From NCBI RefSeq assembly GCF_001969265.1, contig NZ_CP019304.1:3720001-3784000 (forward strand): DNA of 64,000 nt. The letters are read 5' to 3'. Source of the DNA: Arthrobacter sp. QXT-31. Lineage in GTDB: Bacteria > Actinomycetota > Actinomycetes > Actinomycetales > Micrococcaceae. Position numbers and translations under genes: made by a program. Positions 1 through 64,000 of this stretch are shown here, in pieces; the first letter of the stretch is position 1; every line of letters starts with the position of its first letter. Below the pieces are notes generated by a model. The model was not told the DNA's origin. It searched no databases and saw only the letters and a list, made by a program, of their open reading frames with translations.

Positions 1-1036
1 TGATCTTTTCGACGTCGGCCAGCTCATCCGAGCAGCGCAGTTTGGCGGCGATCGGCTCGAGACGGTTCAGCGTCTCCAGCAGGTGGTCGGTGACGAGCTG
101 CTCGTTGCCCTCGGCGTCGAGGATGATGATCGCATCCATGCCGTAGCGGGCAGCCCGCCACTTGTTCTCCTGGACGTGCCACGGCGGCATGGTGGGAATG
201 CTGCCGCCGGCGTCGAGGATGCCGGAGAACTCATGCACCAGGCACTGGGTGAGGGCTGCGACGGCGCCTACTTCCTCGAGCGTGGCCAGGCCGTCGCAGA
301 TGCGCATCTCGATGGTGCCCAGGGCGGGCACGGGGCGGATGTCCCAGCGGATCTCGGAGATGGTGTCGATCACGCCGGTGGTGAACATGTCCTGGACGTA
401 GGACTCGTATTCTTCCCAGCTGGGGAACTGGAAGGGCAGTCCCGCCGTGGGCAGCTGCTGGAACATGAGCGCCCGCTGCGATGCGTAGCCGGTGTCTTCG
501 CCGCCCCAGAACGGGCTTGACGCGGAGAGGGCCTGGAAATGAGGGAAGTAATTGACCAGGCCGTCCAGCACAGGGAGGACCTTGCTGCGCCGGTCCAGGC
601 CAACGTGGACATGCACCCCGTAGATCACCATCTGGCGGCCCCACCACTGCGTGCGGTCGATCAGCTTGGCGTAGCGCTCCTTGTCCGTGACCGGCTGCAG
701 CTGCGGCGGGCTGAACGGATGGCTCCCGGCGCAGAACACTTCCACGCCCATGGGGTCCGTGACTTCACGGAGGGCGGCCAGGGAGCGGGCGAGGTCTTCC
801 TTCGCCTCCGCAGCGGTCTCGCAGATGCCGGTCACGAGCTCCACGGTGTTCAGGAGCAGCTCCTGCTTGATGTGGGGGTGCTCGTCATCCTCGTTCAGTT
901 CGGGATGCCGTGCTGCGACCCCGCGCAGGACCTCGTTGGCCACGGACGAAAGTTCGCCGGTCTGCGCATCCACCAGCGCGAGTTCCCATTCCACACCAAG
1001 AGTTGATTGCCTGGATGAAGCGAAATCAATCTTCAT
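1..1036 (-). CDS. Carboxylate-amine ligase, YbdK/glutamate-cysteine ligase type (3' end outside window)
   Basis: The gene enters from the left edge on the minus strand, so its C-terminus is missing; about 345 residues are visible. The N-terminus reads MKIDFASSRQSTLGVEWELA, the typical start of GCS2-family ATP-dependent carboxylate-amine ligases, where the GVEWE segment supplies an acidic metal/ATP ligand. Further on are an HVHVG segment (VIYGVHVHVG) and an EIRWDIRP segment, both conserved in YbdK-like proteins. These enzymes join an amino acid to the gamma-carboxylate of glutamate; weak glutamate-cysteine ligase activity is known for E. coli YbdK. The ATG at 1034-1036 follows a GAGGGA ribosome binding site. 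The family is secure; the substrate is not. Confidence 0.88.
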   Translation of the reverse strand, partial: MKIDFASSRQSTLGVEWELALVDAQTGELSSVANEVLRGVAARHPELNEDDEHPHIKQELLLNTVELVTGICETAAEAKEDLARSLAALREVTDPMGVEVFCAGSHPFSPPQLQPVTDKERYAKLIDRTQWWGRQMVIYGVHVHVGLDRRSKVLPVLDGLVNYFPHFQALSASSPFWGGEDTGYASQRALMFQQLPTAGLPFQFPSWEEYESYVQDMFTTGVIDTISEIRWDIRPVPALGTIEMRICDGLATLEEVGAVAALTQCLVHEFSGILDAGGSIPTMPPWHVQENKWRAARYGMDAIIILDAEGNEQLVTDHLLETLNRLEPIAAKLRCSDELADVEKI

Positions 1037-1133
1037 GTGTCCCTCACTGTTTTGGTGGCAATTGCCGATGGTCCGCCGTCCGTTCCTGGCGAACAGCTGG
1101 CAGGGGAACGGTCACTCAAGTCTAGTGCAGGGG

Positions 1134-1139
1134 TAGCAT
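1134..1139 (+). promoter_or_regulatory. -10 hexamer TAGCAT, leaderless start for the NagZ-like gene
   Basis: TAGCAT ends 7 nt before the ATG at 1147, which would put the transcription start at or next to the start codon. No Shine-Dalgarno sequence is evident. Confidence 0.5.
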
Positions 1140-1146
1140 CGGAGTG

Positions 1147-2931
1147 ATGGCTTGGCTACACAGGGCGAGTGAGAGTGTTCACAAAACCGGCCGCCCCCAA
1201 ACCCCCAGAAAACTTCCCGGCGTTGCAGGCGTCCGGACTGCGTCAGCGCTCGCGGCGCTGTTCGCCGTCGCCTCCTGCACGGCGCCGCCGGCACCCCAGC
1301 CGGAACAAAGCACGACGACGGCGCCCGCGGCTTCCGCTTCCGGCTCACCCAGGGCGCCCCAGACAGCCCCACCGGAGACAGGCACGCGCAGCCCGGCCCC
1401 ACCGACGGCTGCGCCTGCACCCAGGGAAACTGCGGCTTTGGGCTGGGGCCCGCAGCAGCGGGACGCCGATGCCGCCGCAGCGGCAGTGGCAAAAATGACC
1501 CTGGAACAGAAGGCCGGGCAGGTGATCCTCCCCTTCTACACCGGCCTGGACCACGAGGCCCAGGCCGCCCAGGTGGAACGCCTCCACCTGGCCGGCTCCA
1601 TGATCATGGCCGACAACGTACCAGGAACCGCCACCGGCCTGGTGGACGTCCGGGCACTGGCCGGCGTGACGGGCCGGCTGGACAAGGCGGCCCGCGCCGG
1701 CGGCCGCACCTGGCCCGGCCTCATCGGCGTCGACCAGGAAGGCGGAGCGGTGAGCCGCATCGGCGCTCCGCTCACGCGCTGGCCCGCTCCCATGAGCTAC
1801 GGCGCGGCGGGCAGCGTGCCCCTGGCCGCTGAGGCCGGCACCGGGCTGGCGGCGGAACTGGCGCCGTTGGGTTTCACCGTGGACTTCGCGCCAACCGCCG
1901 ACATCACGATCGGCCCCGCCGATCCCACCATCGGAGCGCGGTCCATGTCCGCCGACCCCCGCGCCGCGGCATCGCTGAGTGCCGGCTTCACCAAGGGCAT
2001 GCTGGCCGGCGGCGTGCTGCCCGCCGTCAAGCACTTTCCGGGGCACGGCTCGGTGACCACCGATTCCCATAAGGCCCTCCCGGTCCAGAACGCCACCCTC
2101 CCGGAGCTGAAGGCGCGGGACTGGAAGCCGTTCCAGTCCGCGGTCAAGGCAGGGGCTCCCATGATCATGACCGGGCACATCGCCGTCCGGGCGCTGGAGC
2201 CGGGAGTGCCCGCATCCCTGTCGAAGGCGACGTACTCGGCACTTCGCGGGCTGGGCTTCAAAGGCGTTGCTGTCACGGACGGGCTGAACATGGGCGCGGT
2301 AACCGGCCGGTATCCGCACGGGTCCGCAGCCCCTGCCGCGCTGGCGGCGGGGGCGGACCTGCTGCTGATGCCGGCGGACGCGGCCGCCGCACATGCCGCC
2401 GTCGTCCGGGCCGTCGCCGGGGGAAAGCTCCCGCTGCAGCGCCTCGAGGAGGCCGCCCGCCGGGTGGTCACCATGATGGTCTGGCGCGGACGGACAGCGA
2501 AGCCCAGGCCCCCGGCAGCCCCGGGGAGCGGCGAAGCCCTGTCCGCGAAGATTTCGGCCCGGGCCATCACGGTGGTGGCAGGCCGGTGCAAGGGCGCGTC
2601 CGTGTCCGGCAGCGTCCGGGTGGCAGGCGGCACGCCAGTGGACCGGGCCCGCTTCGCCGCGGCGGCGAAGGACGCGGGAATCGCGCTGGGGAGGGGGCCG
2701 CTGGTCACGCTGATCGGGTACGGGGGCGGGCCGGTGAAAAGCGACCTCGCGGTGGCCCTGGACGCGCCGTGGCCGCTGGCGCAGTCCGCTGCGCCCACCA
2801 AGATCGCACTCTTCGGCCGCTCGCCGGGGGCGTACAAAGCACTGCTGGCCGTCCTGGCGGGCAAGGCCGGCGCCCCTGGAAAGCTGCCGGCCGCCGTCGG
2901 ATCCTACCGGGCGGGCACCGGCTGCAGGTAA
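1147..2931 (+). CDS. Glycoside hydrolase family 3 lipoprotein, NagZ-like beta-N-acetylhexosaminidase
   Basis: A 594-residue exported lipoprotein. A basic N-terminus and hydrophobic stretch lead to a VASC lipobox (Cys about residue 44), then a Pro/Ala/Ser/Thr-rich linker to about residue 110. The catalytic domain carries KHFPGHG at about 295 followed by DSH at about 306; this Asp-His pair acts as acid/base in NagZ-type GH3 enzymes. The nucleophile motif VTDGLNMGAV has its Asp near residue 378. NagZ enzymes remove N-acetylglucosamine from muropeptides or other N-acetylglucosaminides; here the enzyme would act outside the membrane. About 150 residues follow the usual domain and I do not recognise them. 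GTG 1144 precedes the ATG, but the -10 spacing favours 1147. Confidence 0.86.
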   Translation: MAWLHRASESVHKTGRPQTPRKLPGVAGVRTASALAALFAVASCTAPPAPQPEQSTTTAPAASASGSPRAPQTAPPETGTRSPAPPTAAPAPRETAALGWGPQQRDADAAAAAVAKMTLEQKAGQVILPFYTGLDHEAQAAQVERLHLAGSMIMADNVPGTATGLVDVRALAGVTGRLDKAARAGGRTWPGLIGVDQEGGAVSRIGAPLTRWPAPMSYGAAGSVPLAAEAGTGLAAELAPLGFTVDFAPTADITIGPADPTIGARSMSADPRAAASLSAGFTKGMLAGGVLPAVKHFPGHGSVTTDSHKALPVQNATLPELKARDWKPFQSAVKAGAPMIMTGHIAVRALEPGVPASLSKATYSALRGLGFKGVAVTDGLNMGAVTGRYPHGSAAPAALAAGADLLLMPADAAAAHAAVVRAVAGGKLPLQRLEEAARRVVTMMVWRGRTAKPRPPAAPGSGEALSAKISARAITVVAGRCKGASVSGSVRVAGGTPVDRARFAAAAKDAGIALGRGPLVTLIGYGGGPVKSDLAVALDAPWPLAQSAAPTKIALFGRSPGAYKALLAVLAGKAGAPGKLPAAVGSYRAGTGCR

Positions 2932-2981
2932 TGGCGCCGGTTGCAGGTAACACGGGCGTGCCCGCCGTTTAATGCACGGGC

Positions 2982-2987
2982 TTTAAT
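2982..2987 (+). promoter_or_regulatory. -10 hexamer TTTAAT, possible leaderless start
   Basis: TTTAAT ends 6 nt before GTG 2994. The intervening GGAGGG lies too close to the GTG to be a normal ribosome binding site, which supports a leaderless reading. Confidence 0.4.
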
Positions 2988-2993
2988 GGAGGG

Positions 2994-3821
2994 GTGCCGA
3001 TTCTGAACAAAGACATGACCCTGTGCATCTCCCTCTCGGCCCGGCCGAGCAACAACGGGACCCGCTTCCACAACCACCTGTACGACCAGCTGGGCCTGAA
3101 CTGGATCTACAAGGCCTTCGCGCCCACTGACCTGGCCCAGGCGATCGCGGGCGTCCGCGGCCTGGGGATCCGGGGCTGCGCCGTCTCCATGCCCTACAAG
3201 GAGGACGTCATCGCCCTGGTGGATGCCATGGACCCGTCCGCGAAGGCGATCGATTCCGTCAACACCATCGTCAACGATGGCGGGCGGCTGACCGCCTACA
3301 ACACCGACTACACGGCGATCGAGCAGCTGCTGCAGAGCAACGCCGTGCCCGTCGGGTCGTCGGTGCTGCTCAAAGGCGCCGGCGGCATGGCCAAGGCCAC
3401 GGCCGCGGCGCTGCGTGACGCGGGCTTCAAGGACGTCACCATCATCGCCCGCAACGAAGCCGCCGGCCGGGCGCTCGCCGATCTCTACGGCTTCGCCTGG
3501 CGCGCCGAACTCGGCACCGGCGCGGAGGCGACGGCGGACATGATCATCAACGTCACGCCCGTGGGAATGGCCGGGGGACCCGAAGCGGACGCGCTGTCCT
3601 TTCCCGCCGAAACCATCGAGGCCGCCAAGGTTGTCTTCGACGTCGTGGCGCTGCCCCCGGAAACGCCCCTCATCAAGGCGGGGCGGGCGGCCGGAAAGCA
3701 GGTCATCACCGGTGCGGAGGTGGCCACCATCCAGGCGCTGGAGCAGTTTGTGCTGTACACGGGCATCCGGCCCACGGAGCAGCAGGTCCGGGACGCCGAG
3801 GCGTTCGTGCGCGCGCAGTAG
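2994..3821 (+). CDS. Shikimate 5-dehydrogenase-like protein (SdhL/HI0607 type)
   Basis: 275 residues with the AroE fold. The N-terminus has LSARPSNNGTRFHN in place of the usual AroE substrate loop, a signature of the SdhL (HI0607) branch. The catalytic lysine sits in SMPYKED and the aspartate in NTDYTA, so the shikimate-site dyad is intact. A glycine-rich dinucleotide loop (LKGAGGMAKA) follows at about residue 123. SdhL proteins reduce or oxidise shikimate poorly compared with AroE, and their physiological substrate is not settled. The gene has no aromatic-pathway neighbours here, which fits an accessory role. ATG 3015 is an alternative start but lacks a ribosome binding site. Confidence 0.85.
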   Translation: MPILNKDMTLCISLSARPSNNGTRFHNHLYDQLGLNWIYKAFAPTDLAQAIAGVRGLGIRGCAVSMPYKEDVIALVDAMDPSAKAIDSVNTIVNDGGRLTAYNTDYTAIEQLLQSNAVPVGSSVLLKGAGGMAKATAAALRDAGFKDVTIIARNEAAGRALADLYGFAWRAELGTGAEATADMIINVTPVGMAGGPEADALSFPAETIEAAKVVFDVVALPPETPLIKAGRAAGKQVITGAEVATIQALEQFVLYTGIRPTEQQVRDAEAFVRAQ

Positions 3822-3853
3822 TTAGCAGGCGCAGGAGGTAGTGGTCCCCGTAC

Positions 3854-5101
3854 TTACACGGGCTCCACGGAGACAGCCACTCTTTCCTCCCCGATCCGGG
3901 TGAGGACCAGGGTGGCTGTCTTCTTGGCGGTTTTGCCTTCGGCTTTACCGCCTTTGCCGGCGCCCTTGCCCGCCGGCAGCAGCTGCTTGCGCAGCTCCTC
4001 CGGGGTGACGGAGGTGCCGCGCTTCTTGATGTCCAGCACGCCGACGCCGTTGTCCCGGACCCAGCCCTTGAGGGCCTTGACGTTGAACGGCATGACCTCC
4101 AGGACCCGGTAAGCCCGCGCGAACGGCGTGTCCACCAGCTCCGGGCCGCAGATGTAGGCAATGTGTTCGTCCACGAGATGCCCGCCCAGTTCCAGGGCGA
4201 GGTCGGCCACGAGACCGGCCCGGATGACCGCGCCGTCCGGCTCGTACAGGTAGCCCTCCACCGGGCCGACGGGGGCTACGGGTCCGGCGCCGAACCCCTC
4301 GCCGCTGGTCATTTCCGCGGCGCCGTCCGGCCCGATGACCAGGGCGGCGCGGCGGACGCCGGGACGGGCCACGGCGTTGAACCACAGCGTGACTTCCGTG
4401 ACGTCCCCGCCCACGGAGACCCACTGCGCCTCGCAGCCGGCAGGCACCGATTCATGTGGCATGCCGGGGCCCATCTTGACGCCGACGGCGCGCCCTGCAG
4501 CGGCGAGCGACTCCACGAAGGACAGCGGCGGAGAGAAGGCCTCGGGATCCCAGATCCGCTTGGTGCCGGACGTGGTGGTGGTGCGGCGGGCCGGGTCCAG
4601 CCAGACGCCGGCCCCGTCCTCCAGCTCCACCGACGTCGCGTCCGAATGGACCACCCTGGCGTGCGGAAAGGGGATCAGGTTGATGGTGGCGCAGGCGGCG
4701 GTGGTCTCGTCGACCTCCACGGCGGTCACGGCGATGTCCAGCGACGCCAGGGCCATGGCATCGGAGCCGAGGCCGCAGCCGAGGTCGGCGACGTGCCGGA
4801 CGCCGGCCTGGGCAAAGCGCTGCGCATGCCGGGCCGCGACGTTGAGCCGGGTGGCCTGCTCCAGGCCGGCCTGGGTGAAGAGCATCTGCCGGGCGAATTC
4901 GCCGAACTTGGCCTCGGCCTTGGTCCGGAGCCGTGACTGGGTCAGGACGGCGGACACGAGTTCGGGGGAGTGGCCGGCCTTGCGGAGGTTTGCTGTGAGG
5001 GTGAAGGAATCGTCTTCCCGGTAGGGCCCGAGCGAGGCCAGCAGCTCCCATCCTTCTTCTGTGAGGAGCGGGGCGATCTGGTCCTGCGGTGCTTCAGACA
5101 T
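3854..5101 (-). CDS. Class I SAM-dependent methyltransferase, THUMP-like domain protein
   Basis: 415 residues. The Rossmann methyltransferase signature VADLGCGLGSDAMALA lies at about residue 105, followed by an acidic VEVDE segment that would bind the SAM ribose, and by a WLDPARR motif near 168. The C-terminal part matches the THUMP-like tail of actinobacterial proteins of this kind, which are presumed RNA methyltransferases. The final 35 residues are Lys/Gly-rich before a short beta segment. The gene is divergent from the small membrane protein gene at 5156; both have hexamers at leaderless spacing in the 54-bp gap. The target is unknown. Confidence 0.8.
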   Translation of the reverse strand: MSEAPQDQIAPLLTEEGWELLASLGPYREDDSFTLTANLRKAGHSPELVSAVLTQSRLRTKAEAKFGEFARQMLFTQAGLEQATRLNVAARHAQRFAQAGVRHVADLGCGLGSDAMALASLDIAVTAVEVDETTAACATINLIPFPHARVVHSDATSVELEDGAGVWLDPARRTTTTSGTKRIWDPEAFSPPLSFVESLAAAGRAVGVKMGPGMPHESVPAGCEAQWVSVGGDVTEVTLWFNAVARPGVRRAALVIGPDGAAEMTSGEGFGAGPVAPVGPVEGYLYEPDGAVIRAGLVADLALELGGHLVDEHIAYICGPELVDTPFARAYRVLEVMPFNVKALKGWVRDNGVGVLDIKKRGTSVTPEELRKQLLPAGKGAGKGGKAEGKTAKKTATLVLTRIGEERVAVSVEPV

Positions 5102-5108
5102 GGGATCA

Positions 5109-5114
5109 AGCCTA
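5109..5114 (-). promoter_or_regulatory. -10 hexamer TAGGCT (minus strand), leaderless methyltransferase start
   Basis: On the minus strand TAGGCT ends 7 nt before the ATG at 5101. Confidence 0.5.
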
Positions 5115-5142
5115 GTGGAGCGGCCGCCCCGGCTGTTCCCGA

Positions 5143-5148
5143 TAGGGT
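5143..5148 (+). promoter_or_regulatory. -10 hexamer TAGGGT, leaderless start of small membrane protein
   Basis: TAGGGT ends 7 nt before ATG 5156. It forms a compact divergent pair with the minus-strand hexamer at 5109-5114. Confidence 0.45.
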
Positions 5149-5155
5149 GGTCTGA

Positions 5156-5572
5156 ATGGAATCCAGCGAAACGCCCGCCCCAGGTCAGTCCGGTTCAGGT
5201 CAGCCCGAAAGCAACAACCCTGATCCGGTGCCGGAGCAGCATGGCCGCCTGGTCCGGTATGCGCGCCCGGCGCTGATCGCCGGCGCTGTGGTCGCCGTCG
5301 TCTGCCTTGTCCTGCTGGTGATCATTTTCCTGCTGGACTCCTTCAACGCCACCGTCTATTCAGTGGGCGGCAAGGACATCAGCGACGCCACCGAGGAAGC
5401 CCGGCAGATCCGCGATCTGTATCTGGGCGCGCGTATAGGCGGCATCGTGGTGCTGATTGTGTCGGTCCTGACCGCCGCGGCGTCCGCCGCCGTCCTGGTC
5501 CGCGAGCAGCGGAAGACAGGAGACGCCGACGGCGGCGAGGACCTGGGGTTCGACGACCTCGCCGGCCGCTGA
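5156..5572 (+). CDS. Small two-helix membrane protein of unknown function
   Basis: 138 residues. A polar, Pro/Ser/Gln-rich cytoplasmic N-terminus of about 35 residues precedes a first membrane helix (ALIAGAVVAVVCLVLLVIIF). A short loop rich in charged residues follows, then a second helix (IGGIVVLIVSVLTAAASAAV) and an acidic tail. No catalytic motif is visible. It stands between the methyltransferase and the groES promoter region, and nothing in the layout ties it to either. It is a recognisable kind of actinobacterial hypothetical protein, but I cannot assign a family. Confidence 0.75.
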   Translation: MESSETPAPGQSGSGQPESNNPDPVPEQHGRLVRYARPALIAGAVVAVVCLVLLVIIFLLDSFNATVYSVGGKDISDATEEARQIRDLYLGARIGGIVVLIVSVLTAAASAAVLVREQRKTGDADGGEDLGFDDLAGR

Positions 5573-5629
5573 CTTCCGCAGCCGGAACGGTTACGGGCCG
5601 GGGCAGCGTGGGTTACGTCAGGTGAATTT

Positions 5630-5656
5630 CTGGCACTCGCCTTGACCGAGTGCTAA
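5630..5656 (+). promoter_or_regulatory. CIRCE operator 1 (HrcA-type) upstream of groES
   Basis: CTGGCACTC, nine bases, then GAGTGCTAA. The right arm matches the CIRCE consensus exactly; the left arm differs from TTAGCACTC at two positions. The -35 element TTGACC (5643-5648) lies in its spacer, so bound HrcA would block the polymerase. Confidence 0.85.
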
Positions 5657-5671
5657 CCCCTTACATAGAGT
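5643..5671 (+). promoter_or_regulatory. groES promoter, TTGACC-N17-TAGAGT
   Basis: The -35 TTGACC (5643-5648) and the -10 TAGAGT (5666-5671) are separated by exactly 17 bp. The promoter overlaps CIRCE 1 and is followed at once by CIRCE 2. This predicts a 5' leader of about 135 nt before the groES start. Confidence 0.75.
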
Positions 5672-5676
5672 CATCA

Positions 5677-5703
5677 TTAGCACTCTCCCTAGGCGGGTGC
5701 TAA
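5677..5703 (+). promoter_or_regulatory. CIRCE operator 2 (HrcA-type) upstream of groES
   Basis: TTAGCACTC, nine bases, then GGGTGCTAA: one mismatch from the CIRCE consensus. It overlaps the expected transcription start, so it would also lie at the 5' end of the mRNA. Confidence 0.9.
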
Positions 5704-5812
5704 TACACGAAGAGCTGCCAGCCTGGCTGCTGCCGGCACCGCGACGACGGTCTGCCGCCACGGCGCAACAGTTTTTACTGTCCATGAATTTTGACGAAAA
5801 GGAGAGGTCCGA

Positions 5813-6106
5813 GTGTCGGTCTCTATTAAGCCTCTTGAGGATCGCATTGTTGTCCGCCCGCTCGAAGCCGAGCAGACCACCGCTTCCGGCCTGGTTATCC
5901 CGGACTCCGCACAGGAGAAGCCGCAGGAAGGCGAAGTTGTAGCAGTGGGCCCCGGCCGCTTCGAAGACGGCAACCGCGTGCCGGTGGACGTAGCCGTTGG
6001 CGACGTCGTCATCTACTCCAAGTACGGCGGAACCGAAGTCAAGACCGGCGGCACCGAGTACCTCGTGCTCTCCGCCCGCGACGTTCTGGCGATCGTCGTT
6101 AAGTAA
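5813..6106 (+). CDS. groES: Co-chaperonin GroES
   Basis: 97 residues, the normal length for the 10-kDa lid that caps GroEL during ATP-driven folding in the cytoplasm. The sequence opens [20 protein letters not shown] and contains the mobile loop ([20 protein letters not shown]) whose hydrophobic IP segment contacts GroEL. The start is GTG 5813, preceded by AAGGAG at 5799-5804. groEL follows after 84 bp in the same direction without a visible terminator, so the two should be cotranscribed under HrcA control from the double CIRCE promoter. Confidence 0.98.
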
Positions 6107-7801
<1,695 letters not shown>

Positions 7802-7831
7802 GCTGCTGCCCGCACCCGCGGTTTCCGAAAG

Positions 7832-7865
7832 GGGGCCCGGTCCAGCTGACGCTGGGCCGGGTCCC
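7832..7865 (+). terminator. Stem-loop after groEL
   Basis: Arms 7832-7846 and 7851-7865 pair over 15 positions (two G-T wobbles) around a TGAC loop. A short T-containing stretch follows. It sits 31 nt after the groEL stop. Confidence 0.75.
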
Positions 7866-7941
7866 TTGGTGTTGCAGGGACCTGATTGCCTGAGCCCGTT
7901 AGCCCGGTTTATCGCAGCGCGTCCAGCGCAGCGCGCTGATC

Positions 7942-8910
7942 CTAGCGCCGGGCGCGGAGGGCCTGCCGCCGAAGCCGTAGCGCCGCGCCGTCGGAAAGCC
8001 GCCTGGTGACCAGCCGGTGGAAGTACAGGACCGCGACGGCGGCTGCCACGATGCCGCCGAGGTTCACGAGCAGCTGCAGGGCAGAACCGGCCGCCTTGTT
8101 GAATTCGCCCAGGACCAGTGCCACGGCGACGAAACCGGCCGCGGGGACGGTGGTCACCGAAATAAAGACCCCGATCAGGGCGGCCGAGCGCCCGCTGATG
8201 ACCGACAGCATCCCGGCGCCGCCGGCGAGGACGGCCACGACCAGGGAAAACGGTCCGGGGTGGTAGATGAACTCCGCAGCGGAGGCGCGGTCCAGCACGT
8301 CCCGGGGGAACAGGTTGGCGGGCAGTGCAAGCCAGGTGATCAGCGCGGTGGTGAGCATCGCCGTCGGGAAGCCCAGGCCGAGGGCCAGCGACGCGCGCCC
8401 GCCGAGCCTCCAGTTGCCGCGCACCACGGCGACAGCCAGGGCAGCAAGCGGCCCGAACTCGGGCCCCACGGCCATGGCGCCGACGATGGCGATGGTCGAA
8501 TCGGTAACGATGCCGATGGCGGCCAGCAGGGTGGCCAGCACGAGGAACGCCAGGAAGGTCCAGCTGAGCCGCGACTCCTCGCCGGTCTGCCGCGATACCT
8601 CCTCCCAGATGACCGTGTCGGCACCTTCCCCCGGGGCGGTCTCCTCGGCCCTGTCAGCCCGGTCTGAGAGGACGAACTCCGGGGCGGACACGGCAATGGA
8701 CCCGAGACTTTCGATCTTCAGGACATGGAGCTTTTCCAGCAGTTCCTCCACCGATTCCCGTGCGATGTACGCCACCACGACGTCTCCCCTGGGATGGACC
8801 GAGGCCCCCGCATGCACCGCCACCTCCGCGGTGCCGGGCTGCTGTTCGCACTGTTCGGCTACGAGGCCCGTCAGTTCTGCCGGGACGCAAATCCGCATCT
8901 GCACGATCAC
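7942..8910 (-). CDS. DUF389 (TIGR00341-type) membrane protein
   Basis: 322 residues. The first 100 or so are soluble and ferredoxin-like; the rest holds about six hydrophobic segments. The motif TIAIVGAMAVGPEFGPL near residue 140 is the family hallmark (GAM..(S/G)P..GP). DUF389 proteins occur across bacteria and archaea; no transport substrate or enzymatic role is established. The GTG at 8908-8910 follows GGGAG with a 6-nt gap. The gene converges on groEL and diverges from the acyltransferase gene at 9080. Confidence 0.85.
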   Translation of the reverse strand: MIVQMRICVPAELTGLVAEQCEQQPGTAEVAVHAGASVHPRGDVVVAYIARESVEELLEKLHVLKIESLGSIAVSAPEFVLSDRADRAEETAPGEGADTVIWEEVSRQTGEESRLSWTFLAFLVLATLLAAIGIVTDSTIAIVGAMAVGPEFGPLAALAVAVVRGNWRLGGRASLALGLGFPTAMLTTALITWLALPANLFPRDVLDRASAAEFIYHPGPFSLVVAVLAGGAGMLSVISGRSAALIGVFISVTTVPAAGFVAVALVLGEFNKAAGSALQLLVNLGGIVAAAVAVLYFHRLVTRRLSDGAALRLRRQALRARR

Positions 8911-9079
8911 CGGACACTCCCATCGTCACGCCGAAACTCCTGTGAGGCCGACTCTACAACGCCTAAAAAGCCGGACCCGGCCAGGCTGAGACGCCAATCA
9001 CACCAGGCGCGTTTGATTCGTCTCGAATATCACGAATCGGTAACATGGGTACTTTGTGCTGCCGTTTGAGGGGTTATCT

Positions 9080-11185
9080 GTGCCAGAAGCGAGAACGACG
9101 GACCCGCTGAAAAGCATGCCGCGCGAGGAGCCGGCAGGAAAAGAAAACCATGAGCCGCGCGCTGCCCGGCTGAAGGCAAAGCCGGGCTACCGGCCCGAGG
9201 TGCAGGGCCTGCGTGCCCTGGCGGTGCTCATGGTGGTCACCTACCACGTGTGGCTTGGCCGGGTTTCCGGCGGCGTGGACATCTTCCTGCTGATCTCGGC
9301 GTTCCTGCTGACCCTGTCCTTCGTCCGCAAGGTGGAGAAGGGCACGCCACTGCGCCTCGTGAACCACTGGCTGCACCTCTTCAAGCGGCTGATCCCGGCC
9401 GCCGTCGTCGTGATCCTGGGCGTGCTGGCCGGCACCTGGCTGGTCTTGCCGCAGAGCCGCTGGCCGGACGTTCTCAACGAGGCCTGGGCATCCCTGCTCT
9501 ACGGCCAAAACTGGCTGCTGGCCAACACGGCCGTGGACTACTACGCGCAGGACCACTCCGGCGCCAGCCCGCTCCAGCACTTCTGGTCACTGTCCATCCA
9601 AGGTCAGGTCTTCATCCTCTGGCCCCTCGTCTTCGCCGGCTCCGCCCTGGTGTGGCGTCTCGTGCAGCGCCGCCGTGCCGTCAGCTACCGGACTGTCCTG
9701 ATGGTTGCCTTCGGCGGCATCTTCATCGCGTCGCTGGTGTTCTCGATCGACCAGACGGCCACCAACCAGGCCTACGCCTACTTCGACACCCGGACCCGGC
9801 TGTGGGAATTCGCACTGGGATCACTGCTGGCCCTGGTGCTGCCGTACGTGAAGCCGGGCAAGGTGCTGCGTGTGGTGCTGGGCTGGGCCGGGCTCGCCGC
9901 CATGATTTCCTGCGGCCTGCTGCTCACCGTGGACCGGTCGTTCCCGGGCTTCGTCGCGCTGTGGCCCACGCTGGCCGCGGCTGCCATCATCGTTGCCGGC
10001 CAAAGCGGCAGCCGGTTCGGCGTGGACCGGATCCTCTCCTCGAAGCCGCTGGTGGCCCTGGGTGACAACTCCTACGCCCTGTACCTCTGGCACTGGCCGG
10101 TCCTGGTGCTGGCGCTGGCCGGCAGCGGCATCTCGGCGCCCAACCTGTTCCAGGGCCTGGTCATCGTGGCCTGCTCCGTGGTGCTGGCCGTGCTCACCAC
10201 CCGGTTCGTCGAAAAGCCCCTGCGCGAATGGCACTGGCCGCAGTTGCGCGCCTGGCGCACCGCCGTCGTCATTGTTGCCTGCGGTGCCCTGCTGGCAGGG
10301 CCGGTGGCGCTGTGGCAGACCAAACTGACTGCCGACGAGGCGGCAGCGGCGGCGCAGCCGCGCGAACTGACCCCCGGTGCCGCCGCGCTGGCACCTGAGA
10401 ACGCCGGCAAGCCGACGCCGGAGGCCACCGTCATTCCCGCCCCGGCCGCCATGAAGAACGAGTGGGCGGACATCGACGGGCTGTGCACCGGCGACAACGT
10501 CCCCAGCGACCCGCTGCTCAACGGCTGCCTCCAGAACAGCAAACCGGCCAAGGTCACCAAGCGGGTCGTGGTGCTCGGCGATTCCCACGCCCAGCAGTAC
10601 ATGGCCGCGCTCGGGCCGATCGCCAGGGACCACGGCTGGGAGGTCGTCACCCTCCTGAAGGGCAACTGCCGGTTCGGTGCCGAATCGCCGGAGCGCGACG
10701 CAGATTGCAACGCCTTCAACAAGGCCAGCGCCGCGTACGTGATGGAGCACAAGCCGGATGCGGTGTTCACCGTGGCATCCCTCACGCACAAGGAAGCCCC
10801 GTTTGAAACCGAGGTTCCCGCCTACCTGGAAGGCATCAAACCGTTCACCGACGCCGGGATCGACGTGGTGGGCGTCCGGGACAACCCCCGGTTTACCATC
10901 AACATGCCCGAGTGCGTCCAGAAGTACGGCACCGACGCGCCGGAGTGCAACCCGCCGCTGGGCGAATCGCTTGCCGCGAAGTCGCCGCTGGACGCGTACC
11001 GGGGCAAGGTGAAGGGACTCTACCTGATGGACATGAGCGACTTCATCTGCGCCGGCGGCATCTGCCCGGCCGTGGTGGGCAACGTCTACGTCTACAAGGA
11101 CGACAACCACCTCACCAAGACCTACGTCCAGTCGATGATTCCGATGTTCGAGAAGCGGCTGCTGGCTGCCACGGGGTGGAAGTAG
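9080..11185 (+). CDS. Membrane acyltransferase (OafA/YrhL type) with C-terminal SGNH domain
   Basis: 701 residues. Residues from about 35 to 400 form an acyltransferase-3 domain with about ten membrane helices; it begins RPEVQGLRALAVLMVVTYH, whose Arg and His belong to the family active-site motif. The C-terminal third is an extracytoplasmic SGNH esterase-like domain with GDSH at about residue 500 (catalytic Ser) and a DDNH motif near 673 (catalytic Asp/His). Such fusions O-acetylate or otherwise acylate cell-wall polymers or glycans. GTG 9080 has GAGGGG at the right distance; an upstream GTG (9056) does not. The gene stands alone, so its acceptor cannot be guessed from context. Confidence 0.9.
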   Translation: MPEARTTDPLKSMPREEPAGKENHEPRAARLKAKPGYRPEVQGLRALAVLMVVTYHVWLGRVSGGVDIFLLISAFLLTLSFVRKVEKGTPLRLVNHWLHLFKRLIPAAVVVILGVLAGTWLVLPQSRWPDVLNEAWASLLYGQNWLLANTAVDYYAQDHSGASPLQHFWSLSIQGQVFILWPLVFAGSALVWRLVQRRRAVSYRTVLMVAFGGIFIASLVFSIDQTATNQAYAYFDTRTRLWEFALGSLLALVLPYVKPGKVLRVVLGWAGLAAMISCGLLLTVDRSFPGFVALWPTLAAAAIIVAGQSGSRFGVDRILSSKPLVALGDNSYALYLWHWPVLVLALAGSGISAPNLFQGLVIVACSVVLAVLTTRFVEKPLREWHWPQLRAWRTAVVIVACGALLAGPVALWQTKLTADEAAAAAQPRELTPGAAALAPENAGKPTPEATVIPAPAAMKNEWADIDGLCTGDNVPSDPLLNGCLQNSKPAKVTKRVVVLGDSHAQQYMAALGPIARDHGWEVVTLLKGNCRFGAESPERDADCNAFNKASAAYVMEHKPDAVFTVASLTHKEAPFETEVPAYLEGIKPFTDAGIDVVGVRDNPRFTINMPECVQKYGTDAPECNPPLGESLAAKSPLDAYRGKVKGLYLMDMSDFICAGGICPAVVGNVYVYKDDNHLTKTYVQSMIPMFEKRLLAATGWK

Positions 11186-11402
11186 GGAGCGTTTGGCGGG
11201 CCTGCGCCCAGCGGTTGGGGGTGCCCTTGCTCACAAAGCCGGGATGGAATATGGGGATCGCCGCCAAGGTTCTAGTATTAATTCAATTCCTCCAGAACCA
11301 CCTCCTGGCCCCGCTTTAACCAGCACAGGGCCAACCCTGCACAGGCCAGTCCCGTAATGACGGGCTGGTCATCGGCTGCAACCCCTACCCGTGAACCTGT
11401 AA

Positions 11403-12935
<1,533 letters not shown>

Positions 12936-12947
12936 CCACTGGCCGGT

Positions 12948-12981
12948 GAGAGGGCTTGCCGACGTCCCGGCGAGCCCTCTC
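12948..12981 (+). terminator. Rho-independent terminator after guaB
   Basis: Arms 12948-12961 and 12968-12981 pair over 14 positions with one G-T wobble and a 6-nt loop, followed by TGCGTTT. It begins 13 nt past the guaB stop. Confidence 0.8.
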
Positions 12982-12998
12982 TGCGTTTCCCGCGGGGC

Positions 12999-13004
12999 TA
13001 GGCT
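12999..13004 (+). promoter_or_regulatory. -10 hexamer TAGGCT, leaderless start of ABC exporter
   Basis: TAGGCT ends 6 nt before ATG 13011 and directly follows the guaB terminator. Confidence 0.5.
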
Positions 13005-13010
13005 GGAGCC

Positions 13011-14870
13011 ATGTCCCAACCACGCCACCCCGCCGAACTGAACCCTAAAAGGGAACCCCAGCGGCGGCTGGCACTGAAGCCTTATGCCCGTGCCGTGGCA
13101 CAGGTGCTGCGCGTCAGTTTCCGCGCGTCGCCGGGTGCCGTGCTCATGAAGGTGGCCGGATCACTGATCTCCGCGGTGCTGCCGCTGGTCACCACGTACT
13201 TTGCCGGCCTGACCACCACTGCGCTGGCGGCCGCCTACAACGGGGACGCCGGCGCCGGGCAGCAGGCCGTCGTGTACGTCATCATCACCGCTGCGCTGGG
13301 CCTGTTCTGGGGCGCGTTCAGCAGCGTGGACCGCTACATCCAGCAGGTCATGAGCTTCCGGGTGGGGGCCATCGTGGGCGACCTGATGTATGAGCGGTTC
13401 CTTGCGCTGGATTTCTGGCGGTATGACGACAAGGAAACCGTAGACCTCTACGACCGCGCCAAACGGTTCTCCGACTCCTACGCCAGGGTCCTGGACCGGA
13501 TCGCGGCCATCTTCACGCAGTTGGTGTCGGTGGTCCTGGCCGTCGGCGCGCTGCTGCTGGTGAGCTGGTGGATTGCCGTGATCGTGCTGGTCGCGATCGT
13601 CCCCAGCGTCTACCTGCAGTTCAAGCTGTCCCGTGAGCAGATTGCACACTGGAACACCCAGGTGGATTCACGGCGGCAGCGGCGGATGATCGAGACCAAC
13701 CTGCTCCGCCCGCAGCACATCGCCGAGATGCGCCTGTACGGGATCGTCCGGTACCTCATGGACTTCCGCTCCCGGCTCCGGGACGCCGACGAGAAGCGCA
13801 GGCTGGATTTCCAGAAGCGGTACATCCCCAAGCAGCTCGCCGCCGACGCCGTGCAGTACGCCGCGGAGGTGGTCTCGCTCATCTGGGTGGTCGGCCAGAT
13901 CATCGCCCGCGCCCAGCCGGTGGGGCAGTTCCTCTACGTCCAGCAGATCGTCAGCAGAGCGCTGTCCACGGCGAACGGCCTGGTGTCCTCGCTCAGCTCC
14001 ATCGACGAGGACCTGGCCAACCTCAAGGACTACGAGCTGTTCATGGCGCTGCCTGTCCATTCGAGCCACGCACCGCCGCTGCTGGAGGCGCCAAAGACCG
14101 TTGAGCTAAGAGATATCCGCTTCACGTACACGGGCAGCGATCTCGAGGTCATCAAGGGCATCTCCATGACCATCCACGCCGGCCAGCATATCGCCATCGT
14201 GGGGGAAAATGGCGCCGGCAAGTCCACCCTGATCCGCATCCTGGCCGGACTCTACCGGCCGGATTCCGGCCAGGTGATGCTCGACGGCGTCGACCTCGCC
14301 GCCGTCGACGTCACCTCCTGGCACCGCCACCTGGCGGTCCTGAGCCAGGAGTTCCTTAAGTACGAGTTCGCGACAGCAGCCGAAAACATACTCTTCGGCG
14401 ATGTCGATTCGCCGCGCGACGACGGACGGATCCGGAACGCCGCTGCCGATGCTGAGGCCCTGGACTTCATCAACAAACTGCCCAACGGCCTGGACAACCA
14501 CGTCAGCAACTGGATGGAGGATCCTCGGGGCCGCAAGGGGAGCGGACTCAGCGGCGGGCAGTGGCAGCGGCTCGCCATGGCCCGGAACTTCTACCGCAAC
14601 GCTTCCTTCATGGTCATGGACGAGCCCACCTCGGCCATCGACGCGCTGGCCGAGCACCGGATCTTCACCCGGCTGTTCGCCGAGCGGAGCAGCACCATCA
14701 TCGCCATCAGCCACCGGCTTGCCACGATCGAAAAGGCGGACATCGTGTACATGCTGGAGGAGGGCCGGATCGTGGAACAGGGCACGCACCGGGAACTGGT
14801 GGCCCTGCGCGGCCGCTACTTCCGGATGTTCGAGTCCCAGCTCAGCGTCGAGGAAGCCGGCGGGATCTGA
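13011..14870 (+). CDS. ABC exporter half-transporter (fused membrane and ATPase domains)
   Basis: 619 residues. The first 330 hold the six-helix membrane domain; the rest is the nucleotide-binding domain with Walker A GENGAGKST at about 399, the signature LSGGQ near 513 and Walker B FMVMDEP near 541, followed by an H-loop ISHR. As a half-transporter it would work as a homodimer. Exporters of this B family move peptides, lipids or drugs; I see nothing that selects one. There is no partner gene. The large cytoplasmic charge content of the membrane domain (RRQRRMIETNLLR) is normal for coupling helices. Confidence 0.9.
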   Translation: MSQPRHPAELNPKREPQRRLALKPYARAVAQVLRVSFRASPGAVLMKVAGSLISAVLPLVTTYFAGLTTTALAAAYNGDAGAGQQAVVYVIITAALGLFWGAFSSVDRYIQQVMSFRVGAIVGDLMYERFLALDFWRYDDKETVDLYDRAKRFSDSYARVLDRIAAIFTQLVSVVLAVGALLLVSWWIAVIVLVAIVPSVYLQFKLSREQIAHWNTQVDSRRQRRMIETNLLRPQHIAEMRLYGIVRYLMDFRSRLRDADEKRRLDFQKRYIPKQLAADAVQYAAEVVSLIWVVGQIIARAQPVGQFLYVQQIVSRALSTANGLVSSLSSIDEDLANLKDYELFMALPVHSSHAPPLLEAPKTVELRDIRFTYTGSDLEVIKGISMTIHAGQHIAIVGENGAGKSTLIRILAGLYRPDSGQVMLDGVDLAAVDVTSWHRHLAVLSQEFLKYEFATAAENILFGDVDSPRDDGRIRNAAADAEALDFINKLPNGLDNHVSNWMEDPRGRKGSGLSGGQWQRLAMARNFYRNASFMVMDEPTSAIDALAEHRIFTRLFAERSSTIIAISHRLATIEKADIVYMLEEGRIVEQGTHRELVALRGRYFRMFESQLSVEEAGGI

Positions 14871-14907
14871 CGTCACCACGCTTGTCCCGAGGGATCAGCG
14901 TTCCTAG

Positions 14908-15420
14908 CTAATGGCGGCCAAGCCAAGCTGCGTACAGGCGGTCGCGGTCGCGGTGCAAATGCCTTGAATAGAGCATTCCTGCCGCAACGGGAAGCGGAAA
15001 TGAAGCAAGGAACGCCAGGATGGGCAGTACCTCCGGGGATGTTCCTCGCGGTGTAGCGAACATCAATGCCGTTACGATCACAAACATGGCGAGCACCGAG
15101 GCTATGGCGACACCCGGAACAATGCGGACATACTGTTCGGCGCGGGCGACGTCACCGGCCGGCCGCGGTGACGTGCGTGTAAACCGTGGACCGATGGCAA
15201 TTAACCAGCCAACCCCGGATATCCCCAGCCCCAAGCCCGTGAGCACGAGGCCGTTCTCCGGATTCTGTCCTGTGGCTGCCAAAGCGGCCGCCTGCGCAAC
15301 ACCTGGAAGGGCAAAGACCATACCCATCCACCAGAACCAGAAAACACGGGCGCGGCGATGCGCATATCCCAATGCATACGGTCTCGAGTCAGCAGTACTG
15401 GGCGTAGCCAAGTCCTTCAT
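14908..15420 (-). CDS. Hypothetical four-helix membrane protein of the WXG cassette
   Basis: 170 residues. Four hydrophobic segments are visible at about 28-50, 60-80, 100-122 and 132-150; the C-terminus (SRHLHRDRDRLYAAWLGRH) is basic. The ATG overlaps the stop of the preceding gene by 4 nt (ATGA), so translation of the two is probably coupled. Its position behind a WXG100-like gene suggests a role in secretion of, or protection from, that protein. That is inference from gene order alone; no family was recognised. Confidence 0.7.
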   Translation of the reverse strand: MKDLATPSTADSRPYALGYAHRRARVFWFWWMGMVFALPGVAQAAALAATGQNPENGLVLTGLGLGISGVGWLIAIGPRFTRTSPRPAGDVARAEQYVRIVPGVAIASVLAMFVIVTALMFATPRGTSPEVLPILAFLASFPLPVAAGMLYSRHLHRDRDRLYAAWLGRH

Positions 15421-16073
15421 GACGCCGCAGCAAACAGCCGGCGGACCGTCAGGCCGGGCTGCTCCCCGTCTTGCAGGTCGCGGACACGAAGTTGCCCATT
15501 TTCGTCCAACGGGGCAGACGCAAGTTGCAGAGAGCCAGCCTCAAGCACCTTTATATTGGCAATCGTGGGAGTGACTGCGTTGACGCTGTACCGACGCGAG
15601 CTGATCATGCCTCCGCCCTCCTCGCTCAGAACCCCTGCTGCCTCATCCACTGTCATCTGCACGATATCCAAAAGGTCAACATCATCCCGAAGCGGAAGAC
15701 AGAAATATTCGCTCAGTGGCCGGAGGAAGATGGCAACGCGGCCAGCCGGGGAATCCACCAAGTAGCTGGGAGACACGGTGGCTGACCCGATCCGGGTGAC
15801 ATCAAACCACTCGGAAGACGTTGCAAAGATGCGGGCGAGAATTTTCGCCTCGGCCAGAAGGGCCACTTCTTCACCTTTAACTTCCGCCGTGTCCCGGATG
15901 TTCAGAGTGCCGATGCCTGCCCGCACCAAGTCGTGATCGTCTGCGAGTTCGGCGAGGCCAAGCACTCGGCGCGTCAGGGCGGTTCCGGCGCCTGGATCGA
16001 AAGCGAGCAGCGCCAGGATCTCGTGACTGGTCATTCGGTATGCCGCTGCAGGCGTGGCGGAGTCGATCATCAT
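15417..16073 (-). CDS. Hypothetical cytoplasmic protein of the WXG cassette
   Basis: 218 residues, soluble, no signal peptide and no membrane segment. It is rich in Leu, Asp and Val, with an Ile/Val-rich C-terminal half. The gene lies between the WXG100-like gene and a membrane protein gene, which it overlaps by 4 nt. In many ESX-type loci a soluble protein in this position is a substrate-specific chaperone such as EspG; the length is near that of EspG, but I could not match EspG motifs and do not make that assignment. AGGAA directly precedes two adjacent ATG codons (16073 and 16070); the second has the better spacing. Confidence 0.65.
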   Translation of the reverse strand: MMIDSATPAAAYRMTSHEILALLAFDPGAGTALTRRVLGLAELADDHDLVRAGIGTLNIRDTAEVKGEEVALLAEAKILARIFATSSEWFDVTRIGSATVSPSYLVDSPAGRVAIFLRPLSEYFCLPLRDDVDLLDIVQMTVDEAAGVLSEEGGGMISSRRYSVNAVTPTIANIKVLEAGSLQLASAPLDENGQLRVRDLQDGEQPGLTVRRLFAAAS

Positions 16074-16084
16074 TTCCTAGTGTC

Positions 16085-16119
16085 ATTCGGGATTCGGGAT
16101 TCGGGATTCGGGATTCGGG
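16085..16119. repeat. Five perfect tandem copies of the heptamer ATTCGGG
   Basis: Five uninterrupted copies fill 16085-16119, followed by a degenerate sixth (GTTCCGGG). On the coding strand of the flanking genes the unit reads CCCGAAT. The array lies between the stop of the WXG gene and the ribosome binding site of the next gene. Confidence 0.97.
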
Positions 16120-16142
16120 GTTCCGGGTGTGCAGGTTGGTCC

Positions 16143-17024
16143 CTAGCCGAATCCGAGCTTACCGCCCACCCATCCCACCGCATCCTTGGCGGCGCCCGCC
16201 ATAGTCCTGACGCCGCCAACCACCCCTGCGCCGAAGTCCCAGATTCTTTTGGTGACCGGAACGTCGCCGGACATCATGCCCAGCAGTCCCCAGCCGAGCG
16301 CGACTCCGCCCAGCACTATGCCGGCCGGTGCTCCGAAGATGGTTCCAGTGGCCGCAATGGCCGCTACGGAGAGGCCGGCGCCAATGAAGCCGTCGGCTAT
16401 TCTGAACGGGTCCTTGCCCTCGACTCCGGAGAGTATATCCAGGGCACCCACAGCGGTACCCAGCACGCCCAGCACTTTGCCGACGGGCCTCATGAAGTCA
16501 AAAAACTTGCTGACTCCCTTTTCGATTTGGCCAAGGTCAGTGGTCCAGCTGAACTTGTCCGCCACGAACTGAATCGCACTGGCGATGTCGGAAGCGGCAT
16601 TTCCGTCCTCGGCTCCGAACTTTTCCAGCAGCCATTCCACTCCTGAGGGCGCATGTTCATAGTTCGGATCGGTAAATGCGTCGCCCCAATTCCTGCTTTT
16701 GCGCGTGGACGCCTGGACTGATATTCCCGTCGTGGAGGACGTATTCACGCCGCCGTCACTGCTTGCCTTTTCCTGTTCTGCCGCTTGCGTCAGCAGCGAC
16801 TTGGATTGATGCTCCAAGGACTCCGTCGCCTTGCTCAGCATCGGACGCAGGGACGAGGTCCAGGCATTCCGGAATTTGTCCCCGTCGGCGCCCTTCCACG
16901 CGGCTGACTGCACAAGGGAATTCACGGCGGACTCCACGTTCTGAAGACGCTGCCTGGACTGGCCCATCGATTTGGACAGGGCGCGAAGCTGCTCGATGTC
17001 AGCACCGTAGATGCCAGACGCCAT
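16143..17024 (-). CDS. WXG100-like domain protein with hydrophobic C-terminal region
   Basis: 293 residues. The first 95 match the WXG100/ESX substrate layout: helix, turn with Trp43-Lys-Gly45, then a second long helix (about 50-95), with no signal peptide. After a Ser/Thr-rich linker comes a 190-residue region with a long Gly/Ala-rich hydrophobic stretch (VLGVLGTAVGALDI, then GAGLSVAAIAATGTIFGAPA). WXG domains of this size with large C-terminal extensions are known as type VII secretion substrates, including toxins of the LXG kind. No ESX ATPase or membrane core gene is in the window. ATG 17024 follows GGGGGA; the upstream TTG (17036) is less likely. Confidence 0.75.
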   Translation of the reverse strand: MASGIYGADIEQLRALSKSMGQSRQRLQNVESAVNSLVQSAAWKGADGDKFRNAWTSSLRPMLSKATESLEHQSKSLLTQAAEQEKASSDGGVNTSSTTGISVQASTRKSRNWGDAFTDPNYEHAPSGVEWLLEKFGAEDGNAASDIASAIQFVADKFSWTTDLGQIEKGVSKFFDFMRPVGKVLGVLGTAVGALDILSGVEGKDPFRIADGFIGAGLSVAAIAATGTIFGAPAGIVLGGVALGWGLLGMMSGDVPVTKRIWDFGAGVVGGVRTMAGAAKDAVGWVGGKLGFG

Positions 17025-17089
17025 TGATTCCCCCAATAGATTGTTGCTTGCCGCCGGCGGCGGGCAGGACAGTGCACAAAACTATCGCA

Positions 17090-17734
17090 TCATCGGGCAG
17101 GCTTCGATGGGGAGTTGTCCCCGGCCGCAGGGCTTTCCACCACGGTGGTCCGGACCCGGGCGAGGCTCGGCCGTGGCGGAACGCTGCTGGAGCCGAACGT
17201 CACAGGAGGGCTGATGGGGGACAGGGGTCCGGCGTCCTTGCCTTCCCATCTGACGACGGCGGAGCTGATGTTGTGCAGGTCGCTCACACCGTAATACTCC
17301 AGCCTGCCGTTGCCCGCCGTGCCGAAGGTCCGGGTTCCGGTGCTGGCCGCAGCCACGAGCGGGCTGACTGCGGAGAGCCAGCGGGTGTGAACGGCAAGCG
17401 GGCGGGGAACAGTGCGCAGCAGTGCACCAAGGAGGGCCCTGCCGCCGATGCCCGCCCGAATCACCAAAGGCCCGGCGTCGACGGTCAACGCCTGCCCGGC
17501 CAGGACGGCAGCGACGTCCACGACGCGAACCTCCTCGAAGCGGTAGGTGGCGGCAATGAACTCAGCCACGTCCTCCCTCGGTGCCAGCAGCAGCCGCCGC
17601 CCCGACGGCAGCTGGACCATGACGTCTGCAAACGGACCGAAGGGCGACTCCTGCCAGAGCCCCGTCACCGCGCGCAGGCCGGTACCGGTTCCGATGCCCG
17701 CAATGTGGCCGTCGAAGACCCACCGGCTGCCCAT
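17090..17734 (-). CDS. Hypothetical protein divergent from guaB3
   Basis: 214 residues, soluble. The N-terminus (MGSRWVFDGHIAGIGTGTGL) is followed by short beta-type segments, including LPSGRRLLLAPREDVAEFIA at about 42-61. The C-terminal 30 residues are Pro/Ser/Arg-rich and probably disordered. No motif was recognised. The head-to-head arrangement with guaB3, with start codons only 31 bp apart, means the two genes share one small promoter region. Confidence 0.75.
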   Translation of the reverse strand: MGSRWVFDGHIAGIGTGTGLRAVTGLWQESPFGPFADVMVQLPSGRRLLLAPREDVAEFIAATYRFEEVRVVDVAAVLAGQALTVDAGPLVIRAGIGGRALLGALLRTVPRPLAVHTRWLSAVSPLVAAASTGTRTFGTAGNGRLEYYGVSDLHNISSAVVRWEGKDAGPLSPISPPVTFGSSSVPPRPSLARVRTTVVESPAAGDNSPSKPAR

Positions 17735-17740
17735 CCAGCC

Positions 17741-17746
17741 ACTCTA
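17741..17746 (-). promoter_or_regulatory. -10 hexamer TAGAGT (minus strand), leaderless
   Basis: On the minus strand TAGAGT ends 6 nt before the ATG at 17734. Only 7 bp separate it from the opposing hexamer of guaB3. Confidence 0.5.
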
Positions 17747-17753
17747 GCTGGGA

Positions 17754-17759
17754 TAACCT
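17754..17759 (+). promoter_or_regulatory. -10 hexamer TAACCT, leaderless guaB3 start
   Basis: TAACCT ends 6 nt before GTG 17766. Its -35 region would lie at about 17731-17737, on the start codon of the divergent gene. Confidence 0.5.
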
Positions 17760-17765
17760 AGAGCA

Positions 17766-18902
17766 GTGACTTACGAGATTGAGATTGGCCGTGGCAAGCG
17801 TGGGCGTCGTGCCTACTCCCTGGATGACATTGCGATCGTCCCCAACCGTCGCACCCGTGACCCCAAGGACGTCTCCGTCTCGTGGCAGATCGATGCCTAC
17901 AAGTTCGACATGCCCGTCATCGCCGCACCGATGGACTCCGCCATGTCCCCGGCGACCGCGATCGCGCTCGGCAAGCTCGGCGGCCTGGGTGTCCTGGACC
18001 TCGAAGGCCTCTGGACCCGCTATGAGGACCCGCAGCCGGTCCTGGACGAGATCGGCGCGCTCGCTGATGAAACCAACAGCCCGGCCGTCACACGCCGGAT
18101 GCAGCAGCTCTACCAGGCACCGATCCAGCCCGAACTGATCACCTCGCGGCTGGCCGAAATCCGCGCGGCAGGCATCACCGTGGCCGGAGCCCTCACCCCG
18201 CAGCGCACCCAGGAGCACTACAAGACTGTGGTGGCCGCCGGCGTCGACATCTTTGTGATCCGCGGAACCACGGTTTCCGCCGAGCACGTCTCCAAGGACC
18301 ATGAACCGCTGAACCTCAAGCAGTTCATCTACGAACTCGACGTCCCCGTCATCGTGGGCGGCGCCGCCGGCTACACCCCCGCCCTGCACCTCATGCGCAC
18401 CGGCGCGGCCGGCGTCCTCGTCGGCTTCGGCGGCGGAGCCACCACCACCACGCGCCGCGCCCTGGGCATCCACTCGCCCATGGCCTCGGCCATCTCCGAT
18501 GTCGCCGCCGCCCGCCGCGACTACATGGACGAGTCCGGCGGACGCTACGTTCACGTGATCGCCGACGGCGGCATGGGCTCCTCGGGCGACATCGTCAAGG
18601 CCATCGCCATGGGGGCCGACGCCGTCATGCTCGGCACTGCCCTCGCCCGGGCGGAGGAAGCCCCCGGAAAGGGCTGGCACTGGGGCCAGGAGGCACACCA
18701 CCTGGAACTGCCCCGCGGCGATAGGGTCAACATCGGAACTGTCGGACCGCTGGAAGAGGTGCTCTTCGGCCCGGGCCACCACACCAACGGGACCTCCAAC
18801 CTGATCGGCGCGCTCCGCCGCTCCATGGCCACCACCGGCTACTCGGACCTCAAGGAGTTCCAGCGGGTCGACGTCGTGGTTTCCCCATACGGCGGAAACT
18901 GA
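17766..18902 (+). CDS. guaB3: GuaB3 family IMP dehydrogenase-related protein without CBS domains
   Basis: 378 residues forming an IMPDH/GMP-reductase barrel without the CBS insertion. Matching core segments are YSLDDIAIVPNRRTRDPKDV, MPVIAAPMDSAMSP, VIADGGMGSSGDIVKAIAMG and GADAVMLGTALARAEEAPG. At the active-site loop, GuaB has GPGSICTTR; here the aligned segment is GGGATTTTR, so Thr227 replaces the catalytic cysteine. Mycobacterial GuaB3 showed no IMPDH activity when tested, while GuaB2 did. It may bind IMP or another nucleotide in a regulatory role. It is separated from guaB by three other transcription units. Confidence 0.93.
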   Translation: MTYEIEIGRGKRGRRAYSLDDIAIVPNRRTRDPKDVSVSWQIDAYKFDMPVIAAPMDSAMSPATAIALGKLGGLGVLDLEGLWTRYEDPQPVLDEIGALADETNSPAVTRRMQQLYQAPIQPELITSRLAEIRAAGITVAGALTPQRTQEHYKTVVAAGVDIFVIRGTTVSAEHVSKDHEPLNLKQFIYELDVPVIVGGAAGYTPALHLMRTGAAGVLVGFGGGATTTTRRALGIHSPMASAISDVAAARRDYMDESGGRYVHVIADGGMGSSGDIVKAIAMGADAVMLGTALARAEEAPGKGWHWGQEAHHLELPRGDRVNIGTVGPLEEVLFGPGHHTNGTSNLIGALRRSMATTGYSDLKEFQRVDVVVSPYGGN

Positions 18903-18946
18903 TCCGCGGCCCCCGGCAACACAGTCCGCGCCCTGCCCATCGGCAG

Positions 18947-18981
18947 ACGTTCGAAGTACTCTGGTGAACTACAACGTTCGA
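18947..18981 (+). promoter_or_regulatory. Repeated ACGTTCGA upstream of glpD, candidate operator
   Basis: ACGTTCGA occurs at 18947-18954 and 18974-18981, 27 bp apart, immediately before the glpD ribosome binding site. The TTCGA core resembles half-sites of GlpR-type (DeoR family) operators in other bacteria; the assignment is tentative. Confidence 0.4.
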
Positions 18982-18999
18982 TGAGGATGGAGGCCTGTC

Positions 19000-20751
19000 A
19001 TGAACGGTTTCGGTGAACGTCCGGCGGCTGCCAGGGGCGCCCTGGGGCCCGAGGCGCGGGAAGCCGCGCTGGCTGCGCTGAAGGCATCCGCGGAGCCGGG
19101 TAAGGAACTGGACATCCTCATCGTCGGCGGCGGCATCGTCGGCACCGGGGTCGCCCTCGACGCTGTGACCCGCGGCCTGAACGTGGGCATCGTGGAAGCC
19201 AGCGACTGGGCCGCGGGGACGTCGTCGCGGTCCTCCAAACTCATCCACGGCGGCCTCCGTTACCTGGAAATGCTCGACTTCGCACTCGTGAAGGAGGCGC
19301 TGCAGGAACGGGGGCTGCTGCTTTCTGAGCTGGCGCCGCACCTGGCCCGGCCGGTGCCGTTCCTGTACCCGCTCACCAAGCACTTCGTCGAGCGCCCCTA
19401 TATCGGCGCCGGCATCGCGCTGTACGACGCCATGTCCATCTCCGGCGGGCACAAGCGCGGCGTGCCGTTCCACAAGCACCTGTCGCGGCGCGGCACCCTG
19501 CGCGCCGCCCCAAGCCTGAAGGACGATGCCTTCGTCGGCTCGATCCGCTACTACGACGGCCAAGTGGACGACGCCAAGTACGTAGCCAACCTGGTGCGGA
19601 CGGCCGCCTACTACGGTGCCCACGCAGTCAACCAGACCGCCGTCGTCGACTTCCTCCGCGAAGGGGAGCGTGTGGTGGGCGCCAAGGTGGTCAACCGCGA
19701 GGACGGTTCCAGCTTCAACATCCGGGCGAAGCAGGTCATCAACGCCACCGGCGTCTGGACCGACGAAACGCAGGCCATGGTCACCGAGCGCGGCCAGCTG
19801 AAGGTGCGCGCGTCCAAGGGTATCCACCTGGTGGTGCCGCGGGACCGCTTCCAGTCGACTGTGGGCCTGATCCTGCGGACCGAGAAGTCCGTGCTGTTCG
19901 TCATCCCGTGGGGGCGGCACTGGATCATCGGCACGACGGATACCGACTGGCATCTGGACAAGGCCCACCCCGCGGCTTCCAGTAAGGACATCGATTACCT
20001 GCTGGAGCACGTCAACACGGTCCTGAAACGCCCCCTCACGCGGGAAGACGTGGAGGGCGTCTATGCCGGCCTGCGGCCGCTGCTGGCCGGGGAAAGCGAC
20101 TCCACCGCCAAGCTCTCCCGCGAGCATGTCGTTGCCCATCCCGTGCCCGGCCTGGTGGTGGTGGCCGGCGGCAAATGGACCACCTACCGCGTCATGGCCA
20201 AGGACGCGGTGGACGAGGCGGCCCGCAGCATGGACGAGCGCGTGCCGCAGAGCTGCACCGAGACGATCCCGCTGCTGGGAGCCAGCGGTTTCCGGGCCGC
20301 CTGGAACCGCCGCAACCGGACAGCCGAGGAATTCGGTGTGCACGTGGCACGGGTGGAGCACCTGCTGAACCGTTACGGCTCCATGGCGTCAGAGGTGCTG
20401 GCGCTCATCCAGGAACGGCCCGAACTGGCCGAACCGCTGCCCGGGGCCGACGACTACCTGCAGGCCGAGGCGGTCTACGCGGCGACCCATGAGGGCGCCC
20501 GGCACGTGCACGACGTCCTGACCCGGCGGACCCGGATCTCCATCGAGGCCTGGGACCGCGGTGTGTCTGCCGTGCCGGTAGTCGCTAAGCTTATGGGAGA
20601 AATTCTTGGCTGGAGCGATGCGCAGCGGGAAAGCGAAATCAAGCATTACCTGGCGCGGGTGGAAGCCGAACGGCTGAGCCAGCAGCAGCCCGATGACGAG
20701 TCGGCGGACGCTGCCCGGCTGGGCGCGGAGGATATCGTCCCGCTGCGTTGA
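19000..20751 (+). CDS. glpD: Glycerol-3-phosphate dehydrogenase (FAD-dependent)
   Basis: 583 residues. It oxidises sn-glycerol 3-phosphate to dihydroxyacetone phosphate at the membrane, passing electrons to quinone. The FAD dinucleotide loop DILIVGGGIVGTGVALDAV is at about 37-55, followed by TSSRSSKLIHGGLRYLE, which contacts flavin and substrate in GlpD structures. A second family motif, WTTYRVMAKDAVDEA, lies near 390. The C-terminal helical domain completes the normal length. GGAGG at 18988-18992 precedes ATG 19000. No glycerol kinase or facilitator gene is adjacent; the next gene is a PTS EIIA. Confidence 0.97.
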   Translation: MNGFGERPAAARGALGPEAREAALAALKASAEPGKELDILIVGGGIVGTGVALDAVTRGLNVGIVEASDWAAGTSSRSSKLIHGGLRYLEMLDFALVKEALQERGLLLSELAPHLARPVPFLYPLTKHFVERPYIGAGIALYDAMSISGGHKRGVPFHKHLSRRGTLRAAPSLKDDAFVGSIRYYDGQVDDAKYVANLVRTAAYYGAHAVNQTAVVDFLREGERVVGAKVVNREDGSSFNIRAKQVINATGVWTDETQAMVTERGQLKVRASKGIHLVVPRDRFQSTVGLILRTEKSVLFVIPWGRHWIIGTTDTDWHLDKAHPAASSKDIDYLLEHVNTVLKRPLTREDVEGVYAGLRPLLAGESDSTAKLSREHVVAHPVPGLVVVAGGKWTTYRVMAKDAVDEAARSMDERVPQSCTETIPLLGASGFRAAWNRRNRTAEEFGVHVARVEHLLNRYGSMASEVLALIQERPELAEPLPGADDYLQAEAVYAATHEGARHVHDVLTRRTRISIEAWDRGVSAVPVVAKLMGEILGWSDAQRESEIKHYLARVEAERLSQQQPDDESADAARLGAEDIVPLR

Positions 20752-20800
20752 GACCGCAACCCGCCGCCGGACAGGCCCGGCCCCACTGAAGGGACACCAC

Positions 20801-21289
20801 TTGGCGGAACCACTGGACCGTTACGACGCGGAACTCACCACACCTGACCTGGTGATCCTCGAAATGGACGCCGAGGACAAGGTGGACGCGGCCAGCCAGC
20901 TGGCCCGCAAGCTGTTCGACGCCGGCCGCGTCTCAGACCTCGAGGGTTTCCTGGGGCACGTCAACGCCCGGGAGCACCAGCTGGCCACCGGCCTGCCCGG
21001 GGGAGTGGGCCTGCCGCACGCCCGCAGTGAGTTCGTCTCCGAGACCTCGATCGCCGTCGGGATCACCAAGTACGGCAAGGCCCTGGACTTTGGCGCCGCT
21101 GACGGTCCGGCCACGGTGGTCCTGCTCATCGCCACGCCGGCGAGTTCCTTCTCCGACCACCTTGAGGTGCTGGCCACCCTGGCGCGGTCCCTGTCCAAGG
21201 AATCGTTCCGGGAATCGCTGCGCCGGGCCTACGACGCCGAGGTTATCGCCGAGCTCATCAACTCCAGCCTGGTCTTCTTCGACCACTGA
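20801..21289 (+). CDS. Stand-alone PTS EIIA component, fructose/mannitol class
   Basis: 162 residues starting at TTG 20801, which is preceded by GAAGGGA at 20788-20794. A longer upstream reading would overlap the glpD end and lacks a ribosome binding site. The fold and the motif GLPHARSEFVSETSIAVG identify an EIIA of the fructose class; His73 is the phosphate acceptor. No EIIB or EIIC domain is encoded nearby. The 49-bp spacing behind glpD suggests cotranscription, so it could feed another permease elsewhere or serve as a phosphorylation-dependent regulator of glycerol use, as nitrogen-type EIIA proteins do for other pathways. Confidence 0.85.
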   Translation: MAEPLDRYDAELTTPDLVILEMDAEDKVDAASQLARKLFDAGRVSDLEGFLGHVNAREHQLATGLPGGVGLPHARSEFVSETSIAVGITKYGKALDFGAADGPATVVLLIATPASSFSDHLEVLATLARSLSKESFRESLRRAYDAEVIAELINSSLVFFDH

Positions 21290-21339
21290 TCGTTGAACCC
21301 GGCTGCCCCGCTCTTGGGCGCCCTGCACAGCGCTAGCGG

Positions 21340-21374
21340 ACACTTGTGGCCCCTCTGCGAGGGGCCACAAGTGT
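21340..21374 (+). terminator. Perfect 15-bp inverted repeat after the EIIA gene
   Basis: Arms 21340-21354 and 21360-21374 are exact complements with loop CTGCG. There is no T-tract, so termination is probable but not certain. It lies 50 nt after the EIIA stop and 56 nt before the SURF1 start. Confidence 0.6.
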
Positions 21375-21430
21375 ACGTTCGCGCTACCCGCGGTTCGTTG
21401 TTCTACAGGAGGACGAAGTAACGTTAAGGG

Positions 21431-22264
21431 GTGTGGAAAACAGCCCTCCAGCCCCGGTGGATCGCAGGCCTGGTCTTTGCGATCGCCGTTTCGGGTATCT
21501 TTGTGCTCCTGAGCCAGTGGCAGTTCGGCCGTTCCACGCAGCCCGAGGTGCCGGTCAACCCCGCCACGGAACAGGTCAAACCGCTGACCGAAACGCTGCA
21601 GCCCGGTGACTTCTTCCGGGCTTCCGTGGCCGACCAGATGGTGTCCGCATCCGGCAGCTACGATGCCGCGAAGCAGGTCCTCGTGCCCGGCCGCCTCAAG
21701 GACGGCAAGACCGGATACTGGGTGGTCACCGCCTTCGCGGTGGCGGATGCCCCCGTGCTCAAGGGCGTGGCAGCCTCACCGAAAACCTACATCCCGGTGG
21801 CCCGCGGCTGGATCGCTGAACCGGCGAAGGCCGCCGCCCCGCCGTCGGGCACCATCCAGCTGACCGGACGGCTGCTGCCGTCCGAGGCGCCGGTGCCCAA
21901 CACCGCCCCCGAACCCGGCCAGGCGACCGCCGTCTCCGTCGCCGAACTCATCAACGCTTGGAACGTCAGCAGCTACCCCGCCTTCGTTTCCGCCACGGCG
22001 GAAAAAGCAGGAACGGACGACGTCGGTGCTGCCGCCGGCAGCGGCCTGGAGCCGCTCAATATTCCCGCCCAGCCCCCGGCCGAGAAGGTCAACTGGCTGA
22101 ACCTGTTCTACTCCGTGGAGTGGATCGTGTTCGCCGGCTTCGCCCTGTTCATCTGGTGGCGGCTGGTCAAGGACGACCACCGCAGAAGCCTCGAGGACGC
22201 CGAGGATTACGACGGACCAGAGCACACCCAACCCCACGAGATCCAACAAAAGGTACAGCCATGA
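21431..22264 (+). CDS. SURF1-family cytochrome oxidase assembly protein
   Basis: 277 residues with the family topology: an N-terminal membrane helix (WIAGLVFAIAVSGIFVLLSQW), a large external domain, and a C-terminal helix (LFYSVEWIVFAGFALFIWW). The segment after helix 1 (LSQWQFGRS) corresponds to the SURF1 GxWQ..R motif, and VPVARGWI near 120 to the central P(V/I)xRG(W) motif. SURF1 helps insert heme a into aa3-type oxidase. The GTG start is 21431; the nearest purine-rich stretch (AAGGGG) is very close to it, with GGAGG further upstream. The stop overlaps the next ATG by 4 nt. Confidence 0.88.
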   Translation: MWKTALQPRWIAGLVFAIAVSGIFVLLSQWQFGRSTQPEVPVNPATEQVKPLTETLQPGDFFRASVADQMVSASGSYDAAKQVLVPGRLKDGKTGYWVVTAFAVADAPVLKGVAASPKTYIPVARGWIAEPAKAAAPPSGTIQLTGRLLPSEAPVPNTAPEPGQATAVSVAELINAWNVSSYPAFVSATAEKAGTDDVGAAAGSGLEPLNIPAQPPAEKVNWLNLFYSVEWIVFAGFALFIWWRLVKDDHRRSLEDAEDYDGPEHTQPHEIQQKVQP

Positions 22265-22761
22265 TCGAACCCAAGCCGGCCATCCAGCCCTCGAACCCCG
22301 CCGGGGCGGCGAAGAAGCGACGCTTCGGCGGCACGGAGGCGCAGATCCGCTCCGCCCTGAAGTTCTACAAGGTCATGGCCTACCTCACCGGTGCCATGCT
22401 GCTGCTGCTGTGTGCGGAGCTCGTTGCCCGCTACGGCTTCGGCCAGTACCTCTTCGCGGGCGGAACGGACGCCCTGACCGGCCAGCCGTTCGGCTTCGGC
22501 TTCGCCCAGGCCGAACCGAAGGGCGTCCTCGGCGGGTTCAACGTGTCCGTCACCGTGCTGATCGTCCACGGCTGGATGTACGTCGTGTACCTGATGTCCA
22601 ACTTCCGCCTTTGGACGCTCATGCGCTGGCCGTTCCTCAAGATGATCCTGCTGGCACTCGGCGGCGTCATCCCGTTCCTGTCCTTCATCGTGGAGAAGAA
22701 GTTCCATGCCGAGGTGGAGGCCGAACTCGCCGCCAACCCGCAGGCTGCCAGCCGCTACTGA
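22261..22761 (+). CDS. DUF3817 membrane protein
   Basis: 166 residues. A basic N-terminus is followed by three to four membrane helices: MAYLTGAMLLLLCAELVARYG, VSVTVLIVHGWMYVVYLMSN and FLKMILLALGGVIPFLSFIVE. These match DUF3817, an integral-membrane family common in actinobacteria next to guaA. The function is unknown. ATG 22261 overlaps the SURF1 stop (ATGA), so the pair is translationally coupled. Confidence 0.85.
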   Translation: MIEPKPAIQPSNPAGAAKKRRFGGTEAQIRSALKFYKVMAYLTGAMLLLLCAELVARYGFGQYLFAGGTDALTGQPFGFGFAQAEPKGVLGGFNVSVTVLIVHGWMYVVYLMSNFRLWTLMRWPFLKMILLALGGVIPFLSFIVEKKFHAEVEAELAANPQAASRY

Positions 22762-22820
22762 TCGGCGTTCCGTGCGTCACAGCGGGCCCGCTCAAGGTGC
22801 GTGGGGGCAAGCGCGCCAAG

Positions 22821-22826
22821 TAGGCT
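22821..22826 (+). promoter_or_regulatory. -10 hexamer TAGGCT, leaderless guaA start
   Basis: TAGGCT ends 6 nt before GTG 22833; no ribosome binding site is present. Confidence 0.55.
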
Positions 22827-22832
22827 AGTACG

Positions 22833-24422
22833 GTGACTACTCCCACTGCATCCCAAACTTCCCAGAAGCCGGTGCTGGTAGTTGACTACGGTGCCCAGTA
22901 CGCGCAGCTAATTGCCCGCCGCGTCCGGGAAGCGAATGTGTATTCGGAAGTGGTTCCGCATACCTACAGCACTGAGCAGCTCCTGGCCAAGAACCCTGCC
23001 GCCATCATCCTCTCCGGCGGCCCCGCCAGCGTTTACGCCGACGGTGCTCCGAGCGTCGGCGCCGACCTTTTCGAGGCCGGTGTCCCGGTCTTCGGTATCT
23101 GCTACGGCTTCCAGGCCATGGCGAACGCCCTCGGCGGCAAGGTAGACAAGACCGGCCTGCGGGAGTACGGCTCCACCCAGACCACCATTCTCGGTGACGA
23201 CCGTTCCATCCTGGAGGGAATGCCGCAGCACCAGAACACCTGGATGAGCCACGGCGACTCCGTCCACGCGGCACCCGAGGGCTTCGAGGTGCTGGCCACC
23301 ACGGCAGGTGCCGAGGTGGCCGCCTTCGCCAACGAGGAGAAGTGCCTGTACGGCGTGCAGTGGCACCCCGAGGTGAAGCACTCGGCCTACGGCCAGCAGG
23401 TGCTGGAGAACTTCCTGTTCAAGGGCGCCAAGCTGGAACAGAACTGGACCACGGGTGACATCCTCGAGGAGCAGGTGGAGCGCATCCGCCAGCAGGTCGG
23501 CGATGCCCGGGTCATCTGCGGCCTCTCCGGCGGCGTGGATTCGGCCGTTGCCGCCGCCCTTGTCCAGCGCGCCGTGGGCGACCAGCTGACCTGTGTCTTC
23601 GTCGACCACGGGCTGCTGCGCGAAGGCGAGGCCGAGCAGGTGGAGCGCGACTTCGTTGCCGCCACCGGCGTGAACCTCTACGTGGCCAACGAGCAGGAGC
23701 GGTTCCAGTCCGCGCTGGCAGGCGTCAGTGATCCCGAGACCAAGCGCAAGATCATCGGCCGCGAATTCATCCGCGCCTTCGAAGAGGCCGAGCGCGCCAT
23801 CATCGCCGACGCCGCAGCGCACGGCGAAAAGATCAAGTTCCTCGTGCAGGGCACCCTGTACCCGGACGTCGTCGAATCCGGCGGCGGCGAGGGTGCAGCA
23901 AACATCAAGAGCCACCACAATGTGGGCGGGCTGCCTGAGGACCTGCAGTTCGAGCTCGTCGAGCCGCTTCGTGCCCTGTTCAAGGACGAGGTGCGCGCCG
24001 TGGGCGCCAAGCTCGGCCTGCCCCAGGAAATCGTCGGCCGCCAGCCGTTCCCTGGCCCCGGCCTGGGAATCCGGATCGTCGGCGAAGTCACCAAGGAGCG
24101 CCTGGACCTGCTCCGCAAGGCCGACGCGATCGCCCGTGCCGAGCTGACCGCCGCCGGACTCGACAACGACGTCTGGCAGATGCCGGTGGTGCTTCTCGCG
24201 GACGTCCGCAGCGTCGGCGTCCAGGGCGATGGCCGCACCTACGGCCACCCGATCGTGCTGCGCCCCGTCTCCTCCGAGGACGCCATGACCGCAGACTGGT
24301 CACGGCTTCCCTACGACCTGCTGGCCCGGATCTCCAACCGGATCACCAACGAGGTCGACGGCGTCAACCGCGTGGTGCTCGACGTCACCAGCAAGCCGCC
24401 GGGAACCATCGAGTGGGAATAG
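22833..24422 (+). CDS. guaA: GMP synthase (glutamine-hydrolysing)
   Basis: 529 residues. It aminates XMP to GMP using glutamine and ATP, directly after GuaB in the pathway. The N-terminal class I amidotransferase has its nucleophile Cys90 in FGICYGFQ, with the His/Glu partners in VQWHPEVKH near 175. The ATP-pyrophosphatase P-loop SGGVDS lies at about 231-236. The C-terminal dimerisation domain ends [18 protein letters not shown], the conserved end of GuaA. The start is a GTG with leaderless spacing. A perfect terminator hairpin follows. Confidence 0.98.
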
Positions 24423-24429
24423 CGTTGTA

Positions 24430-24465
24430 AAAATGGCCGGCCTCCGCAGGGAGGCCGGCCATTTT
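24430..24465 (+). terminator. Rho-independent terminator after guaA
   Basis: Arms 24430-24445 and 24450-24465 pair perfectly over 16 bp around a GCAG loop; the right arm ends in TTTT. It starts 8 nt after the guaA stop. Confidence 0.9.
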
Positions 24466-24566
24466 GCATCCCGGCGGCGGTGCATTCCCGGCGGCCGCAT
24501 GTGCGAAATGGGCCGCAACTTGGGCCGCCCAGTGTTGCGGTCTCTCAACCGCGGCGGGTTTCCGGC

Positions 24567-24572
24567 TACGCT
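24567..24572 (+). promoter_or_regulatory. -10 hexamer TACGCT, leaderless start of helicase-like gene
   Basis: TACGCT ends 7 nt before ATG 24580 and lies downstream of the guaA terminator. Confidence 0.5.
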
Positions 24573-24579
24573 CGAAGCT

Positions 24580-27500
24580 ATGCCCGTATGGTCCAAGGCG
24601 TCACGTGCAAGCGCAGAAAAGAAGGCAGTAGTGTCAGTAGGTCAGCTCGACTCCGAGGGTTCGGAGGAGCTCCGGAAGTGGCTGTCCGGGCTCAAGCCCG
24701 TTACCGGGGCAGACACCATGCTGCGCTTCACCAAGACGCCCGAGGGTTCCATCGACCTTACACATGCGCATCCTTCCGGCCTGGCGCAGCTCATGGCAGG
24801 GCGCCGCACCCGGCTCTCGACGCTGATCCGTGACCAGCAGCAGTACGTAGTGGCGGCGCGCGCTTGCCGGAACCTGCGCTCCAAGATCTTCGAACTGGCC
24901 AATGACCGTGGCATCGAGGCCGGGTACTTCTCCGCGGGCACCGTGGTGTGGACCTCCGCCGTCGGCGGCAAGCCGCAGCGCGTCTCGGCACCGGTGATGC
25001 TGACCGCCATGTCGCTCACCATCCGCCCCGGGGAAGACGACTACGAACTGCAGCTCACGGAGCAGGCGCACATCAATCCGGCCCTGATCCGTCACCTGAA
25101 GACCATCCACGGGATCGTGTTCGACGTCAACGCCGTAACCCGGATGGCATACAGCACCGCGCGGTTCGACCCCCTTCCCGTGCTGGACCGGATCAGCACC
25201 CTGGTCAAGCCGATCCACGGCGCCGACGTGGAGCACAACCTGCTCGTCTCGACCTTCGCGGACCTTTCCGGGAACCTCGACGATCCCTGGATCAACGGGC
25301 AGAACGCGCTGGTGTCATCTCTGGCCAAGGCCGCGTCCGGCGAAGTCATCGACGTGCCGGAGCTCCAGCCGGGGCGCTTTCCCAGCGTGGACGAGCGGGA
25401 CCCGGGGGAGGAGCTGCTCCTCCTCGATGCCGACGCCGACCAGCAGTACGTGATCGACGCGGTCCGTGCGGGGGACTCGCTGGTGGTGAGCAGCCCGCCG
25501 GGCACCGGCCAGACGCAGACTGCCATCAACACGATTGGTGCGCTGGTGGATGAAGGCAAGACCGTCCTGGTGGTGGGGGACCGGCGTGCCAGCCTGAACG
25601 AAGTGGCCGGGCGCCTCGAAAACCTGGGCCTGGAGTCCATCCTTTTCCAGCTGACCGGAAACGCAACGCCGCAGCAGCTCAAGGGCCAGCTGGTGCGCGC
25701 CATCGTGCGCAACGAGAAGGCCCAGGAGCCGCAGCTCGGCAGCCTGCACAAGACCCTCACCGAGCACCGCCACGCCCTTCTGGACCATGTGGCCTCGCTG
25801 CACAACGTGCGGCAGCGGTGGGGCTGCTCGCCGTACCAGGCCATGCAGTCGCTCGCTGAGCTGACCTCCATCCAGCCCGCACCCGCCACCACCGTCCGCC
25901 TGAAGCGCAGCGTCCTGGACAACATCCGGGACCGCGAGGAGCTGGCGGGCCGGCTGAAGCGGGCGGCCGAACTGGGGGCGTTCAGCAGGGCATCGACCAC
26001 CAGCCCCTGGCACGGTGCACGTCTGGTGACTCGCAAGGAAACCGAGGAAGCCCAGGAGCTGGCGCGTTCGGTGGCGAAGAAGCTGCCGCTGCTGCAGGAA
26101 CGGATGAAGGACGTGGCCAGCCACGCCGAAATCCGCCTGGGTGCCACCTTCGCCGAATGGGGCTCCCAGCTCAAGCTCCTGGTTGCTGTCCGCGAAAGCC
26201 TGGACAAGTTCACGCCGGACATTTTTGACCGGCCCGTGACTGACCTGATTTCCGCGACGGCGTCGTCCTCCTGGCGCCGGGAACGCGGCATCGACATGGC
26301 CTCCATGCAGCGCTCCCGCCTGCGCCGCGTGGCCAAGGAGTATGTCCGCCCGGGGGTGCACATTTCTGACCTTCACAGCTCGCTGGTGCTGGTGCAGGAA
26401 CAGCGTGCCCAGTGGGCCGGGTACGCCACCACGCAGCGGCACCCGGCCGTGCCGTCAGGCCTCGCCGAAATCAGCATCATGCACCGGGGTCTTACCCGCG
26501 AGATGAAGATGCTGGGCGAGGCGCTGCGGCATACGGCGGCGGGCGGTTCGCTCGAGACCATTCCGTACCCGGAGCTTATGGAGCGCCTGGAACTGCTGGT
26601 CGCGGACACCCAGACGCTGCAGACCCTGCCCGAACGCACCCTGCTCATCGAGAACATGCGCGAGCATGGGCTGGGGGAACTGCTGGCAGACCTCGCGGAA
26701 CGCGAGGTCGGGGCCAAGTCCGTCGCCGCGGAACTGGACCTGGCCTGGTGGCAGTCGGCGCTAGAGGCGATGATCAGCGGGGACGACTATCTGGCGATGT
26801 CCGACGGCGACGCGCTGCGCCAGCTTGAGGCCGAATACCGTCTCGCGGACAACGCCCACATCGCCAGCGGCGCAGGCCGGATGCGGTGGAAGCTGGCCGA
26901 GCGCTGGCGCGCAGGCATCGAGGAGCATTCCCGCCAGGCGGACCTGCTCCGAAGCCTGCTCAAGGATGGACGGGTCACGCTGGCCGCGCTGACGGCGCAG
27001 GCCCCCGCGCTGGTTCCCATGCTGGTGCCTGTCTGGTCGGTCAGCCCCTACCTCATGACCGGGCTCCTCCCCGCCGAGCAGAAGTTCGACGCCGTGGTGA
27101 TCCTCGACGCCGAGGCGACGTCGCTGCAGGCCGTGCTCCCCGCCGTCGCCCGTGCCCGGCAGGTGATCGCCTTCGGTGACGACAAGATCGCCAGTCCCCG
27201 CACCTTCACGGTGGCCGTCGAGCGGCTCGCGGCCGGTGAGCAGTCGCACCAGAGCGTCGAAAGCGCCTTTACCGCACTTTCGGCGGTGCTGCCGACGGCG
27301 CCGCTGCGCTCGGTCTACCGTGCGGTGGACGAGGACCTGGTGCTGCAGCTGAGCAAGAACTTTTACGACGGCGGCCTCCGCCGGCTGCCCGAGGGCCAGT
27401 CGGCCACGGGGCTGGACCGTGCACTGACGGTGGAGTACCTGCCCGACGGCACCGGCCTGCCCAGCGCAGACCATGAGGGCGTCGAATCGGTGGTGGCCGA

Positions 27501-28731
27501 GGTGAACCGCGTGGTTGACCTCGTGTTCGAACACGCGCGGCTCCGGCCCCGGACCTCGCTGGCGGTGGTGACCGCCAGCCTCCGGCACGCGGCACGCATC
27601 GGCGAGTCCATCCGGCTGCAGCTGCCAAACCATCCCTCGCTCTCCGGATTCTTCACGGCAGGAGAGGAATCCTTCAGGGTTGTTGACCTGGAACGCGCCC
27701 AGGGGCTGGTCCGCGACCGCGTGATCTTCTCGCCGGGCTACGGGCGGACGCCGCACGGCCGGGCCCTGCACAGCTTCGGTCCGCTGTCCGCCGAGGGCGG
27801 CCGGGCCAAGTTTGCCCTGGCCATGACCAGGGCGCGGCAGTCGCTGCACGTCCTGACCTGCTTCAAGCCGGAGGACCTGGACCGGACCCGGCTGGCCCAT
27901 GGCGCCGTCGACCTCTACGAACTTCTGGACCGGGAGATTGCCGGCAACACCAACCTGGGAACCCCCGCGTCCAGGGCAGCGGCCAGTGAACAGGCACTGG
28001 GGGCAGATCCGCTGGTTGCCGATCTCGGTGACCGGCTCCGCGCCCGCGGTGCCCGCGTCTGGCACCAGTACGACGGCGCCATCGATGTGGTGGCCGCCGC
28101 CGACCCGCTGAGCACCATGGGTCAGGACGACGCCGACATCCCGCGCCCGGTGGCCATCGAATCCGACGGCACCGAGCAGTACCGGCAGATGACCGTCCGG
28201 GAACGGAGCCGGCTGCGCCCCCAGCTGCTGGAGCGGCTCGGCTGGCGGTACATGCCGCTGTGGACCATCGAGGTCTTTACCGATCCCTCGGCCTGCGCTG
28301 ACAGGATCGGCGGGTACCTCGGACTGGAGAAGCCCGCCCCTCCGCTGCGTTCCTTCGGGACGCCGGGCTTTTTCCTGGATGACGACGTCAGCACCCTTGC
28401 CGTTGACGACTTCGAGCCCGAACCCGAACCTCAACCTGGACAGGAAGACCGGTACGGCATCGGCCAGGACGACCGGTTTGTGGAGGAGGCGGACGGGATC
28501 GCCGCTGATCGTGCGGCGGGTGACGTCCACAGCGCCGATGCACACCACGCCAATGATGGCGCGGCTGACGCTGCTTCAGCAGAGCATGCGGCAGCTGACC
28601 GGCAAGATGCCGGCACCGGCTCGGCCGACATGGACGGTGCCCAGAATGAGGCTGCCGGCAAAGACGATGCCGAGAATAAGACTGCCGCCAAGGTCCAGCA
28701 GGTCGGCGAGCGGAAAGAGGACCTGCGATGA
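24580..28731 (+). CDS. Large SF1 (UPF1/DNA2-like) helicase-related protein with degenerate ATPase motifs and C-terminal Vsr-like domain
   Basis: 1383 residues. An N-terminal region of about 290 residues precedes the first helicase core. Motif I reads PPGTGQTQT with Gln311 where the phosphate-binding lysine belongs. Motif II reads LDAEAT (843-847) instead of DEAS/DEAT, losing the catalytic Glu. Motif III reads GDDKIAS (866-872) instead of GDxxQLPP. Motif VI keeps MTRAR (1082-1086). The C-terminal part resembles the Vsr-like PD-(D/E)xK domain of such helicases: AIDVV near 1169, VAIESDG (1191-1197), then RERSRLRPQLLERLGW. The last 130 residues are acidic and low in complexity. GTG 24631, preceded by GAAGG, is an alternative start. 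ATP hydrolysis is unlikely. Confidence 0.82.
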   Translation: MPVWSKASRASAEKKAVVSVGQLDSEGSEELRKWLSGLKPVTGADTMLRFTKTPEGSIDLTHAHPSGLAQLMAGRRTRLSTLIRDQQQYVVAARACRNLRSKIFELANDRGIEAGYFSAGTVVWTSAVGGKPQRVSAPVMLTAMSLTIRPGEDDYELQLTEQAHINPALIRHLKTIHGIVFDVNAVTRMAYSTARFDPLPVLDRISTLVKPIHGADVEHNLLVSTFADLSGNLDDPWINGQNALVSSLAKAASGEVIDVPELQPGRFPSVDERDPGEELLLLDADADQQYVIDAVRAGDSLVVSSPPGTGQTQTAINTIGALVDEGKTVLVVGDRRASLNEVAGRLENLGLESILFQLTGNATPQQLKGQLVRAIVRNEKAQEPQLGSLHKTLTEHRHALLDHVASLHNVRQRWGCSPYQAMQSLAELTSIQPAPATTVRLKRSVLDNIRDREELAGRLKRAAELGAFSRASTTSPWHGARLVTRKETEEAQELARSVAKKLPLLQERMKDVASHAEIRLGATFAEWGSQLKLLVAVRESLDKFTPDIFDRPVTDLISATASSSWRRERGIDMASMQRSRLRRVAKEYVRPGVHISDLHSSLVLVQEQRAQWAGYATTQRHPAVPSGLAEISIMHRGLTREMKMLGEALRHTAAGGSLETIPYPELMERLELLVADTQTLQTLPERTLLIENMREHGLGELLADLAEREVGAKSVAAELDLAWWQSALEAMISGDDYLAMSDGDALRQLEAEYRLADNAHIASGAGRMRWKLAERWRAGIEEHSRQADLLRSLLKDGRVTLAALTAQAPALVPMLVPVWSVSPYLMTGLLPAEQKFDAVVILDAEATSLQAVLPAVARARQVIAFGDDKIASPRTFTVAVERLAAGEQSHQSVESAFTALSAVLPTAPLRSVYRAVDEDLVLQLSKNFYDGGLRRLPEGQSATGLDRALTVEYLPDGTGLPSADHEGVESVVAEVNRVVDLVFEHARLRPRTSLAVVTASLRHAARIGESIRLQLPNHPSLSGFFTAGEESFRVVDLERAQGLVRDRVIFSPGYGRTPHGRALHSFGPLSAEGGRAKFALAMTRARQSLHVLTCFKPEDLDRTRLAHGAVDLYELLDREIAGNTNLGTPASRAAASEQALGADPLVADLGDRLRARGARVWHQYDGAIDVVAAADPLSTMGQDDADIPRPVAIESDGTEQYRQMTVRERSRLRPQLLERLGWRYMPLWTIEVFTDPSACADRIGGYLGLEKPAPPLRSFGTPGFFLDDDVSTLAVDDFEPEPEPQPGQEDRYGIGQDDRFVEEADGIAADRAAGDVHSADAHHANDGAADAASAEHAAADRQDAGTGSADMDGAQNEAAGKDDAENKTAAKVQQVGERKEDLR

Positions 28732-29000
28732 CATCCGACGATGCGGTGAATCCGAACGACGTGCCTGCTCCGCCCACAGGGGAGAAGCCTGCCGCCCGGG
28801 AGGAGAAAAGCCCGGAGGAAAACAGCCCAGACGAGAAGCCTGCCAGGGTAAGGCCGGTGAAACCCCTGAAGCACCAGCAGGGCGACGGGGTGGTTCCGAA
28901 GAAAGCGGCCGAGGATGATGCGCGTACCTGGGGCGACTCTGAATCCGACAACGACCACGACGCGTGGCTGAAGGAGCAGAAACCCCCGCACTGGGGTTGA
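28728..29000 (+). CDS. Small charged hypothetical protein overlapping the helicase-like gene
   Basis: 90 residues, very rich in Glu, Asp, Lys and Pro, with no hydrophobic core; probably disordered except for the end (DAWLKEQKPPHWG). It begins inside the stop region of the helicase-like gene (ATGA overlap), so its synthesis should be coupled to it. Its composition resembles the acidic tail of that protein, which may mean a shared binding partner or a split of one tail. No family recognised. Confidence 0.7.
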   Translation: MTSDDAVNPNDVPAPPTGEKPAAREEKSPEENSPDEKPARVRPVKPLKHQQGDGVVPKKAAEDDARTWGDSESDNDHDAWLKEQKPPHWG

Positions 29001-29057
29001 TTGGAACGCCGGGGTCGATCGGCGCACTGGGGCTGACGACGAGGGCGTGGAGCCGGG

Positions 29058-29804
29058 TCAGCGTGCATTGGACCCGACGAGCACGAAAAACAGCTTCCCC
29101 TGGGTTGACGCACCCGCCAGGGCGCCGGCCTGGTCCGGTGTGGCAGCCACAACCAGCAGCCCGTCAGAATCGCCGGCAGCAAGCCACTGGCTGCCCTGGC
29201 TTTCCTGGCCGGAGGTCCACAGGACGGGCACCGACCGGGCGAGCACCTTTGAGGCTGATGCCTGCTCGTAGCCGTTGCCGCTGGTCAGGACCACGTTCAC
29301 GAGCTGGCCCGGGGAAACCAGCTGGATGGAGGAGGGATCCGCCATTCGCAGCGGAACGGCGGCAGATCCGGGCGGCGCGCCGGTCAGCAAACCCGGCCCC
29401 ACCAGCTGCGCATCGGTCAGGAGCTGGCCCTTGCGAAGCGGCGCGGCCAGCTGCTTGCCGCTCACTCCGGAGTGGTCGGCGAAGGTCCCGTCCGGCACCA
29501 GGGCTGGCGGCACGCTCACGGGTTTGAGGTCACTGCCGCTCAGGTTCGCGCCGGCCGGAAGATCACGGGCAGCGGCCAGGACGCTTACGGTCAGGGCAGG
29601 GGCGGGCGTCAGTTGGTGAACGGCGATCCCCGCCGCTGCGCACAGGAGGAGCGCCACAGCAAGGCGCCGGTTACGGTTCAGCCATCCTGCAAACCGCTGT
29701 CCGCGCGGGCGGTGGCGGACCGCCGGGCCGGGCAAGGGGTTGCGGCGCCCTCGGCGAACGGCCGGACGGGTTGCCCTTGCGGGGAAAATTCCGGTAGCTG
29801 GCAT
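29058..29804 (-). CDS. SAF-domain protein, CpaB/RcpC-like
   Basis: 248 residues. A long basic, Arg/Pro-rich N-terminus of about 45 residues precedes one membrane helix (LAVALLLCAAAGIAVHQL). The rest lies outside and starts with a SAF domain (AARDLPAGANLSGSDLKPVSVPPALVPDGT), as in the Flp pilus assembly protein CpaB. No other pilus gene is in the window, so a role in pilus assembly is not supported by context. The ATG has a leaderless -10 hexamer. The gene converges on the small gene ending at 29000. Confidence 0.8.
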   Translation of the reverse strand: MPATGIFPARATRPAVRRGRRNPLPGPAVRHRPRGQRFAGWLNRNRRLAVALLLCAAAGIAVHQLTPAPALTVSVLAAARDLPAGANLSGSDLKPVSVPPALVPDGTFADHSGVSGKQLAAPLRKGQLLTDAQLVGPGLLTGAPPGSAAVPLRMADPSSIQLVSPGQLVNVVLTSGNGYEQASASKVLARSVPVLWTSGQESQGSQWLAAGDSDGLLVVAATPDQAGALAGASTQGKLFFVLVGSNAR

Positions 29805-29810
29805 GCCGCC

Positions 29811-29816
29811 ACGCTA
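29811..29816 (-). promoter_or_regulatory. -10 hexamer TAGCGT (minus strand), leaderless SAF gene start
   Basis: On the minus strand TAGCGT ends 6 nt before the ATG at 29804. Confidence 0.5.
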
Positions 29817-29883
29817 CTGGTCATCCGCTGGGCCGCGGCAGGTCTGGACAGCCGTATGTGGAAAAGCCGTCCGTGGAAAAACA

Positions 29884-29917
29884 AGGAGTCCGGCCGGGTC
29901 TACCCGGCCGGACTCCT
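29884..29917 (-). terminator. Rho-independent terminator of the zinc-ribbon gene
   Basis: Arms 29884-29899 and 29902-29917 pair perfectly over 16 bp with a minimal loop. Read on the minus strand it is followed by TTGTTTTTC, so it terminates the gene ending at 29969. Confidence 0.88.
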
Positions 29918-29968
29918 GAAGTTTAGGGCGGCTGCAGTTCGAAGGCGGCAGGCGCCGCACGAACCTGC

Positions 29969-30250
29969 CTAGCTTGCGGCTGCTGCTGCCGGGGCAGCGG
30001 ATGAGGCAGCAGGCGCAGCTGCGGGGGCCGGCGCTGATGCAGCGGGGGAGGCCGAGACGGTGCTTCCCTTGGAATCGCGCGAATCAGTCCGGTAGAAGCC
30101 GGAGCCCTTGAAGACCACGCCCACGCTGTTGAACTTCTTGCGGAGCGTGCCCTGGCATTCGGGGCAGGACGTCAGAGTGCTGTCGGTGAAAGACTGCACG
30201 ATGTCGAAGGCATGGCTGCAATCCTTGCAGGCATAGGCATACGTGGGCAC
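29969..30250 (-). CDS. FmdB-type zinc-ribbon protein with disordered Ala/Pro tail (Rv0991c/Ruc-like)
   Basis: 93 residues. It starts VPTYAYACKDCSHAFD, with a second pair CPEC near 30; the four cysteines form an FmdB zinc ribbon. The last 35 residues are Ala/Pro/Ser only. In M. tuberculosis the homologous position next to the 5-FCL gene is held by Rv0991c (Ruc), a redox-regulated chaperone working with DnaK. Fold and neighbourhood both agree, so a similar role is a fair inference. GTG 30250 has GAGGAGG upstream. It follows the 5-FCL gene with a gap of 147 bp. Confidence 0.82.
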   Translation of the reverse strand: MPTYAYACKDCSHAFDIVQSFTDSTLTSCPECQGTLRKKFNSVGVVFKGSGFYRTDSRDSKGSTVSASPAASAPAPAAAPAASSAAPAAAAAS

Positions 30251-30397
30251 TGTAGATCCTCCTCTTGGACAAACGACAGGTCCCGTGCTGCCTGGCGTCA
30301 CTTCCCGGATTCTCCTTGTCGGATCACCTCGGCGGAAATGTCTCCATTAGCAGTCGCAGGGCCTGAGTGCCAATTCTAGCACCCCGCCCAGGCGAGG

Positions 30398-31009
30398 TCA
30401 CGCGAAGGCTACCAGCCCGGAGGGCATGAGCACTGCCTCGACGGGACGGTCGAAGTCCTCAGCAGGGATGGTCTGCGCGGGCAGGAGTTCGGAGTCGTAG
30501 ATGATGGCGGCCTTGGGCAGGTGCAGGCCGCCGGCGTTGGCCGCAGCCAGAAACTTGTCGTAGTAGCCGCCGCCCTGGCCGATCCTGTTGCCGCTGCGGT
30601 CCACTGCCGTCGCCGGCATGAACATCCCGGCAGCAGTCCGTACAGTGTCCAGGCCGTGGCGCTCGCCGGCCGGTTCCTGGATGGGCGCATACTTGCTGCG
30701 GATGAACTCGCTGTCCGGAGTCCAGAAGACCCAGCTGAGCTCCCGGTCCGGCTCGCACACCGGGAGCAGGATGCTGTGGCCAGCCTCATGCAGCGCGTGC
30801 AGCAGGGGGAGGGTCGGCGGTTCGAAGTCGACGCCGAGGTAGGCGGTGAACGTGGCCGGCTTGCCCGCAGCGACGGCCTCGGCCCAAGGCAGGCCGTGGG
30901 AGGCGATGCCATCGCCGGCGTTTGCGAGGTCCGTTGCTGTCAGCGTGGCCCGGATCTGCCGGTGGCGCGAACGGATCCCGTCCTTCGACTGGGTGGTGCC
31001 TGTGGGCAT
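30398..31009 (-). CDS. 5-formyltetrahydrofolate cyclo-ligase
   Basis: 203 residues. It converts 5-formyl-THF to 5,10-methenyl-THF using ATP, recycling the stored folate form. The family signature GQGGGYYDKFLA lies near 140, and the segment RIGQ just before it completes the motif. The substrate-side segment FEPPTLPLLHALHEAGHSILLPV is also typical. ATG 31009 follows AAGGGAGA. It is divergent from galU, with 86 bp between starts, as in mycobacteria. Confidence 0.92.
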   Translation of the reverse strand: MPTGTTQSKDGIRSRHRQIRATLTATDLANAGDGIASHGLPWAEAVAAGKPATFTAYLGVDFEPPTLPLLHALHEAGHSILLPVCEPDRELSWVFWTPDSEFIRSKYAPIQEPAGERHGLDTVRTAAGMFMPATAVDRSGNRIGQGGGYYDKFLAAANAGGLHLPKAAIIYDSELLPAQTIPAEDFDRPVEAVLMPSGLVAFA

Positions 31010-31083
31010 GATGTCTCCCTTTGTCGCGGGGCAGGCGGCCGTGCTCCTGCCGGAAGCATTTACCGTATGAATGTTCCCTCGGA

Positions 31084-31089
31084 TAGATT
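31084..31089 (+). promoter_or_regulatory. -10 hexamer TAGATT, leaderless galU start
   Basis: TAGATT ends 6 nt before GTG 31096. Confidence 0.55.
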
Positions 31090-31095
31090 AGACCA

Positions 31096-32001
31096 GTGAC
31101 TTCCACCAATTGTTCAGTCCGCAAGGCCGTGATCCCCGCAGCGGGACTCGGCACCAGGTTCCTGCCGGCCACCAAGGCCATGCCCAAGGAGATGCTGCCG
31201 GTGGTTGACAAGCCGGCCATCCAGTACGTCGTTGAAGAAGCCGTCAAAGTCGGCCTGAGCGACGTCCTGATGATTACGGGACGCAACAAGCGCGCGCTTG
31301 AGGACCACTTCGACCGCGTCCCGGCCCTGGAAGCGACGCTGGAGGCCAAGGGCGACACCGCCAAGCTGGAATCGATCCAGGCCGCGAGCAACCTCGGCGA
31401 CATCCACTATGTCCGCCAGGGTGATCCCAAGGGCCTTGGCCACGCGGTGCTGCGTGCACGCCAGCACGTCGGCTACGAGCCGTTCGCCGTTCTCCTCGGC
31501 GACGACCTCATCGACGCCCGCGACGAACTCCTCAGCACCATGATCGAAGTGCAGGCCAAGACCGGCGGTTCCGTGGTGGCCCTCATCGAGGTGGAGCCGT
31601 CCCAGATCAGCGCCTATGGCTGCGCGGACATCTCTGAAATTGACGGCGAGGGCTTTGTCCAGATCAACAAGCTGGTGGAGAAGCCGGACGTCGACGAGGC
31701 GCCCTCGAACCTGGCGGTCATTGGCCGCTACGTGCTCCACCCCGACGTTTTCGATGTCCTGGAGAAGACCGAACCGGGCCGCGGCGGCGAGATCCAGCTG
31801 ACGGACGCGCTGCAGGAGCTCGCCAGCAGGGACGGTGAAGGCGGCGGCGTATACGGCGTGGTCTTCCGCGGGCGCCGCTACGACACGGGGGACAAGCTCA
31901 GCTACCTCAAGGCCTGCGTGGAGCTCGCCATCGACAGCGACGACCTCGGACCAGGTCTGCGTGACTGGCTTCCGCGAGTCGCCGCCCGTTTGTCCGAGTA
32001 A
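31096..32001 (+). CDS. galU: UTP-glucose-1-phosphate uridylyltransferase
   Basis: 301 residues. It makes UDP-glucose for glycans and trehalose. The nucleotide-binding start VIPAAGLGTRFLPATKAMPKE carries the catalytic Arg and Lys; VVDKPAIQYVVEEA and the metal-binding VLLGDD segment follow, and the sugar-binding lysine region lies near VEKP. Full length. The start is a GTG with leaderless spacing. The acetyltransferase gene begins 7 nt after the stop, so the two are probably one transcript. Confidence 0.96.
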   Translation: MTSTNCSVRKAVIPAAGLGTRFLPATKAMPKEMLPVVDKPAIQYVVEEAVKVGLSDVLMITGRNKRALEDHFDRVPALEATLEAKGDTAKLESIQAASNLGDIHYVRQGDPKGLGHAVLRARQHVGYEPFAVLLGDDLIDARDELLSTMIEVQAKTGGSVVALIEVEPSQISAYGCADISEIDGEGFVQINKLVEKPDVDEAPSNLAVIGRYVLHPDVFDVLEKTEPGRGGEIQLTDALQELASRDGEGGGVYGVVFRGRRYDTGDKLSYLKACVELAIDSDDLGPGLRDWLPRVAARLSE

Positions 32002-32007
32002 GCCCTC

Positions 32008-32628
32008 ATGAGGGTCAGCCACATCTGGCCGGTCACTTTGGAATGCGGGGACATCGTCCTGCGCCCCATCAGGTACCGCGACCGGAAGGAATGGACTGAG
32101 GTCCGTTCGCGCAACAGCGACTGGCTGGCGCCCTGGGAAGCATCCAACCCCATCCCGGGCGGGGCGCTGCCCGATTACCGGCAGATGGTCAAGTCCCTGA
32201 ACACGCAGGCGGCCCAGGCCACGGCGCTGCCCTTCGTGATCGCGGAGTGGACACCCGGATACCGTGACCCGGTCATTGTGGGGCAGCTCACCGTCTCCTC
32301 CATAGTGTGGGGATCCGCGATGATGGCGACTCTCGGCTACTGGGTCGACCAGGCCCGGGCCGGCCACGGGATTGCCCCCACCGCGGTGGCGATGGCAACC
32401 GACCACTGCTTCCGGACCCTTGGCCTGCACAGGATGGAAATCAACATCCGTCCCGAAAACGGTCCGAGTCTTCGCGTCGTGGAAAAGCTCGGATTCAGGG
32501 ACGAGGGCTACCGTCCGCGCTTCCTGCACATCAATGGCGAATGGGCGGACCACCGCTCCTTCGCACTGACGTCAGAGGAGATTCCCGAAGGCCTCCTCAG
32601 CCGCTGGCTGCGGGTCAGGCCTGCCTGA
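32008..32628 (+). CDS. GNAT-family N-acetyltransferase, RimJ-like
   Basis: 206 residues. The pattern CGDIVLRPIRYRDRKEWTEVRSRN opens the GNAT fold, GYWVDQARAGHGIAPTAVAMA forms the acetyl-CoA pyrophosphate loop (Q/RxxGxG/A type), and HRMEINIRPENGPSLRVVEKLGF is the typical RimJ/RimL end. In mycobacteria the gene after galU and moeA1 is annotated rimJ; the acceptor protein there is not proved, and here it is unknown. Confidence 0.88.
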   Translation: MRVSHIWPVTLECGDIVLRPIRYRDRKEWTEVRSRNSDWLAPWEASNPIPGGALPDYRQMVKSLNTQAAQATALPFVIAEWTPGYRDPVIVGQLTVSSIVWGSAMMATLGYWVDQARAGHGIAPTAVAMATDHCFRTLGLHRMEINIRPENGPSLRVVEKLGFRDEGYRPRFLHINGEWADHRSFALTSEEIPEGLLSRWLRVRPA

Positions 32629-32741
32629 GCGCCGAATGACAGAGCCGCTGGTCAGGGCGGGGTTGTCCACATAATTCCACTGATTTGAACCTCGGTCGCG
32701 ACACACCGAGATGAATGCCACACCAGCCCCAACATTCCTCA

Positions 32742-32747
32742 TACGGT
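32742..32747 (+). promoter_or_regulatory. -10 hexamer TACGGT, leaderless start of SepX/GlpR-like gene
   Basis: TACGGT ends 7 nt before GTG 32755. A TTG at 32749 in the same frame is too close to the hexamer to be used. Confidence 0.45.
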
Positions 32748-32754
32748 TTTGTGT

Positions 32755-33738
32755 GTGGACTTCCCCCTTAGCAGCTCAGTCATCCTTGTGGCTGCTGTCG
32801 CGCTCTGGATCGTTTGGGTTGCCCCCTACGTGCTCCGCAACGGCCGGCACCAGTTCCAGGTTGCCGGTGACCTGACGCTGGAGGGCGTCGACGCCGAAAC
32901 TGCAAACCCGCAAGCCGGGACGGTTGTATATATGGCCGCCCAGCAGGAGAAACGCATGGACACCAGGAAGAGCAGCGAACCAGCAACGGGCCCCACCCCG
33001 GCTCCGTCCGGCAGCAGGCCAGCCGCGAAAGGGACCGGTGCCTTTCGGATCCGTTACGGGCGGACGGCCATCGCGTTCGTCGGGCTGCTGTCGTTCCTCA
33101 CGGCGGTTGTGGCCGGAGTCCTGCGGCTCTTCGGGCTCGGCAACCCTTGGGTTCCTGCCGTGGCGTTCCTGACTGGCGTTGCCGCCGTCGTGGTTTTGCG
33201 GCGTCTCGCGATTCGCGACCGCCGCAGGAAAGTCAGCGCCGCGTTTAAGGCCGCGATGGCTTCTCCTGCCAGCCGGGAGCCTGCCGCCGAGCGCCGCGAG
33301 GAGGCAGCGCCCGCTCCGGAACCCGTGAAGCCCCGGGAAAGTGCGCTTTTCGATGCCGAGGCGGAAGCGCCGAAGCCGAAGCCGAAGCCCCTGACCGCAG
33401 CCGAACTCCGCGAGGCTGCACTCGCGGTGGCGATTGCCGCGGGCGACGAAAGCGCCGCAGCCCCGGTGCAGGGCCCCGAGGCCCCATCTGAGTCCAGCTG
33501 GGAGCCAGTGGAGATTCCCAAACCGACGTACGTTGAAGCGGCCAAGGCGGAGCGTCCGGCTCCCGAGCCGCTGGCGCTGCCCGAGGCTCCGAAGTCCGTG
33601 GGCAAGCCTTCGCTCAAGCAGGGGCCGGCTGCTGCAGCTCCCGTGGCATCGCCGAATGCCGCGCCCGCCAAACCGCTGACCAAAGCCCAAAGCGCGCTGA
33701 GCAACCTCGATGACGTCCTGCAGCGCCGCCGCGCGTAG
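32755..33738 (+). CDS. SepX/GlpR-like actinobacterial divisome membrane protein
   Basis: 327 residues. A first membrane helix sits at the very N-terminus (SSSVILVAAVALWIVWVAPYVLRNGR) with the W..W..PY..R pattern of the SepX/GlpR family. Two more helices lie at about 105-125 and 127-147. The remaining 170 residues are Ala/Pro/Glu/Lys-rich and probably disordered, with a conserved-looking end (SALSNLDDVLQRRRA). SepX (Streptomyces) and GlpR (Corynebacterium) act in cell division; the mycobacterial homologue Rv0996 sits in the same galU-rimJ neighbourhood. The assignment uses topology and synteny, not an alignment. Confidence 0.68.
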   Translation: MDFPLSSSVILVAAVALWIVWVAPYVLRNGRHQFQVAGDLTLEGVDAETANPQAGTVVYMAAQQEKRMDTRKSSEPATGPTPAPSGSRPAAKGTGAFRIRYGRTAIAFVGLLSFLTAVVAGVLRLFGLGNPWVPAVAFLTGVAAVVVLRRLAIRDRRRKVSAAFKAAMASPASREPAAERREEAAPAPEPVKPRESALFDAEAEAPKPKPKPLTAAELREAALAVAIAAGDESAAAPVQGPEAPSESSWEPVEIPKPTYVEAAKAERPAPEPLALPEAPKSVGKPSLKQGPAAAAPVASPNAAPAKPLTKAQSALSNLDDVLQRRRA

Positions 33739-33771
33739 CCAGCGCCCGGTACCGTGTGGGGCGCCACGGTA

Positions 33772-34572
33772 ATGGTCCGCGTCTGCATTGCCGGCGGCAC
33801 CGGCCAGGCCGGCCGGGCAGTGGTGCGCCAGGCACTGGACCGGGGACACGCCGTCGCCGTGCTGAGCCGGAACCCGCCGCTTCCGGGAGCCCGGGGCTAC
33901 TACGACGGCGCCGCTTACTTTCGCGCGGACGTCACCACCGGTGAAGGGGTGGCAGAGGCGCTGGCGGGTGCCGACGTCGTGATCGATTGCCTTGAAGCGC
34001 GGACCGGCAAGGCGCTCAGGAACTATGCGGCTGGCGGGGCGGCGCTACTGGGCGAAGCCGCGGCCGCCGGCGTGGCCCGGGCGGTACAGCTCTCCATCGC
34101 CAACTGTGACCAGAGCACTCTCGCGTATTACCGGTCCAAAGCGGACAAGGAGCGCGTGTACGCAAGATCGCCGCTCGAAACCCGGACGGTGCGAACCACG
34201 CAGTTCCACAGCCTGCTGGCAGGCATTTTCGCCGCGGGTTCCCGCGTTGGCCTGGTGCCGGTGATCAAGGGTGCCCGGTTCCAGACCATCGCCCCTGCCG
34301 ATGTGGCGTCGGCGCTTCTGGAAGCCGCACTGCAACCGCCGTCCGGCGATGCGCACGCCTCGCAGACAATCGGCGGGCCGGAAGTGCTGGACATGGGATC
34401 CCTGGCAAGCACCTGGAAGCGGATAACCGGCGGCAGGGGCCTGGTGACAAACCTGCCGCTGCCTGGCTCCACGGGCAGGTTTCTGCGTGAAGGAAAAAAC
34501 CTGGCGCCCGGGCAACGTTACGGAGACACGACATTTGAGGCGTGGTTGGCAAACCGGCAAGAAAATTTGTAG
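33772..34572 (+). CDS. NAD(P)-binding atypical SDR-type protein
   Basis: 266 residues. The N-terminal dinucleotide loop VCIAGGTGQAGRAVVRQAL and the later VLSRNPP segment define an atypical short-chain dehydrogenase (NmrA/DUF2867-like). There is no YxxxK catalytic pair at the classical position; YYRSKADKE near 117 may be a remnant of it. Members act as quinone or flavin reductases or as redox sensors. GTG 33754 is an alternative start. The gene ends 44 nt before the tRNA. Confidence 0.8.
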   Translation: MVRVCIAGGTGQAGRAVVRQALDRGHAVAVLSRNPPLPGARGYYDGAAYFRADVTTGEGVAEALAGADVVIDCLEARTGKALRNYAAGGAALLGEAAAAGVARAVQLSIANCDQSTLAYYRSKADKERVYARSPLETRTVRTTQFHSLLAGIFAAGSRVGLVPVIKGARFQTIAPADVASALLEAALQPPSGDAHASQTIGGPEVLDMGSLASTWKRITGGRGLVTNLPLPGSTGRFLREGKNLAPGQRYGDTTFEAWLANRQENL

Positions 34573-34616
34573 CCTAGGGAAACCGGCGCTGGAGTTCCTT
34601 CGGGAAACGGCGCCAC

Positions 34617-34689
34617 GGGGTTATAGCTCAGTTGGTAGAGCGCTTCGTTCGCATCGAAGAGGTCAGGGGTTCAAATCCCCTTAACTCCA
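34617..34689 (+). tRNA. tRNA-Ala (anticodon CGC)
   Basis: A full cloverleaf of 73 nt. The acceptor stem GGGGTTA/TAACTCC contains the G3-U70 pair that identifies alanine tRNAs. The D arm is GCTC-AGTTGGTA-GAGC and the anticodon arm CTTCG-TTCGCAT-CGAAG with anticodon CGC, reading GCG. The T arm is AGGGG-TTCAAAT-CCCCT and the discriminator base is A. CCA is not encoded. Confidence 0.97.
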
Positions 34690-34698
34690 CAAACGTGA

Positions 34699-34735
34699 CA
34701 CCACCGGTCTTCGGACCGGGGGTGCTTTGTTTTTT
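34699..34735 (+). terminator. Rho-independent terminator of tRNA-Ala
   Basis: Arms 34699-34709 and 34714-34724 pair around a TTCG tetraloop with one mismatch, followed by CTTTGTTTTTT. It starts 10 nt after the tRNA. Confidence 0.9.
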
Positions 34736-34886
34736 CGGCTGGTAGCCGCGCGCGGGGATGAAGGTGAACTCTGTGAGGATTTCGCCGGTGCCGTGTTGGA
34801 CGGCTGTGGCGGCCAATCGGCAAAGTCTGCGCATGTTTGGATAGGAGAAGACAAAACCGCGGCTGGGGGACTGATGGAGCCATTTG

Positions 34887-35768
34887 ATGGCTGACTACTT
34901 GAACTACATCAATATGACCAAGAAGCAGTCCGAGGCCGCATTCCATGAGTATTTGGAGGAGCGCGTGCCGGCGCTGGAGCGGCTGCGGGGATCCCTGGCG
35001 GCTGACGGGCAGGACCCGGACGCCCTCCTTGATGGCTCCGTCGAGAGCCTGGTTCCCCTCTGGCGGTGGATCCTGGCCCACCTCACGCGCGCAGACGATC
35101 CCGCCGCCACAGACACCACCAGTGTGCCGCGGGAGCAGTGGCCCTCGTGGGCACGGTACGGCGGTGAGACGGTAGGGAAACTCTCACTGGAGTCGCTGTT
35201 CCTGCTGGACGGACTGGTGTCCTACCTGGGCGACGTCGTGCAGCAGCGCGCACCAGGGGCGCGGTGGGAGATCGCGCACCACCGCATCAAGCGATACCAC
35301 CTCAACAAGCACCCTGTCCTGGTCAGCGGCACGGGGGAGGACCACCACTTCCTCCCCGATTTGCCGAGGGCGCGCGCCCACGGCAACCTCACCGGCTTCC
35401 GTGAGTCCCCGGATGACGCCATGGCCGTGTACGCACGCGGTCTCATCGAGCAGCTGAACCGCGGCGACCAGCCGGATGATGAGGAGATGGCCGAGGACGA
35501 GCCGCTCGTGGAGGTCGAAGACCTGGGCGATGACGCACTCCGCGGCCGTGAGCTTGAGGTGGCGTTGCGCGAGGACATCGTCTTCGAGCACAACCGGGTG
35601 GTGGGCAGCATGCTCAAAGCCCTCAAACAGGAAGACGGCATCACCAGGGTGATCCGCGAAGACCGCGAGATCCTCCTTGTCGTCACACCGACCTGGAGCG
35701 CCACTCAGCTTCAGGAGTGGGTGGCGACCTATCTGCGGGACAACATCCGCGACCTGCGGCCCGTCTAG
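34887..35768 (+). CDS. Hypothetical soluble protein downstream of tRNA-Ala
   Basis: 293 residues, no signal peptide and no membrane segment. The N-terminal half is helical (KKQSEAAFHEYLEERVPALERLRG); an acidic stretch lies at about 193-215, and the C-terminus looks alpha/beta (ILLVVTPTWSATQLQEWVATYL). ATG 34887 has GGAG at 34876-34879; a TTG just before it is less likely. No family recognised. It is the first of several hypothetical genes after the tRNA. Confidence 0.7.
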   Translation: MADYLNYINMTKKQSEAAFHEYLEERVPALERLRGSLAADGQDPDALLDGSVESLVPLWRWILAHLTRADDPAATDTTSVPREQWPSWARYGGETVGKLSLESLFLLDGLVSYLGDVVQQRAPGARWEIAHHRIKRYHLNKHPVLVSGTGEDHHFLPDLPRARAHGNLTGFRESPDDAMAVYARGLIEQLNRGDQPDDEEMAEDEPLVEVEDLGDDALRGRELEVALREDIVFEHNRVVGSMLKALKQEDGITRVIREDREILLVVTPTWSATQLQEWVATYLRDNIRDLRPV

Positions 35769-35932
35769 GCACCCAGGACAACAGAAGGAGTGGACGTGGG
35801 TGCTTCATCTGAGACACGCCCCCCTCAGCAGACGGACTGTTCGTAACCTTATAATCGGAGCATGCCAATCACGCCCCTCAACCGAGGCCTCCATGCCCAG
35901 CAGCCCGAGCTCGTGCAGCGCGGGAGCGACCT

Positions 35933-36958
35933 GTGAGCGGCGGTCTCGTCGCCCTGCTCGACGACGTCGCAGCCCTGGCCCGCATTGCGGCTGCCTCGGT
36001 GGACGACGTCGCGGCCGGCGCCGCGAAGGCTAGTGCAAAGGCCGCCGGCGTGGTGATCGACGACGCCGCAGTCACCCCGCAGTACGTCTCCGGGGCTGAC
36101 CCGTCCCGTGAGCTGCCGATGATCAAGCGCATCTTCTGGGGCTCGCTCCGGAACAAGCTGCTGATCATCCTGCCGGCTCTGCTGGCCGTGAGCGCCTTCA
36201 TCCCCTGGGCCATTCCGTTCATCCTCATGTTGGGCGGCACGTACCTCTGCTATGAGGGGGCCGAGAAGGTCTGGCACAAGCTCCGTGGCCACCATGCCGC
36301 GGACGAGGATGAGCCGGCGGTGGAGAGGGGGCCGGAGGCGGAGTCCAGGGTCATCAAGGGCGCCATCACCACCGACTTCATCCTGTCCTGCGAGATCATG
36401 GTCATCTCGATGAACGAGGTCGCCGCCGAATCGTTGTGGGCCCGGGCGCTCATCCTGGTCCTCGTGGCCTTCGTCATCACGGTCGCCGTCTACGGCGCCG
36501 TCGCGCTGATCGTCAAGATGGACGACGTCGGCATGCACCTCGCTGCCAAGCAATCCGCGAGCTCCCGGCGCATCGGTGAGATGCTCGTCAAGGGAATGCC
36601 CTCGGTACTGGCCGCGATCACCTTCGTCGGCACAATCGCCATGCTTTGGGTCGGCGGCCACATCATGCTGCAGGGAGCCTACGACCTCGGCTGGCACGGA
36701 CCGTATGACATAGTCCACGCCCTCGAACATCCTTTCGCCGAGCTCGCCGTGGTGGGCGGTTTCCTTGCCTGGCTCGTCAACACCTTGTGCTCTGCCGTCA
36801 TCGGCCTTGCTTGGGGCCTTGTCGTCATGGCCGTTGTTGGCCCGCTGCTGAAAGTGCTGCCGTTCGGCAAGAAGAAGGGCGGGCACGCAGAAGGTGACGT
36901 CCGTGCTGCAGCAGCCGGTCATAGCCCCAAGAACCGGGACCCCGGATCAGCCTCCTAG
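35933..36958 (+). CDS. DUF808 (YedI-like) inner membrane protein
   Basis: 341 residues. The N-terminus SGGLVALLDDVAALARIAAASVDDVAAGAAKASAKAAGVV is the DUF808 signature, followed by the VTPQYVSG segment and then about six membrane helices. E. coli YedI is the reference member; its function is unknown. GTG 35933 follows GGGAG with a 6-nt gap. The 164 bp before it hold no evident gene. Confidence 0.92.
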   Translation: MSGGLVALLDDVAALARIAAASVDDVAAGAAKASAKAAGVVIDDAAVTPQYVSGADPSRELPMIKRIFWGSLRNKLLIILPALLAVSAFIPWAIPFILMLGGTYLCYEGAEKVWHKLRGHHAADEDEPAVERGPEAESRVIKGAITTDFILSCEIMVISMNEVAAESLWARALILVLVAFVITVAVYGAVALIVKMDDVGMHLAAKQSASSRRIGEMLVKGMPSVLAAITFVGTIAMLWVGGHIMLQGAYDLGWHGPYDIVHALEHPFAELAVVGGFLAWLVNTLCSAVIGLAWGLVVMAVVGPLLKVLPFGKKKGGHAEGDVRAAAAGHSPKNRDPGSAS

Positions 36959-36996
36959 CCGGCTGACAGGGAAGCTCGCCGTGGCGTGATGGCCTA

Positions 36997-37002
36997 TAGG
37001 GT
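36997..37002 (+). promoter_or_regulatory. -10 hexamer TAGGGT, leaderless start of gene at 37010
   Basis: TAGGGT ends 7 nt before ATG 37010. Confidence 0.45.
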
Positions 37003-37009
37003 AGACGCC

Positions 37010-37501
37010 ATGGGGGAGAAGAAGTACGACGAGCACCTGCAGCGGGTGCTGAACCGCCGCTACTACTACGGGTACTCCATGGCGGGTAAAACCATCTATG
37101 CGTACACGAAGGAAGAATGGGGAATCGGGGCCAGCTCCGGCGGCGGGGATTACAACCTGATCCGCTCCTTCTACTTCAGCATCTTCACCACTGTCCTGGC
37201 TGCTGCAGCGTCACTGATCGGGCTGGTTTGTGGAGTATGGGTCCTGTTCAGTCCCTTTCCGGCTATGGCACTGGTCTTCCTGTTCTTCGCCGCACTGTTC
37301 GGCTTTGCCGTCATGCAGGGGCTCTTCAATATCAGCGAGGAGTGGCGGGGGAGGAAAGCGCGGAAGCTCAGAGGCCTTCCGAAGCCCTGGTGGGAAGCGG
37401 GCGATGACCACGCCTACGAATGGTTCCTGGAGCACCCAGATCCCCGCATCCACATGACCCGGGACTACTTCCCGTACTCGGTGAAACTCGGCAGCTCATG
37501 A
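37010..37501 (+). CDS. Hypothetical two-helix membrane protein
   Basis: 163 residues. A polar, Tyr-rich N-terminus (RRYYYGYSMAGKTIYAYTKEEWG) precedes two membrane helices (YFSIFTTVLAAAASLIGLVCGVW and MALVFLFFAALFGFAVMQGLF). The C-terminal 55 residues carry conserved-looking Trp and Pro residues (LRGLPKPWWEAGDDHAYEWF). Its end overlaps the oppositely oriented Hpt-like gene by 6 bp. No family recognised. Confidence 0.7.
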   Translation: MGEKKYDEHLQRVLNRRYYYGYSMAGKTIYAYTKEEWGIGASSGGGDYNLIRSFYFSIFTTVLAAAASLIGLVCGVWVLFSPFPAMALVFLFFAALFGFAVMQGLFNISEEWRGRKARKLRGLPKPWWEAGDDHAYEWFLEHPDPRIHMTRDYFPYSVKLGSS

Positions 37502-37897
37502 GCCGGAAGGACCGTGGGACTTCGGCGGCAGGTGGCCGCGCCGGGATGCTTCACGGACAACCAGCCGGATGTTGGCGAACAGCACCGCCTTCACCGCCGC
37601 CATGTCCGGTGTGTGGCCGTGCTTCAGCGCGCTCTCGAGGCTCCCGCAGTAGAACTCAAGCCGCCGCGCCCCGGCCATCCCGGAGCTGACCTTCAGGCTG
37701 ATGATCGCTTCCAGTGTGGTCTCGATATCGCCGCGGATGAGACCCTTGAAAATCTTGGCCGCCCGCACGGGAAGCATCACGAGATACTCCTCCATGAACT
37801 GCAGCGCGACAGCCTCTCCGGCTTCATCCTTGAGGTCCTGCAGCGCACCGTCGTCCAGTACCGGAAGGTCCTGGCCCGTGTCCGGGTCCTCCGCCAT
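37496..37897 (-). CDS. Hpt-fold protein lacking the phospho-accepting histidine
   Basis: 133 residues. Residues 15-100 follow the Hpt four-helix pattern: LDDGALQDLKDEAG, then FMEEYLVMLPVRAAKIFKGL, then ISLKVSSGMAGARRLEFYCGSLE. In real phosphotransfer domains the third block reads AHxLKxSSxxxGA; here Ile66 replaces the His, so it cannot accept a phosphate there. Such a protein could still bind a response regulator or kinase. ATG 37897 follows GAGGTGG. No two-component gene is nearby. Confidence 0.7.
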   Translation of the reverse strand: MAEDPDTGQDLPVLDDGALQDLKDEAGEAVALQFMEEYLVMLPVRAAKIFKGLIRGDIETTLEAIISLKVSSGMAGARRLEFYCGSLESALKHGHTPDMAAVKAVLFANIRLVVREASRRGHLPPKSHGPSGS

Positions 37898-38352
37898 GCA
37901 GCCACCTCATCCAGTTGTCCACGCCGTTTTGTAATTCCTAACGAAGATGGTCGGGGACACAGCTCAAGAACCCGACACCGTCTTCGCAAGTTCGGATCAA
38001 GAGTTGGTTAGCTTTTCGGCGGCTCGTCCATGCCCCTGTAAAGCTGAAGTGATTGTCCGCCGGGCCCGGTGTACATGGGGGGAATGCGTTCCGGGCCCGG
38101 CATTCTGAAGCGATGGTTCGCGGCTACCTTCTGCTTCAGGGACAGGAACAGTCTGGGGCCGGCACATTGGAAAACGCCGGAGCTACCTGAGAGTCAGCGT
38201 TCGGTTTTTACCCCCGCCTGAGGGATTGGAGGCAGCAGTTCCAAGGTTTCCCCAAGCTTGGATCAGGCGGTCCTGTTCCAGGGACGCGAAAGGCGGCCAC
38301 CGGCAGGAAGGTTGTCCTGCCCGTGGCCGCCGAACGTTGGGAAAGATGCGGG
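37898..38352. other. 455-bp intergenic stretch
   Basis: I see no convincing gene here on either strand. It contains two copies of the self-complementary decamer CCGGGCCCGG (38060-38069 and 38091-38100), 31 bp apart, and the terminator hairpin at 38292-38331. Upstream signals of the Hpt-like gene must lie in its left part. Confidence 0.6.
38292..38331 (-). terminator. Hairpin terminator of the small lipoprotein gene
   Basis: Arms 38292-38308 and 38315-38331 pair at 16 of 17 positions around a 6-nt loop. On the minus strand TTTCG follows. It lies 21 bp past the stop of the gene at 38353. Confidence 0.78.
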
Positions 38353-38694
38353 CTACTGGCCGCCGCAGAACCTGCTGTAGGTGCTGCCCGCCTGCTCGTA
38401 GCCGGCCTTGAGGTCGGTGAGCTTCGCCTCGTCCGGGGTTTCCTTGGCGGATTCGTCCGTGTATTCCAGGATGGCCTGCAGCGCCGGCCGGAGATCGTCC
38501 GAGGACACTGCCTCGATGGGACGGATCTGGTTGGCCAGGCGGGTCATGCCGGTCTTGCCCACGGAGTTCGCCGGGTTCGAGACAACGGTCCTGATCCGGT
38601 CGCAGGTCTGCTCTGTGGTGAGCTGCGGCGAAGCGCAGGCGGAAGCGGAGAGGACGAAGCCGGCGGCGAGCAGGGCGGTGGTGAGTTTCTTCAT
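38353..38694 (-). CDS. Small hypothetical lipoprotein
   Basis: 113 residues starting MKKLTTALLAAGFVLSASAC, a clear lipoprotein signal with a lipobox ending in Cys20. The mature part has one more cysteine pair (TCDRIR near 30 and FCGG at the end) that could form a disulfide, and is otherwise helical. ATG 38694 follows GAGGG. No family recognised. Confidence 0.75.
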   Translation of the reverse strand: MKKLTTALLAAGFVLSASACASPQLTTEQTCDRIRTVVSNPANSVGKTGMTRLANQIRPIEAVSSDDLRPALQAILEYTDESAKETPDEAKLTDLKAGYEQAGSTYSRFCGGQ

Positions 38695-38769
38695 GTTTCC
38701 CTCAGTAGTTGATGTCAATTGATTGTAAGCAGACGCAAACGGGTAAGGACGGCCGGGTTACGGCTATTG

Positions 38770-39276
38770 CTAGCAGCCTGCGGACTGCTCATCCGCCAAC
38801 TGTTCGTCCGATTCGATCCGGCGGAGCATGGAGAGCCGCTCTCCGATGAGCGGCAGGACGGCAGCCAGTTCTTCAGGAACGCCGTCCCGCGTCTCTCCCG
38901 CATGGCTGCCGGGGGGCCCCGTCACGATGAGGAACGGGGTGATGTCCCGTTCGCGGAGGACGTCCAGCAGGTCCAGGAAGCGTTGCCAGTCAGCCGCTTT
39001 GGCGGCGGACGCTGCAGACGGTGAAGGGATGCCGTCCACTACCCAGGCGGGGAACCTGTCCGCGAGCAGCAGATAGTCCGCCGTCGAGCGGGTTGGGCCG
39101 CATAGCTCGGCAAAGCCGGCCCACAGCATGTCCGGGTCGGTGCCCATGGCTGCCAACGGGCCGGAGTGCAGGGCCAGGACATCCCGTTGGGACGGGGAGG
39201 GCCTGAACAGCCCGCAGGCGCCCAGCTGCCTTTCGGTACCGGGGATGAGGACAAGGCCCTGGTGAAAACCGGCCAC
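38770..39276 (-). CDS. Hypothetical protein coupled to corA
   Basis: 168 residues, soluble. GTG 39276 shares one base with the corA stop (TAGTG), so translation is probably coupled. The central part reads WQRFLDLLDVLRERDITPFLIVTGPPG, which looks like an alpha/beta core; the end is acidic with a final Cys. The coupling suggests a role linked to metal transport, but nothing in the sequence shows it. Confidence 0.65.
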   Translation of the reverse strand: MAGFHQGLVLIPGTERQLGACGLFRPSPSQRDVLALHSGPLAAMGTDPDMLWAGFAELCGPTRSTADYLLLADRFPAWVVDGIPSPSAASAAKAADWQRFLDLLDVLRERDITPFLIVTGPPGSHAGETRDGVPEELAAVLPLIGERLSMLRRIESDEQLADEQSAGC

Positions 39277-40271
39277 TAGAGCCAGCCCTTCCGCTTGAAG
39301 ATGAGATACATGAGGGCAGCAGTGGCGGCCATCAGGAGTATCGACATGGGATAGCCGTAGGCCCAGTGCAGCTCCGGCATATGGTCAAAGTTCATGCCGT
39401 ACACGCCGGCGACAAAGGACGGGGCGAAGAAGATGGCCGCCCAGGAGGAAATCTTCTTCACTTGCTCGTTCTGCTGGGCGCTGGCCTCGTTCTGCCGGTT
39501 GGCCGTGAGTGTGCCGTCCAGCGTCAGTGCATTCTGCAGGAGGTCCCGGAAGGAGTCGGCCCGTGAAATTGCCCTCTCCACGTGGTCCTCCACGTCGCGG
39601 AGATTGTGCTGCAATTCGGCGTCGGCGGCGAAGTCATCAAATCCCTCGTTCAGCTGCTGCATCATGCCCGGCAACGGATGGATGGCCCGCTGGAACTGGA
39701 TGACTTCACGGGCAAGTTCATAGATGCGGCGGGATACCGCCGAATCGCCGGAGAACAGCTGGTCCTCGATTTCGTCGATGTCATTTTCCAGCCCGGCGAC
39801 CACCGGCGCGTAGTCGTCCACCACCTGGTCCAGCAGCCCGTACAGCACCGCCGGCGGGCCGTGGCGGAGGAGATCCGGCCGGGACTCCAGCCGGCGCCGT
39901 ACCTGCCCGACGCCGGACATCTCCGCGTGCCGCACAGTCACCACGAAGTTCTTGCCAATGAAAACATGGAGCTCCCCGAATTCCACGGTTTCGGTGTCAT
40001 CGCGGTACCGGGCGGGCCGGAGAACGGTGAAAAGGTTGCCTCCGTAGCGCTCCAGCTTGGGCCGCTGGTGGGCCGATACAGCGTCTTCGACGGCCAGTTC
40101 GTGCAGGCCAAACTCTTCGGCGACGGCGTCCATCTCCGCTTTTGAGGGGCGGTACAGGCCGATCCAGGCCATGCCGCCATGGCTCTCGAGCGTTTCAAAC
40201 GTCTGTTCCAGGTTTTCGGGCTCCGCCGTGCGGATCCCGTCGACGTAGACGGCGTTATCGATGATGGTCAC
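39276..40271 (-). CDS. corA: CorA-family divalent metal ion transporter
   Basis: 331 residues. A large N-terminal cytoplasmic domain is followed by two C-terminal membrane helices, the first ending in the GMN signature (FVAGVYGMNFDHMPEL) that forms the ion selectivity filter; the last residues (YLIFKRKGWL) are basic as usual. CorA pentamers carry Mg2+ (and Co2+ or Ni2+) down the membrane potential. The start is GTG 40271. The downstream hypothetical gene overlaps its stop. Confidence 0.93.
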   Translation of the reverse strand: MTIIDNAVYVDGIRTAEPENLEQTFETLESHGGMAWIGLYRPSKAEMDAVAEEFGLHELAVEDAVSAHQRPKLERYGGNLFTVLRPARYRDDTETVEFGELHVFIGKNFVVTVRHAEMSGVGQVRRRLESRPDLLRHGPPAVLYGLLDQVVDDYAPVVAGLENDIDEIEDQLFSGDSAVSRRIYELAREVIQFQRAIHPLPGMMQQLNEGFDDFAADAELQHNLRDVEDHVERAISRADSFRDLLQNALTLDGTLTANRQNEASAQQNEQVKKISSWAAIFFAPSFVAGVYGMNFDHMPELHWAYGYPMSILLMAATAALMYLIFKRKGWL

Positions 40272-40298
40272 AGTCTGCAGGTCTTTCCGTCTGTTGAG

Positions 40299-40724
40299 TC
40301 AGGACATGGCGCCGATAATGGCCCCGGCGGCCGTCACCGCCAGGACATCATGGCCGGAATCGATGAGCGTCACTGCGGCAGGACGCCCGGCGAAGCCGTT
40401 ATGGATGACATGGCCCCCTACCCGGAACACCAGTGCCAGGACAAAAGCAAACCATCCGCCGGCCAGCGCATCGCCGAGCCCGAGCTTGCTGATCAGCACT
40501 GCCAGGAGGATGGCCGTCAGGGCCGCGGCCGCCATCATGGGAAGCCAGATGCCGGCGCCGCCCTCAGAGCTCCTGAGGTCCTCTTCAGTCTTGCCCACGG
40601 CTTCCATCCAGCGCCGGCCGAGCACGCCGGGCAGGTACCAGACGAAACCGATGGCCATGCTCGCGGCAAAGGCGAGGAACACCGCAAGCCAGTTGATCTG
40701 AAAGACGTAAGAGAGCCAATCCAT
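40299..40724 (-). CDS. DUF1761 membrane protein
   Basis: 141 residues with four membrane helices. The N-terminal pattern NWLAVFLAFAASMAIGFVWYLPGVLGRRWMEAVGKTEEDL is typical of DUF1761, whose members have a WY..LFG..W motif after helix 1. The function is unknown. The stop lies 27 bp before the corA start; the two may be cotranscribed. Its leaderless -10 hexamer overlaps the stop codon of the upstream Lrp gene. Confidence 0.8.
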   Translation of the reverse strand: MDWLSYVFQINWLAVFLAFAASMAIGFVWYLPGVLGRRWMEAVGKTEEDLRSSEGGAGIWLPMMAAAALTAILLAVLISKLGLGDALAGGWFAFVLALVFRVGGHVIHNGFAGRPAAVTLIDSGHDVLAVTAAGAIIGAMS

Positions 40725-40730
40725 CCTCGA

Positions 40731-40736
40731 ATCCTA
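40731..40736 (-). promoter_or_regulatory. -10 hexamer TAGGAT (minus strand), leaderless DUF1761 start
   Basis: On the minus strand TAGGAT ends 6 nt before the ATG at 40724. The TAG of the hexamer is also the stop codon of the Lrp/AsnC gene. Confidence 0.45.
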
Positions 40737-41282
40737 TTCCGGCCGGCGGGTTGCCTGAGAGGTTGACGGCTGAGCAGCTGACGACTGGACAGTGTTTGAC
40801 TGAACGAGGCGGCTGATCAGCGGCTCGGTCCGGTAGGGGATGTGCGTGTGGAGGGCCAGCACGGTCTCGGTCCGGATGACGCCTTTGATCCGCAGGATCG
40901 AACGCAGCGCGCCTTGGAGATTGTGCGTGTCCGTCGCCACCACCCGGCACCAGACGTCGCCCCTGCCGGAGATCTCGTGCACCTCGAGGACCTGGGGGAT
41001 CAGCCGCAAAGCGGCGATCACGCCGTCGAGCTCCCGGTGGGTCACTTCAATGGTCACGAAGGCGACGACGTCGTACCCCACCGCCTCAAGGTCGATCTCA
41101 CGGCCGCCGTCGTGCAGGATGCCCGAACGCAGCATTCGACGCACCCGTGACTGGGCCGTGTTCCGCGCGATACCGAGCTTCTCGCTGAGTTCGCCAATCT
41201 GCACACGGGGGTCGCGGATCAGTTCGAGCAGGATCTTCAGATCCGTGGGGTCCAATGTGTTCAAATCGTCACTCCGGTTCAT
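40734..41282 (-). CDS. Lrp/AsnC-family transcriptional regulator
   Basis: 182 residues. An N-terminal AsnC helix-turn-helix (LDPTDLKILLELIRDPRVQIGELSEKLGIARNTAQSRVRRML) is followed by the ligand-binding RAM/AsnC domain (VVAFVTIEVTHRELDGVIAAL and later the GRGDVWCRVVATD segment). The last 25 residues are Ser/Gln/Thr-rich and non-conserved. Members bind amino acids or related metabolites as octamers. ATG 41282 is chosen over an upstream start that only adds a non-conserved stretch. The target is unknown. Confidence 0.88.
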   Translation of the reverse strand: MNRSDDLNTLDPTDLKILLELIRDPRVQIGELSEKLGIARNTAQSRVRRMLRSGILHDGGREIDLEAVGYDVVAFVTIEVTHRELDGVIAALRLIPQVLEVHEISGRGDVWCRVVATDTHNLQGALRSILRIKGVIRTETVLALHTHIPYRTEPLISRLVQSNTVQSSAAQPSTSQATRRPE

Positions 41283-41436
41283 GAATCCGGCTAGAGATTG
41301 ATGGTTTTGCTCAATTTTCACACAGAATGACGCCCGTGCAGGCACTCCTGCCGCATTCTTTAGGTACCAAGGTTCACTTCCCGGGAGCAGCCCTCACAAG
41401 GGGCCGGTTCCCGGGACACGCAGGCAGGGTACGGGC

Positions 41437-42672
41437 ATGACCGTCTTTAGCGAACTACGAATGCGTCCGGCTACGGCCACCCGCTGGGGCTGGGATGCGT
41501 CCACCACCTCACGGCTGGCCATGGCCGGCGTCGTCATTTTCACGCTCCTGGTGGGCGCGAACCTGGCGACCCCGCTGTATCCGCTGCTGCAGGTGCGGCT
41601 GGGCATCGGTTCGCTGGGCATTACCGTGGCATTCGCCGCCTACGTCCTGGCGCTCGTGGCCACACTCATGCTCGCCGGGCACTGGTCCGACCACATCGGC
41701 CGCCGCGCCGCCCTCCTCCTCGCCGTGCTGACGGGGCTTGCGGGGGGTTTGGTCTTTGCGGACGCGGGCAGCCTGGCCGGGCTGTGCGGCGGCCGGGCGC
41801 TGCAAGGCGTTGCCGTCGCCCTCGCCACGGGCGCCAGCTCAGCCGCGCTGCGCGAGCTGCTGCCGGAACGCCCGGAATGGGCATCCCGCTTCACCCTGCT
41901 GGCCTCGGCCGGGGGAGTGGCGGCGGGCCCCGCGATCGGCGGGATCCTTTCGCTCCTGCCCGGTTCCACCACGACGCCATACCTCATTCACTCCCTCGTC
42001 CTGGCCGCCCTGCTGGTCCCGCTCTACCTGCTGCGCGCCCGCCCCGCCATCAAACCCGCGGACGGACCCCGCCCGATGAAGGCACTGGCGCCCCGCAGGC
42101 CCACGGTGTCCAGGGAGGCCCGCGGGGCCTTCTGGCTGGCGGCCGCCGTCGGTTTCCTCAGCTTTGCCGTTTTCGGCTTTTGCCTGTCCCTCGCCCCGGC
42201 TTACTTCGCAAAAATCCTCGACACCGACTCACGGCCTCTGATCGGGCTCCTCGCGGGGCTCACCCTGGGCGCATCCGCCTTGAGCCAGCTGGTCGCGGTC
42301 CGGAGCAGGTTCGCCCTGCCGGCCGGGTTGGCCGTGCTGGGCGGCGCGGTCGCGCTCATCGCTGTCGCAGCCGCTACCGGGAACCCCTGGCTGCTTGCTG
42401 CGGCCAGCCTGGCCGCAGGCGCCGGCCAGGGCGTCGCCTTCCGGACTGTCTTCAACGATGTCGCGGGCAAAGTTGAGGCAGCCCGCCATGCCCAGATCAT
42501 CAGCACGGTGTACGTGATCACCTATCTGGGAAGCGCGGTCCCGGTAATCGGCCTTGGCCTGGCGACGGCGGCCTACGGGCTCGACGCGGCCGTTGCCGGA
42601 TTTGTGACCGCCTGTGCCGCTGCGGCCGGGTTGCTGGCTGTGATCACCTGCCGCCACAGCTTGCGCCGGTAA
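41437..42672 (+). CDS. MFS transporter (drug-efflux type)
   Basis: 411 residues with twelve membrane helices. The loop between helices 2 and 3 reads GHWSDHIGRRAALLLAV, the G-x(3)-D-x(2)-G-R-R motif of the major facilitator superfamily; helix 5 contains the exporter-type G-x-A-x-G-P-x-x-G pattern (SAGGVAAGPAIGGIL), which points to efflux. The start ATG 41437 has only a weak hexamer (CAGGGT, 6-nt gap). The repeat array and the winged-helix regulator follow after 112 bp. Confidence 0.88.
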   Translation: MTVFSELRMRPATATRWGWDASTTSRLAMAGVVIFTLLVGANLATPLYPLLQVRLGIGSLGITVAFAAYVLALVATLMLAGHWSDHIGRRAALLLAVLTGLAGGLVFADAGSLAGLCGGRALQGVAVALATGASSAALRELLPERPEWASRFTLLASAGGVAAGPAIGGILSLLPGSTTTPYLIHSLVLAALLVPLYLLRARPAIKPADGPRPMKALAPRRPTVSREARGAFWLAAAVGFLSFAVFGFCLSLAPAYFAKILDTDSRPLIGLLAGLTLGASALSQLVAVRSRFALPAGLAVLGGAVALIAVAAATGNPWLLAAASLAAGAGQGVAFRTVFNDVAGKVEAARHAQIISTVYVITYLGSAVPVIGLGLATAAYGLDAAVAGFVTACAAAAGLLAVITCRHSLRR

Positions 42673-42693
42673 CAGCGCAGGTGCAAATACCGG

Positions 42694-42784
42694 TTGCAAA
42701 GGACTGCTTGCAAAGAATCCCTTGCAAAGAACTGATTGCAAAATAACCATTGCAAAGAAACCTTTGCAAGCGTAGCCTTGCGAT
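42694..42784 (+). repeat. Array of six TTGCAA(A/G) sites at an exact 14-bp period
   Basis: TTGCAA starts at 42694, 42708, 42722, 42736, 42750 and 42764, each step exactly 14 bp; a decayed seventh unit (TTGCGA) starts at 42778 and runs into the ATG at 42785. The full unit is close to TTGCAAAGAANCC plus one base. TTGCAA is self-complementary. The copy at 42750-42755 is also in -35 position, 17 bp before TAGCCT. Confidence 0.97.
42773..42778 (+). promoter_or_regulatory. -10 hexamer TAGCCT, leaderless regulator start
   Basis: TAGCCT ends 6 nt before ATG 42785. With TTGCAA at 42750-42755 as -35 the spacer is 17 bp, so the promoter is built from the repeat array. Confidence 0.65.
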
Positions 42785-43519
42785 ATGGCCACCAAGCCGA
42801 GCACCCAAGCCCCTGACGGACAGGAACTGCCGTTTCCCGTTCGCAAAATGGACCCCGCCTCACTGAAGGCCCTGGCGCACCCGCTGCGCGTCCAGATCCT
42901 GGAAATGCTGTCCCGCTATGGCGCCCAGACGGCATGCAGCCTGGGGGAGCTGCTGGGCGAGTCCAGCGGCTCCACAAGCTACCACCTGCGGCAGCTGGCC
43001 AAGCATGACTTCGTCCGGGAAGTCGAGGGCAAAGGCACCGCTCGGGAGCGGTGGTGGGAGCGGCCACGCGGCGCCATCGAGGTGTCCTCGCCTGAACTTG
43101 CCAGTTCCCCCGCCACCCAGGAAGCTGCCCGGCTGGTCAACCGCGAATTCGAGCACCGCCGGCAGGCCGTACTTGCCGATTTCATGGCGCACGGGGCGGA
43201 CACCCTGGACCGCGAGTGGCTGGAAGCCGCCACAGTGAGCACCGCCAATGTGCGGATGAGCGCGGAGCAGTTGGGCGCTTACACGCGGGCAATGGAGGCT
43301 TACTCCTACCGGCTGCTGGAGGACATCCGGGGTGCGGGCGAGCAGGAGGGCGCCCGGCCGGTACAGGTACACTTCAACGCCTTCCCCATCCTTGGCGTCC
43401 CCGCGTCAGCAGGCACCGGCGGCCGGCGCAAGACCGGGAACACCGCCCAGGCGGAATCCATCAGCGCACAACAGTCAAAGAATCACGAATCAACGAGTTC
43501 CGAGAGGAAAGAGCCATGA
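42785..43519 (+). CDS. ArsR-like winged-helix transcriptional regulator
   Basis: 244 residues. The winged-helix domain is at about 20-95: LKALAHPLRVQILEMLSRYGAQTACSLGELLGESSGSTSYHLRQLAKHDFVREVEGKGTARERWW, of the HTH_20/ArsR class. No metal-binding CxC is present. The C-terminal 150 residues are helical and probably bind an effector or mediate dimerisation. The gene lies behind an MFS efflux gene and directly after the 14-bp array, which is a strong candidate for its own operator. Its stop overlaps the next start by 4 nt. Confidence 0.85.
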   Translation: MATKPSTQAPDGQELPFPVRKMDPASLKALAHPLRVQILEMLSRYGAQTACSLGELLGESSGSTSYHLRQLAKHDFVREVEGKGTARERWWERPRGAIEVSSPELASSPATQEAARLVNREFEHRRQAVLADFMAHGADTLDREWLEAATVSTANVRMSAEQLGAYTRAMEAYSYRLLEDIRGAGEQEGARPVQVHFNAFPILGVPASAGTGGRRKTGNTAQAESISAQQSKNHESTSSERKEP

Positions 43520-43752
43520 GCGCTCTATCGGTCAACCAGTCCGTCCCCGGCTACCGCCGTGCGTCCCTGCTGGAAGCCGTGGCCGTCCACGTCGGCGCCG
43601 GCCTGGTGGAATGGGCGGAGCGGCGCCGGACGCTTCCGGAGGAAACTGTCCGGCAGTGGCGCGATGCTGCGCGGCGCCGGGATGAACTGAACCTTCTCCG
43701 CGGCGACGTCCTCGGTGCAGCCCACTCCGGCCTGCTGCTTCCCCGTAACTAG
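43516..43752 (+). CDS. Small hypothetical protein coupled to the winged-helix regulator
   Basis: 78 residues, helical, rich in Arg, Ala and Leu (SLLEAVAVHVGAGLVEWAERRRTLPEE). ATG 43516 overlaps the regulator stop (ATGA) and has GAGGAAAGAG upstream. Small proteins of this kind commonly follow HTH_20 regulators in Arthrobacter-like genomes as far as I recall. A role as a partner of the regulator is possible; there is no direct evidence. Confidence 0.72.
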   Translation: MSALSVNQSVPGYRRASLLEAVAVHVGAGLVEWAERRRTLPEETVRQWRDAARRRDELNLLRGDVLGAAHSGLLLPRN

Positions 43753-43760
43753 GCGGCCGG

Positions 43761-44270
43761 TCAGTCCTGGTCGGGGAGTGGCCCGTGGTTGCCGGGCATG
43801 TGTTCGAACACGAGGGTCGTTTCGGTGTGGCCCACCACGGGATCGGTGGCAAGGTTGTCCAGGACCCAGTCCCGAAGGTCCTCGGTGGTGGCCACAGCGA
43901 TGTGCAGCAGATAGTCCACCGAGCCCGACGTGTGGAAGGTTGACAGCACGGCGGGCAGCTTGGGAACCCGGGACGTGAAGCGGTCGATCTGCTCCCGGTC
44001 GTGGGCCCGGAGCCGGACGGCGATGAGGGCCTGCACCGACCTGCCAATCGCGGAAAGGCTCAGTTTCGCCTCAAACCCCTGGATTATGCCCCGGTCCGAG
44101 AGGGCGCGGGTGCGCATGAGGGCGGTGGAGGGGGCGATGCCCACCAGTTCGGCCAGCTGCTTGTTGGAGATCCGGGCATCGTCCACGAGGGCGGCCAGCA
44201 GCCGCTCGTCGATGGCGTCGAGCGGCTCGTGGCCTGCCGCGGGGCGAATGTTCTTCGCGTTGCTGCTCAC
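43761..44270 (-). CDS. Lrp/AsnC-family transcriptional regulator
   Basis: 169 residues. An AsnC helix-turn-helix (LDAIDERLLAALVDDARISNKQLAELVGIAPSTALMRTRAL) and a RAM ligand domain (VQALIAVRLRAHDREQIDRF, then GSVDYLLHIAVATTEDLRDWV) are complete. The start is GTG 44270 after AGGAGG. It is oriented like the upstream MFS gene, with 118 bp between them, and may not be cotranscribed. Confidence 0.92.
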   Translation of the reverse strand: MSSNAKNIRPAAGHEPLDAIDERLLAALVDDARISNKQLAELVGIAPSTALMRTRALSDRGIIQGFEAKLSLSAIGRSVQALIAVRLRAHDREQIDRFTSRVPKLPAVLSTFHTSGSVDYLLHIAVATTEDLRDWVLDNLATDPVVGHTETTLVFEHMPGNHGPLPDQD

Positions 44271-44388
44271 GGATCCTCCTGAAGTGTCCTCCGTTCATCT
44301 TAGCTGTGCGAAAAGTTGCCAAGACGTTCACAGCCGGGGGCAGCTCCGAACATGTGCCGGATTTCCGACCGGTCCGGCGGTGAATAAT

Positions 44389-45720
44389 TCAGGGAAGCTG
44401 CAGGCCTGCCTGTTCATGCTGTCGTTGCCGCCGCGGGTGCGCGGCGGAGGGATGTACGACGGCGGTGATCACCGCCGTCGTACATCCCAGGATGATGACG
44501 GCGGCCGCCAGCGCCGGCCAGCCCAGGGACTGGAACAGCAGTCCTCCCGCCCAGCCCAGAATGCTGGAACCCAGGTAGTACGCCAGGTTGTACAGCGATG
44601 CCGCCTGCGCCCGGCCTGATTGGGCGATGGCGCCGGTCCAGCCAGCGCCGATGCTGTGGGCCGCGAAGAAGCCACCGGTGAAGATGATGAGGCCGGCAAG
44701 TATCAGCACCAGTATCTGGGTGAGGGTGAGGGCCAGGCCTGCCGCCATCACGGCGATGCCCGCCAGCAGCACGGTGCGCCGGCCGAAGCGCTGCGTCAGG
44801 GCTCCCGCCCAGCGTGACGTCACGGTGCCCGACAGGTACGCCAGGAAGATGAGGCTGATGAGAGTGGCTGGCAGGCTGAACGGTTCGCCGGAGAGCCGGA
44901 ACCCCAGGTAGTTGTAGACGGCCACAAAGCCACCCATCAGCAGGAAGGCCTGCACGTAGAGTGCCAGCAGCCTCGGGTTCGCCAGGTGGCCGGAGAGGGT
45001 CCTGGCCGCGCCGCGGAAGCCAAGGCCGCGGGACGGACTGAAGCCGCGGGCCTTCGGGATGAGGACCAGAAACAGCACGGCCGCCACGGTGGCGAGGACG
45101 GAGACGGACAGTGCCGCGGCGCGCCATCCCCACAACTCGCCAGCCGGTCCGGCGACTAGCCTGCCGGCCAGCCCGCCCAGCGTGGTGCCGGCGACGTAGC
45201 TGCCGGCGGCCACGGCGGCGTGCGCCCTGTCGATCTCCTCGTTGAGGTAGGCGATGGCGATGGCAGGGATTCCGCCCAGGGCCATGCCCTCCAGCATCCG
45301 GAGGCCCAGCAGGACGGGGAAGGATGTGGCCAGGGGCACCAGCAGCCCCAGCGCCGTGGCCAGGCAGATTCCCCAGGTCATGGCCTTCACCCTGCCGATC
45401 CGGTCTGCCAGAAAGGACCAGGGGATGACGGTGACGGCGAGGCCAACGGTGGCCAGCGAGATGGTCAGCGCGGCCTCCGCAGCAGTCACCTGAAGCTCGG
45501 CGGCCATGACCGGAAGCACAGCCTGCGTGGAGTAGAGCTGCGCGAAGGTGGCCACGCCGGCGAACGCCAGGCCGGCCAAGATCCTGCCGTAGGCCTGTGA
45601 ACCCTTCGGGTGCCCGTTCCACCCGGCACCGGCGCCGGTTTCAACACCGGTGCCCGTTCCAGCGGGCGACCCGGATTGGTTCGGTTGGCGTCCGCGGACG
45701 TGCTGCTGGGGCGTTGGCAT
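44389..45720 (-). CDS. MFS transporter, divergent from a LysR regulator
   Basis: 443 residues. A Gly/Thr/Gln-rich N-terminal segment of about 40 residues precedes twelve membrane helices. Motif A is present between helices 2 and 3 (FLADRIGRVKAMTWG), and helix 5 has the GGLAGRLVAGP pattern of exporters. The relation to YnfM-type transporters, which sit next to a LysR gene in E. coli, is suggested by the arrangement. The 3' end contains a 40-bp perfect palindrome. The start ATG 45720 has a leaderless -10. Confidence 0.88.
   Translation of the reverse strand: MPTPQQHVRGRQPNQSGSPAGTGTGVETGAGAGWNGHPKGSQAYGRILAGLAFAGVATFAQLYSTQAVLPVMAAELQVTAAEAALTISLATVGLAVTVIPWSFLADRIGRVKAMTWGICLATALGLLVPLATSFPVLLGLRMLEGMALGGIPAIAIAYLNEEIDRAHAAVAAGSYVAGTTLGGLAGRLVAGPAGELWGWRAAALSVSVLATVAAVLFLVLIPKARGFSPSRGLGFRGAARTLSGHLANPRLLALYVQAFLLMGGFVAVYNYLGFRLSGEPFSLPATLISLIFLAYLSGTVTSRWAGALTQRFGRRTVLLAGIAVMAAGLALTLTQILVLILAGLIIFTGGFFAAHSIGAGWTGAIAQSGRAQAASLYNLAYYLGSSILGWAGGLLFQSLGWPALAAAVIILGCTTAVITAVVHPSAAHPRRQRQHEQAGLQLP
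44428..44447. repeat. 8-bp hairpin next to the palindrome
   Basis: Arms 44428-44435 and 44440-44447 are exact complements around a 4-nt loop. One base separates it from the 40-bp palindrome, so the mRNA end carries two adjacent stems. Confidence 0.8.
44449..44488. repeat. Perfect 40-bp palindrome in the MFS coding sequence
   Basis: All 20 positions on each side of the centre (44468/44469, sequence GTGATCAC) are complementary, with no loop. It lies 60 bp from the 3' end of the MFS gene and encodes its last hydrophobic segment (GCTTAVITAVVHP). Confidence 0.97.
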
Positions 45721-45726
45721 GCCTTC

Positions 45727-45732
45727 AGCGTA
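45727..45732 (-). promoter_or_regulatory. -10 hexamer TACGCT (minus strand), leaderless MFS start
   Basis: On the minus strand TACGCT ends 6 nt before the ATG at 45720. It overlaps a TAGATCTA palindrome at 45731-45738. Confidence 0.5.
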
Positions 45733-45757
45733 GATCTATGCTGACTTAGTATCCAAT

Positions 45758-45781
45758 GCATGATTCTCCAGATATTCATGC
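45758..45781. promoter_or_regulatory. Candidate LysR operator, GCATGA-N12-TCATGC
   Basis: An inverted repeat with 6-bp arms at 45758-45763 and 45776-45781, in the 90-bp AT-richer gap between the divergent MFS and LysR genes. LysR regulators usually bind such partly symmetric sites near the divergent promoter. Confidence 0.55.
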
Positions 45782-45810
45782 TCAAACGGATTGATTGACG
45801 GAGGAAAACC

Positions 45811-46797
45811 ATGGACATCGAGCACCGGCAGCTGATCCAGCTGTTGCCCATCCTGCCGCTGCTGGCCGAGCTGGGGCGGACACAGCACATCACCGAAACT
45901 GCCGAGCTGCTGGGGGTTCCGCAGTCGACGGTCAGCCGCGCGCTGGCACGGGCCAGCGCCGTGGTGGGGACCGATCTGCTGGTCCGGGACGGCAGGGGAG
46001 TCCGGCTCACTCCTGCTGCCACGACGCTGCTCCCCTATGTGGAGTCCGCGCTCACCGAGTTCCGGGCCGGCCTCGACCTTGTCCGGCACGAGTCCGAGGT
46101 GGTGCGCGGGCGGATCGCCGTCACCTTTCAGCACACCTTTGGCGAGGCGACGCTGCCGCTGCTCATCAGCGCATTCCGGAGCCGCTATCCGCAGACGCAG
46201 TTCGAGCTCAGCCAAGGCTCCCGCGACAGCTGCCTGGCGGAGCTCTCCTCCGGTGTAGCCGATCTCGCCCTGACGGCACCTGTGGCATCCGCCAGCAGGA
46301 CCATCGGCTCCGCCGCACTGTACCGGGAACCGCTCCGGCTGGTGGTGCACCACCGGCACCCGCTGGCGGACCGGGAGTCGGTGGCTGTGGCCGACATCCG
46401 GAGAGACCCGTTCGTTGCGCTCGGCTCCGGCTACGGGCTGCGCTCGCTGACGGATGCGCTGTTCCGCGAGGCTGGTTTTCGGCCGCGAATAGCCTTCGAA
46501 AGCCAGGACTCACACACCGCCCGCGGCCTGGTTTCCGCCGGTCTGGGCGTCAGCATTCTCCCGCCGGAGACCGGGAGCAGCCCGGGCCGGGACGTCACGG
46601 CAGACACCGGCGACCTGGGCTGGGTCGAAGTCGCGCTGGAATCGGATCTGGCGTACCGCGAGATCGGCGTGGCCTGGCGGGAGCGCCGCAGCGCAAGGGA
46701 CAGCGAACCGGACGCCGTGCGCCTCTTCCGGGAACTGGTCGTGCAGGAAGGGCCGGGGCTGCTGGCGGGACTGGTCCGGGCCCGCGCCGGCAGCTAA
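45811..46797 (+). CDS. LysR-family transcriptional regulator
   Basis: 328 residues. The N-terminal winged helix (QLLPILPLLAELGRTQHITETAELLGVPQSTVSRALARASAVVG) is of the LysR type, and residues 95-300 form the two-lobe effector domain (VRGRIAVTFQHTFGEATLPLLIS at its start). The ATG has GAGGA at a good distance. It very probably controls the divergent MFS exporter and responds to one of its substrates. The last helices end a few bases before the convergent lipoprotein gene. Confidence 0.92.
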   Translation: MDIEHRQLIQLLPILPLLAELGRTQHITETAELLGVPQSTVSRALARASAVVGTDLLVRDGRGVRLTPAATTLLPYVESALTEFRAGLDLVRHESEVVRGRIAVTFQHTFGEATLPLLISAFRSRYPQTQFELSQGSRDSCLAELSSGVADLALTAPVASASRTIGSAALYREPLRLVVHHRHPLADRESVAVADIRRDPFVALGSGYGLRSLTDALFREAGFRPRIAFESQDSHTARGLVSAGLGVSILPPETGSSPGRDVTADTGDLGWVEVALESDLAYREIGVAWRERRSARDSEPDAVRLFRELVVQEGPGLLAGLVRARAGS

Positions 46798-46807
46798 CAG
46801 GTTGAGC

Positions 46808-47611
46808 CTAAGAGTAGGTCAGGCTCAACATCAGTGCCTTCAGTTGGGAATACTGTTCCGTTCCCATCCAGGCCTTGGCTGCCGCCCGGTTCGGGAATGC
46901 CGGTTCGCCGAAGATGGTCCGGGTCTGCGCCCCGCCGTTTCCCATAATCAGCAACGAACAGCCCGATGCGACGCCCTCACCCTCCTGCAGGAACCGGGGA
47001 TTGCTGACTTCCATGCTGTAGTAGTCCGTTCCACCGGTGCTTTCCACGTCGAACCCGAACTGCGGCGTGGTGCCGTCGGTTTCGCGCAGTCCGGGGACGG
47101 GCGCCCGGTCAAGGACCGTGCGTGTCACGGGGCCCGCTGTGCAGCCGATTCCGTTGGCACCGCTTGAAATGCTGGCCAGGTCGTCGCCGGTGGCGTCGGA
47201 GACGATCGCCTCCAGGGGCTGCCACGGGGGCCCGTCGCTGCCCGGCCCCCGCTGGGTTCTGACGGACCAGCCGGCCGGGTAGGAAAAGGAGATGTGCCCG
47301 TCGGGGAAGGTGAAGGACTCCAGCGGGGCCTGCGTGGGCTCCGGTGGAACAGCGGATACCGGCGGCACGGCAGAAGGCGTGGCCGGGTCACTCTTGACTG
47401 GGGACGCCGGCGTTTCGGCAGCAGGAGTAGCCGTAGCGGACGGGGGAGGGGCCGTGGCTGAGAACGCCGGTTCCGACGCCGGACTGGAAGCTGCGCTGGG
47501 AGACGGGCTTTCAGTGTTTGCCGAGGGCTGGATTCCGCAGGCCGAGAAGGAAAGGCTGATGGCAAGGCCGGCCACGGCGGCAGCAAATGGTCGGAAGCGG
47601 TTGGAACACAT
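46808..47611 (-). CDS. Hypothetical lipoprotein with Ser/Pro/Ala-rich linker
   Basis: 267 residues. Signal sequence with lipobox SFSAC (Cys25), then 75 residues made almost only of Ser, Pro, Ala, Thr and Glu, which would span the wall. The folded domain begins FTFPDGHISFSYPAGWSVR, a beta-rich start seen in many actinobacterial surface lipoproteins. Two cysteines (GIGCTAG and ASGCSLL) may pair. An 8-bp stem (46801-46808 with 46822-46829) lies across its stop. No family recognised. Confidence 0.78.
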   Translation of the reverse strand: MCSNRFRPFAAAVAGLAISLSFSACGIQPSANTESPSPSAASSPASEPAFSATAPPPSATATPAAETPASPVKSDPATPSAVPPVSAVPPEPTQAPLESFTFPDGHISFSYPAGWSVRTQRGPGSDGPPWQPLEAIVSDATGDDLASISSGANGIGCTAGPVTRTVLDRAPVPGLRETDGTTPQFGFDVESTGGTDYYSMEVSNPRFLQEGEGVASGCSLLIMGNGGAQTRTIFGEPAFPNRAAAKAWMGTEQYSQLKALMLSLTYS

Positions 47612-47733
47612 TTTTCTTTATCCCCCTGTGATTGGCGCATAAATGCGTCTGTACCGTGAGCGTACTGAATTCGGACCAAGGTTTTTGGGATAGTTGATCT
47701 CAGTTTGACGTCAATTGGGCAGCTCCGGCTGTG

Positions 47734-48762
47734 CTAATCCAGGAGCGCGCCAATCGCGGTAGCCACCGGGCCTGTCCGGGATGAGCGCCAGCCCTTGCCT
47801 GCCCAGAGGTTGAGCCGCTCCCGGTCTCCGGCGGCAGCTGCGGCCGCGCGAATAGGGGCGGTCAGATGGTGGATGGCGGGGTAGCCCTCCGGCGCGTCCC
47901 CGTGGTCGCTGACGAAGTCATTGACGAGGGCCCGCGCGTAGCGGCCGGTGAAGGCCCGGGTGGGCACGGTGTCCGTGAAGCGCTCATCGCCCAGGGCGTC
48001 CTTATGCAGTTGCCGGGCGCCGCTTTCGTCAGTCCGCAGCAGCGCCGTTCCCACCTGGGCGGCAACCGCACCGGCATCGATGACCGCCCTGACGGTGGCG
48101 GCATCGGAGACGGCGCCTGCCGCGATTAGCGGCAGGTCGACGGCGGCCCTTACCTTCCGGATCAGGTCGGCAGTCGACGCCGGCATGCCGCCCTGTTTCG
48201 CGGCGGGCAGGAAGGCACCCGAGTGGGCGCCGGCACTGCTGTGCTGGACGACGAGGCCGTCGACCCCGCGCTCGGCTGCCAGCTCGGCCTCGGCGCGGCT
48301 GGTGACCGTGGCCAGGACGGTTGCCCCGGCCTTCCGGAGTGCCTGGACAACAGGGGAATCGGGCAGGCCGAACGCGAAGCTGACCAGTTCAACGGGATCC
48401 TGCAGCAGGAGGTCGATCTTCGCCTGCCAGGCATCGTCGTCGTCGAGCACCAGCGGCGGCACCGTCACGTCGTAGCGGGCCGCGTCCTGGCCGAGGCTGC
48501 TCCGGTACTTCTCCAGCCTGGCCACGGCGTCGGGGGACGGGTTCAGCTGCGCGGGGTCGGGCACAAAGACGTTGACGCCGAACCGGCTGCCGGCGTCGCG
48601 GCAGGAGCGGATCTCAGCACTCACCGCGTCCGCGCTCCTGTAGCCGGCTGCGAGAAAGCCCAGTCCTCCGGCGCGGTGGACGGCCGTGACGAAGCCCGGC
48701 GTCGACGTCCCGCCCGCCATGGGTGCTGCAATGATGCGGGTATCAATATCGGCGAGGGGCAT
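47734..48762 (-). CDS. Nitronate monooxygenase (FMN-dependent)
   Basis: 342 residues forming an FMN barrel. APMAGGTSTPGFVTAVHRAGGLGFLAAGY is the family N-terminus, DGLVVQHSSAGAHSGAF carries the catalytic His of nitronate monooxygenases, and LIAAGAVSDAATVRAVIDAGAVAAQVGTALL holds the FMN phosphate site. The enzyme oxidises toxic nitronates such as propionate-3-nitronate with O2. ATG 48762 follows AAGGAG. It is divergent from the kinase gene, whose -10 overlaps its leader. Confidence 0.92.
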   Translation of the reverse strand: MPLADIDTRIIAAPMAGGTSTPGFVTAVHRAGGLGFLAAGYRSADAVSAEIRSCRDAGSRFGVNVFVPDPAQLNPSPDAVARLEKYRSSLGQDAARYDVTVPPLVLDDDDAWQAKIDLLLQDPVELVSFAFGLPDSPVVQALRKAGATVLATVTSRAEAELAAERGVDGLVVQHSSAGAHSGAFLPAAKQGGMPASTADLIRKVRAAVDLPLIAAGAVSDAATVRAVIDAGAVAAQVGTALLRTDESGARQLHKDALGDERFTDTVPTRAFTGRYARALVNDFVSDHGDAPEGYPAIHHLTAPIRAAAAAAGDRERLNLWAGKGWRSSRTGPVATAIGALLD

Positions 48763-48786
48763 GGCAGGCTCCTTGGGGCTAATCAG

Positions 48787-48792
48787 TAATCT
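48787..48792 (+). promoter_or_regulatory. -10 hexamer TAATCT, leaderless kinase start
   Basis: TAATCT ends 6 nt before GTG 48799. Confidence 0.55.
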
Positions 48793-48798
48793 GTTCTG

Positions 48799-49800
48799 GT
48801 GACTAACTCTGACAACCTATCCGGTGCGGCCCCTGCCGCGTCCAATGCCGACGCGTCCACCCCGGCCGCGCCCTCTGCTGCCCCGTCCGGTTCCGGTCCG
48901 GCCGCCGCCGGCGGCCCCGCCGACGCCGTCATCGGCCTCGACATCGGCGGCACCAAGACGCGGGGCGTCCGCTTCGAACGCGGGGAGCCGGTGGCTGACG
49001 AGAGCGTGGGAAGCGCCAACGTCCAGAACGTCAGCCGTGAGGAAGCCGCCGCGCATCTGGCTGAGCTATTCGCCAGGATTGGACAGGGACCGGTGTCGCA
49101 GGTCTACGCCGGCTCCGGCGGGATCGACACGGAGGCAGACGCTGCCGCCCTGGCGGCCCTCATCGAGCCGCACGTCCCCGGCGCCAGGATCACCGTGGTT
49201 CACGACTCCCGGCTCCTGCTCGCTGCCGGCGGCGCCAGCACCGGCGTCGCCGTCATCGCGGGCACCGGTTCGGCGGCCTGGGGCACGAACGGCCGGGGCG
49301 GCGAGGCGCGGGCCGGCGGCTGGGGCTACCTTCTAGGCGACGAAGGCAGCGGCTACTGGCTGGGCCGGGAGGCAGTGCGGCACAGCCTGCGGCGCATGAA
49401 CCAGGGACAGGAGCCGGACGAGCTGACCCGGGCGCTGCTGGACTCCTGCCACACCGATGACCCCAACAAGCTGATCGCGATGTTCCACTCCCCGGATACC
49501 GGGCGCCGCTTCTGGGCGCAGCAGGCCCGGCTGGTGGTGGAGGCCGCCGACGCCGGCCACAGGGTCAGCCGCGAGCTGATCGACCAGGCGGGCAAGGCCC
49601 TGGCGGACATGGCCGCCCAGGTTCTCCGGCAGCTGGGGCTGGACGGCCCGGTCATTCTGGGCAGCGGCCTGGGCATGAACGTTGCCCGGCTCCAGGAGTC
49701 GTTCCGGAAGCACCTGGCCGCTGCAGGAGTTAGCGATGTGCGGATTCTTGAGAAGGACCCGGTTTTCGGTGTCCCGCAGCTGGTCCGCGAGCAGGCATAG
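48799..49800 (+). CDS. BadF/BcrA-type ATPase, N-acetylglucosamine kinase-like
   Basis: 333 residues. After an Ala/Pro/Ser-rich N-terminus of about 38 residues comes the phosphate-1 motif VIGLDIGGTKTRGVRF of the actin-like kinase fold. VVHDSRLLLAAGG contains the catalytic Asp region, VAVIAGTGSAAWG the phosphate-2 motif, and VILGSGLGMN the adenosine motif. GWGYLLGDEGSGYWLGREAVR is the hallmark of N-acetylglucosamine kinases in the BadF/BadG family. A role in amino-sugar recycling is likely; it would fit with the NagZ-like enzyme at 1147 but the genes are far apart. Confidence 0.88.
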   Translation: MTNSDNLSGAAPAASNADASTPAAPSAAPSGSGPAAAGGPADAVIGLDIGGTKTRGVRFERGEPVADESVGSANVQNVSREEAAAHLAELFARIGQGPVSQVYAGSGGIDTEADAAALAALIEPHVPGARITVVHDSRLLLAAGGASTGVAVIAGTGSAAWGTNGRGGEARAGGWGYLLGDEGSGYWLGREAVRHSLRRMNQGQEPDELTRALLDSCHTDDPNKLIAMFHSPDTGRRFWAQQARLVVEAADAGHRVSRELIDQAGKALADMAAQVLRQLGLDGPVILGSGLGMNVARLQESFRKHLAAAGVSDVRILEKDPVFGVPQLVREQA

Positions 49801-49890
49801 GACCGGGTCCGTGGCCTGAGCTTCACACCGGGCGGGGCGACGGGGATTCTGCCGCCCCACGAACCTCAGCCGCCACGGATAGGGCCGGGC

Positions 49891-49896
49891 TACGCT
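49891..49896 (+). promoter_or_regulatory. -10 hexamer TACGCT, leaderless Nudix start
   Basis: TACGCT ends 6 nt before ATG 49903. Confidence 0.55.
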
Positions 49897-49902
49897 GGAG
49901 CC

Positions 49903-50355
49903 ATGACCGTTCTCTTCGACACCCGGCCCGCAGCCTACGCGGTGATCATCCACGACGGCGCCATCCTCCTGGCCTATTGGAAGCAGGACGGCAAGGAAGG
50001 CTGGACGCTGCCCGGCGGCGGTCTCGACCTGGCCGAACATCCCGTGGACGGCTGCATCCGTGAGGTCTTCGAGGAGACCGGCTACCACGCCGAGATCGGC
50101 GCGATGCTGGGTATCGACGTCGGGCACTGGCCGGCGGGTTCGCGGCTGGCCGGCGCGGACCGCGACTTCCAGGCGCTCCGCCTGGTGTACGAGGCGAGGG
50201 TGACCGGTGGCGAGCTCACCCATGAATTAAACGGTTCCACCACTCATGCCGCGTGGATACCGCTGAACGACGTTGACTCGCTCAACAGGGTGTCCCTGGT
50301 CGACGCCGCGCTGCGGCTTTTCCGCGAACGGCCGGTCAACGGGAAGCTGGACTGA
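49903..50355 (+). CDS. Nudix hydrolase
   Basis: 150 residues. The Nudix box is complete: GGLDLAEHPVDGCIREVFEETGY, with the REVFEE helix that binds Mg2+, at about residues 37-60. Such enzymes cleave nucleoside diphosphates linked to another moiety; the substrate is not apparent from the sequence. The start is leaderless in type. No neighbour suggests a pathway. Confidence 0.92.
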   Translation: MTVLFDTRPAAYAVIIHDGAILLAYWKQDGKEGWTLPGGGLDLAEHPVDGCIREVFEETGYHAEIGAMLGIDVGHWPAGSRLAGADRDFQALRLVYEARVTGGELTHELNGSTTHAAWIPLNDVDSLNRVSLVDAALRLFRERPVNGKLD

Positions 50356-50401
50356 ATTTCCGGACTCAATTGCCACGGCGCCCTAGCCAGCGGGCGCCGG
50401 C

Positions 50402-50485
50402 ATGGCTATTCTGGGGGAGTCCGCGGGCATTCTGTCCGGCGGCGGCCAGTCTGGCATGAACTTCGTGCGGGGGAGGTGGACCTGA
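50402..50485 (+). CDS. Possible small ORF (27 residues)
   Basis: ATG 50402 to TGA 50483-50485. It encodes a Gly/Ser-rich peptide (MAILGESAGILSGGGQSGMN...) without a ribosome binding site. Its stop overlaps the ATG of the next small ORF (TGATG). Coding status is doubtful. Confidence 0.25.
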   Translation: MAILGESAGILSGGGQSGMNFVRGRWT

Positions 50486-50562
50486 TGACTGCAGAATTCG
50501 TGTGCGCTCCGCGCCCTGTCGAAATCACCTTCATTACTCCTGCCCCCGCGCCCGCCTCCTAG
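50485..50562 (+). CDS. Possible 25-residue leader peptide upstream of rsgA
   Basis: ATG 50485 is preceded by GGGGAGGTGG, the strongest ribosome binding site of this region, at about 6 nt. The peptide begins MTAEFVCAPRPVEITFITP and ends in an Ala/Pro run (PAPAPAS). It lies 60 bp before rsgA in the same direction. The strong initiation signal, not the sequence, is the reason to list it; it could be a leader peptide or an independent small protein. Confidence 0.4.
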   Translation: MTAEFVCAPRPVEITFITPAPAPAS

Positions 50563-50622
50563 CCAGCACAAAGCGCAAAAGCTGTTGCCGGCCGGCGCTT
50601 CGGGGCCAACCCGAGGTTTACA

Positions 50623-51753
50623 GTGAAAAATTCTTCCGGCCCTTGTGCCAGCCAGCTTCAAAACCAAAACCCTTCAACACAACCTGACCCAATGCCCGGC
50701 CCCGTCCCATACGGTTTCACGGAGGCTGCGGCCCGGCACTTCGCTGCCCATCCGGCCGACGGCGGCGAGGCTGCCGCCCGCGTCGTCCGGGTGGACCGCA
50801 ACCGGATTGTCGCGGCCACCGCCGACGGACTGGTGCACCTGCCGTACCCGGCCGGTACGGTGCCTGCCACCGGCGACTGGGTCTGGCTCGGCCGCAACCG
50901 CGCGGCGGAACCGGCCGTCGTCGGGGTGCTTCCGCGCACGTCCGAACTGAGCCGCAAGCGTGCCTTCGACCCGTCCACCGAGGCGCAGGTCCTCGCGGCC
51001 AACATCGACATGGTGGGTGTGGTTGTTCCCGTGGACCGCCCGCTAAGCCACAACAGGCTGGAACGGACGCTCGTGGCCGTCTGGGATTCCGGTGCCACGC
51101 CGCTGGTGATCATCACGAAGGCGGACCTGGCGGACATCGCCGATGACGTCGTCGGGAAGGTCATCCTGCAGGCAGCGGGTGTGGACGTGGTGACCACCTC
51201 GGCCGAGCAGGGGGACGGCATCGACGAACTGCTCTCCCGGGTGCAGCCGGGGTGGACGCTGGCCCTGCTCGGTCCCTCCGGCGCCGGGAAGTCCACCCTC
51301 ATCAATGCACTCGTGGGGCACCACGTCCAGCCGACAGGCGACGTGCGGGCCGCCGACGGCAGGGGGCGGCACACCACCACTTCGCGGGAACTGGTGCCGC
51401 TGCCCAATGGTGCCGTACTGATGGACACTCCGGGCGTCCGCGGGTTCGGGCTGTTCGACGCCGAGGACGGGATGGAGGAGATGTTCGGGGACCTGCAGAT
51501 GCTCTTCGAACAGTGCCGCTTCTCCGACTGCGCCCACGACAGGGAACCCGGGTGCGCGGTCCGTGCGGCGCTCGACGACGGCTCCCTGGAGGAAAGGCGC
51601 TGGGCCAGCTACCTCAAGCTGCAGCGCGAGCTCGCCGCCCTGGAGCGGCGCCACGACGCGGCCGCACGCCGGGCATACCAGCGGGAATGGCACCAGAAGG
51701 TGGTGGTGGCCGGACGGAGCCAGCGGGCAGCCGAACGCTACCGGCATTCCTGA
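50623..51753 (+). CDS. rsgA: Ribosome small subunit-dependent GTPase A
   Basis: 376 residues. A circularly permuted GTPase that helps mature the 30S subunit. After an N-terminal OB-type domain the motifs come in the order G4 (ITKAD near 160), G1 (GPSGAGKST near 220), G3 (DTPG near 268), as expected. The C-terminal zinc site is CRFSDCAHDREPGC (about 293-310). GTG 50623 has CCGAGG at a 6-nt gap; ATG 50692 is an alternative that removes a non-conserved stretch. Confidence 0.94.
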   Translation: MKNSSGPCASQLQNQNPSTQPDPMPGPVPYGFTEAAARHFAAHPADGGEAAARVVRVDRNRIVAATADGLVHLPYPAGTVPATGDWVWLGRNRAAEPAVVGVLPRTSELSRKRAFDPSTEAQVLAANIDMVGVVVPVDRPLSHNRLERTLVAVWDSGATPLVIITKADLADIADDVVGKVILQAAGVDVVTTSAEQGDGIDELLSRVQPGWTLALLGPSGAGKSTLINALVGHHVQPTGDVRAADGRGRHTTTSRELVPLPNGAVLMDTPGVRGFGLFDAEDGMEEMFGDLQMLFEQCRFSDCAHDREPGCAVRAALDDGSLEERRWASYLKLQRELAALERRHDAAARRAYQREWHQKVVVAGRSQRAAERYRHS

Positions 51754-51944
51754 GCCGGACGTCTAAAACTCCTCCATGCCGAAGGCGTTTGTCTCCGAAT
51801 GATTACGGTGCGTGCGCCTGCGGACGTTTGCTGCAGGCACTGGTTACGCTGTGTCAAGACGTGCTTTACAGCCAAAAAACAGCGTGCATATGATCAATTC
51901 GCTTTACCGTCCGATGTTGCCGCCAACAGTTAGGTAAGCCGGGT

Positions 51945-53033
51945 ATGGCCGAAGCCATGATTGAGTTCCAGAGCGTCACCAAGCAGTACCAGAGTGGCCA
52001 ACCGGCGGTGGACCAGCTGAGCATGACCATTGACCGCGGCTCCATCACGGTGTTCGTCGGACCATCAGGCTGCGGCAAGACGACTTCCCTGCGCATGATC
52101 AACCGGATGGTGGAGCCCACCTCCGGGACCATCACCGTGGGCGGACGTGATGTCACGTCGGTACCGGCAGCCGAGCTCAGGCGCTCCATGGGTTACGTCA
52201 TGCAGTCGTCCGGCCTGATGCCGCACCGGTCCGTGGTGGACAACATCGCCACCGTGCCCCGGCTGAACGGCGTTTCGAAGGCTGATGCCCGCAGGCGCGC
52301 GGAAGAACTGCTCGACGTCGTGGGGCTGGCTCCGTCGCTGGGCAAGCGCTACCCGTCACAGCTCTCGGGCGGCCAGCAGCAGCGCGTCGGCGTGGCCCGG
52401 GCGCTCGCAGCCGATCCGCCGGTCCTGCTGATGGACGAGCCCTTCAGCGCCGTGGATCCCGTGGTCCGCGACGAACTGCAGCAGGAACTCCTGCGCCTGC
52501 AGCGCGACCTCGCCAAAACCATCGTCTTTGTCACCCACGACATCGACGAGGCCACAGTGCTGGGGGACAAGGTGGCGGTCTTCGCTGTCGGCGGCAAACT
52601 GGCGCAGTACACCACGCCGGAGGAGATCCTCCGGGCGCCGGCCAACGACTTTGTGGCTTCCTTCGTGGGCCGGGACCGCGGGTTCCGGCACCTCGCCTTC
52701 ACCACGGCCGACGGCGTGGCGGTCCATCCCGTGGAAACCGTCACCCTCGGCGGGGAGGCCAGTCCCAGTGCGGACGGCTGGCGCCTCGTGGTGGACGACG
52801 ACCGGCGCCCGCTGGGCTGGGAAGGCCCCGGCCCGGACGCCCAGCTCGTGCCCGGCGGCTCCCTGTTCCGGCCGGGCGACACCCTCCGGCGCGCCTTGGA
52901 CGCAGCACTGTCCTCGCCCTCGGGGCTCGGGGTAGCGGTCGACGGCGACGGCAAGGTTGCCGGCGTCGTCAGGGGGGCGGAGGTACTCTCCGTCATCGAG
53001 TCCGCGCGCCGGACGCGGCAGGGCGCATTCTGA
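51945..53033 (+). CDS. Osmoprotectant ABC importer, ATPase subunit (OpuCA/ProV type)
   Basis: 362 residues. Walker A GPSGCGKTT near 40, signature LSGGQQQRV near 145, Walker B VLLMDEPFSAVDP near 165, H-loop VTHD near 199. The C-terminal 110 residues resemble a degenerate pair of CBS modules, which sense ionic strength in OpuA/OpuC. ATG 51957 (MIEFQSVTKQYQ) is an alternative start. It is the first of four overlapping genes forming a complete importer for glycine betaine, choline or similar compounds. Confidence 0.92.
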   Translation: MAEAMIEFQSVTKQYQSGQPAVDQLSMTIDRGSITVFVGPSGCGKTTSLRMINRMVEPTSGTITVGGRDVTSVPAAELRRSMGYVMQSSGLMPHRSVVDNIATVPRLNGVSKADARRRAEELLDVVGLAPSLGKRYPSQLSGGQQQRVGVARALAADPPVLLMDEPFSAVDPVVRDELQQELLRLQRDLAKTIVFVTHDIDEATVLGDKVAVFAVGGKLAQYTTPEEILRAPANDFVASFVGRDRGFRHLAFTTADGVAVHPVETVTLGGEASPSADGWRLVVDDDRRPLGWEGPGPDAQLVPGGSLFRPGDTLRRALDAALSSPSGLGVAVDGDGKVAGVVRGAEVLSVIESARRTRQGAF

Positions 53034-53746
53034 TGGAATGGTTCCTGGCCAACAGCTCCATGGTCTTCGAACGGGCCGGCCAGCACCTGGTCCTGGCCCT
53101 GGTCCCGATGGTCCTGGGCCTGCTGATCTCCGTTCCGCTGGCCCAGTTGTCGCGGCGGCACAGCGCACTCCGGCATTTCGTGACCACGGTGAGTTCCCTG
53201 CTCTACACCATCCCCTCGCTGGCGCTGTTCATCATCCTGCCGCCGCTGCTGGGAACCCGGATCCTGGACCCGCTGAACGTCATTGTCGCGCTGACCATCT
53301 ACGCAGTGGCACTGCTCGTGCGGGCGGCCATGGATGCCTTCGACTCCGTGGACGATGACCTCCGGCAGGCAGCCGTCGCCATGGGATACAAACCGGCCGC
53401 GCGGTTCCTGCAGATCGACCTGCCCCTGTCCCTGCCCGTGATGTTCGCCGGCCTGCGCGTGGTGTCGGTGAGCAACATTTCACTCGTGAGTGTCGCCGCC
53501 CTGCTGGGTGTCGGAAACCTGGGAATGCTGTTCACGGACGGGCTGCAGCGGAACTTCGTCACCGAAGTGGTGGTGGGGATTGTCGCCATCCTGCTGCTGG
53601 CCCTGGTGATGGACGCGCTGCTCGTGGTCCTGGAACGGGTCCTCACGCCGTGGACCCGGGCCGGGGCCGTGCGGACCGACGCCAACGCCAAGACCGGGGC
53701 CGAATTCATTGCCGATGCCAAAGTGCACGCGGGGGCCGGCTCATGA
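53033..53746 (+). CDS. Osmoprotectant ABC importer, permease 1 (OpuCB type)
   Basis: 237 residues with five to six membrane helices. The coupling loop is DAFDSVDDDLRQAAVAMGYKPAARFLQIDLPLSLPVMFAG, matching the EAA motif (EA...G...P) that docks the ATPase. LYTIPSLALFIILPPLLG is typical for OpuCB/YehW permeases. The ATG shares one base with the ATPase stop (TGATG), and the end overlaps the second permease by 4 nt. Confidence 0.92.
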   Translation: MEWFLANSSMVFERAGQHLVLALVPMVLGLLISVPLAQLSRRHSALRHFVTTVSSLLYTIPSLALFIILPPLLGTRILDPLNVIVALTIYAVALLVRAAMDAFDSVDDDLRQAAVAMGYKPAARFLQIDLPLSLPVMFAGLRVVSVSNISLVSVAALLGVGNLGMLFTDGLQRNFVTEVVVGIVAILLLALVMDALLVVLERVLTPWTRAGAVRTDANAKTGAEFIADAKVHAGAGS

Positions 53747-54486
53747 ACCTCTTCACCCAAACCTTCGCGTGGCTCGCCGATCCCGCTCACTGGTCCGGAC
53801 CTGGCGGGATTCTCGCCCGGCTGCTCGAACACCTGCAGTACAGCGGACTGGTCCTGATCATCGCCGCCGCCATTGCGGTCCCCGTGGGCCTCTACATCGG
53901 GCATACGGGCAGGGGGCGCGTGGTGGCGGTGGCCGTAGCCGGCGCGCTTCGCGCACTGCCCACCCTCGGACTGCTGGTGCTGTTCGCCCTGATCGCCGGA
54001 AGCGGCCTGATGCCGCCGGTGTGGGCGCTGGTCATCCTGACCGTGCCGCCGCTGCTGGCCGGCACGTACGCCGGCATTTCGAGCGTGGACCGCAACGTGG
54101 TGGACGCCGCCCGCGCCATGGGCATGAAAGAGCTGCAGGTCCTGTTCGGCGTGGAAGTGCCGAACGGGCTGCTGGTGATGTTCGGCGGCGTGCGCACCGC
54201 GGTGCTGCAGGTGATCGCCACCGTGTCGGTGGTGGCCTACCTTCCCCTGGGCGGCCTGGGACGCTACCTGTTCGACGGGCTGGTGCTCCAGGATTTCCCC
54301 CGGATGCTGGCGGGTTCGCTGCTTATCGCGGCGCTGGCGATCGTCGTCGACCTTGTCCTGGCGGCCGTGCAGCGGCTGGTCGTTTCACCCGGACTTTCCA
54401 CACGTTCCAAAGGTGGCCGCAAGGCCGCCACCGATCTCTCGGCTGCCGCGCCCGCGGCGGCCGCTGTTCAAGGAGGCACCGCATGA
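53743..54486 (+). CDS. Osmoprotectant ABC importer, permease 2 (OpuCD type)
   Basis: 247 residues with about six membrane helices, a paralogue of permease 1. ALRALPTLGLLVLFALIAGSG corresponds to the conserved helix of permease 1, and VDRNVVDAARAMGMKELQVLFGVEVPNGLLVMFGG is the EAA loop. The Ala-rich C-terminal 35 residues are extra. Overlaps of 4 nt on both sides indicate tight translational coupling. Confidence 0.92.
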   Translation: MNLFTQTFAWLADPAHWSGPGGILARLLEHLQYSGLVLIIAAAIAVPVGLYIGHTGRGRVVAVAVAGALRALPTLGLLVLFALIAGSGLMPPVWALVILTVPPLLAGTYAGISSVDRNVVDAARAMGMKELQVLFGVEVPNGLLVMFGGVRTAVLQVIATVSVVAYLPLGGLGRYLFDGLVLQDFPRMLAGSLLIAALAIVVDLVLAAVQRLVVSPGLSTRSKGGRKAATDLSAAAPAAAAVQGGTA

Positions 54487-55442
54487 AGTATCCCGTCCGC
54501 ACGACTCTTACCCGCCGTGGCCTGGGCGGCCTCGCCGCCGGTGTCGGCGTCGCCCTGGCGCTTTCCGCGTGTGGCGGGGGCGGGGACCCCCTGTCGGGTC
54601 CGACCACCAGCGCGGGAACCGCGGCAGCGGGCGGTTCCCTGATCGTCGGCTCTGCCGACTTCCCGGAAAGCCAGATTATCGCCGAGATCTACGCCGGCGC
54701 CCTGAACGCGGCCGGCGTCACTGCCACCACCAAGCCAAACATCGGCTCCCGTGAAATCTACTTCAAGGCCGTGCAGGACGGATCGGTGGACGTGGTTCCG
54801 GACTATTCCGGCAACCTTCTCTCGCACGTGGATGCGGAGGCTGCCGAGGTCACGCCGGAAGACATCTACAAGGCGCTTCCGGGCAAGCTGCCGCAGGGAC
54901 TCGCCGTGCTGGAGCCGTCCAAAGCGGAGAACAAGGACGCCATGGTGGTCACCAAGGCCACCGCCGAAAAGCACCAACTCAAGTCCATCGAGGACCTTGC
55001 CAAGGTCTGCAAGGACCTGACCTTGGGGGCACCGGCCACCTTTGAAACCCGTCCCTACGGGTTCCCGGGGCTCAAGAAGAACTACGGCTGCGAACTCAAG
55101 GGGCTGAAACCCTTCAGCGACGGCGGCGGCAACCTGACCCTGCAGGCGCTCCTGAGCGACGAGGTCCAGGTGGCCGACATCTACACCACCACGCCGTCCA
55201 TCGCGGACAACGACCTCGTGGTGCTGGAGGACCCGAAGAACAACTTCAAGGCCCAGCAGGTCCTGCCGCTCTACAACGACGCCAAGGTGACCGACAAGGC
55301 CAAGGAAGCGCTCAACAACGTGTCCAGGACCCTCACCACGGAGGACCTGATCAACCTCAACCGTGCGGTCAGCGGAAGCCAGAAGCAGAACGCCAAGGAC
55401 GCGGCCACGGCGTGGCTGAAGGACAAGGGCATCGTCAAGTAG
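54483..55442 (+). CDS. Osmoprotectant ABC importer, substrate-binding lipoprotein (OpuCC type)
   Basis: 319 residues. The signal peptide begins with a twin-arginine-like TRRGLGG before the hydrophobic stretch and ends in lipobox LSAC (Cys32). The mature domain starts LIVGSADFPESQIIAEIYAGAL, the family start, and has GSREIYFKAVQDGSVDVVPDYSG, typical of quaternary-amine binding proteins. Its ligand should be glycine betaine, choline, carnitine or proline betaine. The gene ends the operon and is followed by a 20-bp inverted repeat. Confidence 0.93.
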   Translation: MKYPVRTTLTRRGLGGLAAGVGVALALSACGGGGDPLSGPTTSAGTAAAGGSLIVGSADFPESQIIAEIYAGALNAAGVTATTKPNIGSREIYFKAVQDGSVDVVPDYSGNLLSHVDAEAAEVTPEDIYKALPGKLPQGLAVLEPSKAENKDAMVVTKATAEKHQLKSIEDLAKVCKDLTLGAPATFETRPYGFPGLKKNYGCELKGLKPFSDGGGNLTLQALLSDEVQVADIYTTTPSIADNDLVVLEDPKNNFKAQQVLPLYNDAKVTDKAKEALNNVSRTLTTEDLINLNRAVSGSQKQNAKDAATAWLKDKGIVK

Positions 55443-55462
55443 CCCCGGGCGGATCCAACTCA

Positions 55463-55510
55463 CTCGCAGTTGTTGCCGTTTTGAACCCCCAAAACGGCAA
55501 CAACTGCGAG
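55463..55510 (+). terminator. Perfect 20-bp inverted repeat after the osmoprotectant operon
   Basis: Arms 55463-55482 and 55491-55510 are exact complements with an 8-nt loop, with a TTTT/AAAA step at the loop side. No T-tract follows the right arm. It starts 20 nt past the operon stop, so it can serve as terminator or mRNA end stabiliser; it might also be a dispersed palindromic element. Confidence 0.7.
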
Positions 55511-55584
55511 CTACTTGGAGGTGGGCGACCGCAATCGTCAACCGCGTGTGAGGCACGTCTCCCCGAAGTACATCCCGCTTGTGG

Positions 55585-55590
55585 CATATT
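55585..55590 (+). promoter_or_regulatory. Weak -10 hexamer CATATT, leaderless aminotransferase start
   Basis: CATATT ends 6 nt before ATG 55597; it departs from TANNNT at the first base. Confidence 0.35.
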
Positions 55591-55596
55591 TGATGG

Positions 55597-56817
55597 ATGG
55601 CAGAATTCAAGCAGTCCACCAAGCTTCATAATGTCCTGTACGACATCCGTGGACCGATTCTTCAGGCCGCCCAGCAGATGGAGGCAGAGGGCCACCGGAT
55701 CCTCAAACTGAACATCGGCAACCCCGCACCCTTCGGTTTTGAAGCGCCGGACGCGATCCTGGTGGACATGATCCGCCACCTGCCCAACGCCCAGGGCTAC
55801 AGCGATTCCCGCGGCATCTTCTCGGCCCGCACCGCCGTCTCGCAGTACTACCAGACCCGCGGCATCCAGAGCATCCACGTGGACGACATCTACCTGGGCA
55901 ACGGCGTCAGCGAGCTCATCACCATGTCGCTGATGGCCCTGCTCGAAGAGGGCGACGAGATCCTGATCCCCACCCCGGACTATCCGCTGTGGACCGCGTC
56001 GGTGGCGCTGGCCGGCGGCCGTCCCACCCACTACCTCTGCGACGAAGAGTCCGGCTGGCAGCCTGACCTGGAAGACCTCGAAGCCAAGATCACGCCCCGC
56101 ACCAAGGGGATCGTGGTCATCAACCCGAACAACCCCACCGGCGCCGTGTACCCCGAGGACACACTGCGGAAGATCGTGGCCCTGGCGGAAAAGCACGGCC
56201 TGGTGATCTTCGCCGACGAGATCTACGAGAAGATTCTTTATGACGACGCCGTTCATGTGAACCTGGCGGGGCTCACCGGCGACGACGTGCTGTGCCTGAC
56301 CTTCAGCGGGCTGTCCAAGGCCTACCGCGTCTGCGGTTACCGGGCGGGGTGGATGGCCATCTCCGGGCCCAAGAAGGAAGCCGCGGACTACCTTGAAGGC
56401 ATCAACCTGCTGGCCAACATGCGGCTCTGCGCCAACGTCCCGGCCCAGCACGCCATCCAGACTGCCCTGGGCGGATACCAAAGCATCAACGACCTCATCC
56501 TGCCCGGCGGGCGCCTGCTGGAGCAGCGGAACAAGGCGTACGACATGCTCAACGCCATCCCCGGCGTCAGCACCCAGCAGGCGCGGGGAGCCCTTTACCT
56601 GTTTCCCAAGCTGGACCCTGAGGTCTACAGCATCCGGGACGACGAAAAGTTCGTGCTGGACCTGCTCAAGGAACAGAAGATCCTCGTTTCCCACGGCCGT
56701 GCGTTCAACTGGGTACGGCCAGACCACTTCCGGATGGTCACCCTGCCGAACGTCAAGGACATCGAGGAAGCAATTGGCCGGATGGGAGACTTCCTCAGCA
56801 GGTATCAGGGGAATTAG
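55597..56817 (+). CDS. PLP-dependent aminotransferase, class I/II (AlaA-like)
   Basis: 406 residues. The PLP lysine lies in FSGLSKAYRVCGYRAGWM, and the cofactor-contacting VINPNNPTGAVYP and FADEIYEKILYDD segments are intact. The N-terminus (VLYDIRGPILQAAQQMEAEGHRILKLNIGNPAPFGFEAPD) matches alanine transaminases such as E. coli AlaA, which convert pyruvate and glutamate to alanine. The annotation as AlaA-like rests on this segment. The PPK2 gene follows after 35 bp with its own ribosome binding site. Confidence 0.92.
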   Translation: MAEFKQSTKLHNVLYDIRGPILQAAQQMEAEGHRILKLNIGNPAPFGFEAPDAILVDMIRHLPNAQGYSDSRGIFSARTAVSQYYQTRGIQSIHVDDIYLGNGVSELITMSLMALLEEGDEILIPTPDYPLWTASVALAGGRPTHYLCDEESGWQPDLEDLEAKITPRTKGIVVINPNNPTGAVYPEDTLRKIVALAEKHGLVIFADEIYEKILYDDAVHVNLAGLTGDDVLCLTFSGLSKAYRVCGYRAGWMAISGPKKEAADYLEGINLLANMRLCANVPAQHAIQTALGGYQSINDLILPGGRLLEQRNKAYDMLNAIPGVSTQQARGALYLFPKLDPEVYSIRDDEKFVLDLLKEQKILVSHGRAFNWVRPDHFRMVTLPNVKDIEEAIGRMGDFLSRYQGN

Positions 56818-56852
56818 CCTTTACCCACAGACAACAGTGGAAAGAGGTCCCC

Positions 56853-57707
56853 ATGGCCAGCGTTGCGGAATTCACGAAGTTCCCCTCCGAATCCCTGAAA
56901 GTCGGCAAGGGATTCAAGCTGGCGGATGTGGACCCGAATGCCACTCCCGGTTACCCCGGAAACAAGGCCGACGGCGAAACGCTCCTTGAGGAGCTCGATG
57001 ACAAACTCGCGGATCTTCAGGAGAAGCTGTTTGCCGAGTCCAAGTTCGGCGGCACCAAGCGTGTCCTGCTGATCCTGCAGGGAATGGACACGGCCGGCAA
57101 AGGCGGAATCGTGAAGCACGTCCTGGGTGCGATGGACCCGCAGGGCGTGCAGTTCAAGTCCTTCAAGGCCCCCACGCCTGAAGAAAAGGCCTACGACTTT
57201 CTGTGGCGCATCGAAAAGGAAGTCCCGGCCGCCGGCATGCTGGGGGTCTTTGACCGGTCCCACTACGAGGATGTCCTGATCCACAGGGTTCACCGCTGGG
57301 CAGACCCGAAGGAACTGGAGCGCCGCTACCGGTCGATCAACGAGTTTGAGGCCAGGCAGGCTGCCGTGGGCACGAAGATCATTAAGGTGATGCTGCACAT
57401 CAGCAACGAGGAGCAGAAGGAACGGCTGCTGGCCCGGCTGGACAATCCCGCGAAGCACTGGAAGTACAACACCGGGGACCTGAAGCAGCGGGCTTTCTGG
57501 GACGACTACATGGAGGCGTACCAGGCGGTATTCGACGAAACCAACACCGACCACGCGCCCTGGTACGTCGTGCCCGCCAGCAAGAAATGGTATGCCCGCA
57601 TCGCCGTGCAGCAGCTGCTGCTGGAGGGTCTCGGTGAGCTTGAACTGGAATGGCCCAAGGCCGAGTTCGATGTGGAAGCCGAGCGCCGCCTCGTCGAGCG
57701 GTCCTGA
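56853..57707 (+). CDS. Polyphosphate kinase 2 family protein
   Basis: 284 residues, a single PPK2 domain. Walker A is GMDTAGKGG near 76, Walker B/lid region GVFDRSHYEDVL near 132 with the Arg and Asp of the active site, and KHWKYNTGDLKQRAFWDDYMEAY near 205 forms the conserved lid module. PPK2 enzymes phosphorylate nucleoside mono- or diphosphates with polyphosphate; the subclass cannot be fixed by eye. GGAAAGAGG precedes ATG 56853. Confidence 0.92.
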   Translation: MASVAEFTKFPSESLKVGKGFKLADVDPNATPGYPGNKADGETLLEELDDKLADLQEKLFAESKFGGTKRVLLILQGMDTAGKGGIVKHVLGAMDPQGVQFKSFKAPTPEEKAYDFLWRIEKEVPAAGMLGVFDRSHYEDVLIHRVHRWADPKELERRYRSINEFEARQAAVGTKIIKVMLHISNEEQKERLLARLDNPAKHWKYNTGDLKQRAFWDDYMEAYQAVFDETNTDHAPWYVVPASKKWYARIAVQQLLLEGLGELELEWPKAEFDVEAERRLVERS

Positions 57708-57786
57708 GACCGGGCGGCCCTGAGCCGGCCGTCCTGAGGTCGAACGGTCGAGCCGGGCTTAGTCCCCGGCTAAGTTCGCCTGGCGC

Positions 57787-58044
57787 TCAGCCGTCTTTGC
57801 GGGCTGCCGCAAGCCGCTTCCTGGCGCCTTCCAGCCATTCCTCGCAGCGCCGCGCCAAAGCCTCGCCCCGCTCCCACAAGGCCAGGGAGTCCTCGAGGCT
57901 GGTCCCGCCGGCCTCCAGCTTGGAGACCACGGCCACCAGCTGTTCCCGTGCTTCCTCGTAGCTGAGGGCATCGATGTCCGGAGGGAGTGCGGGGCCGGGC
58001 TGGGGTGCGCTGTCCGGGTGATCTGTGCTGTTCGCGTCTGTCAT
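57787..58044 (-). CDS. xseB: Exodeoxyribonuclease VII small subunit
   Basis: 85 residues. The core [52 protein letters not shown] is the XseB helical hairpin. Several copies bind one XseA to form the nuclease that degrades single-stranded DNA. ATG 58044 follows AGGAAG. It lies 62 bp after xseA in the same direction. Confidence 0.96.
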
Positions 58045-58106
58045 TCTTCCTGGCCTGTCATGTTCGTAAAGGGGTCAAATTGGTGCCGGCGTACTGCAGG
58101 CGCTTA

Positions 58107-59390
58107 TTACGGCGTCCCGGTGGATTCCGCGCCAAACCGCCCGCCGGCCACCCGCACGGAGAGCGCGGTGCCCGCCGGGGCCTGGGACGGCTGGCGGACG
58201 ACTGCCCCGGCGGACCCGGGCAGCTGTACGACGGCATAACCGCGGTCGAGGGTTTGTTGCGGTGACAATGCCCGGACCTGCGCCTGGAGGTGGACCAACT
58301 GGTCGGAAGCCCTGGTCAACGCAGCACCGATGGCCGCGGTGGAGCGCCGGGCCAGCCGTTCCACGTCTTCCGCGCGCGCCGTGATCATGCTCTCCGGAGC
58401 CGCGAGGACCGGACGGGACCGGATCGCCGCCAGGCGGTCCGTTTCACGGGCCACCAACAGCGTGACGGAGCGGCGGAGCTGGGCTTCGGCCTGCCGCACC
58501 CGGGCAAGTTCTTCCGAGACTTCCGGCACGATCCTTTTGGCAGCGTCCGTGGGCGTAGAGGCCCGGAGGTCGGCGACGTCGTCCAGGATGGGCCGGTCCG
58601 CCTCGTGTCCGATCGCGCTGACCACAGGAGTCACCGCGGCAGCCACGGCGCGGATGAGTTCCTCACTGCTGAAAGGCAACAGGTCCTCGAGCGCGCCGCC
58701 GCCGCGGGCGATCACGATCACGTCGACCTCGGGACGGGCATCAAGTTCTCGCAATGCCTTGACCATTTGCGATACGGCGGTGTTGCCCTGCACCGCGACT
58801 TCGCGGATCTCGAACTCAACTGCCGGCCAGCGCAGGGCCGCGTTGCGCAGCACGTCCTTCTTGGCGTCGGAATCGCGGCCCGTGATGAGCCCGATCCGGT
58901 GGGGGAGGAGCGGCAGGCGCTTTTTCCGCGACTCGGCAAACAGTCCTTCCGCGGCCAGGGCATGGCGCAGCCGCTCTATCCGGGCGAGGAGATCGCCGAG
59001 CCCCACAGGGCGGATGTCCTTCACGGACATGTTCAGGCGCCCGGTCTTGAGCCAAAACTCGGCCTTGAGCAGTGCCACCACGCGGCTCCCGCGCTCAAGC
59101 GGCGTCTCCTGCCGGTCGAGCAGCTTTGACCAGATCGACGCCGGCAGTGAGATCTCGGCGTCCACGTCCCGGAGCGTGAGGAACGCGCTGCCTCCGCGCC
59201 GGTTCAGTTCAATGACCTGCCCTTCAACCCAGGCTGCCGGCGCACGCTCGATGTGGGTCTTGAGCTTCTGGGAGAGCAACTGCAGCGGCCACGGGTTGTC
59301 CGGGCTTGTGTCGGCGGCGGTGGCCGGCACTGTGCTGGCCCGGGGCGCAGGAGCGGTGCCGGGTACAGGGACGGTGGCGTTTTCAGCCAT
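58107..59390 (-). CDS. xseA: Exodeoxyribonuclease VII large subunit
   Basis: 427 residues. An N-terminal OB fold (WVEGQVIELNRRGGSAFLTLRDVDAEISLP) is followed by the catalytic domain with ARGGGALEDLLPFSSEELIRAV, the conserved active-site segment, and by VSAIGHEADRPILDDVADLRASTPTDAA. A long coiled coil follows and the end (LDRGYAVVQ) is conserved. ATG 59390 is chosen; the frame is open further upstream but that part is not XseA-like. A weak ribosome binding site only. Confidence 0.96.
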   Translation of the reverse strand: MAENATVPVPGTAPAPRASTVPATAADTSPDNPWPLQLLSQKLKTHIERAPAAWVEGQVIELNRRGGSAFLTLRDVDAEISLPASIWSKLLDRQETPLERGSRVVALLKAEFWLKTGRLNMSVKDIRPVGLGDLLARIERLRHALAAEGLFAESRKKRLPLLPHRIGLITGRDSDAKKDVLRNAALRWPAVEFEIREVAVQGNTAVSQMVKALRELDARPEVDVIVIARGGGALEDLLPFSSEELIRAVAAAVTPVVSAIGHEADRPILDDVADLRASTPTDAAKRIVPEVSEELARVRQAEAQLRRSVTLLVARETDRLAAIRSRPVLAAPESMITARAEDVERLARRSTAAIGAALTRASDQLVHLQAQVRALSPQQTLDRGYAVVQLPGSAGAVVRQPSQAPAGTALSVRVAGGRFGAESTGTP

Positions 59391-59645
59391 GTGCAGCCCC
59401 GGTGGCGGCAGATGCCAGGTGCATGGTCGCGGTCCTTTGCCTGTGGATGGTGCGCGGTGGGATACGTGCTGTGGGACAGATACTGCGGGGTAGATAGCGG
59501 GCGGTGGGTTAATCAACTCTATCCATAGCTGTACCACCGGCCGCTGACATTGTTGGCAGCGGCAGCGTGGTTGGTATCCCGGCAATTCACATCGCCGACA
59601 TTATTGATCGCCACACATTTTTGATAGCACCGGGGCGCGCCTAGG

Positions 59646-60560
59646 ATGGCAGTGTCCTGCCGACCAGCCAGGCACCCGACCAGCCGAGAAACCCGACCAG
59701 CTAGGAAGCCCTTGCGTTCATTTCTTGCGGCCTTGGCCGTCATCCTTGGCCTCCTCCTTTCCGCCGCCGCCGTGCCGGCCATCTGGGTGGACCGCAACAT
59801 TGTGCAGGAGAATGGCTTCGTTGCCCTGGCGGCACCGCTGGGGAAGGACCCGGACTTCCAGAAGCGCCTGGCGACGGCCGCCGTCAACAGCATTGATGCC
59901 GGCGGGACCGTCCCTCCGCAGGTGGCCGGACTGGTCCGGCCGGTGCTGGAATCGGCGGCGACCTCACTGACAGGACTGCCCGAGTACCCGGCCGCCTGGG
60001 AAGAAACGCTGCGGAAGAGCCACCGCCTGAACTTCACCGATCCGGCGTCGCTTCCGCCCGAAGCGGATTCCAGTACGTCGCTGACCCTGGACGTCGCACC
60101 ACTTGTCGCGCTCGCAGCCAAGCAGGTTTCCCGCCAGGTGGGTGTTCCGCTGGAGGCTCCGGGCCAGACTCTGGTGAACATCGGCCAGGCGAACCAGCGC
60201 CAACTGGTTGAACAGGTCACCGCCTACTCGCCGCTCGGATACAGCCTGGCCGTCGGCGCCGGAGTGGCCTTCCTTTTGGCCCTCGTGGCAGCCCGGCGGC
60301 GGTGGAAGGTCCTGGCCGGCATAGGGGTGGGTGCACTGGTGGTTGCCGGCTTGTGGGCGCTGGTATCCCGCTGGGCCGCCGACCTTGTCATCGCCACGGC
60401 CAGCGGCAACGAAATGGCAGACCTCTTTAAGCGGGAGTTCGTCGCTGCTTCGGCTGCCGGGTTTGCGTCCTGGACGCTGGCGACGGCGATCGCGGGTGGC
60501 GTCCTGGTGGCGGCAGGCGTGCTGATCAGGGTGGTCGGAGGTCCGGCCCGCAGGCGGTAA
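59646..60560 (+). CDS. Hypothetical membrane protein upstream of ispH
   Basis: 304 residues. One membrane helix near residues 25-47, a large external region (about 50-195), then three helices at about 198-215, 222-242 and 268-292. The layout is that of an anchored protein with a long external loop. An uncharacterised gene stands in the matching place between xseA and ispH in mycobacteria as well (Rv1109c region). The start is uncertain: ATG 59646 or a later codon such as TTG 59713. Confidence 0.72.
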   Translation: MAVSCRPARHPTSRETRPARKPLRSFLAALAVILGLLLSAAAVPAIWVDRNIVQENGFVALAAPLGKDPDFQKRLATAAVNSIDAGGTVPPQVAGLVRPVLESAATSLTGLPEYPAAWEETLRKSHRLNFTDPASLPPEADSSTSLTLDVAPLVALAAKQVSRQVGVPLEAPGQTLVNIGQANQRQLVEQVTAYSPLGYSLAVGAGVAFLLALVAARRRWKVLAGIGVGALVVAGLWALVSRWAADLVIATASGNEMADLFKREFVAASAAGFASWTLATAIAGGVLVAAGVLIRVVGGPARRR

Positions 60561-60607
60561 ACTGCGGGCAGACAGAGGGCCAGCCCGGGGTCCTGCCGCC
60601 CAGCCGG

Positions 60608-60613
60608 TAGCAT
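60608..60613 (+). promoter_or_regulatory. -10 hexamer TAGCAT, leaderless ispH start
   Basis: TAGCAT ends 6 nt before ATG 60620. Confidence 0.5.
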
Positions 60614-60619
60614 GGAGCA

Positions 60620-61696
60620 ATGACTTCCTCAGCCGTTTCCCTTTCGATGCCAACCGTCCCGCGCCGGCGGCGTTCGCCGGAGGAAGTGCTCGCGGCGGCA
60701 CCGGTCCCCGGCCCGAAGAAGGTCTTGCTGGCAGCCCCGCGCGGATACTGTGCGGGCGTGGACCGCGCGGTCATCGCCGTCGAAAAGGCCCTGCAGCACT
60801 ACGGGCCGCCCGTATATGTCCGGAAGCAGATTGTCCACAACGTGCACGTCGTCAGCTCCCTGGAGGAGCAGGGGGCCATCTTCGTGGACGAGACGGATGA
60901 AGTGCCCGAAGGTGCCCTGGTCATCTTTTCCGCCCACGGCGTGTCCCCGGCTGTGGTCCAGTCGGCGGAGGACCGCGGGCTGCGCACGATCGATGCGACC
61001 TGCCCCCTCGTGACCAAGGTGCACAAGGAGGCCGTCCGCTTCGCCAAGGATGACTTCGACATCCTCCTGATCGGCCACGACGGCCACGAAGAGGTGGAAG
61101 GAACGTCCGGCGAGGCTCCCGACCACATCCAGATCATCAATGGTCCCCACGAGGTGGACAAGGTGACGGTTCGGGATCCGGAAAAGGTCATCTGGCTTTC
61201 CCAGACCACGCTCAGCGTGGACGAGACCATGGAAACCGTCCGGCTGCTCAAGGAGCGGTTCCCCACGCTCCAGGACCCGCCCAGCGACGACATCTGTTAT
61301 GCCACGACCAACCGCCAGGTGGCCATCAAGAAGATCGCACCGCAGGCCGATCTGGTGATCGTGGTCGGTTCGGCAAACTCCTCCAACTCCGTCCGCCTGG
61401 TGGAAGTGGCGCTCGAATACGGCGCCAAGGCGTCATACCGTGTGGACTTTGCCAACGAGGTGGACGAGTCCTGGTTCGAGGGTGTTGCCACGGTGGGCGT
61501 AACGTCCGGTGCCTCTGTTCCGGAGGTCCTGGTCAAGGATGTGCTCCGCCTCCTGGCCGATTACGGCTACGACGCCGTCGAAGAGATTGTGACTGCCGAG
61601 GAAGACCTGCTCTTCTCCCTGCCCAAGGAACTCCGCGCGACGCTCAAGGAAGCGGGGGACGTCTCCCGCGCCCTCGGCGGACGCCGCTCGCGCTAG
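60620..61696 (+). CDS. ispH: 4-hydroxy-3-methylbut-2-enyl diphosphate reductase
   Basis: 358 residues. The last enzyme of the MEP pathway, giving IPP and DMAPP. The three iron-sulfur cysteines are Cys44 ([10 protein letters not shown]), Cys128 ([10 protein letters not shown]) and Cys226 ([11 protein letters not shown]); the substrate-side motifs [16 protein letters not shown] and SSNSVRLVE are intact. A 30-residue N-terminal extension rich in Pro and Arg precedes the domain. The start is leaderless in type. Confidence 0.97.
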
Positions 61697-61732
61697 GACG
61701 ACCGCGAGCAGGCGTCCGCCCGGCGGATCCCC

Positions 61733-63031
61733 CTAAGCGGCGTGTTCTTCCTCATCTCCGGCTGCCCGCAGTTCAGCGGCCCGGGATTCAGCGCCCTGCA
61801 GTTCGTTGCCCCGGAGTTCAGCGCCCAGGGATTCCGGTCCCTGCAGTTCCGGGGCGGCGAGTGAACGCGGTGTGACCTGCACAGCCGGTGGGGTGGCCAG
61901 GCCGCTGGTGTCCAAGGCATTGAGTTTCCGGGCCGTGGGAAGCACCCGCGCCTCCAGCGTGCCGACCATCGCGTTGTAGCGGTCCACCGAGGTTTTCAGC
62001 GAGGATCCCAGCTTGCCGATGTTGTCTCCGAGGGTGCCCATCCGCTCGTACAGCTGCCGGGCAAGTTCGAAGAGCTCCCGGGCGCTGTCCGTGAGGACGT
62101 CCTGGCGCCACGTAAACGCCACGGACTTGAGCACCGCGAGCAGCGTGCCGGGGGAGGCCAGCACCACGTTCCTGGAGAGTGCGTGGTCCAGGAGGGCCGG
62201 GTCGGCGGACAGCGCGGCGGCGAGGATGGACTCGGCGGGGACAAAACAGATCACCAGTTCCGGCGAGTTCCCGGAGATGTCCCAGTACTTCTTGGTGCTG
62301 AGGGCGTCCACGTGGGTCTTCAGTGCTTTGGCGTGTGCCGCCAGGAGGTTCTGCCGCGCAGTCTGGCTGAGCCCGGGCTTGTCATGGGCTGACTGTCCCA
62401 GCTCCTGCGCCTCGAGGTAGGCGGACAGCGGTACCTTGGCGTCGACCACGAGCTGCTTGTCGCCCGGCAGCTGGACCACAAGGTCCGGGCGGACCGTGGC
62501 CTCGGCCCCTGAAGTGCCGTGCTGCTGCTCGTGGAAGTCCACGTGCCGCATCATGCCGGCCGCCTCCACGACCCGCCGCAGCTGCACCTCACCCCACTGG
62601 CCGCGCGCGCTGTTTGACCTGAGCGCGGACTCAAGGGCATGGGTGGACCGCATCAGCTGCTCGTCGGTGAGGCGGGCTTCCTGCAGCTGCTGCGCCAGCT
62701 GGCCATACTGTTCAAGCCGGTCCCGTTCCAAAAGGGATACCTGCTGCTGCACCGCAGTCAGCTTTTCGGCCACCGGGGCCAGGGCCCGGAGGACGCTGGC
62801 GTCCTGCTCACGTGACATGCCCAGGTCCCGGTTCTGGGCGGACAGCAGCTTCCGCTCGGCATCCGCGGCAGCAAACTGGGCGCTCATTTCCGAAAGCCGC
62901 GCCGAAACGCCGTCGAAATCCGCTTCCAGGGCGCTGCTGCGGCGGCGCAACACCACATACACCGCGCCCGCGCCGGACACGGCGCCCAGCAACAGCATCA
63001 ACAAGGCCAGAATTACTGCAAAAGGTTCCAT
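61733..63031 (-). CDS. rmuC: DNA recombination protein RmuC
   Basis: 432 residues. An N-terminal membrane helix (VILALLMLLLGAVSGAGAVYVVL) is followed by a coiled coil (about 30-135) and the RmuC nuclease-like domain, with RGQWGEVQLRRVVEAAGM, VVQLPGDKQLVVDAKVPLSAYLEA and YWDISGNSPELVICFVPAESIL. RmuC limits inversion of DNA repeats in E. coli. ATG 63031 follows GTGAAGG. The Glu/Ala-rich last 45 residues contain repeated ELRG/ELQG units. Confidence 0.95.
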   Translation of the reverse strand: MEPFAVILALLMLLLGAVSGAGAVYVVLRRRSSALEADFDGVSARLSEMSAQFAAADAERKLLSAQNRDLGMSREQDASVLRALAPVAEKLTAVQQQVSLLERDRLEQYGQLAQQLQEARLTDEQLMRSTHALESALRSNSARGQWGEVQLRRVVEAAGMMRHVDFHEQQHGTSGAEATVRPDLVVQLPGDKQLVVDAKVPLSAYLEAQELGQSAHDKPGLSQTARQNLLAAHAKALKTHVDALSTKKYWDISGNSPELVICFVPAESILAAALSADPALLDHALSRNVVLASPGTLLAVLKSVAFTWRQDVLTDSARELFELARQLYERMGTLGDNIGKLGSSLKTSVDRYNAMVGTLEARVLPTARKLNALDTSGLATPPAVQVTPRSLAAPELQGPESLGAELRGNELQGAESRAAELRAAGDEEEHAA

Positions 63032-63185
63032 GCCTTCACTGTGGCACGGGGCTGTGACATTTATTGGAAGGGCAACACCCGCCGCGAGGCAGGGGAAGCG
63101 AGGCCGGGGAAGCGGGGCAGGGCAAGCGACGCGGACGCAGGCTGCCGGCGGGGGAGGGCGGCACGGGGTGTGGGGGCCGAACAGG

Positions 63186-63191
63186 TAGAAT
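63186..63191 (+). promoter_or_regulatory. -10 hexamer TAGAAT, probable leaderless ychF start
   Basis: TAGAAT ends 8 nt before GTG 63200; an in-frame ATG at 63194 is only 2 nt away and so less likely to be used. Confidence 0.45.
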
Positions 63192-63199
63192 AAATGTCC

Positions 63200-64000
63200 G
63201 TGGCTCTTACTATTGGCATCGTCGGACTGCCCAATGTCGGCAAATCAACACTTTTCAACGCACTGACCCGCAACCAGGTCCTGGCCGCGAACTATCCGTT
63301 CGCAACCATCGAACCCAATGTCGGCGTCGTGAACCTGCCCGACCCCAGGCTGCAGCAGCTGGCCGGGATCTTCGGCTCGCAGCGCGTACTGCCCGCGGCA
63401 GTCTCCTTCGTCGACATCGCCGGCATCGTCAAGGGCGCCTCCGAAGGGGAGGGCCTGGGGAACCAGTTCCTCGCCAACATCCGTGAAGCGGAAGCCATCG
63501 CCGAGGTGGTGCGCGTCTTCGATGACCCGGACGTCATCCACGTCGACGGCAAGGTCGACCCCCGCTCGGATATGGAAACCATTCATACCGAGCTGATCCT
63601 CGCCGATCTGCAGACCATCGAGAAGGCCATTCCCCGGATCGAAAAAGAGGTCAAGATCAAGAAACGGGAGGCCGCCGAGCTCGCTGCCATCAAGGCCGCA
63701 CAGGTGGTGCTGGAGCGTGGCGACACCATCTACTCCTCCATCGAGAGCGACAAGCTGGAGATGGAGCACCTCAAAGAGCTCAGCCTTCTGACGGCCAAGC
63801 CCTTCATCTACGTCTTCAACGCGGACGAAGGCATCCTCGGCAGCGAGGAGAAGCAGGCCGAGCTGCGTGCCATGGTTGCACCCGCCGACTGCATCTTCCT
63901 TGACGCGAAGCTCGAGGCCGACCTCGTCGAGCTGGACGAGGCTGAGGCGCGTGAAATGCTCGAGATGAACGGGCAGGACGAATCCGGACTGGACCAGCTG
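63200..64000 (+). CDS. ychF: Redox-regulated ATPase YchF (3' end outside window)
   Basis: The gene runs off the right edge; 267 residues are visible. It starts [23 protein letters not shown], the P-loop of the Obg-related GTPase family, then [11 protein letters not shown] (switch I) and [28 protein letters not shown] (G3 with switch II). A coiled coil follows, then [10 protein letters not shown]. The NKxD motif of GTPases reads NADE here, as in YchF, which prefers ATP. ATG 63194 is in the same frame and would add two residues. Confidence 0.96.

Follow-up and report, generated by a model that had tools for sequence, protein, structure and literature searches.

The window, a 64,000-nucleotide stretch of the Arthrobacter sp. 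QXT-31 genome, carries between guaA and a convergent SAF/CpaB-like gene a large helicase-like gene (Table 1), whose frame is open throughout its 1383 codons, as the sequence-only reading had stated. An alternative start is possible at 24433, and we prefer the start in the table because a hairpin that follows guaA occupies the region of the other. This hairpin, which was read by eye and ends in a short T tail (ATTTT), is absent from the output of a pattern scan that also returned no promoter-like site; it suggests that the gene forms its own transcription unit.

Table 1. Features of the helicase-like gene and its surroundings (window coordinates).
Feature	Coordinates	Strand	Remark or basis
guaA, upstream neighbour in Micrococcaceae	22833..24422	+	neighbour annotation, synteny
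Hairpin between guaA and the pseudo-helicase gene	24429..24465	+	read by eye
Pseudo-helicase gene, SF1 Upf1-like core and C-terminal Vsr-like REase domain	24580..28731	+	1383 aa
Motif I, PPGTGQTQT, Lys to Gln311	25495..25521	+	alignments
Helical insertion, aa 366-815	25675..27024	+	confident model
Motif II, VVILDAEATS for VVFDEASQ, Asp to Leu842 and Glu to Asp843 by register	27094..27123	+	alignments
Motif III, GDDKIAS for GDERQLP, Gln lost	27175..27195	+	alignments
Motif V, ERAQGLVRDRVIFS for ERVQGDERDAIILS, Glu lost	27691..27732	+	alignment
Motif VI, LAMTRARQ, kept	27817..27840	+	alignments
Vsr/MTES_1575-like REase domain, ID...ESDG...RLRP...RLGW kept	28012..28329	+	PF18741 match, alignment
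90-aa partner ORF, uncatalogued, ATGA overlap with the pseudo-helicase stop, end WGDSESDNDHDAWLKEQKPPHWG	28728..29000	+	sequence reading
SAF/CpaB-like gene, convergent, marker of the conserved locus	29058..29804	-	neighbour annotation, synteny
5-formyltetrahydrofolate cyclo-ligase, marker of the conserved locus	30398..31009	-	neighbour annotation, synteny
galU, marker of the conserved locus	31096..32001	+	neighbour annotation, synteny

Structure modelling, one of the checks proposed with the earlier reading, gives a confident, helicase-like model: the predicted fold is that of a Upf1-like SF1 helicase, with two RecA-like lobes in SF1B topology and a long helical insertion for which a fold search gave no convincing match. 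The residues that make an SF1 helicase an enzyme (the Walker A Lys, the Walker B DE pair, the motif III Gln, and the motif V Glu) are absent. Active orthologues, which are colinear with the protein, have Lys at the site of Gln311, FDEASQ where it has ILDAEAT, and GDxxQLP where it has GDDKIAS, in agreement with what had been read at motifs I and III. At motif II the loss of the DE pair stands and the proposed change of Glu to Ala844 does not: when the interval from the flanking FD to the flanking GD is aligned gap-free, the register is that of Table 1, and either register leaves no DE pair. Motifs IV and V are also altered (SVYRA for WHYRS and QGLV for QGDE, by alignment). The broader claim that every key ATPase residue is lost holds for motifs I, II, and III and fails for the Q-motif Gln (LDADADQQ by alignment) and for motif VI, whose MTRAR had correctly been seen as retained.

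These changes are conserved. Gln311 is present in all 34 aligned congeneric loci (L001-L034, the window's own among them, drawn from 65 congeneric genomes searched) and in 68 of 76 Micrococcaceae rows, which include near-copies and two rows, L118 and L124, of a distant paralogue. Among the 86 Micrococcaceae records that retain PG[TS]GxTQT, its codon is CAG in 75 and CAA in 8, and judging from these sequences Gln311 is not due to chance. Of 127 syntenic loci, 117 encode dead copies and 10 active ones, the latter of f5 and Dermatophilaceae type, where a locus counts as syntenic if its stretch has matches, at any position, to at least two of MscL, SAF, FmdB, MTHFS, GalU, MoeA, and SepX (for L312, the markers come from a separate reading of that locus). 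The tally takes one locus per record title, drops ORFs shorter than 1000 aa, and leaves unclassed 24 loci shorter than 16 kb without two markers; the two locus sets have at least one genome in common, represented by L218 and L297 with the same tail. Only dead orthologues were found in 18 of the 20 sampled families of the order, and active syntenic homologues, which are demonstrably kin of the dead protein, are limited to two families in one clade; the remaining active relatives lie elsewhere in the genome or on stretches too short to tell. Because loci were hand-picked to spread over families, such statements rest on few loci per family (for f12 and f16, one incomplete locus each). Trees were built from selections of 108, 56, and 34 rows after the motif columns had been taken out; on the best of them (56 and 34 rows), the motor was inactivated three times, and at least twice firmly.

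The protein might still be an ATPase working with substitute residues, since the Glu to Asp change in motif II leaves an acid and the Q-motif and motif VI Arg are retained. We find this very improbable: in place of the motif I Lys, different families have Q, G, A, V, S, R, or other residues, with no common replacement, and in Escherichia coli PriA the change of Lys to Arg alone is reported to abolish ATPase activity (PMC4504706). A nucleotide-gated sensor, whose P-loop would bind ATP, ADP, or another nucleotide and switch conformation without hydrolysis, fits the same retained Q-motif Gln and motif VI Arg, as well as the above-average conservation of PPGTGQTQT in Micrococcaceae (85th percentile) and the LPGTGGTQT of Microbacteriaceae (a conservation set from which the active, non-orthologous L230 was removed by hand); adjacency to guaA could even hint at guanine nucleotides. 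However, this adjacency was seen only in Micrococcaceae-type stretches, and the loop itself is gone from Cellulomonadaceae/Promicromonosporaceae-type, f4, f9, f11, and f20 copies, so nucleotide binding is hardly the shared function and such a sensor seems unlikely.

Slow decay of a gene carried along by its neighbours would also remove catalytic motifs, and in some lineages erosion has gone further; one stop lies inside the match in 6 of the 61 best congeneric rows, and the gene is in two pieces in G030 and on two contigs in G048. However, two of these six rows (G012 and G005) were read, and in both the stop is where the gene itself ends, with the small tail ORF described below coming next in the same frame. 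The median omega of the gene over 12 congeners is 0.084, like the 0.080 of galU (given the high Nei-Gojobori dS of most pairs, it serves only for comparison with neighbours), and selection is not relaxed. Gln311 has been maintained across synonymous codon change, and a genome of only 0.8 Mb, 99% complete (G228), still has a copy (L135, dead). Normal motifs scattered among close relatives together with relaxed selection, which the sequence-only reading had named as evidence against itself, were looked for and not found. Decay is thus hardly credible, and the proposal of a selected pseudo-helicase is borne out by the order-wide dead motifs, the galU-like omega, the retention in the 0.8-Mb genome, and the structure model. 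Dead copies conserve the helical insertion relatively better than active ones do, a shift that is weaker in the smaller dead sets (0.92x in f8/f13/f3/f11 and 0.85x in f36; set depths differ).

The gene has matches in 61 of 61 genomes of the genus, 120 of 120 of the family, and 146 of 149 of the order (any match at E <= 0.001, not orthologues alone), mostly at one and the same locus beside SAF-fmdB-5FCL-galU. This breadth and the conserved housekeeping setting contradict the earlier hint of a defence island: the gene is not patchy, mobile, or clustered with defence genes, ten neighbours are housekeeping genes by Pfam and NCBIfam (PADLOC covered the pseudo-helicase protein alone), and one of the 335 matching plasmid records covers at least 80% of it, an Actinomyces oris replicon with the same mscL locus. 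The C-terminal Vsr-like domain, in contrast, was rightly recognized; it is an evident if diverged relative of the MTES_1575 REase family (PF18741, E 1.2e-7; the 32.2 bits fall short of the gathering threshold of 38.2), with a catalytic-like D and E-x-D in ID and ESDG (residues assigned from the alignment with active relatives). These residues, and the fact that the nearest curated models are the anti-phage ProA and Hhe and PADLOC PDC-S37, would suit a motor-less nuclease or anti-phage effector in which the dead helicase merely positions a cutting domain. We think this quite unlikely: scores are far under the NCBIfam cut-offs (349.8 of 1500 bits for ProA, NF058533, and 166 of 2000 for Hhe, NF042953), the distribution is core and syntenic, and 50,697 phage records yielded one remote match (22.7% identity). 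Moreover, the nuclease motifs are eroded in many relatives and missing in several sister families, the catalytic-like E being absent from part of Micrococcaceae and from f3/f8/f13/f4, and the D from Microbacteriaceae. The matches to ProA, Hhe, and PDC-S37 (DUF4011-type SF1 helicases with a Vsr-like REase) are partial but strong, best over the second half of the protein, which differs from them in length (about 1400 aa, the models spanning 1550-1911), in its dead ATPase, in its core syntenic housekeeping position, and in its WG-PPHW tail. The Vsr-like domain, whose Pfam name comes from MTES_1575 of Microbacterium testaceum, is common to both proteins; MTES_1575, however, is described as HEPN + SF1 + Vsr + wHTH in about 2160 aa, the fused parts being a HEPN domain that is listed as active, a transglutaminase, and a wHTH domain (PMC3710099). 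The remote hits that some congeners give in 2150-aa frames probably belong to this type.

The partner ORF overlaps the pseudo-helicase stop by 4 bp and ends in WG...QKPPHWG (where several starts were possible, the one closest to the helicase stop was taken, a choice biased towards short spacings). In several families, other species carry this tail, which is acidic and probably disordered, as part of the helicase chain. It has matches in 60 of the 88 class genomes searched (E <= 0.01), and two genomes that lack a full-length helicase have it at the same locus. Fusion of adjacent same-strand genes can also result from mere stop-codon loss. Since no tail was found beside the gene in 101 of 195 loci (L100-L309 and L312, repeats, distant relatives, and paralogues included; within the order f4, f8, and several f3, f13, and f19 loci), its link with the helicase is not universal. 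The members tried have no Pfam, NCBIfam, or PHROGs match, and a search of the open-licence PMC literature returned nothing pointing to either protein family.

The explanation we consider most likely, with middling confidence, is a domesticated Upf1-like SF1 helicase-nuclease that has lost its ATPase residues, kept its fold, and become an ATP-independent nucleic-acid-binding scaffold; the P-loop conservation in Micrococcaceae would suit nucleotide binding. In such a pseudo-helicase, the pair of RecA-like lobes, together with the long helical insertion, may grip a structure in DNA or RNA, or else a protein, while the tail, as C-terminus of the same chain or as the coupled small ORF, may offer its WG...RPPHW peptide to a putative partner, the pseudo-helicase and the tail protein presumably touching each other. 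Somewhat more tentatively, we see a fair chance of an unrecognised core complex of Actinomycetes: the class-wide small acidic WG...RPPHW protein of the mscL-SAF-fmdB locus would have taken a defence-type SF1 helicase-nuclease as partner, the motor later being lost more than once and the nuclease residues often, leaving a giant platform for nucleic-acid binding on which the target of the peptide docks, helicase and small protein having fused in several families. By analogy, and in mode of working only, the proposed scaffold would resemble RecC and AddB, inactivated SF1 helicases with a nuclease or nuclease-like domain that are described as keeping the fold without catalysis for DNA recognition (PMC1185551, PMC4824097). 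Those proteins differ in being UvrD-like, in working alongside an active motor subunit within a complex, and in recognizing Chi, whereas the pseudo-helicase is Upf1-like, encoded at a stand-alone locus, and not known to have a motor partner. Deinococcus radiodurans PriA and yeast Utp25 belong to SF2, and so to other helicase families. Both have been described as pseudohelicases, PriA as retaining DNA and DnaB binding (PMC4504706, PMC9539457), and such proteins appear to be few, Utp25 being called only the second proposed in a 2022 paper (PMC9539457).

At least one annotated record (Actinomyces oris) labels the gene "DNA helicase", which would mislead, and the small WG-PPHW protein is uncatalogued although most of the class genomes searched match it. 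With only dead orthologues in nearly all sampled families and active syntenic ones in two, the change from motor to scaffold is testable by direct comparison. The retention across nearly a whole order, at one housekeeping spot and usually with the small tail protein next to it or joined to it, of a helicase-like protein that would not hydrolyse ATP suggests an important, undescribed job that needs none.

Aligned with active syntenic orthologues, to one of which (L066) it is colinear and 39% identical, the window's pseudo-helicase has Gln311 in place of the motif I Lys. Motif II reads LDAE against their DEAS, motif III has lost its Gln, motif IV reads SVYRA against WHYRS, and motif V reads QGLV against QGDE, whereas the Q-motif and motif VI are retained. 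The sequence-only reading had described the motif II loss as Glu to Ala844, which is one residue out of register: in a gap-free alignment the Asp falls on Leu842 and the Glu on Asp843, leaving the conclusion of a loss unaffected. That the protein is a hidden ATPase appears very improbable. Gln311 is conserved in all 34 aligned congeneric loci (from 65 congeneric genomes). The 76 Micrococcaceae rows, which include two of a paralogue, show it in 68. In Microbacteriaceae-type copies the Lys has become Gly in 27 of 28 rows (L230, an active-type relative, being excluded by hand); all six rows of family f6 have Ala, and further families have Val, Ser, Thr, or other residues, or no recognisable loop. 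A nucleotide-gated sensor would be consistent with the P-loop kept in Micrococcaceae but inconsistent with its disappearance in other families, and we consider it rather unlikely.

Every genome searched in the genus (61) and in the family (120, spanning 32 of 32 genera) has a match to the pseudo-helicase, as do 146 of 149 order genomes. One of these genomes, G228, is 0.8 Mb in size and 99% complete; its copy, L135, is dead, that is, without the ATPase residues. Beyond the order matches become sparse: 93 of 246 class genomes and 18 of 149 phylum genomes show one of any kind, and in many of these it is just a short hit on another helicase. Among the 20 families of the order with loci read, for most of them few loci each, 18 have only dead orthologues, f17 has dead as well as active ones, and in f5 all are active.

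The typical gene order 3' of the pseudo-helicase in 20-kb stretches is a convergent mscL, SAF/CpaB-like, fmdB, and 5-FCL, then galU, moeA, rimJ, and sepX-like; this set is not complete in every family, mscL was not found in the Micrococcaceae stretches read, and guaA lies upstream in most of the latter. Counted as one locus per record title, the 180 loci comprise 127 in synteny (117 dead, 10 active), 29 located elsewhere in the genome (22 active, 7 dead), and 24 on stretches too short to place (9 dead, 15 active), counts that are descriptive and carry no statistical test because the loci are related and hand-picked. The organism-named loci are the best 80 of at least 575 confirmed stretches and have one genome or more in common with the other set. 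The syntenic active copies belong to f17 (five), Intrasporangiaceae (three: Nostocoides, Pedococcus, Knoellia), f5 (one), and Dermacoccaceae (one, Flexivirga); the Phycicoccus copy, active and elsewhere in its genome, falls in the same clade, the other 21 such copies being more distant. The dead copies elsewhere come from f11 (four) and f4, f6, and f25 (one each). The clearest relocation of dead copies seen is that of L149-L152 (f11), which lack any mscL-locus marker and have common neighbours of their own (neighbour families 31, 32, 39, 40); the dead L235 (Brachybacterium) likewise shows no such marker, on a stretch that is short. Outside the order, the copies of f36, an independent dead lineage with Lys to Arg, occupy the conserved mscL-type locus in 7 of 7 stretches.

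Some individual loci stand apart. Active-type relatives were seen away from the locus in Arthrobacter sp. C2 (L234) and on a stretch too short to place in Microbacterium sp. oral taxon 186 (L230), both from genera whose syntenic copies read are dead. A Micrococcaceae-type block, guaA-pseudohelicase-SAF-fmdB-5FCL-galU, labelled Sporosarcina beigongshangi REN13 (scaffold8, L227), is probably contamination or a mislabelled assembly. The mscL locus with a helicase-like gene on Actinomyces oris WVU627 'plasmid unnamed1' (415 kb, L312) could be a fragment of the chromosome, a secondary replicon, or a core locus that was transferred.

Three trees (a 108-row FastTree, a 56-row quick tree, and a 34-row careful tree, all with motif columns removed) each show a single large clade made up wholly of dead copies and a pair of dead copies nested among the active ones of f17, with f36 and L091 falling outside. 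The best trees require three changes, and supported branches alone force two (56-row tree). With groups defined after a first tree, a single clade of all dead copies is rejected (p 0.0056) and one of in-order dead copies only marginally so (p 0.041). The trees alone do not distinguish loss from regain; that relatives outside are active makes loss the plausible direction.

The pseudo-helicase core has a median omega of 0.084 among 12 congeners, near that of galU (0.080); guaA (0.046), glpD (0.067), and rimJ (0.070) are lower, and SAF (0.171), sepX-like (0.192), SURF1 (0.205), and 5-FCL (0.310) are higher, dS being so high that omega is meaningful only as a comparison between genes. Constraint has not vanished, and a decaying gene is barely credible. 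Conservation in two active sets peaks in the first RecA lobe (RecA1a at 1.25x and 1.49x mean identity) and is lowest in the helical insertion (aa 366-815; 0.81x and 0.66x); in the wider of these the REase part, at 1.36x, equals the second lobe. The 18-row dead set has RecA1a at 0.97x and the insertion at 0.99x. The shift is less sharp in smaller dead sets, where the insertion stands at 0.99x (f1, f19, f6), 0.92x (f8, f13, f3, f11), and 0.85x (f36, three rows). In the main dead clade, constraint is kept but spread away from the ATPase core. The selected pseudo-helicase proposed from sequence alone is real, selected, and order-wide.

The C-terminus of many orthologues, whether active or dead, reads DDxxxxWG(D/E)...W(L/I)xEQ(R/K)PPHWG or a variant. 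The window's pseudo-helicase itself lacks this tail, and a DNA pattern for Q-(R/K)-PPHW has a single match in the genome, 246 bases beyond the gene and inside a 90-aa ORF. Among 195 loci, the tail is fused to the helicase in 33 (f1, f9, f13, f15, f17, f18, and their named kin), is a separate ORF just downstream in 61, and is absent by pattern in 101, among them the more distant active copies, loci from other phyla, those of f4, f8, and f20, and some of f3, f13, and f19. Two genomes, G012 and G005, have helicase and tail in the same reading frame with a stop codon between them. A possible start lies at most 30 bases from the helicase stop in 28 of 31 separate tail ORFs measured, 13 of these by way of a 4-base overlap; three in f36 start 85-459 bases after the stop.

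Coordinates of the tail ORF and other features at or near the locus
Feature	Sequence	Position	Strand	Remark
90-aa tail ORF	window	28728-29000	+	ATG overlaps pseudo-helicase stop, ATGA 28728-28731
5-FCL gene	window	30398-31009		Evolves faster within the genus than is usual for a metabolic gene, median omega 0.31
Small WG-PPH(W/H) protein	L314	2720-2902	-	mscL/SAF locus, genome without full-length helicase match
Small WG-PPH(W/H) protein	L315	2338-2712	-	mscL/SAF locus, genome without full-length helicase match

A tail profile (E <= 0.01, weak matches included) matched 62 of 99 order genomes and 60 of 88 class genomes, in single copy in all but two of the genomes matched. Tail and helicase share a contig in 52 order genomes, at most 2.5 kb apart in 50 and 3.2 and 4.8 kb apart in two; six more with a tail match have the helicase on a different contig and four have no listed helicase coordinates. 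Outside the order, G331 and G393, with no full-length helicase match, carry a small gene convergent to mscL or SAF-fmdB-5FCL, the same locus; a third genome with the tail gene, G329, has no locus marker in the 4.5 kb covered. The tail-protein members tried have no match among Pfam, NCBIfam, or PHROGs models. The small protein seems wider in distribution than the helicase, which, we infer, probably joined it later.

The window's pseudo-helicase retains its nuclease-like residues, but they are gone in part of Micrococcaceae, in Microbacteriaceae, and in f3, f8, f13, and f4, losses that make nuclease activity unlikely as a function common to all copies. The nearest curated relatives are anti-phage helicase-nucleases (curated model matches) and, from excerpts of its report, MTES_1575 (PMC3710099); a DUF4011 gene is core in P. 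aeruginosa too, flanking a defence hotspot in every isolate of one study, as excerpted (PMC10250203). A motorless nuclease or defence effector is, in our view, unlikely. The best reading, which we hold with about even confidence, is that the pseudo-helicase would be an ATP-independent scaffold, putatively binding nucleic acid and presenting the tail peptide to a putative partner. What the analysis itself establishes are the residue losses and how conserved they are, the locus, selection on the gene, the shifted constraint, and the coupling to and fusion with the tail. Excerpted accounts describe RecC and AddB as keeping an SF1 fold without catalysis to handle or recognise DNA, RecC likewise keeping a nuclease fold (PMC1185551; PMC4824097), and Deinococcus radiodurans PriA as having lost ATPase but retained DNA and partner binding (PMC4504706). 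The pseudo-helicase may resemble RecC and AddB in the persistence of an SF1 fold without catalytic residues, and PriA offers a possible precedent for a helicase that binds DNA and a partner without ATPase. The open-licence literature searched yielded nothing pointing to this family or its tail protein. The family is of the pseudohelicase kind in a new form, with a new coupled small protein that is uncatalogued, class-wide, and worth study in its own right.
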